A stretch of 34,860 bases of DNA from Paludibacteraceae bacterium (lineage in GTDB: Bacteria > Bacteroidota > Bacteroidia > Bacteroidales > Paludibacteraceae): contig JAKSKX010000021.1 in the NCBI GenBank assembly GCA_024401535.1, positions 1 through 34,860 on the forward strand, given 5' to 3'. Position 1 is the first letter of the stretch; each line of letters opens with the position of its first letter. Of the stretch, positions 1 to 34,860 are shown piece by piece. The notes under the pieces were generated by a model that saw only the letters and a program-made list of their open reading frames with translations, was not told the DNA's origin and searched no databases. The position numbers and the translations under genes are program-made.

Positions 1-107
1 GAGATACTCAGTTTCAGTTTCTTTTGAATCCGTTTAATATGACTATGTTAAACGATGATAGATTAAAGGTTATCTTGATTAAGACTCGAGGTAAGTTTCA
101 TAGATAG
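1..107 (+). CDS. possible 3' end of an unrecognised gene (partial at window edge)
   Basis: An open frame (codons starting at position 3) runs from the window edge to a TAG at 105-107 and encodes 34 residues ending in LKVILIKTRGKFHR. The alternating hydrophobic/polar pattern (TQFQFLLNPF, then RLKVILIKT) would suit the last strands of a beta-barrel or beta-rich envelope protein, but the fragment is too short to name. A competing frame (codons from position 2) ends at 37 in RYSVSVSFESV and also looks like a barrel end. The downstream lipoprotein has its own promoter-like box, so the two need not be co-transcribed. Confidence is low. Confidence 0.35.
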   Translation, partial: DTQFQFLLNPFNMTMLNDDRLKVILIKTRGKFHR

Positions 108-205
108 TAGTGTAAGAAGGCTAATCTATTCTTTTCTTTTTTTTGATAATTATATGTCTGTGCTTAAAATATTCAGTAAAAACTTTTTTTTTTTAAGCGA
201 ATATT

Positions 206-213
206 TATCTTTG
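206..213 (+). promoter_or_regulatory. promoter -7 box (TATCTTTG) of the beta-helix lipoprotein gene
   Basis: TATCTTTG matches the Bacteroidota -7 consensus TAnnTTTG and lies 30 bases before the ATG at 244. No TTTG -33 box is visible; that position falls in a T-run. The box lies downstream of the longer in-frame start at 154, which supports the start at 244. Confidence 0.6.
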
Positions 214-243
214 CTTCGATATATAATATTTAAATTCAAAAAA

Positions 244-1542
244 ATGAAAAGAGATTGGAAGTATTGGGCGCTATTAGGAGCCGTTGTACTAGCTGGTGGT
301 TTTTCTTCTTGTTCTGATGACGAAGAGGATGAGAAGCCAGAAACTCCAGCTAAGGTAGATGTAAAAACAATTCACTTGAATGGATACATCACAAAAGATT
401 CAGTTCTTAAGGATTTAGGTTTAGATGTTGATTACATCATAGACGATCAGTTGACTGTTCAGGATAATGCAAAGTTAACTATCGAGCCTGGTGTAACTAT
501 CAATTTCGCAGAAAAGCGCGGCTATTTGCTTTGCGAAGATAATGCTGCTTTGAACATGGAGGGAACAGCAGAGAAACCTATCGTTTTGCAGGGTTCTTAC
601 CCAGTAAGAGGTTCTTGGGCTAATGTTATTTTCCAAACAAACAGACCAGAGAATAAGATGGCTTATGTCAAGCTTCTTAACGGTGGTAGCGATGCAGAGA
701 ATGGTGTTTTGGCAATCACAAACGAAGGTTCAGTATCTGTCAAGAACTGTAAGATTGACGGATCTCTTGGTGCCGGTGTATATAACGTATTCGCTGACAA
801 GGCATTGACTGCATTCGAGAACGATACTATCACCAATGCGTCAAAGTCTGCTATGCTATTGCAGAGCTATGGCTTCCTTGAGAATATCGCTGCTAACAAC
901 GTATTCTATGGAAATGGTGCTAACGGTATCGAGTTTGCCGGTTATGCAAATGTAATCGAAAAGACTGTTACTTTCAACAACTTGGGTTATGACTATATCA
1001 TCAACTCTGACATGACAATCCAGGACGAAGGCTTGATGATTGTCAACGACAGCGTGACATTCAAGTTCGGTAACGGTGTAGGTGTATGGATTCCAAGCGG
1101 TCTTATCCAGGTTAACGGTACAGCAGAGAAGCCTGTAGTATTCACTGGTACTAAGGACGAGGCTGGTTTCTGGAGAGGTATCACATTCGAGAGCAACACT
1201 CAGAACCAGGGAGGAAGCTACATCAAGAACTGCGAGTTCAAGAATGCAGCTGACAAGGAAGGCGAGGACAACTCTGCGCTATACGTTCATACAGGGTACA
1301 CTGAAGGAGTAAAGCTTATTTCTTTGGAGAATGTCAAGTTTACTAACGTTCTTAACTATGCGTTGTCTGTTCTTTGGGATGGAAACAGAAAGGAAATCGA
1401 GGGATTAGATGCAAGCAATTTGTCTTTCGAGAACTGCGGACATAACGTATTCGTTGACCTTGACGGTGCATTGAACATGTCATTTGCAGAGGGATACGGA
1501 GCATTCTTCGACTCTTTGGAAGAAGTAGAGATTGCTGAATAA
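244..1542 (+). CDS. surface-exposed lipoprotein with right-handed beta-helix repeats
   Basis: A 432-residue exported lipoprotein. The start at 244 is chosen because it begins a clean lipoprotein signal (MKRDWKYW, hydrophobic core, lipobox GFSSC with Cys23) and follows a TAnnTTTG box; the in-frame extension from 154 would bury the signal. Cys23 is followed by SDDEEDE, an acidic stretch like the lipoprotein export signal that sends Bacteroidota lipoproteins to the cell surface. The mature part has short beta-strand repeats typical of parallel beta-helix proteins, including LTIEPGVTINF (about residues 80-90) and two GTAEKP(I/V)V turns with GSW/GFW motifs, the latter suggesting two similar halves. 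No catalytic residues are recognisable. A role in binding or adhesion at the surface is inference. A strong terminator follows. Confidence 0.85.
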   Translation: MKRDWKYWALLGAVVLAGGFSSCSDDEEDEKPETPAKVDVKTIHLNGYITKDSVLKDLGLDVDYIIDDQLTVQDNAKLTIEPGVTINFAEKRGYLLCEDNAALNMEGTAEKPIVLQGSYPVRGSWANVIFQTNRPENKMAYVKLLNGGSDAENGVLAITNEGSVSVKNCKIDGSLGAGVYNVFADKALTAFENDTITNASKSAMLLQSYGFLENIAANNVFYGNGANGIEFAGYANVIEKTVTFNNLGYDYIINSDMTIQDEGLMIVNDSVTFKFGNGVGVWIPSGLIQVNGTAEKPVVFTGTKDEAGFWRGITFESNTQNQGGSYIKNCEFKNAADKEGEDNSALYVHTGYTEGVKLISLENVKFTNVLNYALSVLWDGNRKEIEGLDASNLSFENCGHNVFVDLDGALNMSFAEGYGAFFDSLEEVEIAE

Positions 1543-1565
1543 GGTTTTATTTAAGTTAAATATTA

Positions 1566-1598
1566 GGAGGACATGTCAATTCGACATGTCCTCTTTTT
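1566..1598 (+). terminator. intrinsic terminator after the beta-helix lipoprotein
   Basis: A perfect 11-bp stem (1567-1577 with 1583-1593) encloses a 5-base loop and is followed by a T-run. It begins 24 bases after the stop codon. Confidence 0.85.
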
Positions 1599-1630
1599 GT
1601 TTCAGTTCTTATGGAATTGTTAGTTTTCTC

Positions 1631-1667
1631 AAAGTGTAAGTAAAATCGAGTGTTTTGCTTACACTTT
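1631..1667. repeat. inverted repeat of a 15-bp word upstream of amtB (operator or second terminator)
   Basis: Left arm AAAGTGTAAGTAAAA (1631-1645) pairs with right arm TTTTGCTTACACTTT (1653-1667), with one G-T wobble and a 7-base loop. A T-run continues after the right arm, so it could act as a terminator. The same word recurs exactly as a third, direct copy at 1736-1750 next to the amtB promoter, which argues for a protein-binding site. The two readings are not exclusive. Confidence 0.65.
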
Positions 1668-1735
1668 TTTCTTTTTAATACATTTTGAACCCAAAATTGA
1701 AAGTTCAGGTTCTTTTTTAGAATTCTTGAACAAAC

Positions 1736-1750
1736 AAAGTGTAAGCAAAA
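1736..1750 (+). promoter_or_regulatory. third copy of the 15-bp word, candidate amtB operator
   Basis: AAAGTGTAAGCAAAA is identical to the reverse complement of the right arm at 1653-1667. It ends 13 bases before the -7 box at 1764 and so occupies the -33 region, where no TTTG box is present. This placement fits an activator site, or a repressor site, controlling the ammonium transporter. The regulator is not known from this window. Confidence 0.5.
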
Positions 1751-1763
1751 ACGATATAAATTG

Positions 1764-1771
1764 TAATTTTG
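1764..1771 (+). promoter_or_regulatory. amtB promoter -7 box (TAATTTTG)
   Basis: TAATTTTG fits TAnnTTTG. A transcript from here would have an A-rich leader of about 65 bases before the ATG at 1844. The usual upstream TTTG is missing, and the repeated 15-bp word sits there instead. Confidence 0.6.
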
Positions 1772-1843
1772 CAAGCGAAAATGAGATACATTTTAGACAA
1801 AGAGTTAAATTATTCACGTAAAACTAACAAAAAGAAATAAATT

Positions 1844-3238
1844 ATGCAAAAGAGATGGATCATTCTGTTCGCCTTCATGCTTATAATTAGCATTATGGGA
1901 TTGTTCTTGCCCGGCGAGGTGGACATGTCGTTCGGAGTAGAATTGAGCGAGGGTGCGCAGCTTGTAGCTAATGTGGCGTGGTTGATTACCGCTACAATTT
2001 TTGTGTTGATGATGACTCCGGGTTTGTCATTCTTCTACGGAGGTATGGTTAGAGAGAAGAACGTTATTTCCACAATGTTGCAGAGTTTCGTTGCAATGGG
2101 TATCATAAGCGTTCTTTGGGTTGTGTTCGGTTTCAGCATGTGTTTCGGTAAGTCTGTAGGCGGTATCATCGGAGACCCTTCCACTTACTTCTTCATGCAG
2201 AACGCCGGAGGTGCTTGTTCAGACAGCAACTTTGTTTCTGCATTGCCAATTCCTATTGCGCTATACGCATTGTTCCAGATGAAGTTTGCAATCATCACAC
2301 CTTCGCTAATTACAGGTTCATTTGCTGAGAGAGTTCGTTTCTCTGGTTACTTGTTCTTCATGATATTCTTCTTCGTGTTCATCTACTGTCCTTTGGCACA
2401 CTGTACATGGCATCCGGATGGTTTGTTCGGTAGCCTTCATGTAAAGGACTTTGCAGGAGGAATTGTGGTTCATGCATCTTCAGGAGTTGCTGCTCTTGCC
2501 GGTGCTATCTTCTTGGGAAAGAGACAGGAGAGCGGAAGCCATCAGCCTGCTAACGTACCGTTCGTACTTCTTGGTGCTGCATTGCTTTGGTTGGGTTGGT
2601 TCGGTTTCAACGCAGGTTCTTCACTTGCTGCAGACGGAATGGCAATTCGTGCATTCTTGAACACTAATACAGCTTCTGCAGTTGCAATGATTACTTGGGT
2701 TGTGTTCGACTGTTTGAGAGGCCGTAAGCCTTCTGCAATGGGTTCTGCCGTAGGTGCTGTTGTTGGTTTGGTTGCAATCACTCCTTCTGCTGGTTGGGTA
2801 AGTGTTGGCGAGAGTATTTTCATCTCGTTCGTAACAACTATCTGCTGTAACGTCGCTGTATATTACAAGAACAAGTCTGGACGTCTTGACGATGCTCTTG
2901 ATGTATTCCCAACGCACGGACTTGGTGGTATTATCGGAACATTGATGACTGGTATATTTGTTTACTCGCACGAGGCTCCAGAGGTTCAGGCAGAGATTTC
3001 TCACTTGCACTACTTCCTAAACCATACAATGGTAATGGTCGGTGTGATTGTCTATACTTTCGTAGTTAGCTACGGTTTGTATTGGGTGACAAACAAGATG
3101 ATTCCTATGCGTGTAAGCAAGGAGAGCGAGAAGGTAGGTCTTGACCGCAGCCAGCACGACGAGATGTACGGTTCAGAGGCTGTTGTTGAAAGAGAGCTTG
3201 CAGAGTACTTCGAGCATACTTCTGAGGACAAGAAATAA
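1844..3238 (+). CDS. amtB: ammonium transporter, Amt/MEP family
   Basis: A 464-residue inner-membrane protein that conducts ammonium/ammonia. It has a cleavable-looking N-terminal hydrophobic segment and about 11 further membrane helices. Family hallmarks are TPGLSFFYGGMVR (58-70), GSFAERVRF (158-166), and the pore histidine pair His210 (GIVVHASSG) and His358 (FPTHGLGG). The soluble C-terminal tail (about 420-464) is acidic and ends EDKK. In many bacteria a P-II regulator gene (glnK) sits beside amtB; here the downstream gene is convergent and unrelated, so amtB is a single gene with its own promoter and terminator. Nitrogen-dependent control is likely from family knowledge, and the repeated 15-bp word upstream is the candidate site. 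Confidence 0.95.
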   Translation: MQKRWIILFAFMLIISIMGLFLPGEVDMSFGVELSEGAQLVANVAWLITATIFVLMMTPGLSFFYGGMVREKNVISTMLQSFVAMGIISVLWVVFGFSMCFGKSVGGIIGDPSTYFFMQNAGGACSDSNFVSALPIPIALYALFQMKFAIITPSLITGSFAERVRFSGYLFFMIFFFVFIYCPLAHCTWHPDGLFGSLHVKDFAGGIVVHASSGVAALAGAIFLGKRQESGSHQPANVPFVLLGAALLWLGWFGFNAGSSLAADGMAIRAFLNTNTASAVAMITWVVFDCLRGRKPSAMGSAVGAVVGLVAITPSAGWVSVGESIFISFVTTICCNVAVYYKNKSGRLDDALDVFPTHGLGGIIGTLMTGIFVYSHEAPEVQAEISHLHYFLNHTMVMVGVIVYTFVVSYGLYWVTNKMIPMRVSKESEKVGLDRSQHDEMYGSEAVVERELAEYFEHTSEDKK

Positions 3239-3280
3239 GGTTATACAAGTAAGTGCCATAACAATAGATTGTTTTTGGAA

Positions 3281-3316
3281 AAGGGGATATGTCATTAGAT
3301 ATATCCTCTTTTTTGT
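3281..3316 (+). terminator. intrinsic terminator after amtB
   Basis: An 11-bp stem with two G-T wobbles (3283-3293 with 3298-3308), a 4-base loop, and a T-run on the plus strand. It lies about 45 bases after the stop codon. Confidence 0.75.
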
Positions 3317-3463
3317 TGACTCGTTACACTTAGTCGATTTTTATTTGTCGTATTTATAAGAACTGAAGTTTGTATTTAGTATGGTGGAGAATAACGAATA
3401 AGAGTCCACATTTAGTGTAGTGCAGACTCTTATGATGGTGTGTGTTATTATTTTACTCAGTAA

Positions 3464-5653
3464 TTATTCTGAGCGATATAGAACAACTGACGAAGAATAA
3501 AACTCATCAAAGGTGTCAAGAATGTTCAATATTTTGCTCCACTCACTGCTCTTGAAGTAAATGTTGTTGATATTCCAGCTTACACCTATAATTATTTTAT
3601 CATCTTCTATTTTTGCGTTGGACTCGAATCCTCCGCAGTCATTTTTTGTGTTTTTGTTTAAGTAATCTATATTCTTTACAGTATATCCTTTAGGAATGTT
3701 TAGAGTAATATTGTACTCGTCCTTGAATGTGTTATTAAAGTATATATCTGACTTACGCTCTGTGTCGTAATGAAAAGAATTTTTTTCAGCCAATAGGTGA
3801 CCTACAGAAATGACTTTTGTTCCATCTGCATTTTTTATCATTGCATCTACTCGGCAGTTTGACGAATATCGTAAAACTGTATCATTAGGAACTAAACCAA
3901 GAGAGTGAAGTTTGTAGTCATAGACTTTTTCTACATTGTTGCAGAAATAGTTCTTTGCCTCTCGTTCGTACATTCTTTCTATCTTAGTTTTGTCTTCTTC
4001 TGTATAGTTTCTATAATTGGGTACTGAGAACGGCATTTTAGATGCACGAAGATCTTCTATAGCAGTCTTCTTTATATCATAGTATGCTCTAATAGTGGAA
4101 TCATATTGGACAAAAGTACCTAACTTCTTTCTCATTCCATTTCTTCCGCTTCCATATAGAGCAACCTCACGATTTACATCTAGAGCATAAGGATTTTCGT
4201 CAGATATTTTAGCATCTATTGTGTAAGTTGTTTTGTTTTCTTCTGGTGTTGCAATAGGAATTTTCTTAGTAGAAATTTCGTTATTGTCTGCCTTAAAATG
4301 TAATTTCAGCCTTTTTCCTGTAAATTTGCAAATACCAGCAGTTTCTCCTTCGTATTGAGGCATTTTGTCCGATGCACTTGGATAGTCAGAAAAAGTATTA
4401 TAATATAATTTACCCGTACTATTTATCATTATGGCATAGTCATATTCGTCTGCATAACCTCTTATTACATTGTCTGCAGAAAAGTAGTTGTTGTTAGGTA
4501 AGAGAACGAGGCTTTTCTGAATCTTAAACTCGGATAGTAGTTCGACAAATCTATTTAAAAAAGAAATTTCACTATATCCGTTATAAGGGTAAATGCAGAG
4601 AACTTTATTTCTATAGACATCGAATAGAGCATCTGCTTTTTGTTCTTCAGTTAGATTTGGGTGTTTCTTAAAGTAGTCGCGAGCCCATAAACTGGTTAAT
4701 TTTGCTGCTTCTATTGTTGAAGTAGCCCCACTATAAAATGATTTAAAAGAAAGCCATCCAAAGCCATTACCATAGATGATTTTGTTGTCTGCTTTGCGTA
4801 CAACGCCAGCCTTTGAATTATTGTCAAAAGATTGGTCTTCGCAGAACATATTAGTTTTAGAGAAGAAGATTCTAAAGAAAGGATTTGTGCGATATTTGTT
4901 AGTAAATTTTACTTGTTCGCGCTTTGGCAAATCTTTGCTCTCTACATCTACCAAGTATCTATCTTTTTCGATTTTATTCTTGACAATGATATTGTCGTCA
5001 GAAGTTGTATATCTTACTCTTGAAGGAGAATCGAAACTTCCGTGAAAACGAAAACTTTGAGTTGCTTCGTTAGAACTCAAGAAATATGTCATAGGGTCTA
5101 TACCTTTATCCCAGCCATAAGACTCCATTTCAGAGTAAAAGAAATACTCTAAAAGGTCTCCTTTTTGTAGATTAGGTACAGCGATTTTAGTAATATCACT
5201 ATTCTGTTTCCTTGCTTTGAGGTTAGAGTTTAACTTAATATAGTCATTAGAATTTAGGTTAACGACCTTGCCATTTTGCTTGAAAATTCTAATACCTACT
5301 ACATTCTTCTGCCCATCATTATTGTTCTTATATTTGATAGTAGAATACTCCTCGATAGCACTATTGTCATTGATTTTTAAAAGCTGTCGAGTTAGCATTT
5401 TGTATTTGATATTCGCTAAGGCTATCTTTGTGTTATTATTGAATGCATCACCAATTAACTCGTGATATTCAGCCAATACAACAACGCGTTCATCCTTGTA
5501 TTTAGGATCAACATTATGATTATCGAACTCTGGCATATCTGTTCTTGCCCATACCTCGTTGATTATTTTTTCTTCGTCAGATAGTCTTTTTTTAGCGAAC
5601 GAAGATAATGTTACTAACATCATTAGTAGCATCAATATATAACTTTTCTTCAT
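3464..5653 (-). CDS. DUF3857-like exported protein with degenerate transglutaminase fold
   Basis: A 729-residue protein with a signal peptide (about residues 1-20, ending SSFA-KK) and last in the six-gene operon. Its layout parallels the upstream neighbour: a beta-rich N-terminal half of DUF3857 type, a helical core at about 343-425, then a beta-rich C-terminal half. In the core, DVYRNKV and FVELLSEFKIQKSLVLL align with EWVQSNI and a similar helix-strand in the neighbour. The transglutaminase Cys, His and Asp are absent: the equivalent stretches read YSEISF, DYAIMI and YYNTFS. It is probably a non-catalytic paralogue. The start overlaps the stop of the upstream gene by one base (TAATG), implying coupled translation. 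The substrate or binding target is unknown. The gene is visibly AT-rich compared with uvrA or porW. Confidence 0.75.
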   Translation of the reverse strand: MKKSYILMLLMMLVTLSSFAKKRLSDEEKIINEVWARTDMPEFDNHNVDPKYKDERVVVLAEYHELIGDAFNNNTKIALANIKYKMLTRQLLKINDNSAIEEYSTIKYKNNNDGQKNVVGIRIFKQNGKVVNLNSNDYIKLNSNLKARKQNSDITKIAVPNLQKGDLLEYFFYSEMESYGWDKGIDPMTYFLSSNEATQSFRFHGSFDSPSRVRYTTSDDNIIVKNKIEKDRYLVDVESKDLPKREQVKFTNKYRTNPFFRIFFSKTNMFCEDQSFDNNSKAGVVRKADNKIIYGNGFGWLSFKSFYSGATSTIEAAKLTSLWARDYFKKHPNLTEEQKADALFDVYRNKVLCIYPYNGYSEISFLNRFVELLSEFKIQKSLVLLPNNNYFSADNVIRGYADEYDYAIMINSTGKLYYNTFSDYPSASDKMPQYEGETAGICKFTGKRLKLHFKADNNEISTKKIPIATPEENKTTYTIDAKISDENPYALDVNREVALYGSGRNGMRKKLGTFVQYDSTIRAYYDIKKTAIEDLRASKMPFSVPNYRNYTEEDKTKIERMYEREAKNYFCNNVEKVYDYKLHSLGLVPNDTVLRYSSNCRVDAMIKNADGTKVISVGHLLAEKNSFHYDTERKSDIYFNNTFKDEYNITLNIPKGYTVKNIDYLNKNTKNDCGGFESNAKIEDDKIIIGVSWNINNIYFKSSEWSKILNILDTFDEFYSSSVVLYRSE

Positions 5654-7605
5654 TACTTCTTATTGTTTTTCTTAGACTTGCTAACTTGTTTTTTGTCTGC
5701 TGTTTTTGACAAAACAACTTGTTCTAAATAACTCGCCTTTATTTGTTTGATATCATTATTCCACTCCTTAAATTGTTCTTTCTTTATGAGTGGATTTTTG
5801 ATAGTCAAGTTTCGTTTATAAGTCAGTTTGTTTCCTTTTATAATATATTGAGTGTTAAAAGAAAAATTAGGGTTGTCTATATTCTTGTTAGCAGGTTTGT
5901 AAGAAACGGTGTAATTAGCAGGAATCTCTAATTCTGCAACATAAGAATACACTTTCTTGTTTTTTAAGAAAAGATCAGTTGTACGCTTTTCTATATCTAC
6001 ATCTCCATATATCATATTTTGCCAAAGATCCATAGATAAATAATATTTGCCATCAGCAAGAATTAGGTCAGATCTATCTTCGAATGGGTATTCTATGCTA
6101 ATAGTAGAATCCGAAGCACTGAGCGAAGAAACTTTGATATTTCTTTCTTTCTCTGGCAATCCTATAAATCCCGATGAATGTAGAGTACTCATAAGTTCGT
6201 TATCATTGTCTTCTAATAAAGATAAGAATCGTGCTTTATTATCTCCCTTGAATGTATTTTTAAGTGTACCTTTTAATTTGTTTTGATCGATAGCAAATTT
6301 AATAGATACACTATCTGTATTTTGTTTAGGAGAAACTTCTGGAATACGAGTTAAGATGCAATTTACCCCGTTAGAAACCATAGCAGGTCTTCCTTCTATA
6401 GAACTTGGATAAACTCCTACAGTTAAGTATTGATTTGTTGCATCAAGATAAATAGTGTCTTTACCTAAGATAGCGGCGCAAATTGCGTGATTATCTACAG
6501 CAAGAGATGGAGTACTGTAGTCGTATGGAATATCATTTGTTCCTAACCATGTTAAGCGAGCATCAATACCTACGCAACCAAGCATTTTGCAGAGAAGATT
6601 AGCCATACCTTTGCAGTCACCATATTTGTTGTCAAAGACTTCATGTGCAATTTGAGGTCTATATCCTGCCATTCCGTCCTCGAATGCAATGTAACGAATA
6701 TTACTCTGTACCCATTCATAGATTGTAGCCAACTTTTCTTTGTCGTTTTTACAATCTGCGGTGATTTGTTTAGTTTCTGTGCACAAACTATCTGTTATCT
6801 CAACATTCTGGGCTATCAATGATTGGTACCACTCATATTGTTTTTGTGCTGTCGGGAAAAACTCTACTTCTTTATTCTTTGAAACATTAGCAGATTTATA
6901 TACAAAAAGTAGGCTTGGTTGATTCCATGATATACTTCTCGATCTATTCTCTGACTTATATGCCTTTAAGTTATCTATAGAGTATGTGTAGATAGTTTCG
7001 TTCTTTTTATTTGTTATGGTTTTCTTTATTGAGGAGTTGAAGTTAAATTCTTTAATCTCCATGTTTAACCAAGATGGGACAGAAATCTTAACAACTTTAT
7101 TTAGTGTAAATAAGTCTTCGGTAAGGAGTATGCGACTCAAGTAGAACATCTTAGGATAGTTTACCTTGTAAGATATCGTTGCAACATCTCCTTTTTGTAT
7201 AGTACTGTATGATAAAGTACAAATGTTGTATCCGTCATAAAAAATGCCATCACTTGTGGTGTTTGAAGAGTGTCTAATGCCTATTCTTGGAGCTGTAACG
7301 ACTTCGCTATTTATTGAATTAGATTCGTTGTCGTATGCAACATAAGTGGCATAGTAGTCTCCGTAACGCACAGATGTATATTTCTTTGAGACAGACATAT
7401 TTGCAGAAACATTGCCATCGCTTTTATCGAATACGATTTCTTGAGTTGACTTTATTACGATGTGATTTTCTTCTGGCTCAAGTAACGGAAGATATTGTTC
7501 GATATCCTTAATTTTTTCTTCCTTAGCGCTGACATAGAAGGAATTAAGCGTAAGTAAGGCAAGAAGTATCAAAACGCCCTTCTTCCTTATAAATCTTTTA
7601 AACAT
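5653..7605 (-). CDS. DUF3857 / transglutaminase-like exported protein
   Basis: A 650-residue protein with a short basic N-terminus and a signal peptide (about 1-27, SFYVSA-KEE). The N-terminal half resembles DUF3857, a beta-sandwich usually found in front of transglutaminase domains in Bacteroidota. The transglutaminase-like core has all three catalytic positions: Cys331 (YGDCKGMANLL), His373 (VDNHAICA) and Asp388 (IYLDATNQ). The C-terminal region is beta-rich and ends in a Lys-rich tail (KKQVSKSKKNNKK). Family members may act as cysteine peptidases, amidases or crosslinkers; the substrate here is unknown. It follows the small membrane protein gene by 3 bases and overlaps the degenerate paralogue by one, so the two paralogues are almost certainly made together in the envelope. 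Confidence 0.85.
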   Translation of the reverse strand: MFKRFIRKKGVLILLALLTLNSFYVSAKEEKIKDIEQYLPLLEPEENHIVIKSTQEIVFDKSDGNVSANMSVSKKYTSVRYGDYYATYVAYDNESNSINSEVVTAPRIGIRHSSNTTSDGIFYDGYNICTLSYSTIQKGDVATISYKVNYPKMFYLSRILLTEDLFTLNKVVKISVPSWLNMEIKEFNFNSSIKKTITNKKNETIYTYSIDNLKAYKSENRSRSISWNQPSLLFVYKSANVSKNKEVEFFPTAQKQYEWYQSLIAQNVEITDSLCTETKQITADCKNDKEKLATIYEWVQSNIRYIAFEDGMAGYRPQIAHEVFDNKYGDCKGMANLLCKMLGCVGIDARLTWLGTNDIPYDYSTPSLAVDNHAICAAILGKDTIYLDATNQYLTVGVYPSSIEGRPAMVSNGVNCILTRIPEVSPKQNTDSVSIKFAIDQNKLKGTLKNTFKGDNKARFLSLLEDNDNELMSTLHSSGFIGLPEKERNIKVSSLSASDSTISIEYPFEDRSDLILADGKYYLSMDLWQNMIYGDVDIEKRTTDLFLKNKKVYSYVAELEIPANYTVSYKPANKNIDNPNFSFNTQYIIKGNKLTYKRNLTIKNPLIKKEQFKEWNNDIKQIKASYLEQVVLSKTADKKQVSKSKKNNKK

Positions 7606-7608
7606 GAT

Positions 7609-8109
7609 TTATTTATTTTTTATTTTTGTCTTTAATAAGGTTATTACTTCGTTCATTTCTTCCTCTGAACTGAAGCTCTTTTTGTCTATAGGGAAAAACT
7701 CTGCTTTTGAAAGGAATAACACTATATATTCCTTTCTGATTTCCAGTCTTTCCATAATGTCATACCTGTATGTTGCGTGAGCATTTTGTGTTTTCCCATT
7801 GCTCAAAGTACTTTCCATTTCGTCATCTCTAAAAATATATGAGCAATGGTAGGCAGAGTCACCCATAGCACTTTTGAAATGTGCTTTTATTATGAAAGGA
7901 AACCTAATGAGATATATAATTGCAAATACTATGAAAATCATCAGACCAGGCTGAACCTCACCTGTGTTAATATAGGACACAACATTTATGATGCTAAATA
8001 AAATTAGGAAAAACAAAATGATAACTATTGATTTCCTATAATTTTTATTGTATAGCGCAATCTTGCTCAACTGCTGATAAGTCAGTTCTGTTTCGTTTCT
8101 TATTTCCAT
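7609..8109 (-). CDS. small YcxB-like two-helix membrane protein
   Basis: 166 residues with two adjacent hydrophobic segments (about 28-46 and 55-75) followed by a soluble beta-rich domain of about 85 residues containing YIFRDDEMES and EYIVLFLSKAEFFPIDK. This architecture and the FFPIDKKSF-type ending resemble the YcxB-like family of uncharacterised bacterial membrane proteins. The function is not known. It is tightly packed in the operon: 12 bases after the 7TM-HD phosphodiesterase and 3 bases before the transglutaminase-like gene. The AT-rich composition matches the two downstream genes more than the upstream ones. Confidence 0.65.
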   Translation of the reverse strand: MEIRNETELTYQQLSKIALYNKNYRKSIVIILFFLILFSIINVVSYINTGEVQPGLMIFIVFAIIYLIRFPFIIKAHFKSAMGDSAYHCSYIFRDDEMESTLSNGKTQNAHATYRYDIMERLEIRKEYIVLFLSKAEFFPIDKKSFSSEEEMNEVITLLKTKIKNK

Positions 8110-8121
8110 ATTACTAATGTT

Positions 8122-10251
8122 TTACTGCTGTTTCTTTTTCAACTCTGGATAAGAGATTCGTGTGTGGTACATAGACTTCAGCTTCTCAATCATCGTGTGT
8201 TTGATTTTGTCAATCTCAGCGAATGTTATTGGAGCCTTGATGAATGCGCCTTCCTGTACTTGTCCGTCAATGATTTTGTTGACAAGGTTAGTTATGTTCT
8301 CTTCTGTAAACTCCTTGACGCTTCGTGATGCAGCCTCAACTGAGTCGCACATCATAAGGATTGCAGTTTCCTTTGTGTCAGGTCTTGGACCAGGGTAAGT
8401 GAAAGGAGTCGGATCCAAAGGCACTTCCGGATTCTTGTTCTGCTCCATTGTATAGAAGTACTTTGCCTGATTTACTCCATGATGAGTTCTTATGAAAGCC
8501 TTGATCTTCTCTGGAAGTCCGTTCTTCTCTGCCAACTCAAGTCCATAGGCAACATGGCTGATGATTATCTGTGCGCTCTTTGTGTTGTCATCAATCTCGT
8601 TGTGAGGGTTGACTCCACGTTGGTTCTCTGTGAAATAGATTGGGTCTTTCAGTTTTCCTATGTCGTGGTAAAGCGCTCCGGTACGCACAAGCAAAGGGCT
8701 TGCTCCGACAGCCTGTGCAACTGCATCGGCAAGGTTGGAAACTCTTATCGAATGCTCGAAGCTACCCTGTGCAGACTCCGAGAACTGGCGTAGCAGAGGA
8801 TTGTTTGTATTGGCAAGCTCCACCAATGTCACGTCCGAAGTGAAGCCGAAAATCTTCTCTATGATATAGATAATAGGGTAGGCGATAAGCAAAAGGAAGA
8901 AGTTGAATACAAAGAACCTCAAGTCCCAGCATACCGAGTAAACCATGTCCATCAAGTTGTTTGTCGTAATCCAACGGGAAGAATAGATGAACGAGCAGCC
9001 GATGTAAAGAAGGCAGTATGCGGCAAGTACATAAAGCGCACACCTGACAAGCTGCTGGCGTTCATAGATAGTGTTCAACGTGCAGATTGTAAGCATTCCG
9101 ATAACCACCTGCATCAAAAGGAATTCAGCTCCTGCATGGATGATTACGGAACAAATAAGCACAGTCGTGTTGTGCATGAACAGTGCTGTTCGCGTATCAA
9201 AGAATGCAGTCGTGACGATAGGCAGAAGTGCAAAAGGAATTACATAGATGTAGGTCTCGAAGTTATACACAACAAAGGACGTCACACCGCAAAGCGCACA
9301 TATCATCATAAGCATGAACAGCACGTTCTTCAGCTCTTTGGCAAACTTGGCGCGGAATCGTGTCAGGTAAAGGAAGAATGTGATGAGCGCCGCCAACACA
9401 ACAAGGAACTGTCCAATCTTGACACTCATCTTTGTTGCAGAGCTTCCGTTCTGCTCGATGTAGATTCTGTATGAATTGATTTTGTCGTACTCGTTGCGGT
9501 TGATTTTCTTTCCCGAAGCGATGATTGTTTCTCCCTGACTTACAGTTCCTTTGGTCGTAGATATCTTGTTTACGATGTCCATGCGACTCATCTCGCTTCT
9601 TTTTGCGTCATAGAAGAGGTTAGGAATCAGCAGTTTGTCAAGGTCGTATTTCTTGAGAATTGAGATGTCAAGGCTTGCTGGAGCAGTCTTGATGATTCGC
9701 TGGTAGGCAGTTTTGGGAGTGTATATTGTTGGCTTGTCCTTGTCCGCAGATGCCAGTCTCTTTTGGATAGAAGCCTTGGCGTCGTTAGATGCACTGCTGA
9801 ATACACGAATTGCCTTGACGCTGTCCTTGAATCGGTCGTAGTCCTCGGTTGACATGATACCGCTTTGATAGATGTTTCGTATCTGCTTGACAATGTGCTT
9901 TGTGTAAAGGTCGGCAACTTCCGAAGAAGTTGATGTCCTGCCCATTATCTTAGGCATTACAGAGTTGATTATCTCGGAAGAATCCTTGAAATACGGCTGA
10001 TAGTTAGCCATCAGTGTGCTGTCAATCTCAGCTTTCAAAGAGCGTTCGTCCTTGTATATGACGAAGTCGCCGGCCGCCTTCAAGTCCTCTTTTCGCCAAA
10101 CTTCTCCAAGTTCATATTCGTTCTCGAAGTCAACCTTGGCGTTTGAAGGAAACATATACATGATAATCACAGTAAGCACCAGAAACATAAGTGCGATCAC
10201 CCATGTTTTCTTAACTTTCTTACCAAATATTTCTACGTATTCGTTTTCCAT
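8122..10251 (-). CDS. 7TM-HD family phosphodiesterase (PgpH-type)
   Basis: A 709-residue inner-membrane protein. It has one N-terminal helix (about 17-35), an extracytoplasmic domain (about 40-275), a bundle of about seven helices (275-470) and a cytoplasmic HD domain (about 495-700). The metal ligands are present: His500 (GSFEHSIR), His529-Asp530 (LYHDIGK), His566 (ISHVAYG), His590-His591 (RTHHG) and Asp636 (MMCDSVEA). Members such as Listeria PgpH hydrolyse cyclic di-AMP; that activity here is inferred from family membership. The extracytoplasmic region matches the 7TM-HD extracellular type. It lies 13 bases after the exonuclease-kinase-RapZ fusion, which raises the possibility of a link between cyclic di-AMP and amino-sugar or cell-wall control. 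Confidence 0.9.
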   Translation of the reverse strand: MENEYVEIFGKKVKKTWVIALMFLVLTVIIMYMFPSNAKVDFENEYELGEVWRKEDLKAAGDFVIYKDERSLKAEIDSTLMANYQPYFKDSSEIINSVMPKIMGRTSTSSEVADLYTKHIVKQIRNIYQSGIMSTEDYDRFKDSVKAIRVFSSASNDAKASIQKRLASADKDKPTIYTPKTAYQRIIKTAPASLDISILKKYDLDKLLIPNLFYDAKRSEMSRMDIVNKISTTKGTVSQGETIIASGKKINRNEYDKINSYRIYIEQNGSSATKMSVKIGQFLVVLAALITFFLYLTRFRAKFAKELKNVLFMLMMICALCGVTSFVVYNFETYIYVIPFALLPIVTTAFFDTRTALFMHNTTVLICSVIIHAGAEFLLMQVVIGMLTICTLNTIYERQQLVRCALYVLAAYCLLYIGCSFIYSSRWITTNNLMDMVYSVCWDLRFFVFNFFLLLIAYPIIYIIEKIFGFTSDVTLVELANTNNPLLRQFSESAQGSFEHSIRVSNLADAVAQAVGASPLLVRTGALYHDIGKLKDPIYFTENQRGVNPHNEIDDNTKSAQIIISHVAYGLELAEKNGLPEKIKAFIRTHHGVNQAKYFYTMEQNKNPEVPLDPTPFTYPGPRPDTKETAILMMCDSVEAASRSVKEFTEENITNLVNKIIDGQVQEGAFIKAPITFAEIDKIKHTMIEKLKSMYHTRISYPELKKKQQ

Positions 10252-10264
10252 AAATGCTATTTGA

Positions 10265-12421
10265 TTATTCTTCTCTCAACTCAAAATTCTGTGTGATTCC
10301 TTGTTCTCTATGCTCAAGTTGTACTTGAACCCCGTACTTTTCGGACAAGTGCTCGGCAAGGTGCTGCGCTGAATAGACAGATCTGTGCTGTCCGCCGGTG
10401 CATCCGAAACAGAACATAAGGTTAGAGAATCCTCGTTTCATGTATCTTTCCACGTGTGCGTCGGCAAGCGCATAGACACTATCGAGGAATGTGAGTATTT
10501 CTCCGTCTTCCTCAAGGAACTTCTTCACGCTCTCGTCGAGTCCAGTCTTCTGCTTGTACTCGTCGTATTTGCCGGGGTTATGGACAGCGCGGCAGTCGAA
10601 CACATACCCGCCACCGTTTCCAGAGTTGTCTTCCGGAATACCTTTCTTGAACGAGAAACTCATAACCCTCACGCATAGAGTGGAGTTGTCGAATTTTGGT
10701 TTGGTCATATTTTTTAGAACTCTGCCCAGTTCTGGGTATTTTTTTATATACTTTATTGCAAATGGACGTACATTGTCCAAGGCCTGAGGAATAGATTCAA
10801 GGAACATTGTTTTGCCCTCTTTGTAGCCTCTAAGTCCATAAGCACCAAGGACTTGTATCATTCGTATGAAGACAAAAAAGTCAAGTTGTTCCCTAACTTC
10901 CATCTCGTCCACATCCACGAAATCCTTTAGTTTTCTGATATATGCGTTTATAAGCTTGTCCTTCAGCCTGTCAGGGAAGTTAGCTCTTGCTTGATAGACA
11001 AAAGAAGCAACGTCGTAAAGGCACGGACCGAATCTTCCCCCCTGGAAGTCTATGAACGCAGGGTTGTTTCCGCGCATCATGATGTTGCGAGTCTGGAAGT
11101 CACGGTACATGAATCCCCAATACTTGCCCTTGGTCATGGCGAAGTCCTCACAAACTTTCTCGAAGTCATGAGTTATAGCTTCTCTGTCGTATGTTATGCC
11201 GTCGTGGTGGTTAAGGAAACAGCCCCTGAATTTCTCGAGGTCTGCCATCAGTGCCTCCTTCGTGAATTCTGCGTCAGGAAAACATACCGAGTAGTCCAAA
11301 TCCTTGTTTACAAGGAATTGAATTTCTGGCAGATGCTCGATAGTGTTGATTAGTATGCTTATTTCATTCGGTTCAAATTTGCCTTTCCTGACTCCATTCT
11401 TTACTGCTTCAAGCAGAGAAGTGTCGCCAAGGTCGGTTTGTATGTAGCACAACCTGTCTTCGCTAATCATTACAGTGCGAGGGCAAAGAATCTTGTGCTT
11501 CTTCATGTTTTCTGATATGGCGAAGAATGCCTCGTTCTCTGCTACGCTTTCACCTATTGTTCCAATGAAAGTTCCTGCCTCTCCGGAAAGTCTGTAGTAT
11601 TTTCTTCCCGAACCGGCGGCTTTGAGTAGCTCCATATTGGCAAGAGGTTTTCCTTGAAGCCTCAAGTATAGGTTTTCAAGTTTCCTGATATTTTCCTCTT
11701 CGGCGAATTTGTCGTCAGTAGCTATCTTTCGTGCGTTCAGCTTTGCATAGATAGCCTCTTTGCGAGCTTCCAGCTCCTTTTCGTACTCTCTGCGTTCTTT
11801 TGTGTGAGGTTGGTCCTCCACATCAATGCCTTTCTCAACGTCGCTAAGGCAAAGGTATATAGAAAGGGTTGCGTAAGCGTCCAAAGCGGCATACTGCACC
11901 TGCTTTTCTGTTAGCTTTGGGGCTTCCCAGTTAGTAAGTCGCTGACGTTTGGAAATCTGCTCGCCAAATATAATGGCATACATCTTTGCAAGACTCTTGT
12001 CAGTGATGCCGAACTTAGGTGCCATCTGCTGCAGTTCCACAATGTTGTTGAGCTTGGTCTTTTCTCTGCGTTGAAGTGCAGAGATGTCATCTGCGAAACT
12101 TAGTCCTATCTTTTTGACCGACTCGCTCTCTAGCACTTTCTTGATTGAGTCAGGAATGTTTCCTATCTTGCACAAGCGGATAAGGTAGCATCTGTCAAGT
12201 GTGCTTAGCTGAAGCAGAGCAACCGGATTCATTCCCCCTTTGTTGAACACGGGTTTTGTTTCGGTGTCTAAACCAATAACCTCTTGAGTAAGCAAGAATT
12301 TGGCAGCCTCGTTAGCACCATTCTCATCATTAACGACAATACATTCACCGCGAAACTTCGCTATTGGAAGTCCCGTTATCTCGTCCTTGCTTATACTTGG
12401 CTTAAATATATTGATGTTCAT
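10265..12421 (-). CDS. fusion: RNase D-like 3'-5' exonuclease + APH/AmgK-like kinase + RapZ C-terminal domain
   Basis: A 718-residue protein with three recognisable parts in one uninterrupted frame. Residues about 25-195 are a DEDDy exonuclease: Asp52/Glu54 (GLDTETK), Asp111 (SFADDIS) and Tyr177...Asp181 (YAALDAY). Residues about 205-260 are charged and helical, a likely coiled linker. Residues about 262-560 are an aminoglycoside-phosphotransferase-type kinase with a glycine-rich start (GSGRKYYRL, 270-278), catalytic loop YRDFQTRN (Asp441, Asn446) and metal-binding DFQ (Asp458). This YRDFQ style occurs in sugar kinases such as AmgK. Residues about 582-718 match the RNA-binding C-terminal domain of RapZ: FSFKKGIP, VFDCRAVHNP, TGLDE and FGCTGGQHRSVY. 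RapZ senses glucosamine-6-phosphate and guides sRNA decay in enterobacteria; the kinase replaces RapZ's own P-loop domain. Function as a nuclease-coupled sensor is inference. Confidence 0.9.
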   Translation of the reverse strand: MNINIFKPSISKDEITGLPIAKFRGECIVVNDENGANEAAKFLLTQEVIGLDTETKPVFNKGGMNPVALLQLSTLDRCYLIRLCKIGNIPDSIKKVLESESVKKIGLSFADDISALQRREKTKLNNIVELQQMAPKFGITDKSLAKMYAIIFGEQISKRQRLTNWEAPKLTEKQVQYAALDAYATLSIYLCLSDVEKGIDVEDQPHTKERREYEKELEARKEAIYAKLNARKIATDDKFAEEENIRKLENLYLRLQGKPLANMELLKAAGSGRKYYRLSGEAGTFIGTIGESVAENEAFFAISENMKKHKILCPRTVMISEDRLCYIQTDLGDTSLLEAVKNGVRKGKFEPNEISILINTIEHLPEIQFLVNKDLDYSVCFPDAEFTKEALMADLEKFRGCFLNHHDGITYDREAITHDFEKVCEDFAMTKGKYWGFMYRDFQTRNIMMRGNNPAFIDFQGGRFGPCLYDVASFVYQARANFPDRLKDKLINAYIRKLKDFVDVDEMEVREQLDFFVFIRMIQVLGAYGLRGYKEGKTMFLESIPQALDNVRPFAIKYIKKYPELGRVLKNMTKPKFDNSTLCVRVMSFSFKKGIPEDNSGNGGGYVFDCRAVHNPGKYDEYKQKTGLDESVKKFLEEDGEILTFLDSVYALADAHVERYMKRGFSNLMFCFGCTGGQHRSVYSAQHLAEHLSEKYGVQVQLEHREQGITQNFELREE

Positions 12422-12439
12422 TACAAATCAAAATCCTTG

Positions 12440-12985
12440 TTAGAAATCCTCTTCCTCATCCTCTTCCTGTGAAGAGAAGGCAATTGTGTGCAGTGCCTCC
12501 AAAGCTCTCACACAGTTCAAGCCCCAATACTCTTTGAAGCTGGAAACACACTCTACCATTGCCGCAGTCATTATCTGCTCCTGCTCGCTTTGAAGTCTCT
12601 TTAGCGCGTCGCATACTGCCTGATAGATGTCGGCTACATCCTCAGAAATGTTGTGCAGAACGGGTGTGTCGCTGTATTTCATCTCTACGCATTGAGTGGT
12701 TAAATAGTTGTCTTCCGCTCCGAGTTTTTGCTTGACAATCTCCTCGACAGCCATATAAAGTTCCTCGGTTACGTAAGTTTCCAACTCATCCTCGAGGAAG
12801 TCCTCCATGAACTCTGGCAGGGTAAGAGCGGCAGTGTAAAGTGATGAAAGAGAAAGCATTAGTCCCTTGATAAAGTCTTTCTTGCTTTTGTCTTGACTGT
12901 TTTCAATAGTTGTGCAAAACAAATTAACAGCTTTGAAGAAAGCAATAGTTTCTGCCGAATATAATGGATTCTCTGATTGTTTCAT
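12440..12985 (-). CDS. DUF5063 family protein
   Basis: 181 residues, predicted helical and acidic, without a signal peptide or membrane segment. The pattern (NPLYSAETIAFFKAVNLFC near the start; central DFLEDELETYVTEE; acidic tail ending QEEDEEEDF) matches the DUF5063 family of Bacteroidota, whose function is unknown. It is the first gene of the six-gene operon, 18 bases ahead of the exonuclease-kinase-RapZ fusion. In relatives a DUF5063 gene commonly neighbours a 3'-5' exonuclease gene, from general recollection of such genomes. A -7 box lies about 26 bases upstream. Confidence 0.75.
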   Translation of the reverse strand: MKQSENPLYSAETIAFFKAVNLFCTTIENSQDKSKKDFIKGLMLSLSSLYTAALTLPEFMEDFLEDELETYVTEELYMAVEEIVKQKLGAEDNYLTTQCVEMKYSDTPVLHNISEDVADIYQAVCDALKRLQSEQEQIMTAAMVECVSSFKEYWGLNCVRALEALHTIAFSSQEEDEEEDF

Positions 12986-13010
12986 GACTTTACATTATTA
13001 TTTTAATATG

Positions 13011-13018
13011 CAAATATA
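13011..13018 (-). promoter_or_regulatory. promoter -7 box of the six-gene operon
   Basis: Read on the minus strand this is TATATTTG, fitting TAnnTTTG, and lies 26-33 bases before the DUF5063 start at 12985. No clear -33 TTTG is present at the right distance. Confidence 0.5.
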
Positions 13019-13111
13019 TATTTTTATAGGGAAATTTAATGTATTTGCATAGGAAAAAGAAATAAAATTTAACTATAAAGCGGGATGATGTCACATGATA
13101 AAATAAAAGAG

Positions 13112-13141
13112 ACAAGGAGAGGTTTCATAGCCTCTCCTTGT
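13112..13141 (-). terminator. terminator after the putative nuclease gene
   Basis: A perfect 11-bp stem (13112-13122 with 13131-13141) and an 8-base loop. On the minus strand a T-rich tract follows. It starts 6 bases beyond the stop codon of the upstream gene. Confidence 0.8.
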
Positions 13142-13146
13142 GTTTG

Positions 13147-13983
13147 TTATATTCTGTTAATCTTTAGTTCGCTTACTGTTCCCTCTATTCTCTCGAAAAC
13201 AAATATTCTGTCAAACTTGCTGTCGTAGGTGTGGCTTAGTGCATACTGGACATCGTGAGAGTTATAGCGGCTCGACATCAAGAAACTGTTTTGAATTATC
13301 AGCAGCCAGTTTTCGTCGCTTGGCTCATAGTGCACTATCTTTTCGTCTTTGTCCTTGATTCGGTCAGTTATGCTTTCTACACTCATAGGCTTGATTTTCG
13401 TAGATATTCCTGCATACCATAAACCTTCCTCGTACCTTCCTGTCATGTTTCTCACGCGAATCTCTTCGATTTTTGAAGGGAGGTTCAAGTCTCCATATTT
13501 GCTTGTCCGGTCTATCAAGTATTCCTTTCCGGTAGAGTTTGGAATATTGTCAAGCACAATTTTGGCTATGCTTTCTGTGAAGCCCTCGCTAAGCAGCATT
13601 GAGCGTCTGTCTCTAGGCACGCAAATAGATGGACCAAGCTCGTCCTTGAAATGCACGTCAACGATAAGCTTTTGAGAAGACTCCCTCTCTACAATTTGCT
13701 GAGCGCCATGCATGATTTCTGTCAGGAAGTCCTCGTGAGCACGAAGATTGAACTCAAGGTCGTCTCGTTCGTACTTTAGTTCCGTGAGTTCTATGCCTAT
13801 CTTCCTTCCTCCGTTAGTGTTCAGAATGAAGTCCGGACATTCGCTTTTCTCGACTTTGCCTATGGGGAAAGAGGTGAAAGAGGAGCGGAACAAGCGAAGA
13901 ATCGCCCATTCTCTTTGGTCTTTTTTCTGCTGATTATGACTGATTTGACTCGTTGTTACGTCGTCGATTCTAAATTCGCACAT
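13147..13983 (-). CDS. hypothetical protein with possible PD-(D/E)XK nuclease core
   Basis: 278 residues, soluble, not recognised as a named family. The start at 13983 is preferred over 14019 because the latter lies inside the promoter -7 box, whereas 13983 follows AAGGAGG with 5-base spacing. Near the N-terminus, CPDFILNTNGGRKIGIELTE is followed by LK: Pro50-Asp51, then Glu65 or Glu68-Leu-Lys70 on a hydrophobic strand. This is the layout of PD-(D/E)XK nuclease folds, preceded by a helix containing Glu25. The rest is mixed alpha/beta, with YAGISTKIK and WLLIIQNSF strands. It is a single-gene unit with its own promoter and terminator and no methyltransferase or other partner beside it. It could be a DNA-processing or defence nuclease, but this is inference. 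Confidence 0.55.
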   Translation of the reverse strand: MCEFRIDDVTTSQISHNQQKKDQREWAILRLFRSSFTSFPIGKVEKSECPDFILNTNGGRKIGIELTELKYERDDLEFNLRAHEDFLTEIMHGAQQIVERESSQKLIVDVHFKDELGPSICVPRDRRSMLLSEGFTESIAKIVLDNIPNSTGKEYLIDRTSKYGDLNLPSKIEEIRVRNMTGRYEEGLWYAGISTKIKPMSVESITDRIKDKDEKIVHYEPSDENWLLIIQNSFLMSSRYNSHDVQYALSHTYDSKFDRIFVFERIEGTVSELKINRI

Positions 13984-13988
13984 AACTG

Positions 13989-13995
13989 CCTCCTT
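13989..13995 (-). promoter_or_regulatory. strong Shine-Dalgarno site (AAGGAGG) deciding the start at 13983
   Basis: On the minus strand AAGGAGG lies 5 bases before ATG. Most genes in this window have no such site, as is usual in Bacteroidota; the other clear one precedes porX (AGGAGG, 24981-24986). Confidence 0.8.
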
Positions 13996-14016
13996 CCTTC
14001 CTAAGAATAACAACTG

Positions 14017-14048
14017 CAAATATATTATATTTAGAATTAGATTACAAA
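14017..14048 (-). promoter_or_regulatory. canonical Bacteroidota promoter of the putative nuclease gene
   Basis: On the minus strand TTTG (14045-14048) is followed after 20 bases by TATATTTG (14017-14024). This gives a short leader of about 25 bases before the ATG at 13983 and excludes the ATG at 14019 as a start. Confidence 0.8.
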
Positions 14049-14083
14049 GAAACTATGCTTTATTTTGCCGTTTCGTGTTGTAT

Positions 14084-14117
14084 AACAAAAAAAGCGCAGA
14101 GTTTAGTTCTGCGCTTT
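14084..14117 (-). terminator. terminator of the ribonuclease G/E gene
   Basis: A 10-bp perfect stem (14091-14100 with 14108-14117) with a 7-base loop. On the minus strand it is followed by seven T residues and sits 4 bases after the rng stop. Confidence 0.85.
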
Positions 14118-14121
14118 AATT

Positions 14122-15741
14122 TTAGTCTTCTGCATAGGTTTCCTCTTCCTCTGCGGGATTTGTGATGTCATTATGCTCAGAGTCCTTGAATACAAACTGA
14201 AGCATGCCGAGTGACTCGTCCGGATAAACCGAGAAGCTTCCATATTTTCTCTTCCACTTCCATTTCAAAGAGTTGAAGAAGAAGCCTTTAGAGATGTATG
14301 CGTAAACGTAAGGGTTCACGTGTAGCGAGAAATCCTTCACTTTACGGTCTTCCTTCATTGCTCTGATTGCTTCCTCTAGGTCGTTCTCGAAGCAGATAGA
14401 AGGGCGAGCCTTTCCTGTACCCATACAAGTCGGACAAGTTTCGTTTGTGTCAACCTTCATTACAGGTCTCACTCTTTGTCGAGTAATCTGCATAAGGCAG
14501 AACTTGCTGAGAGGCAGAATGTTGTGACGAGCCTTGTCTTTAGCCATGTTCTGCTTCATGCGGTCGAACAATGCCTGTTTGTTCTCTCCTTTCAGCAGGT
14601 CGATGAAGTCGATAACGATGATTCCTCCGATATCTCTTAGCCTCAACTGACGGGCAATTTCATCTGCAGCTGCAAGGTTTACTTCCAATGCGTTAGTTTC
14701 CTGGTCGTTTGACGCTTTGGTTTTGTTTCCGCTGTTTACGTCGATTACATGCAAAGCCTCTGTGTGCTCGATGACAAGGTAGGCGCTGTTCTTGAACGAC
14801 ACCATTCGGCCGAAAGAACTTTTTAGCTGTCTTGTTACGCCGTAGTGGTCGAAAAGGGAGATGTTGCCATTGTAAAGTTCCACGATGTTCTCTTTCTCTG
14901 GAGCGATACGTCGAACATAGTTCTTTACAATCTCGTATTCCTCCTCATGGTTTACAACAATGCTGTCGTAAGAAGGAGAGAACGAGTCACGAAGCAGTCC
15001 TGTCACGATGTCAGCCTCTTGATGAAGCTGTTTGGGAAGGTTCTCTCTTGATATTCCTGCCACGATGTTGTCCCACTTCTCGAGCAAGAAATCCAATTCC
15101 TTCTGGAAATCCTCCTCTTCCATGCCTTCCGCCATAGTGCGGACGATTAGTCCGAAATTCTTGGGCTTTATCTTAGTCAGAATCTGCTTGATTCTTTTCT
15201 TTTCTGCATTGCCCTTGAGCTTCTGGGAAAGGAAAATCTTGTCAGACAGGGGAATGAGCACAAGTGCTCGTCCGGCTATCGAAATTTCAGTTGTGAGCCT
15301 TGGACCTTTAGTGGATATTGGTTCCTTTACGATCTGCACCAATATCTCTTGTCCTACTGCAAGCACATCTTTTATTTCTCCCTTCTTTTCAAGAATAGGA
15401 ACTTCTGCGTATTCCTGCACCTGAGGTTTCTTGGCGGAGCTGTTTGTCAGAACATCTCTGGTAAAGCTGTACACAGCTTTAAACTGAGCACCTAGGTCCT
15501 GATAGTGGAGAAAAGCCGCCTTGTCAAAGCCGACATCTACGAAAGCCGCATTTAGACCTGGCATGACTTTCTTGACTTTAGCCAAGTATATGTCTCCCAC
15601 CTGATACTTGCCCAAACCATTTTCCTTATGGTATTCAACGAGCTTCTTGTCCTCAAGCAGAGCTATATCTATGCCTTCGTCCTGTACGTTAATAATTAAT
15701 TCGTTGTTCAAAACCGAGTGTTTTTGATATGTGTTAAACAT
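14122..15741 (-). CDS. rng: ribonuclease G/E family endoribonuclease
   Basis: 539 residues from the start at 15741, chosen because family homology begins right after it (NELIINVQDEGIDIALLED) and the in-frame upstream codons encode a low-complexity His/Thr-rich stretch. It contains an S1 RNA-binding domain (VGDIYLAKVKKVMPGLNAAF, about 48-67 onward) and the catalytic RNase E/G domain with metal-binding Asp334 (HVIDVNSG) and Asp378 (IIVIDFIDLL). The zinc-link motif CPTCMGTG (Cys436, Cys439) follows. It lacks the long degradosome scaffold of RNase E, so it is the short RNase G-type form. It cleaves single-stranded RNA in rRNA processing and mRNA decay. It follows the HU and small ribosomal protein genes, separated by a hairpin. 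Confidence 0.95.
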   Translation of the reverse strand: MFNTYQKHSVLNNELIINVQDEGIDIALLEDKKLVEYHKENGLGKYQVGDIYLAKVKKVMPGLNAAFVDVGFDKAAFLHYQDLGAQFKAVYSFTRDVLTNSSAKKPQVQEYAEVPILEKKGEIKDVLAVGQEILVQIVKEPISTKGPRLTTEISIAGRALVLIPLSDKIFLSQKLKGNAEKKRIKQILTKIKPKNFGLIVRTMAEGMEEEDFQKELDFLLEKWDNIVAGISRENLPKQLHQEADIVTGLLRDSFSPSYDSIVVNHEEEYEIVKNYVRRIAPEKENIVELYNGNISLFDHYGVTRQLKSSFGRMVSFKNSAYLVIEHTEALHVIDVNSGNKTKASNDQETNALEVNLAAADEIARQLRLRDIGGIIVIDFIDLLKGENKQALFDRMKQNMAKDKARHNILPLSKFCLMQITRQRVRPVMKVDTNETCPTCMGTGKARPSICFENDLEEAIRAMKEDRKVKDFSLHVNPYVYAYISKGFFFNSLKWKWKRKYGSFSVYPDESLGMLQFVFKDSEHNDITNPAEEEETYAED

Positions 15742-15857
15742 AATATCAAACGCACTGCTTTTGAGTAGTTTGTGTGTGAATAGTGTGCTGTGTTCGTAGT
15801 GATATTGTGTTGTGTGGTTAATCAAACGGTGTGTATGGTGTTGTGTGTGAACTAAAA
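15742..15857 (-). other. C/A-rich, G-poor leader of rng
   Basis: The 116 bases upstream of rng are, on the sense (minus) strand, almost free of G and dominated by CACA/ACAAC runs, unlike flanking DNA. The stretch is open in the rng frame back to an ATG at 15882, which lies in the upstream hairpin; coding for a His/Thr-rich extension is unlikely. An unstructured leader could serve translation or RNase-mediated autocontrol, but that is inference. Confidence 0.5.
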
Positions 15858-15907
15858 AACTAAAGAACAAACAAAATACCATCCGGATAAAATGTTTGTT
15901 CTTAGTT
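15858..15907 (-). terminator. hairpin between the small ribosomal protein gene and rng
   Basis: Arms 15858-15873 and 15893-15907 pair over 15 bp with one bulged base, enclosing a 19-base loop. On the minus strand a T-run (TTTTT) follows soon after. It probably terminates the HU/small ribosomal protein transcript or attenuates read-through into rng. Confidence 0.65.
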
Positions 15908-15945
15908 CTTTCCGAAAAAACTCAAAGAGCGATTCGACAAGAAGA

Positions 15946-16035
15946 TTATTTCTTCTTATGACGATCCTTCTTTAGTCTCTTCTTGCGCTTGTGAGTAGAC
16001 ATTTTATGTCTCTTTCTCTTCTTTCCGCTTGGCAT
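15946..16035 (-). CDS. 29-residue basic ribosomal protein, COX24/AURKAIP1-like (bS22/mS38 type)
   Basis: A very short gene encoding a protein that begins MPSGKKRKRHKMSTHKRKKR and ends DRHKKK. More than half of the residues are Lys, Arg or His. The KRKRHKMxxHKRKKR core is the signature of the AURKAIP1/COX24 C-terminal domain family, which includes mitochondrial mS38 and small bacterial 30S proteins, and nearly identical short proteins are widespread in Bacteroidota. It probably binds rRNA in the small subunit. It lies 59 bases downstream of the HU gene and upstream of rng, a ribosome/RNA-processing context. Such genes are easily missed by length cut-offs. Confidence 0.75.
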   Translation of the reverse strand: MPSGKKRKRHKMSTHKRKKRLKKDRHKKK

Positions 16036-16094
16036 AATGGTAATTATTAAATTTGTTTATTTTATTTGTTCTGATTTGAAAAAGCCTAGACACA

Positions 16095-16394
16095 TTACTT
16101 AGTTGTTACGCCCTTCATATATTCCTTGTCTTCGTAAAGGAAGTTTGGAGTAGGCTTGAACTTTGCAATGTTGTGCTCAGGAATAGTAATTGACTTATTC
16201 ATCGAGATGTTACGACCAATCTTTTCCTTGCGAGTCTTAATCTCAAATGTGCCAAAACCTCTAAGGTACACGTTCTCACCGTGTCTCATTGCTCTCTTAA
16301 TCTCCGACATAAGACCTTCAACTACGACTAGAGTGTCTTCTCTGTTAACACCAGTGCGTACTGATATCTCATTTACTAATTCTGCTTTTGTCAT
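16095..16394 (-). CDS. HU/IHF-family DNA-binding protein
   Basis: 99 residues, the usual HU length. It has the N-terminal helical dimerisation part (MTKAELVNEISVRTGV) and the beta-arm region: GENVYLRGFGTFEIKTRKEK, then IGRNISMNKSITIPEHNIAKF, where the arm-tip proline lies in TIPEHN. It bends and compacts DNA as a dimer. The canonical promoter just upstream suggests strong expression. It is the first gene of a short transcript with the 29-residue ribosomal protein and is divergent from uvrA. Confidence 0.95.
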   Translation of the reverse strand: MTKAELVNEISVRTGVNREDTLVVVEGLMSEIKRAMRHGENVYLRGFGTFEIKTRKEKIGRNISMNKSITIPEHNIAKFKPTPNFLYEDKEYMKGVTTK

Positions 16395-16426
16395 CTTAAT
16401 TTTTGTATCTTAAATGAAATCGGGTG

Positions 16427-16457
16427 CAAAATTAGAAAAGTATTGCCATATTACAAA
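16427..16457 (-). promoter_or_regulatory. canonical promoter of the HU gene
   Basis: On the minus strand TTTG (16454-16457) and TAATTTTG (16427-16434) are separated by 19 bases, a full match to the Bacteroidota consensus, with a leader of about 25-30 bases. Confidence 0.8.
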
Positions 16458-16719
16458 GCAATTTTTTAAAAAAATGTTAATCAAATAGTTGCAAAATATC
16501 CACAAATGCAGGCCTTTTTACGTATATTTCACTTTATATATTATTGGGAAAACTTCACCTTCAGGCTTTTTCAAAAAAAATCTTTAGGTGGATAATTTTT
16601 TTTGTGGGTAGCGGGGAAACAGACGATTTCGGTTGTTTCTTGCGGAAAATGTTGCGGAGTCAGGTGCCTTTGTTGTTCTATTCGTGAGTTCATGGTGTGC
16701 TCTATTACTCAAAAATATA
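16458..16719. other. intergenic region between the HU and uvrA promoters
   Basis: About 260 bases without an open frame, tRNA-like fold or clear hairpin. Runs of T and A occur around 16570-16605. Apart from the two divergent promoters at its borders I see nothing in it. Confidence 0.5.
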
Positions 16720-16727
16720 TATCTTTG
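16720..16727 (+). promoter_or_regulatory. uvrA promoter -7 box (TATCTTTG)
   Basis: Fits TAnnTTTG and lies 20 bases before the ATG at 16748. No -33 TTTG is visible. It lies downstream of the possible longer start at 16697, ruling that start out for this transcript. Confidence 0.6.
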
Positions 16728-16747
16728 CATGTCAAATAGAAATAATC

Positions 16748-19603
16748 ATGAGTACTAAAGACGAAAGAATAGAAACTGAGCAGATTGAGATTCTTGGCGC
16801 AAGAGTTCATAACCTGAAGAACATAGATGTGACTATCCCAAGAAACAAGCTCACTGTAATCACAGGCTTGAGCGGAAGCGGTAAATCTTCTCTTGCTTTC
16901 GACACGATATTTGCAGAGGGACAGCGCAGGTACATCGAGACTTTCTCGGCCTATGCGCGCAACTTTCTCGGCAATATGGAACGCCCCGATGTTGACAAAA
17001 TCACGGGCTTGAGTCCGGTTATTTCTATTGAGCAGAAGACTACGAACAAGAATCCGCGTTCAACAGTCGGCACAACCACAGAAATCTATGACTTCCTTCG
17101 ACTTCTGTTTGCCAGAGCTGGAGTTGCCTATTCCTACGAGACTGGCGAGCCTATGGTGAAGTACAGCGAGGAACAGATTCTAAACCTGATTCAGTCCGAC
17201 TATAACGAAGAACCGATAATGATTCTTGCGCCCGTGGTAAAGAGCCGTAAGGGACATTACAAGGAACTTTTCGAACAGACTCGCAAAAAGGGCTACATGT
17301 ACGTTCGTGTGGATGGAGAAGTGCGTGAAATCCTGCACGGAATGAAGCTTGACCGATACAAGAACCATAATATAGAAATTGTTGTTGACAAGCTTATTGT
17401 TCATGACAAGGACTTGAAGCGCATTCGTGACGCTGTGAGAATTGCGATGCGACTTGGAGAGGGCGCAATCATGGTTTTGAAGAAGGCTGACGGAAGTGTG
17501 CGCCATTTCAGCCGCCATCTCATGTGCCCGACTTCGGGTATTTCCTATGTTGAGCCTGCTCCGCACAACTTCTCGTTCAATTCTCCTCATGGCGCTTGCG
17601 AGAAATGTCACGGAATTGGCTACATCACGACAACTGACATTGACAAGATTATTCCCGACAAGTCAGTCAGCATATATTCCGGCGGAATTGCACCGCTTGG
17701 AAAGTACAAGAAAAACATTTTCTTCTATCAGATAGAGGCTCTTGGCGAGAAGTACGACTTCGACATCAAGGACCCAATCTCAGAGCTTTCGGAGGAAGCT
17801 CTCGACATCATTCTTAACGGCACAGACGAACTTATTCAGCTCAAGAGCGAGGTTAACGGTACAGTCACACGTCCGCTTGCCTTCGAGGGTGTGCTTCGCT
17901 ACATAGAGCTTGAGCAGGAGAACGAGGATTCTTCGGCTTCGGCAAAGAAATGGGTAGCGCAGTTCAGCAAGACTTGTGTCTGTCCGGAATGCAAGGGAAA
18001 GAGACTGAAAAAGGAAAGCCTGCACTTCAAGATTGCCGGCAAAAACATCGCTGACCTTGCTGAAATGGATTTGCTTGACTTGAAGCAGTGGACCGACGAC
18101 GTCATTTCGCAGCTTTCCGACAAGCAGAAGCACATTGCCGGCGAAGTGTTGAAAGAGGTTAAAAGCCGTATTCAGTTCCTGCTTGACGTTGGACTTGAGT
18201 ACTTGAGCTTGAATCGTGCTTCTGTTTCTTTGTCTGGTGGTGAAAGCCAGAGAATCAGGCTTGCAACCCAAATAGGCTCACAGCTTGTGAACGTGCTTTA
18301 CATTCTTGACGAGCCGAGCATCGGTCTTCACCAACGCGACAACGTAAGGCTTCTCAACTCGCTTAAAAGCTTGCGAGACATAGGCAATTCCGTGATTGTA
18401 GTAGAGCATGACAAAGACATGATGACTAACGCCGACTACATCGTTGACATAGGCCCTAAGGCCGGCAGATTCGGCGGTCAGGTTGTTTTCCAGGGAACAC
18501 CTCAGGAAATGCTCAAGACTGACACAATCACTTCAAAATACCTGCGTGGCGAGATGATGATTCGCCCTCGCGAGGAAAGGCGTGCCGGAAACGGCAAGGC
18601 CATAACCATATATGGCGCAAGGGGAAACAACCTGAAAGGCGTCACTGTAACTTTCCCTCTAGGACTTTTGCTTTGCGTGACTGGTGTTTCTGGAAGCGGC
18701 AAGAGTACGCTGATAAACGAGACTCTACGCCCGATATTCAGCCAGAAGTTCTATCATTCTCTGCAAGACCCGTTGCCTTACGACGCCATTGACGGACTTG
18801 AAAATGTAGATAAGATTATCAATGTTGACCAAAGCCCAATAGGCCGTTCTCCGCGCTCGAATCCGGCTACTTACACCAACCTTTTCTCGGAAATACGTGC
18901 GCTCTTCGTTTCTGCGCCAGAGTCTAAGATTAGAGGCTACAAGCCGGGACGCTTCTCTTTCAATGTCAAGGGAGGCAGGTGCGAGGTTTGTCTCGGCAAC
19001 GGCTACAAGAGCATAGAGATGAACTTCCTTCCCGACGTGCTTGTTCCGTGTGAGGAGTGCAGGGGAAAAAGGTACAATCGTGAAACTCTGGAGGTTCGTT
19101 TCAAGGGCAAGAGCATTGCCGATGTGCTTGACTTGACCATAAACCAGGCTGTAGAGTTCTTCGAGAACATTCCATCCATATTCAACAAGGTAAAGATTCT
19201 TCAGGAAATCGGTCTTGGCTACATCAAGCTCGGTCAGCCTTCGACAACTCTTTCGGGAGGCGAGAGCCAGCGAATAAAGCTTGCCACAGAGCTGATGAAG
19301 AAAGACACTGGAACAACGCTATACATTCTTGACGAGCCTACTACCGGCCTTCATTTCGAAGACATACGCGTGCTTCTAGACGTGCTTCAGAAGCTCGTTG
19401 ACAAGGGTAATTCCGTAGTCGTAATCGAGCATAACCTTGACGTCATCAAGGTTGCCGACTACATCATCGACATGGGCCCCGGCGGAGGAAGAGACGGCGG
19501 AAGGGTAGTCTGCACGGGAACTCCCGACGAGGTTGCCAACTGTAAGGAGAGCTTTACCGGTAAATTCCTGAAGGAAGAACTTGAGTTACTGCGCAATGCG
19601 TAA
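16748..19603 (+). CDS. uvrA: UvrABC excinuclease subunit A
   Basis: 951 residues, normal UvrA length. The damage-recognition ATPase of nucleotide excision repair; it dimerises and loads UvrB at lesions. Two ABC modules are complete: Walker A GLSGSGKS (40-47) and GVSGSGKST (about 646-654), and signatures LSGGESQR (495-502 and 835-842), each followed by an ILDEP Walker B. The zinc module of the second half has all four cysteines (CEVCLGNG...CEECRGKR). In the first half the first pair reads CPTSG rather than CxxC, followed by CEKCHGIG; another pair is CPECKGKR. The start at 16748 follows the promoter box. The gene end overlaps the next gene start (ATGCGTAA), so uvrA probably heads a transcript containing cell-envelope genes. 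Confidence 0.97.
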   Translation: MSTKDERIETEQIEILGARVHNLKNIDVTIPRNKLTVITGLSGSGKSSLAFDTIFAEGQRRYIETFSAYARNFLGNMERPDVDKITGLSPVISIEQKTTNKNPRSTVGTTTEIYDFLRLLFARAGVAYSYETGEPMVKYSEEQILNLIQSDYNEEPIMILAPVVKSRKGHYKELFEQTRKKGYMYVRVDGEVREILHGMKLDRYKNHNIEIVVDKLIVHDKDLKRIRDAVRIAMRLGEGAIMVLKKADGSVRHFSRHLMCPTSGISYVEPAPHNFSFNSPHGACEKCHGIGYITTTDIDKIIPDKSVSIYSGGIAPLGKYKKNIFFYQIEALGEKYDFDIKDPISELSEEALDIILNGTDELIQLKSEVNGTVTRPLAFEGVLRYIELEQENEDSSASAKKWVAQFSKTCVCPECKGKRLKKESLHFKIAGKNIADLAEMDLLDLKQWTDDVISQLSDKQKHIAGEVLKEVKSRIQFLLDVGLEYLSLNRASVSLSGGESQRIRLATQIGSQLVNVLYILDEPSIGLHQRDNVRLLNSLKSLRDIGNSVIVVEHDKDMMTNADYIVDIGPKAGRFGGQVVFQGTPQEMLKTDTITSKYLRGEMMIRPREERRAGNGKAITIYGARGNNLKGVTVTFPLGLLLCVTGVSGSGKSTLINETLRPIFSQKFYHSLQDPLPYDAIDGLENVDKIINVDQSPIGRSPRSNPATYTNLFSEIRALFVSAPESKIRGYKPGRFSFNVKGGRCEVCLGNGYKSIEMNFLPDVLVPCEECRGKRYNRETLEVRFKGKSIADVLDLTINQAVEFFENIPSIFNKVKILQEIGLGYIKLGQPSTTLSGGESQRIKLATELMKKDTGTTLYILDEPTTGLHFEDIRVLLDVLQKLVDKGNSVVVIEHNLDVIKVADYIIDMGPGGGRDGGRVVCTGTPDEVANCKESFTGKFLKEELELLRNA

Positions 19604-20234
19604 AGCACAATTTATAATTCTCTGCATGGCGAGTTTTCTGCTATGCTCTTGTCTTGGCTCGAAAAAGGAAAGCAGAGCCGAGGCTGTAGCTATTCCTATA
19701 AGGGGAGAGCTTGACGGCCACGCCTATGTTGACTTGGGCTTGTCTGTGCTTTGGGCTACAGAGAATATTTGCACCAGTCCAAGCGACTCGATAGGCGACT
19801 TTGTTTCGTTTGGCGAGCTGAAGCCCAAAGAACGCTATCTGCCCGAAAACTACACTTTCAAAGACACTATGCTCAGCGAGATTTCGGGAACGAAGTACGA
19901 CTACGCCTCGCACATTTGGGGAGGCAGATGGAGAACGCCGACTTTCCCCGAGTATGAGGAACTTTTCCGCAGGTGCGAGAAGCGTTGGAACGAGCAGAAA
20001 AGAGCCTTGATTGTGAAAGGCCCGAGCGGTGACTCGATAACATTCTACGCGCAAGGCTACAAGTACGACAACGAGCGTAAGCACCCAGATGACGGCGGCT
20101 ATTTCTGGTCTTCTACGCAGAACATCTACTATCCGGAATATGCGTGGCGTCTAGGCTTCATCCCGACTTGGAACGGCGTTGACGATGTTGGTCTTTATTA
20201 CGGCTATCAGGTGAGGGCGGTGATTGACAAATAA
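19596..20234 (+). CDS. lipoprotein of the VDLGLSVLWAT (DUF1566/FISUMP-like) type
   Basis: 212 residues from 19596; this start overlaps the uvrA stop by 8 bases and opens a lipoprotein signal (MRKAQFIILCMASFLLCSC, Cys19). The residues after the cysteine are not acidic, so a surface-export signal is not evident. The mature part has the pattern YVDLGLSVLWATEN...FGELKPKERY...GGRWRTPTFPEYEEL...GGYFWSS...YGYQVRAV, common in exported Bacteroidota and Fibrobacter proteins often joined to BspA repeats or adhesins. The molecular function is not established. Two BspA-like genes follow on the same strand, 56 and more bases downstream, so these exported proteins may be co-expressed. Confidence 0.8.
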   Translation: MRKAQFIILCMASFLLCSCLGSKKESRAEAVAIPIRGELDGHAYVDLGLSVLWATENICTSPSDSIGDFVSFGELKPKERYLPENYTFKDTMLSEISGTKYDYASHIWGGRWRTPTFPEYEELFRRCEKRWNEQKRALIVKGPSGDSITFYAQGYKYDNERKHPDDGGYFWSSTQNIYYPEYAWRLGFIPTWNGVDDVGLYYGYQVRAVIDK

Positions 20235-20261
20235 TTCGTTTCAATGCGTAATGTGTAATTA

Positions 20262-20364
20262 TAACTATTGACTATTAACTATTGACTGCCATGAGAAAGC
20301 TAATCATAATAATACTGTCACTGTTCGGCATTGCGCTGACAGCCTTTGCCAAGACTGTCAAGGA
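20262..20364 (+). repeat. 103-bp leader + signal-peptide cassette, copy 1
   Basis: Differs at one base from the copy at 21714-21816 (C versus T in codon 12 of each gene). It starts with two tandem copies of a TAACTATTGACTAT-type unit (20262-20288), then the ATG and the first 24-25 codons. Similarity stops abruptly after GTCAAGGA. Confidence 0.9.
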
Positions 20365-21649
20365 GGGAAACTCGCCCTTGAAGTTCGAAATTATGCGTGG
20401 CAGCGAGGCACAAGTAGCCGGCTTGAAAAACGAAGATGAAAGGGAAACCATCACAAGCGTAAAGATTCCGGCAGAGGTTGAAATCAACGGCAAAACATAC
20501 AAGGTCGCAAGTGTGGACGTTTTGGCATTCGCCTTTTGCGAAAGCCTCAAGAGCGTGAAGATTCCCAACTCGGTGACTAAAATCGGGTGGGGTGCGTTCC
20601 TTGAATGCAGAAGCCTTGAAAGCGTGAAAATTCCCAAATCGGTAAAGTTTATTGACACTGATGCATTCAAAGAGTGCAGTCTTAGAAGCGTGAAGATTCC
20701 AAACTCGGTGGTTGAAATAGGCAAAGATGCATTCGCCTGGTGTAGCCTCAAGAGCGTAAAGATTCCAAACTCGCTGACTGAAATCGGGTGGGGTGCGTTC
20801 TGTGGCTGCAACTTCAAAAGCGTAAAGATTCCAAACTCGGTGGTTGAAATAGGCAAAGATGCATTCGCCTGGTGTAGCCTCAAGAGCGTAAAGATTCCGA
20901 AATCGGTGACTGAAATCGGCGATGGCGCGTTCAGTAACTGCAAAAGCCTAGAAAGCGTGAAGATTCCGAAATCGGTGACTGAAATCGGCGATGGCGCGTT
21001 CAGAAGTTGCAAAAACCTGAAAAGCATAGAGATTCCAAACTCTGTAAGAGACATCGAATGGAGTGCGTTCCAAGACTGCAGAAGCCTAGAGAGCGTGAAA
21101 CTGCCCGACTCGTTGGAAGCAATCTTTCCTCGTGCGTTCGAGGGCTGCGACAGCCTCAAGAGCATAGATATTCCCAACACAGTGACTGAAATAGGTGATG
21201 GCGCGTTCTTTGCCTGTAAAAGCCTCAAAAGCGTGGTGATTCCCGACTCGGTGACTGAAATAGAGAGAGAGCTGTTCATGAACTGCTACAACCTTGAAAG
21301 CGTGGTGATTCCCGACGCGGTGGATGAAATAGGAAAGAGCGCATTCTTTAACTGCAAAAGCCTCAAGAGCGTGAAGATTCCCGACTTGGTGACTGAAATA
21401 AACAAGTATTCGTTTCTTGGTTGCGAGAGCCTTATAAGCATCGTAATTCCTGACGCAGTGACTGAAATCGGAGAGAGAGCGTTCTATAACTGCGCAGGAC
21501 TTACAAGCATAGATATTCCGAAATCGGTGGAATTTATCGACAAGGAGGCGTTTCTAGATTGCTCAAACCTCAAATCAGTTCGCGTGCCGAAAGGTTGCAA
21601 GATTGGAGAGAACGCATTACCAAAAGAGTGCGAAATTGAATGGTACTGA
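20291..21649 (+). CDS. BspA-like leucine-rich-repeat exported protein, copy 1
   Basis: 452 residues. The signal peptide MRKLIIIILSLFGIALTAFA is followed by a short unique segment and then about 16 BspA/TpLRR repeats of about 22-23 residues (LKSVKIPNSVTEIGDGAF type), ending in a cap (VRVPKGCKIGENALP...EIEWY). Such repeats form extended right-handed solenoids used for adhesion and protein binding in Bacteroidales and treponemes. Start: the third Met codon region at 20291, because it begins the signal peptide and matches its paralogue. No T9SS C-terminal domain or lipobox is visible, so anchoring is unclear. Nearly identical DNA repeats inside the gene (period 132 and 69 bp) make the repeat number prone to change by recombination. 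Confidence 0.9.
   Translation: MRKLIIIILSLFGIALTAFAKTVKEGNSPLKFEIMRGSEAQVAGLKNEDERETITSVKIPAEVEINGKTYKVASVDVLAFAFCESLKSVKIPNSVTKIGWGAFLECRSLESVKIPKSVKFIDTDAFKECSLRSVKIPNSVVEIGKDAFAWCSLKSVKIPNSLTEIGWGAFCGCNFKSVKIPNSVVEIGKDAFAWCSLKSVKIPKSVTEIGDGAFSNCKSLESVKIPKSVTEIGDGAFRSCKNLKSIEIPNSVRDIEWSAFQDCRSLESVKLPDSLEAIFPRAFEGCDSLKSIDIPNTVTEIGDGAFFACKSLKSVVIPDSVTEIERELFMNCYNLESVVIPDAVDEIGKSAFFNCKSLKSVKIPDLVTEINKYSFLGCESLISIVIPDAVTEIGERAFYNCAGLTSIDIPKSVEFIDKEAFLDCSNLKSVRVPKGCKIGENALPKECEIEWY
20693..20898 (+). repeat. exact 74-bp repeats, 132 bp apart, inside the first BspA gene
   Basis: 20693-20766 and 20825-20898 are identical over 74 bp, covering the segment that encodes VEIGKDAFAWCSLKSVKIP. The spacing equals two repeat units, so exchange would keep the frame. 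Confidence 0.85.
20891..21003 (+). repeat. exact 44-bp tandem repeats, 69 bp apart, inside the first BspA gene
   Basis: 20891-20934 and 20960-21003 are identical and encode KIPKSVTEIGDGAF. The spacing is one 23-residue repeat unit. Confidence 0.85.
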
Positions 21650-21713
21650 TTTAATGCACTTTGCAATGAAACGAAGTTAGACGTTAGTAAATTGCTGTTT
21701 CCCTGTTTCCCTT

Positions 21714-21816
21714 TAACTATTGACTATTAACTATTGACTGCCATGAGAAAGCTAATCATAATAATACTGTTACTGTTCGGCATTGCGCTGACAGCCTTTG
21801 CCAAGACTGTCAAGGA
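21714..21816 (+). repeat. 103-bp leader + signal-peptide cassette, copy 2
   Basis: Pairs with 20262-20364 (102 of 103 bases identical). It fronts the second BspA-like gene, whose mature part differs from the first directly after the cassette. Confidence 0.9.
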
Positions 21817-22840
21817 CGATATGCGCTTCTACTACACCAAGCCGACAAGGACTGCAACGGTGGACAGCCTTCTGAACGGTGATGCGACAGAAGTCAAAAT
21901 TCCTTCAAAAGTGCAGAAAGGCCTAAGGGTTTACGATGTGACGGGAATCGGGTGGTATGCGTTCTGGGAATGCAAAAGACTGAAAAGTGTGGAGATTCCC
22001 AACTCGGTGGAATATATCGGCGATTATGCGTTCACCTATTGCACAAACCTAGAAAGCATAGAGATTCCTGGCTCGGTGACAAAGATTGAAGACTCTGCGA
22101 TCACAGATTGCCCGAGCTTGAAAAGCATTGCTGTTGACAAGGAAAACAAAGTCTATGACTCGAGAGGGAACTGCAATGCAATCATAGAAACCGCGACAAA
22201 TGCGCTCGTTACAGGCTGTCAAAGCACAGTGATTCCTAACTCGGTGACAGAAATCGGCAGCCACGCATTCTCTGGCTGTTCAACCCTTGAAAGCGTGGAA
22301 ATACCTAACTCGGTGACAGAAATCGGATATAAGGCATACGAGAACTGCGACGGCCTTGAAAGCGTAGAGATTCCCAACTCGGTGAAAAGCCTGGGTGTGT
22401 ATGCGTTCAGAGGTTGCAAGAGGCTGAAAAGCGTCAAGATTCCAAACTCGATTCGTTACATCATTGCCGTGTTCGTGAACTGCCCAAGCCTTGAAAACGT
22501 GGAACTGCCAAACTCGCTGTATGAAATCGACAGTGCTTTCGCCGGTTGCAAAAGCTTGAAAAACATACAAATTCCAAACTCGGTAAAGGAAATCGGCGAG
22601 TATGCGTTCGAGAATTGCACAAGTTTGGCAAGCATAGAGATTCCCGACTCGGTAAAAGAAATAGGTTCGTTTGCATTCTATAACACAGCCCTTGAAAGTG
22701 TGGTAATTCCAAACTCGGTAAAGGAAATCGGCGAGTATGCGTTCGGCGAATGTGCAAAACTGAAGTCAGCCCGCGTGCCTAAGGACTGCAAGCTTGACAA
22801 TCACGTTTTCCCCGACACTTGCGAAGTGGTGTTCTACTGA
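21743..22840 (+). CDS. BspA-like leucine-rich-repeat exported protein, copy 2
   Basis: 365 residues. It has the same signal peptide as copy 1, then a different N-terminal segment (DDMRFYYTKPTRTATVDSLL) and about 11 BspA/TpLRR repeats. These are interrupted by the insert VDKENKVYDSRGNCNAIIE, a typical element of BspA proteins between repeat blocks. It ends with the cap ARVPKDCKLDNHVFPDTCEV. It is probably a secreted or surface binding protein; the ligand is unknown and no sorting domain is visible. It lies 93 bases after copy 1 and converges with the DUF4878-porX-porW operon, whose genes serve protein secretion. Confidence 0.9.
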   Translation: MRKLIIIILLLFGIALTAFAKTVKDDMRFYYTKPTRTATVDSLLNGDATEVKIPSKVQKGLRVYDVTGIGWYAFWECKRLKSVEIPNSVEYIGDYAFTYCTNLESIEIPGSVTKIEDSAITDCPSLKSIAVDKENKVYDSRGNCNAIIETATNALVTGCQSTVIPNSVTEIGSHAFSGCSTLESVEIPNSVTEIGYKAYENCDGLESVEIPNSVKSLGVYAFRGCKRLKSVKIPNSIRYIIAVFVNCPSLENVELPNSLYEIDSAFAGCKSLKNIQIPNSVKEIGEYAFENCTSLASIEIPDSVKEIGSFAFYNTALESVVIPNSVKEIGEYAFGECAKLKSARVPKDCKLDNHVFPDTCEVVFY

Positions 22841-22987
22841 TTTAATGCATAATGAACAGTGGCAACGGTTCATGTGTCATTGCCTATTGTTGATTGAGCG
22901 TAGTTCAAGCTACCGTAGGATAATAATCAATTAAAAAAGGGAACAGCAAATGAAAAACAAATGCACAACCCACGAAACCATGAATTG

Positions 22988-23022
22988 TGCATTATGCATT
23001 ATGCATTATGAATTACGCATTA
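22988..23022. repeat. TGCATTA tandem repeat (ATTATGCATTATGAATTACGCATTA type)
   Basis: Three TGCATTA units are followed by TGAATTACGCATTA. Related inverted fragments occur at about 20243-20262 (AATGCGTAATGTGTAATTA) and 22844-22855 (AATGCATAATGA), all in gaps of the BspA region. The sequence is self-complementary and could form a hairpin between the convergent operons. Confidence 0.6.
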
Positions 23023-23024
23023 AA

Positions 23025-23408
23025 CTACATTCTCACGTACCACTTGCCTTTCTTGTACTTAGTCTTTACTGACTCGGTAGTCTCCTTTTCAGCACCTGTC
23101 AAAGAAAGTTCCTTGACAGTGAACTTAACGGTAGCGGCAGTTCCGTCGCTGTTCATGTCAACCGAAGCAACCTTGTATGACTGAATCTTTCTTAGTCGAG
23201 AAGCCTGTGCAAGCTTAGTCTTTAGTGCGTCAACCTTTGCGGCGGCGAAGTCGTCCTCCATGTCAAGCAGAGTCTCGATGTTGTCGAAGTTTCCGACCTT
23301 TACATCTTCCATAAATGCCGAAGCGACAGCCTCTGGCGAAGAGTTAGTGCAGGCTACAGCCACAGCCGTAATAACCGCCAAAAGGGCGAATCTGAGTGTC
23401 TTTAGCAT
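23025..23408 (-). CDS. small lipoprotein, DUF4878-like
   Basis: 127 residues. The lipoprotein signal ends AVAVAC (Cys20). The mature domain begins NSSPEAVASAFMEDVKVGNF and ends KGKWYVRM, the layout of DUF4878/NTF2-like lipoproteins: a helix pair, then a curved sheet with a final GKWYV strand. Family members bind unknown ligands and are common in gut Bacteroidota. It lies 16 bases after porX, so it is the last gene of the porW-porX transcript and might serve the secretion system, though a direct role is not established. Confidence 0.8.
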   Translation of the reverse strand: MLKTLRFALLAVITAVAVACTNSSPEAVASAFMEDVKVGNFDNIETLLDMEDDFAAAKVDALKTKLAQASRLRKIQSYKVASVDMNSDGTAATVKFTVKELSLTGAEKETTESVKTKYKKGKWYVRM

Positions 23409-23424
23409 AGTCTAAAATATTAAG

Positions 23425-24972
23425 TTATAGTTTCTTCATTGTTACTATTGGCAGCATCATTTCCTCGAGCGACACGCCGCCGTGCTGGAATGTGTTCTTG
23501 TAGTACTGCACATAATAGTTGTAGTTGTTCGGGTAGGCGAAGAAGTCATCGTTAGTCGCAAATATGTATGCGCTCGAGATGTTAGGCGAAGGCAGACCTA
23601 CAAGCTCGGGCTTCTTTATTGCAAGCACCTCCTTGGCGTTGTAGTCAAGGTTCTTTCCCACCTTGTACCTTAGGTTTGCGTTCGTGTTCTTGTCTCCGAT
23701 GACCTTTATTGCGTTTCTCACATGAATAGTTCCGTGGTCGGTAGTAAGCACGACCTTGCAGTCAAGTTCCTTCAAGGCTGTAAAGAATTCCTTGATAGCT
23801 GAGTGCTTGAACCAAGTCTCGGTAAGCGAGCGGTAGGCGGCGTCAGTGGCGGCAAGCTCGCGAATCATCTTGCTGTCAGTGCGAGCGTGCGAAAGCATAT
23901 CGACGAAGTTGAAAACAACGACATTCAAGTCCTTGTCCTTGAGTTTCTTGAGTTCGCTGACATACTTTGTTGCTGCGCCTGAGTCGTTAATTTTGTTGTA
24001 CGAGTATGTGTATTTCTTTCGGTATCGCTCAAAGAAAGTGCCGATTAGTTCGCTCTCGTACTGGTTCTTGCTTTCCTCGTCGCTTTCATCAATCCAGAAC
24101 TGGGGGTAGAGCTGTTTGATTTGCAAAGGCAATAAGCCCGAGAAGATTGCGTTTCTTGAGTACTGCGTGCTTGTTGGCAGCATACTGCAGTAAAGCCCTT
24201 CCTCCTCGCACAGGAAGTCTTTGCTCAAAAGTTCCCTGATGATTCTCCATTGGTCGAAACGGAAGTTGTCGAATACGATGAAGAACACCTTTTCTCCGTT
24301 GTCAAGCAGAGGGAGAATTTTCTTCTTCATGACGTCCTGGCTCATCAACGGCCTATCTGTGTTTTCACCGAACCAGCTCTCGTAGTTTTTCTTCACATAC
24401 TTAACGAACGCAGAGTTTGCTTCGTCCTTCTGCATCCTTAGAATCTCGTCCATGTCAACAGCCGAGTCGGAAAGCTGAAGTTCCCAATATACAAGTCTGC
24501 GATAAAGTTCTGCATAGTCGTCGAACGAGCTAGACTCGTTAATCTGCATGCTGATCTTAGTGAACTCCGATCTGTATGCGTCAGTTGTTACTGTGTTGAT
24601 GATTTCCTTTCCCTTGATGTTCTTCTTGAGTGAAAGCAGGATCTGGTTAGGATTAACCGGCTTGATGAGGTAGTCGGCGATTTTCTTGCCTATAGCCTCG
24701 TTCATGATGTCTTCCTCCTCGCTCTTTGTAATCATTACGATTGGCACAGTCGGGTCAATCTCCTTGATTTGTTGCAGAGCCTCGAGTCCGCTCATTCCCG
24801 GCATATTCTCGTCCAGGAAGACAATGTCGAAGTGAGAAGACTTGCAAGCGTCGATAGCGTCCATTCCGTTAGTCACGCACTCGCATTCATAGCCTTTCTG
24901 TGTTAAGAATATGATGTGGGCTTTCAACATGTCGATTTCATCATCAGCCCAAAGAATTTTTCCTTGACTCAT
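23425..24972 (-). CDS. porX: PorX-type response regulator with PglZ phosphodiesterase domain
   Basis: 515 residues, cytoplasmic. The receiver domain (1-120) has Asp10-Asp11, phospho-acceptor Asp54 (VFLDENMPG), Thr82 and Lys104 (YLIKPVN). A helical linker (about 125-215) leads to a PglZ/alkaline-phosphatase-type domain with candidate zinc ligands Asp235 (IVFDNFRFD), the PTSTQYSR segment (266-273), Asp358 (FNFVDMLSH), Asp412-His413 (TTDHGT) and His497 (FQHGG). Length and motifs match PorX of Porphyromonas and Flavobacterium, which controls T9SS genes and acts as an oligonucleotide phosphodiesterase. AGGAGG lies 8 bases before the start. It is 39 bases after porW. The sensor kinase PorY is not in the window. 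Confidence 0.95.
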   Translation of the reverse strand: MSQGKILWADDEIDMLKAHIIFLTQKGYECECVTNGMDAIDACKSSHFDIVFLDENMPGMSGLEALQQIKEIDPTVPIVMITKSEEEDIMNEAIGKKIADYLIKPVNPNQILLSLKKNIKGKEIINTVTTDAYRSEFTKISMQINESSSFDDYAELYRRLVYWELQLSDSAVDMDEILRMQKDEANSAFVKYVKKNYESWFGENTDRPLMSQDVMKKKILPLLDNGEKVFFIVFDNFRFDQWRIIRELLSKDFLCEEEGLYCSMLPTSTQYSRNAIFSGLLPLQIKQLYPQFWIDESDEESKNQYESELIGTFFERYRKKYTYSYNKINDSGAATKYVSELKKLKDKDLNVVVFNFVDMLSHARTDSKMIRELAATDAAYRSLTETWFKHSAIKEFFTALKELDCKVVLTTDHGTIHVRNAIKVIGDKNTNANLRYKVGKNLDYNAKEVLAIKKPELVGLPSPNISSAYIFATNDDFFAYPNNYNYYVQYYKNTFQHGGVSLEEMMLPIVTMKKL

Positions 24973-25011
24973 ACTTGTTTCCTCCTGTTAGTTAGTGAAT
25001 GAACGGTTTAA

Positions 25012-28000
25012 CTATTTGCCCAAGTAGCCTCTGTTGAACAGTTCCATGTAAGCGCTTACATTACCGCTAGTTTTCAGAGCCTCAAGGTTTTCGTCAGTGA
25101 TTATTGTAAGCCTGTAAACAGCGTCGCCAAGCAGGTTCTTGACTTGGTTGTTTCGGGCAATCTGCTTCCAGTAGTCGAGCGCCATCTTTGAGTCGGCCAT
25201 TTTTCCGACAGTTACAATCAAAGGAAGATTTTTCCCCTCAGTCTTTTCTACTTTTAGGTTTAGAAGCGGTGCGGAGTCGGAATTGAAGTCGCTAAGCAGT
25301 TTGATAATGCTTTCAGCCTTGACAACACCTTTTGCAACGAGAATAGCGAAATAGTGCTGTGCGTTTCTGTCGAAGGTGTAAAGGTTCTTGTATTTTCTGA
25401 CTTCCTTTTTCTGCTCGGCTTTAGCTTCTTGCTTGACCTCTTGAGCTTTCCCCTCTTTGTCTTTCTTTGCCTCGTCGGCAGAAGTGCTCTTTTCTGTAGT
25501 TGCAGGCTTTTCAGCGGTATTGCTCGCTGGCACTGTTGAAGCAGTGTCTTGCTTTGCCTGTGTTTCTGGTGCGACAGAAAGCTTGGTTAGGTCTTGGCCT
25601 TCGCTGACTTGTACAGTTGTCTTGGCTTCCTCTGCGGCTTTCTTGTTCTCGTCGATAAGCTTAACCTTGTTGTCAGCCTTTTCCTGTTTGCGGTTAGTTA
25701 TGTTTTCTGTGTACCATTTCTTGTATTCGTCGATAGTGTGTCCGCGACCGATTAGCTTGCTGTTGTCTTCGGAAATGACAAGCAGAGTGTGTTCCTTGCC
25801 GCTAAGCTGGGCGGTAAGCGCCGAGTCAGCCTTCACGCCGTTTGCGTACCACAAGGCCTCGTCCAAGTTGTCAAATCCGGAAACAGTGACAATTCCCTGG
25901 CGAATCTTCAAGTCGAAGTCCTTGACCAAGAACTTTGAGAAGTTGTATGTTGCGACATTGAACAGAAGCTGGTTGCGGTTAACCTCCTCCTCTTTTGTAA
26001 TGATGAAGAACAGGTAAGGCTCGTCCTTGCTGAACGTGAAGTCGTTCTTGTGTGCGGTAAGGTCTCCGTCTGTGCTTTCAACAAGCATCTGCTCGCGCTC
26101 GCTAGCAAGAGAAGATGAAGTTCCCGCCTGAGTGACACCACCTTGTTCGATAAGTGCGACAATGTCCTTTGCCATAGACGTAACGTCGCTGTTCGGGTGT
26201 TTTGCTATAATTAGCTTCAACTCTTTCTGTAGTGAGTCCTGTTCGCCAAGCTTACCCCAAGACAACGCCTTCAGCATCATGAACTTTGGCATTAGGTTAG
26301 ACACGGCGTAGTTCTTTTCCATGAACTCTGCGTTTGCCATAACCTTGTTGTAGTCGGACTTCAAGTAAGCATCGTAAGTCTCTGTGTAAATCGAGTCTTG
26401 AAGCTTGTTCATCCTCACGAGTTTCTCCTGATAGTCAGGTGTGCTGAGAATCTGAGCGTACTTGGTGTTCGGGTGAAGCTCGATAAGTTTGTTCTTGTAC
26501 TCGTCTGCCTTGGCTGAGTTGCCGGTGTTCTGTGCGATGTTGTAGCAGTAGAACAATGCGTCTGCCGCTTTGTCCTTGTCACCGAATCTGCGAATGTACT
26601 CTTCAAAGGTTTCAAGCGCAAGAGGGTAGTCCTCAATCTTCTCGCTGTATGTCAGAGCTTCCGCGAACAAAGAGTTTTCAACTTGAGAAAGAGACACAGC
26701 CTTCTGTTCAGGAGTCATAGGAATCTGGCGCAAGTAGTAGTCCGGACTCTTCATGTTCTGTCCGTACTGGTTTTCTGCGGCAGAGTGCTCGCTTCTGTCC
26801 TGAGGGTTGTTTGCATCAGTCTGCTTGGTATCATCATTCTCGTTGTTGTCAGCAAGAGGTTCGTCAAAGCTAACACTGCTTTTGTTCTTTCTGTTCCAGT
26901 TATCCTCAAGTCGTCTTTGTCCATACCTTCTCTGGAATTCAAGCTTACCTCTGGAAACAGTCTGCTGGTTAAAGAAGTACCAAGTCTTTCCGTTGTTTGA
27001 GTTCACGTTCTCGCTCTCGACTTTCTGTATCTCCATTTCAAGCAGTTTCTGCTCTCGTTCCATTGCAATTTGTCTTTCTCTCTCTGCTTTCTCTTGTTCC
27101 TCAACCTTCTTTATTTCACGTTGAGCCGCAGCCATTCTTTCCTCTGGAGTGGCAGTGGAAAGTGCAAGTAGAGAGTCCTGAAGGTGTACGATGTCATAGT
27201 TCTGCTTCAATTCTGTAAGTTTCAAAGCCTTAGATGACACGTCTTCGTATTCCGGGTGCTTGTTGGACAATATGCTCGAAGCTTCTGCGTAGCACGGTTC
27301 AGCCTTTATGTATTCCCGGTTGTTCCAGTACAGCCTTCCCAAAGTTATAAGGGCAACAGCCTTTTCTACGCCGTTTCTTGTGCTTTTCTCTGCGGCAAGT
27401 CGATAGTTCTTGACTGCTGCGGCTGTGTCTTTCTCGCGTAGATAGACATTACCTATTGCGTAGTGTATTTGGTCGAGATAGTCTTTGTTCTTCTCGTCTT
27501 TAGTAAGCTTTTCAAGTTTCTTGATTACATTCTTTGCCTCTCCTGAACCCGAAGTGTAAACCTCTGTCTGGCGTATTCTGGCGTTGAATTCCATTTCATA
27601 GTTCGGAGATTTTTTGATTACTGTGTCGTAATATGCGTAGGCTTCCTTGTTCTTGCCCTGGTTCTGGTAGATTTGTGCGATTATGAACAGAAACCTTGCT
27701 CTTTCGGTTCTGTTCTCTGCCGACTTGATGGACTTTAGCAGGTAGGGAAGCGCTTCATTCTCGTAGCCTTGTGCTAACTTTACGTCTGCTATTGTCGAGT
27801 TGTAGAGGTCCTCGACGTTGTAAGTTATCTTGTCCTCGTCAATGTTGTTTAGAATTTCCTCTGCCTCATATATCCAGTTCATTTCCTTTAGAGCTTTGGC
27901 TTTCCAAAGCGAAGCCTCGGTAACAAGGTCTTCGTGAGTCTGGAAATGGTTCTGTATGTAAGTGAAAGTGGCGGAAGCGGCAAGATAGTCGTTTCCATAG

Positions 28001-28437
28001 AACTTTGACTTTCCAAGAAGCATCCACACGTCATCCATCATAGGGTTGAATTCCTCCTGTGCATAGAATGCCGCATATTTGGGGTCCTTCATCTTCTTGA
28101 CATTCTTTACAGGCTTTTTGCGCATAGAGTGAAGTTTGATGGCCTTCTCGCACTTCTCGGAGGCACGAGTGGCGTCTCCTTTGGCTGCATCTTTGGTAGT
28201 CTCGTCGCTTACAGCATACATCTTTAGAGTACGGGTGTAGTCCGGCTTGTATGCTTCTTCAATCTTTTTCTTTCCTTTTTCAAGGGCTTCGTTTCCGTTG
28301 TAGTAAACATTGAACTTTGTAGTCATAGCCTGATAGCCACGACTCATAGCGGTGTTCTTCTTTGTCGAACAGCTCACAAAGCACATCATGGCACATATTA
28401 GCGCCGATATGTAGAAATAAAATTTGTTCATCTTCAT
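25012..28437 (-). CDS. porW: T9SS lipoprotein PorW/SprE, TPR-rich
   Basis: 1141 residues. Lipoprotein signal with Cys23 (CFVSCSTKKN), then the SRGYQAMTTKFNVYYNGNEA segment typical of the family. About 12 TPR-like helical repeats (about 130-430 and 570-760) follow, a charged coiled-coil stretch rich in Glu/Arg/Lys (about 440-480), a Lys/Glu/Ala/Thr-rich linker (about 940-1035), and beta-rich segments before and after it. PorW/SprE is an outer-membrane-associated lipoprotein needed for T9SS function, linking the trans-envelope complex to the translocon. Start at 28437; an alternative ATG lies two codons further. The promoter is so close that the mRNA would be nearly leaderless. Co-transcribed with porX. 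Confidence 0.93.
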   Translation of the reverse strand: MKMNKFYFYISALICAMMCFVSCSTKKNTAMSRGYQAMTTKFNVYYNGNEALEKGKKKIEEAYKPDYTRTLKMYAVSDETTKDAAKGDATRASEKCEKAIKLHSMRKKPVKNVKKMKDPKYAAFYAQEEFNPMMDDVWMLLGKSKFYGNDYLAASATFTYIQNHFQTHEDLVTEASLWKAKALKEMNWIYEAEEILNNIDEDKITYNVEDLYNSTIADVKLAQGYENEALPYLLKSIKSAENRTERARFLFIIAQIYQNQGKNKEAYAYYDTVIKKSPNYEMEFNARIRQTEVYTSGSGEAKNVIKKLEKLTKDEKNKDYLDQIHYAIGNVYLREKDTAAAVKNYRLAAEKSTRNGVEKAVALITLGRLYWNNREYIKAEPCYAEASSILSNKHPEYEDVSSKALKLTELKQNYDIVHLQDSLLALSTATPEERMAAAQREIKKVEEQEKAERERQIAMEREQKLLEMEIQKVESENVNSNNGKTWYFFNQQTVSRGKLEFQRRYGQRRLEDNWNRKNKSSVSFDEPLADNNENDDTKQTDANNPQDRSEHSAAENQYGQNMKSPDYYLRQIPMTPEQKAVSLSQVENSLFAEALTYSEKIEDYPLALETFEEYIRRFGDKDKAADALFYCYNIAQNTGNSAKADEYKNKLIELHPNTKYAQILSTPDYQEKLVRMNKLQDSIYTETYDAYLKSDYNKVMANAEFMEKNYAVSNLMPKFMMLKALSWGKLGEQDSLQKELKLIIAKHPNSDVTSMAKDIVALIEQGGVTQAGTSSSLASEREQMLVESTDGDLTAHKNDFTFSKDEPYLFFIITKEEEVNRNQLLFNVATYNFSKFLVKDFDLKIRQGIVTVSGFDNLDEALWYANGVKADSALTAQLSGKEHTLLVISEDNSKLIGRGHTIDEYKKWYTENITNRKQEKADNKVKLIDENKKAAEEAKTTVQVSEGQDLTKLSVAPETQAKQDTASTVPASNTAEKPATTEKSTSADEAKKDKEGKAQEVKQEAKAEQKKEVRKYKNLYTFDRNAQHYFAILVAKGVVKAESIIKLLSDFNSDSAPLLNLKVEKTEGKNLPLIVTVGKMADSKMALDYWKQIARNNQVKNLLGDAVYRLTIITDENLEALKTSGNVSAYMELFNRGYLGK

Positions 28438-28445
28438 AATAGGGG

Positions 28446-28478
28446 CAAAGGTAGTAAATTTTTGTCAAGATACCCAAA
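28446..28478 (-). promoter_or_regulatory. porW promoter with very short leader
   Basis: On the minus strand TTTG (28475-28478) and TACCTTTG (28446-28453) are 21 bases apart. Transcription should start only a few bases before the ATG at 28437 or the second ATG at 28431. Confidence 0.75.
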
Positions 28479-28582
28479 AAACTTTTATGTATAATTAGTG
28501 AGGAATATGTTTTTGATTTTCAAAGTTCAATAATCGCCGAGTGTGTCTGATTAGAAAACGAAGCCTATGCGTGGGGAATTAC

Positions 28583-28616
28583 AAAAAAGGCTACCCGTTT
28601 CTGTTACGAGTAGCCT
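28583..28616 (-). terminator. terminator of the prmC-to-TonB-receptor operon
   Basis: An 11-bp stem with one mismatch (28588-28598 with 28606-28616), a 7-base loop and six T residues on the minus strand, 12 bases after the receptor stop codon. Confidence 0.8.
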
Positions 28617-28627
28617 CTGTTTATTGC

Positions 28628-31027
28628 TTAGAAATCCAGTAGAAGTTTTACGTTCAACTGCCTTCCTGTCAAAGTGTTAGGTACTGCGTACTGAGTTCCG
28701 GATGGATCTGAAACCCAGTCATAGCTGCACTTGTTCGGTATGTCGAACACGTTTAGGCAGTCCAGAGAAAGCGACATTGCCCTGAAAGGCTTGAAGAATG
28801 CCTTCTGCATAACCTTGTCTCTTCCTCTCTCAAGCCCATAGGTCAGACCTATATCTACGCGCTTGTATGATTTCGACTTGAATATCTCGTCTTTGCGTTC
28901 GCCGTTTGGCGGCCCGTATTTGAAGCCGTCAGCAAAGTTCATTTTGAGGTTCATTTTCAGTTGGTCGATGTTTGGGAACTGGTCTTGGAAAAAACATGAT
29001 ATATTGTAAACTCTCGCATTTGGTGTTCTTAAATAGCCGACGCGGTCGCCATAGATGTTTTCCTTGGCGTTCAACAGCGAAAGGTTTATCCAAGAGTCAA
29101 CCCCAGGAACAAATTCACCGAACAGCTTGAAGTCTCCTCCGATTACATAACCGTTTCCGTTGTTCACTCCCTCGTACACAATTTTCACGTTGTCAACGCT
29201 ATATGGAATAAGTCGGTCTATGTACTTTCCGAATAGCTCTGTAGTGAATTTGAAAGGTCGTTTCCATGCCGAGAAGTACCTGTCGGCAGAAAGCACAATC
29301 TGGTTGGAGCGTGGAGCCTTGATGTTCTCGTTCAAAATAACATCGACATTTCCGTTCTGCTGAATTACAGTGTCTCTGATTTCCTTGTAGAAAGGAGACT
29401 GGAAGTAACGGCCTACAGCCATACGGAATCCCCATTTAGGCGCTTTCGCAGGGAAGAATGCAAGCGATGCGCGAGGGCTGACAAGTAGCTCGCTGTTGAA
29501 GTTCCAGTAGTTGAAGCGCATGCCGGCAGTGAAAATCCAGTTTCCCCTTTCTGTCTGGCCTACGAGTGTGTTCTGCACGAATGCTGATGTGCGGACAGCC
29601 TCAATCTTCGAGTCCGAGAACAAGTTTGAGTAAAGCGCCAGAACATCGTTCCTCATAGGCATGGAATAGCCTGCCGAGTCACGCCTCTCCCATTCCTGCA
29701 CTTTGTCCTTCATAGTTTCCCTTTGTGCAGTTATTCCCCATTTGATGGTGTTCTTCTCGAACTTGAATTCGCCTATGTGCCCGAGACTTAGAATTGTGGT
29801 GTTAAGTTCGTCGCGAGCATGTTCCTGGTACGAGGCAATTCCCTTTTCGTGGTCAGTGTTTAGTTTCTTGTCGTCAGTTGCGTCGCTCAACCAATATGCA
29901 CCCTCGATGTCGTAAGTCACGTTCTCGTTGGAATTGTAGGCAGTTGTCAGAAAGGAAATTGTAGTGCGCTTGTTTGGCTTGATTTTGAAGGACATATTGC
30001 CAAAGATGCTGTTGTATTTGTCAACCTCTCCTCCGTCAAAGGCTATATTGAAAGTCTTTGTGTTATAGGCAGTTCCGAAGTCCGTTTTTCTGTCGTCCGG
30101 GTAGAAGTTGTATTTGTTTGTAGCAATGTTTCCAAGCAAAGAAACCTCGAACTTGGAACTTGCCTTGAAAGTCAAGTATGTCTGGTAGTCAATGAAAGAT
30201 GTGTTGTATTCACCTCTTTCATCCAATGAGTCGAACAGGTAGGCAGAGTTCTTGTAACGAAACCCGTGCATTTGCGAGAACTTTCCTGTCGAACTTCCAA
30301 CATACGCGCTAGCACCGAGGAAACTGCCCATAAGCGTTGCCTCGAAAGGACGGTTTGGAGTCTTGTACTTGATGCTTAGTACGGAACTCATCTTGTCTCC
30401 GTATTCGGAAGAGAATCCTCCGCTAGAGAACTCCACTTGGTCCACCATGTCAAGGTTTACAAAGGAAAGTCCCTCCTGCTGTGCTGAACGAACAAGCTGA
30501 GGACGATATATTTCTATGTCGTTCACATATACTGCGTTTTCTTCGTAGCTTCCGCCACGAACCGAGTATTGGCTTGAAAGCTCGTTAGTTGCAACAACAC
30601 CGGAATTTCCGTGAACAAGCTGCTCTATTCCACCACCCGTTGCGGAAGGTGCATGCTTCATCTGGCTTACATCAATAAGCGTTACGGTGTTGTTCTGTTT
30701 GCGTTGCCCGACTGTCACAAAGTCATCGAACACTTTTGATTCTTCCTTGAGCCTAATCTTTTGATATAGAGTTCCTTCGCTAACCTTCAGCTGTACGCTT
30801 TCGTATGAAATCATAGAGATTGACAAGACGACAGCAGAGTCGGAACTAAGGTTAATCTCGAATCGTCCGTTTGCGTCAGCGATTGTTCCTTCGTTAGTGC
30901 CGAGAACTTCAATGGAAGCGCTTGGCAGAGGGTTGTTGTCCATGTCGGTAACTCGACCAGACACAGTCCATGCGAAGGAAAGTAACGACTGAAAAGCCAA
31001 ATATATAATTGAAATGAAACGCTTCAT
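28628..31027 (-). CDS. TonB-dependent outer-membrane receptor with CarboxypepD_reg domain
   Basis: 799 residues. Signal peptide (about 1-19, SFAW), then a carboxypeptidase-regulatory-like beta-sandwich (about 21-100: VSGRVTDMDNNPLPSASIEV, ADANGRFEI). The plug domain (about 115-220) contains YSVRGGSYEENAVYVNDIEI and VEFSSGGFSSEYGDKMSS, and is followed by a 22-strand-type barrel ending LLLDF. Length is much shorter than SusC-type receptors and no SusD partner is adjacent, so it is a general TonB receptor of unknown substrate. It is the last gene of the operon, 4 bases after a CE2-like esterase, which hints at a sugar or sugar-ester ligand, but this is inference. Confidence 0.93.
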   Translation of the reverse strand: MKRFISIIYLAFQSLLSFAWTVSGRVTDMDNNPLPSASIEVLGTNEGTIADANGRFEINLSSDSAVVLSISMISYESVQLKVSEGTLYQKIRLKEESKVFDDFVTVGQRKQNNTVTLIDVSQMKHAPSATGGGIEQLVHGNSGVVATNELSSQYSVRGGSYEENAVYVNDIEIYRPQLVRSAQQEGLSFVNLDMVDQVEFSSGGFSSEYGDKMSSVLSIKYKTPNRPFEATLMGSFLGASAYVGSSTGKFSQMHGFRYKNSAYLFDSLDERGEYNTSFIDYQTYLTFKASSKFEVSLLGNIATNKYNFYPDDRKTDFGTAYNTKTFNIAFDGGEVDKYNSIFGNMSFKIKPNKRTTISFLTTAYNSNENVTYDIEGAYWLSDATDDKKLNTDHEKGIASYQEHARDELNTTILSLGHIGEFKFEKNTIKWGITAQRETMKDKVQEWERRDSAGYSMPMRNDVLALYSNLFSDSKIEAVRTSAFVQNTLVGQTERGNWIFTAGMRFNYWNFNSELLVSPRASLAFFPAKAPKWGFRMAVGRYFQSPFYKEIRDTVIQQNGNVDVILNENIKAPRSNQIVLSADRYFSAWKRPFKFTTELFGKYIDRLIPYSVDNVKIVYEGVNNGNGYVIGGDFKLFGEFVPGVDSWINLSLLNAKENIYGDRVGYLRTPNARVYNISCFFQDQFPNIDQLKMNLKMNFADGFKYGPPNGERKDEIFKSKSYKRVDIGLTYGLERGRDKVMQKAFFKPFRAMSLSLDCLNVFDIPNKCSYDWVSDPSGTQYAVPNTLTGRQLNVKLLLDF

Positions 31028-31031
31028 CGTT

Positions 31032-32192
31032 TTAGAATTTTGGGAACTTTAGTTTGAACTTCTCCTCTTTCTCGTGTAGCAGGAGCATGTTGTCATAGTT
31101 GATGATTTCCCATTTTAGTTTCTTTATAAATTCCTCGCTCAACTTCTTGTGAGTCTCCAAGTTAGGGTGAAAGTCCTCGCCAAAAGGAGCGCTTTGTGGA
31201 GTAAGGTCTATTCTCTGCACATTTTTAAGTCCTTTGACTGCTTTGTCTGTTGCCTTGATGATCTTTGTCAGATGTTTTTGCCCCTTAGGATAGCTGTCGT
31301 TCATCATAGGACCTGTTACGCAGACAATCTTTGCTTCTGGGTATTTTCCCCTTATCTTTAGAATGAATTTGCGATAGGCTTCAGAGAATTCGTCCATAGT
31401 GAACGAAACAGTTCCTTGTCCGAGTGCAAAGAAGTCGTTAGTTCCTGCGTTGACAACTATAAGGTTCGGATTGAACTGTTGTCCGTTTGTTATGGCTTCC
31501 TCGTAAAGCTCCGGAATAAGACCTTTTGTCGAGCCGTCGTTGTTATAGATAAGTCCTCTGCCCGAATAGCATACGGAACTGTATAAAGGTGAATGTTCCA
31601 TGTTTCTTGTAGCCAAGGCTCCCCATGCCAAATATCCGTTCTCGTTCTCTGGGTGGAAACCAGTCAATGCATGTTCAGCATCATAGTTGCCCTCGTTTCC
31701 GTAGCCACAAGTTATAGAGTTGCCGATAAACTCGAATTTGATTTTGTTTTGGTATATTAAATCTGCATTTATACCTATGCTACCTTCCTTTATATCGAAA
31801 GACTTGATACGAACGCTTCCAGTTTGAAACTCTGTAAGTTTGTAAACCTGAATGAAGTGCAGCTTGTCCTTGTCAAGATTCTCTGCAAGTACGACATCTG
31901 CTTTATCAAGTCGCACTTTCTTCATTTCGCCTTTATCAACAATAACTCCGAGATATGTATCTTTTGATTCTTCGCATTGCATAGACAAAGAAGAGCCACT
32001 GAAAGCCATAAAGAAACCTTCCATTGTGTATCGGAGCTCGGCATAATCCTTGTTCAGTATAGTTCTGCCAAACCATTGGATAAAATGGAAATTATCTGGT
32101 TCAAGTCGTCGACCGTTGCTCAACTGTCCTTCTGCATTTGCACTTCCTGTTATCATAAGAAGTAAGAAAAGTATAATGTGTTTTAGTCGCAT
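31032..32192 (-). CDS. SGNH/GDSL esterase, carbohydrate esterase family 2-like
   Basis: 386 residues with a signal peptide (about 1-20, GSANA). Residues about 30-145 form a beta-rich domain of the jelly-roll kind found in CE2 enzymes; the SGNH domain follows. Block I is FIGNSITCGYGNEG with nucleophile Ser159 (GNS instead of the common GDS), block II SGRGL (Gly211 or Gly213), block III NAGTND (Asn252), and block V Asp340-x-His342 (EDFHPN). CE2 enzymes deacetylate plant polysaccharides or act as transacylases. It overlaps the membrane protease gene by 10 bases and precedes a TonB receptor by 4, so it probably acts in the periplasm or at the surface on a sugar ester taken up with the receptor. 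Confidence 0.88.
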   Translation of the reverse strand: MRLKHIILFLLLMITGSANAEGQLSNGRRLEPDNFHFIQWFGRTILNKDYAELRYTMEGFFMAFSGSSLSMQCEESKDTYLGVIVDKGEMKKVRLDKADVVLAENLDKDKLHFIQVYKLTEFQTGSVRIKSFDIKEGSIGINADLIYQNKIKFEFIGNSITCGYGNEGNYDAEHALTGFHPENENGYLAWGALATRNMEHSPLYSSVCYSGRGLIYNNDGSTKGLIPELYEEAITNGQQFNPNLIVVNAGTNDFFALGQGTVSFTMDEFSEAYRKFILKIRGKYPEAKIVCVTGPMMNDSYPKGQKHLTKIIKATDKAVKGLKNVQRIDLTPQSAPFGEDFHPNLETHKKLSEEFIKKLKWEIINYDNMLLLHEKEEKFKLKFPKF

Positions 32193-33106
32193 GTTTCAGT
32201 TTGTTGTGTTTCTTTGTTGATGTTTGTTCCTTCGTTGGCTCTTGTGTTCTTGTATATCATGAATACGCACAGTGCAAATAGTCCGCTCATAACAATATAG
32301 GAAACTATTCCCAAATCTTCGCCAGCGTCCATTGATTCCATTTCACTTACCGAAGGCCATTCTCCAGTTGCTAACTTATATATATAGTAGCTTCCGACTC
32401 CCATTACATTGTTTGTGAAGTGTGCGATAGAGTTGAGCCAAGTGCTTCTTCCCCAAAAGTACAGAATTCCAAGCCAAACAGACAAAGCGAAGCGAGGAAT
32501 AAATCCATAGAACTGGAAGTGCATGGCGCTGAATATGATTGAAGTGACTATTATAGCAAGCCATATAGCCATCGTCCTTTGCAACTTGTTCTGTATCAGC
32601 ACACGGAACATCAATTCTTCGCCAATAGCCGGAATCAAACCGATAAGAATCAAGTTGAAAAGTATTGTCAAGGGGTTGCTTGTGGCAATAATTTGTATTG
32701 TCAATTTTGCTGCATCATCCTCCATAGCTTTTATGCTTTCTTCCAACCACTCAGGGAATTGTATTGATTGGTTTAGTTTTGCAAGAGCTCCGATTATTGC
32801 TGAGATGAAAAGCATTGAAAAAACTGTGAATATGACAGCCTTTTTGTTTGGCTTGTTGTCAAAACCAACTCTCTCCAAAATTGATTTCTGTGAAGTAAAA
32901 TGATTGTAAAGCATAGGTGCTACAATAAAAACAAACACCGAGGTATAAAGTTGCCCGATTCTGACTAGCCAACATTCGTCCTCAATAATCATCTTTGTCG
33001 GAGCCATCAAAATAACGCTGACAACAAACGCCATAATGACAAGGAATACGGCAAGCAGAAGCTTCTGCCAGCTTGGAATATTTTGTAACGTACCTTTAGT
33101 CTTCAT
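32183..33106 (-). CDS. CPBP-family intramembrane protease (Abi/CAAX type)
   Basis: 307 residues with about eight membrane helices. The CPBP motifs are present: Glu163-Glu164...Arg168 (IGEELMFRVL), His196 (FSAMHFQFYG) and His229 with Asn232/Asn233 (SIAHFTNNVMG). Members cleave within the membrane (the Rce1 relatives) or serve in bacteriocin immunity and protein maturation; the target here is unknown. The C-terminal tail (about 285-307) is polar and Thr/Asn/Glu-rich. The start overlaps recX by 11 bases and the end overlaps the esterase gene by 10, so it is embedded in the prmC-recX operon. Confidence 0.9.
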   Translation of the reverse strand: MKTKGTLQNIPSWQKLLLAVFLVIMAFVVSVILMAPTKMIIEDECWLVRIGQLYTSVFVFIVAPMLYNHFTSQKSILERVGFDNKPNKKAVIFTVFSMLFISAIIGALAKLNQSIQFPEWLEESIKAMEDDAAKLTIQIIATSNPLTILFNLILIGLIPAIGEELMFRVLIQNKLQRTMAIWLAIIVTSIIFSAMHFQFYGFIPRFALSVWLGILYFWGRSTWLNSIAHFTNNVMGVGSYYIYKLATGEWPSVSEMESMDAGEDLGIVSYIVMSGLFALCVFMIYKNTRANEGTNINKETQQTETCD

Positions 33107-33587
33107 CTTCTTTAGAGTTTATTTCTTTTATAACATTGTTTACTGTTTTTGATATGCTGTCAATTTCGTAGCCTTTGGAAGCGCAGTACCTGAACAGCTT
33201 TGCCTTTAGCTCTTGAGTAGAGTTGTACTTTGTTGTTTTTGCCTTTGCTCTCAGCAAGTCAGTCAGAATGTCTGTGTAATCGTCCTGAGGAATTTCTTCC
33301 AGCGCGTTGCTGATATTATCTTCGGAAATATGTTTCATTTTGAGCATGTACTCAATCTTTTTCCTTCCCCATTTTGCAAAGCGGTATTTGTCTCTGGCAT
33401 AAAAATTTGCGTAGCGAAGCTCGTTGATGAAATTTTCTTCTTCAAGTCGTTCTGCAATCTTTTGTGCATCTTCTCTAGAGAGTCCCCACTTTATTGCCTT
33501 CTGGATAATATCGTACTTGCATTTCTCACTCTCGGCACAAAGCGAGGCAAGAGAGGAAAGTGCTTCTTCAAAACTCTTCTGCTTCAT
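33096..33587 (-). CDS. recX: RecX regulatory protein
   Basis: 163 residues, an average RecX length. It is made of three-helix repeats: SREDAQKIAERLEEENFINE, then RYANFYARDKYRFAKWGRKK followed by IEYMLKMKHIS, and a last repeat KAKLFRYCASKGYEIDSI. RecX modulates RecA filaments during recombination and repair. recA is not in the window. The start overlaps the prmC stop by 4 bases (ATGA), indicating translational coupling, and the end overlaps the CPBP protease gene. Confidence 0.9.
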   Translation of the reverse strand: MKQKSFEEALSSLASLCAESEKCKYDIIQKAIKWGLSREDAQKIAERLEEENFINELRYANFYARDKYRFAKWGRKKIEYMLKMKHISEDNISNALEEIPQDDYTDILTDLLRAKAKTTKYNSTQELKAKLFRYCASKGYEIDSISKTVNNVIKEINSKEDED

Positions 33588-34441
33588 TTCCGTGCTATTA
33601 TTGAGCGGTCTTTCCCGTAGTCATCCTTAGTGATGTTTACGTTTCTGAACCCTTGTTTGTTCATCATTTCTTTTGTCTCGTTGCCGAAAGCTTCATTTAT
33701 CTCGAACACTATTGCACCATTATTTTCAAGATGTGTGGTTGCAAAGTTAGTTATTTCTCGATAAAATAGCAAAGGGTCATTTTCTGGAATGAACAAAGCG
33801 AGGTGTGGCTCGTAGTCAAGCACGTTCCTTCTCATCTCTGCCATTTCGCTTGGACGAATGTAAGGAGGGTTGCTGACGATGATGTCGTATTTGTCCAAAG
33901 TGAAGAAATCTTTGCTCAGTACATCAACTTGCAGGAACTTCACGTTCGCATCCAAGTCTTTGGCATTCTGCTTAGCTATGCATAGGGCTTCGTCAGAAAT
34001 GTCAATTGCAGTAACATTTGCTTTTTCTCCCAATTCCAAAGCAACGGAGATGGCAATGATTCCCGAACCCGTGCCTATATCAATGATTGAAACCTTTGGT
34101 TTTGATTCGAGAACTCTTTTAGCTTCATCAATGGCATTGCAAACAGACAATGCAGTCTCTGGACGAGGAATCAAAGTGCTGTGATTTACTTTGAAGGTAC
34201 GTCCCATGAAATCAGCCTTACCTAATATATACTGTATAGGCTCATGCCTTTCAAGTTTGCAGAGAATATCGTTTGTGGTTTCGATAGTCTCTTTTTCTGC
34301 ATTGTCCATCAGGGCAAAGATTATTTGCGACTTGGACCTGCCGAGAATATGCTCCATAACCATAAAGAAAAGTTCATTGATTTCTTCCTCTGGATAAATA
34401 TTTGCGAGCCTGTTTTTGAATATTTGCTTGAGTTTTCTCAT
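33584..34441 (-). CDS. prmC: release factor glutamine methyltransferase PrmC (HemK)
   Basis: 285 residues. An N-terminal helical domain (about 1-80) is followed by an S-adenosylmethionine methyltransferase fold with GTGSG (123-127, in DIGTGSGIIA) and the catalytic NPPY motif (191-194, in VSNPPYIRP). The linker motif IPRPET (91-96) is typical. PrmC methylates the GGQ glutamine of RF1 and RF2 to support translation termination. It is first in a five-gene minus-strand operon with recX, the CPBP protease, the esterase and the TonB receptor. Confidence 0.95.
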   Translation of the reverse strand: MRKLKQIFKNRLANIYPEEEINELFFMVMEHILGRSKSQIIFALMDNAEKETIETTNDILCKLERHEPIQYILGKADFMGRTFKVNHSTLIPRPETALSVCNAIDEAKRVLESKPKVSIIDIGTGSGIIAISVALELGEKANVTAIDISDEALCIAKQNAKDLDANVKFLQVDVLSKDFFTLDKYDIIVSNPPYIRPSEMAEMRRNVLDYEPHLALFIPENDPLLFYREITNFATTHLENNGAIVFEINEAFGNETKEMMNKQGFRNVNITKDDYGKDRSIIARK

Positions 34442-34449
34442 ATAGTATG

Positions 34450-34457
34450 CAAAGTTA
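34450..34457 (-). promoter_or_regulatory. prmC operon promoter -7 box
   Basis: On the minus strand TAACTTTG fits TAnnTTTG and lies 9-16 bases before the ATG at 34441, giving a very short leader. No good -33 TTTG is seen at the expected distance. Confidence 0.5.
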
Positions 34458-34813
34458 ATAATATAAATTAAGGTTCGTAAGGTGTAAAGACAAATAAAAA
34501 GAAAAAAATGTTGAGTCAGAAAAGTGTTTGCTTTTTTTGAATTTCAGATTTCGGTGTAAGAAAGCATTTCACCAAATCTTTTTTGCAAATCTTTGTCGAG
34601 AATTTTCCTTTATGCCTTCATGCCATTATTTTCTCAAGAAAACTTTTGGTTTTTATTATTTTCTGAAGGTTTTGAAATAGAGAAATACTAGCCAAACTCT
34701 ATTTTTTAGTTGCAAAATGCGGCTTTGGTCACATTTGTGTGTTTTATGAGTAAAAAATATTCGAGTAAATATCAGCTATTTATAAACATTTTCAAAAAAT
34801 AGTTACCAAAACG
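34458..34813. other. AT-rich gap between prmC and the outward promoter
   Basis: About 350 bases, T-rich on the plus strand, without a convincing open frame, hairpin with T-run, or RNA gene. I see nothing assignable here. Confidence 0.5.
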
Positions 34814-34845
34814 TTTGGTGGGTAATTGAGAAAGCACTAATTTTG
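34814..34845 (+). promoter_or_regulatory. canonical promoter pointing out of the right window edge
   Basis: TTTG (34814-34817) and TAATTTTG (34838-34845) are 20 bases apart, a full match to the Bacteroidota consensus on the plus strand. The gene or RNA it drives lies beyond 34860. Confidence 0.75.
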
Positions 34846-34860
34846 CATCCGCAATCGGGA

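Follow-up and report, generated by a model that had tools for sequence, protein, structure and literature searches.

How a single bacterial protein came to carry an exonuclease, a sugar-kinase-like domain and the C-terminal domain of RapZ, and what such a protein might do, are the questions raised by one open reading frame in a Paludibacteraceae genome. The frame lies within a stretch of 34,860 nucleotides (hereafter the window), where it occupies positions 10265..12421 of the minus strand, with its start codon at 12421 and its stop codon ending at 10265, and encodes 718 residues. The N-terminal part is a DEDDy 3'-5' exonuclease domain (residues 28-192; 11846..12340, minus strand) that matches Pfam DNA_pol_A_exo1 (PF01612) over the same residues (E 2.1e-25; 89.9 bits against a curated cut-off of 23.6). 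The APH/AmgK-type kinase domain that follows (residues 257-572; 10706..11653, minus strand) contains an APH match above the curated cut-off (residues 432-495, E 1.6e-9), and the RapZ C-terminal domain (residues 584-707; 10301..10672, minus strand) is recognized throughout by PF22740 (E 1.8e-34; 119 bits against a cut-off of 27). In the AlphaFold2 model of the 718-residue protein (pLDDT 91, pTM 0.68) the three domains are well folded, and exonuclease and kinase are linked by a hinge at residues 202-206, modelled with low confidence, and a 48-residue helix at 209-256 (link at 11654..11824, minus strand). Structure matches comprised the WRN exonuclease and RNase D for the first domain, APH-type kinases including a GlcNAc 1-kinase for the second, and the E. 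coli RapZ-CTD for the third; AmgK itself was not among the fold matches listed, which is no evidence against kinship with AmgK. The first-pass annotation, which had read all three domains in one protein, is thus upheld by profiles, model and structure matches alike.

The catalytic residues are likewise in place, with one correction. Asp52, Glu54, Tyr177 and Asp181 had been assigned to the DEDDy set together with Asp111, but the correct acid is Asp112, which aligns with the Asp of WRN and, like the other four, is found in every one of the 83 exonuclease rows, whereas position 111 is Asp in just 74 of the 83. The proposed APH catalytic loop stands, as Asp441, Asn446 and Asp458 do not vary across the nine-row exonuclease-kinase alignment of the genus proteins, and the window protein has both the loop YRDFQTRN and the DFQ motif IDFQGG. 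The RapZ C-terminal signature, also named at the outset, is FGCTGGQHRSVY and was located at residues 672-683.

Such a frame might in principle reflect two adjacent genes joined by a sequencing error, a doubt that the first-pass annotation itself had raised. The genus to which the genome belongs, a Paludibacteraceae genus of gut bacteria including Candidatus Scybalocola, speaks against this: exonuclease and kinase share one frame in all nine genomes compared (eight of eight besides the window's), and in each of the eight mates the exonuclease-kinase protein is 586 residues long, with dN/dS far below 1 in the pairs for which it was computable. A sequencing or assembly join is ruled out by this recurrence, and the exonuclease-kinase join is real and maintained by selection. 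All three domains in one frame are found only in the window's genome (one assembly) among the nine; in the eight mates RapZ is a separate next cistron, the TAA of the exonuclease-kinase cistron overlapping the RapZ start by 11 nt in a different frame.

Among the loci examined outside the genus, kinase and RapZ are split at 11 and in one frame at 60 (61 with the window, one genome being counted twice). Out-of-phase overlapping kinase and RapZ cistrons were seen at L010, L011, L015, L021, L024, L028, L031-L034 and L085, and split cistrons in the genus mates at L036-L043; the overlap is 11 nt in the genus and 23-35 nt or more elsewhere. Splitting apparently arose more than once. A programmed frameshift in the mates was considered, and visual inspection of the 11-nt overlap showed no slippery run; the frameshift is disfavoured because overlapping start and stop codons with re-initiation offer a simpler account.

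The kinase-RapZ pairing, which the earlier reading had placed in Bacteroidota, is indeed common across the genomes searched, and RapZ_C is present in 271 of 300 family genomes. A joined exonuclease, by comparison, was found nowhere outside the genus in family, order, phylum or pattern searches. Among 71 family genomes of 33 genera, four of them from the genus, the exonuclease-kinase join was absent outside the genus, and in two single-contig family genomes (G001 and G024) the exonuclease lies about 380 kb and 960 kb from the kinase-RapZ gene. The window's was the only joined protein among the best matches listed for 295 order genomes, at most three candidates being scored per genome, and again among 118 phylum genomes, 50 of which gave a match, the genus mates not being among the genomes drawn for these two samples. 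Pattern scanning across 84,980 species, which picks up a genome only if it contains WGFMYRD or DTETKPVF exactly, kept 79 loci, eight of which, all from the genus, span query residues 6-574. No description of an exonuclease/phosphotransferase/RapZ fusion was found in the openly licensed literature, in agreement with the initial impression that the added exonuclease was undescribed. In these searches the fusion is specific to one Paludibacteraceae genus, and it joins two ordinary Bacteroidales modules.

As to its origin, a concatenated exonuclease, kinase and RapZ tree of 28 genomes places the genus rows in one clade (98/98 support), as does the kinase and RapZ tree (support 97, with a long-branch warning), and the genus clade of the exonuclease-only tree, at 57, is unsupported. 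Long branches lead to the fused proteins, and when either side is omitted the other half lacks stable neighbours or a supported place. Two independent fusions were considered, given that the window kinase is up to 47% identical to those of other genera versus 39-40% to those of its genus mates, and are disfavoured by the concatenated tree; from these alignments a single origin is favoured, though not proven. The fused clade is under purifying selection. Among ten pairs drawn from five mates, dN/dS was 0-0.05 for the exonuclease (8/10 pairs computable), 0.03-0.07 for the kinase (6/10), 0.08-0.19 for the linker (5/10) and 0.02-0.13 for RapZ, non-computable pairs being saturated at silent sites, and the exonuclease-kinase link region is the fastest-changing segment among the genus mates.

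What was joined can be read from the neighbourhoods of the unfused halves, which point to two units, DUF5063-exonuclease and kinase-RapZ. In the window a DUF5063 gene (PF16702; 12440..12985, minus strand) lies directly upstream of the fusion, as it does in 8/8 genus mates and at 19/19 fetched family exonuclease loci. At L083 and L105 separate exonuclease and kinase-RapZ genes belong to a single cluster of like orientation, separated by other genes, and at L090, L092 and L101 they lie at similar distances or on a common contig. The window protein and five mates keep all 25 exonuclease columns whose conservation across unfused relatives reaches 95% (74 rows), some unfused rows having been found via kinase or exonuclease patterns, so that conservation at those motifs is favoured. 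Downstream, a 7TM-HD hydrolase gene identified by Pfam (8122..10251, minus strand) starts 13 nt past the fusion's stop codon and is probably co-transcribed with it. Upstream of the DUF5063 gene lies an RNase E/G gene (14122-15882, minus strand), which was not evident by eye among the ORFs listed for the surroundings of three mates (L067, L068 and L071); between the two is a 290-residue frame with a TTG start and no Pfam match (13147-14019, minus strand). The window also holds two tandem BspA-type leucine-rich repeat proteins (20282-21649 and 21734-22840, plus strand) that share a start segment (MTAMRKLIIIIL.LFGIALTAFAKTVK), and PorX, a type IX secretion system response regulator (23425-24972, minus strand; NCBIfam 802.7 bits, cut-off 300).

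Within the kinase domain one motif has been rewritten. The sequence [WF]DL[NH]Y[FW]KY, present in 70 of 70 unfused rows, is replaced at residues 393-400 by ADLEKFRG in the window protein (11222..11245, minus strand, from the alignment with unfused relatives) and by ADFAKFET in all eight mates, position 397 being Tyr in every unfused row and Lys in 9/9 fused ones. The motif sits in helix 388-405 of the model, and the catalytic loop is unaffected. Of 65 kinase columns at least 95% conserved in the 70 unfused rows, the window protein keeps 57 and five mates keep 52, with the catalytic motifs intact. The rewritten motif suggests that the fused kinase changed its substrate or its contact with a partner, and because the motif is lost along with 8 (window) or 13 (mates) of the 65 columns, its substrate may no longer be MurNAc or GlcNAc.

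A role for AmgK and MurU in the recycling of MurNAc by a Bacteroidota species has been described (PMC7670621), and a MurU-like nucleotidyltransferase is encoded in 9/9 genus genomes; the copy in the window's genome has MurU as its best profile, at 127 bits and below the cut-off of 370. In the four genomes whose surroundings were fetched this gene is unlinked, the kinase not being found there, and the loss of linkage in the genus weakens the connection to sugar activation. At 21 kinase loci outside the genus from the pattern scan a MurU-like gene is next in 12, fused with kinase-RapZ in five, nearby on the other strand in one and not seen in three, and at 20 further family kinase-RapZ loci it is near in 14. 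The fused cases are single kinase-RapZ C-terminal-MurU-like proteins of 735-774 residues (L079:1446-3653, L083:7992-10265, L090:7932-10256, L101:7989-10262 and L105:7995-10277; Pfam confirmed on L079 and L105), and they constitute a natural link of the RapZ-CTD to sugar activation.

The RapZ domain was first supposed to bind RNA as in E. coli, and this part of the early reading is not sustained. The domain as such is well kept: the window and five mates retain 41/41 columns at least 95% conserved in 70 unfused rows, and by alignment with E. coli RapZ, whose fold and pocket are treated in passages of PMC5737377, the pocket residues Cys247, Thr248, Gly249, His252 and Arg253 persist as Cys674, Thr675, Gly676, His679 and Arg680. 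Pocket His190 is Gly617 in the window and Gly in 77/77 family rows, so that four of the five residues His190, Thr248, Gly249, His252 and Arg253 are kept. In E. coli RapZ, GlcN6P binds the C-terminal domain and changes at Lys270, Lys281, Arg282 and Lys283 abolish RNA binding (PMC7073468, in the part used here); the RNA contacts have been mapped, and His190, Gly249 and Arg253 mutants are inactive (passages of PMC9841335). None of the four tail residues is present in the window protein: position 270 aligns with Val, the chain after the aligned His-Arg is EQGITQNFELREE, there is no Lys-Arg-Lys cluster, and the last 19 residues have a net charge of -3 (-3 to +4 in 65 unfused proteins, -3 to 0 in nine genus proteins). 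Of seven named RNA contacts, Lys170 and Arg184 are kept, Arg196 is Lys, and four are lost (Lys194 to Glu, Arg211 to Glu, Arg238 to Phe and Lys251 to Gln). Across the family, position 238 is Phe in 76/77 rows and 251 is Gln in 69 and Arg in seven; the losses at 211 and 194 are not family-wide, since Lys occurs at 211 in 22/77 rows and Arg at 194 in 12. Moreover, GlmZ (RF00083) was not found in the genome, the E. coli control being positive. Since the tail residues and several contacts are missing, the domain is unlikely to bind RNA in the way E. coli RapZ does. Some RNA binding is possible given the retained Lys170, Arg184 and most of the pocket, and in the mates the Lys/Arg-rich, basic linker between exonuclease and kinase could provide another mode.

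What the fusion does can be weighed against this background. The reading we prefer, with a probability of about 0.5, is that of a bifunctional enzyme, arisen by genus-specific fusion of a DUF5063-linked DEDDy 3'-5' exonuclease with an AmgK-like kinase-RapZ protein, which would combine an amino-sugar kinase (or a descendant of one, with a changed substrate), a RapZ sensor or assembly domain and a tethered, predicted active exonuclease. The substrate of the kinase would be a MurNAc- or GlcNAc-like amino sugar, phosphorylated at its anomeric position; the MurU-like nucleotidyltransferase, whose gene lies elsewhere in the genome, would make the UDP-sugar. The RapZ domain would bind the amino-sugar phosphate and regulate or assemble the kinase rather than bind RNA, and the exonuclease, tethered by hinge and long helix, would act on short or 3'-exposed nucleic acid, its amount and location thereby following the kinase. 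It is unlikely that the genes were instead joined by chance after a rearrangement, the domains acting independently and sharing expression alone. The single origin in one genus, the flexible hinge with a pTM of 0.68, the full-length modules on either side and a RapZ part that is joined or split at no apparent cost would all suit a chance joining; yet the fusion is kept in 9/9 genomes at a constant length in the eight mates, the kinase motif is rewritten in the fused clade alone among the rows examined, and the unfused genes lie within one gene cluster at L083, L090, L092, L101 and L105.

A more elaborate function is conceivable in which GlcN6P or a similar sugar phosphate is sensed by the RapZ domain, which also captures an RNA for the built-in exonuclease to trim; amino-sugar supply would thereby be tuned, and the fusion would do in one protein what RapZ and RNase E do together. 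The five retained pocket residues, the intact exonuclease catalytic residues, the maintenance of the fusion by selection and the precedent of E. coli RapZ, which couples GlcN6P to RNA cleavage (parts of PMC7073468 and PMC9841335), are in its favour, but it is improbable given the missing tail residues and contacts, the family-wide Gly in place of a histidine needed in E. coli (PMC9841335, same passages), the failure to find GlmZ in the genome, and the fact that RapZ is off the exonuclease chain in 8/9 genus members, though it may still bind it. There is a slim chance that the kinase-RapZ half responds to amino-sugar status, sensed as substrate or as a sugar phosphate, and uses the hinged helix to gate the exonuclease tethered to it, the rewritten motif marking a switch from enzyme to receptor; if so, cell-wall sugar supply would directly set RNA (or DNA) turnover in the genus. 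Slimmer still is the prospect that the fused kinase gained a new, exonuclease-linked substrate such as a nucleoside, a nucleotide or an RNA end: the replacement of a motif universal in unfused rows, the intact catalytic loop and the lost nucleotidyltransferase linkage in the four genomes looked at would fit, but the motif could also be where the kinase touches RapZ or the nucleotidyltransferase.

RapZ is the textbook case of a sugar-metabolism domain turned RNA regulator, but beyond the Enterobacteria its C-terminal domain is found in the company of kinases and nucleotidyltransferases. The genus clade offers a natural test of whether this domain belongs to metabolism, to RNA or to both, because a nuclease is on the same chain or in the next cistron and yet the E. 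coli RNA-binding tail is missing. Should the nuclease answer to amino-sugar phosphates, a direct link between cell-wall recycling and RNA decay would become testable with one purified protein.

Set beside known systems, the window protein resembles each in part. E. coli RapZ has an N-terminal P-loop domain, His190 and the RNA-binding tail; the window protein has Gly in place of the histidine and lacks the tail residues, no Pfam match to the P-loop domain was found in it, and the RapZ equivalog NF003828 scores 103.6 bits against a cut-off of 244, over profile positions 144-277 only. The kinase, at 47.2 bits, is below the cut-off of 550 for the AmgK equivalog NF045759 and is 13% identical to the N-acetylhexosamine 1-kinase NahK (4ocv, with GlcNAc), but the scores of choline and homoserine kinases are much the same, and the fold does not tell the substrate. 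Residues 1-199 match the Bacteroidales DEDDy exonuclease linked to DUF5063 (PF01612; WRN/RNase D-like), which likewise has DUF5063 upstream but is normally a stand-alone protein of about 193-280 residues; against the RNase D equivalog TIGR01388 the window protein scores 33.1 bits, below the cut-off of 298.95. Residues 245-718 constitute a full-length member of the Bacteroidota kinase-RapZ proteins that are found beside MurU-like genes (43-53% identity to one-frame family homologues), from which the window protein differs in its added N-terminal exonuclease, in a nucleotidyltransferase that is not adjacent and in its rewritten kinase motif.
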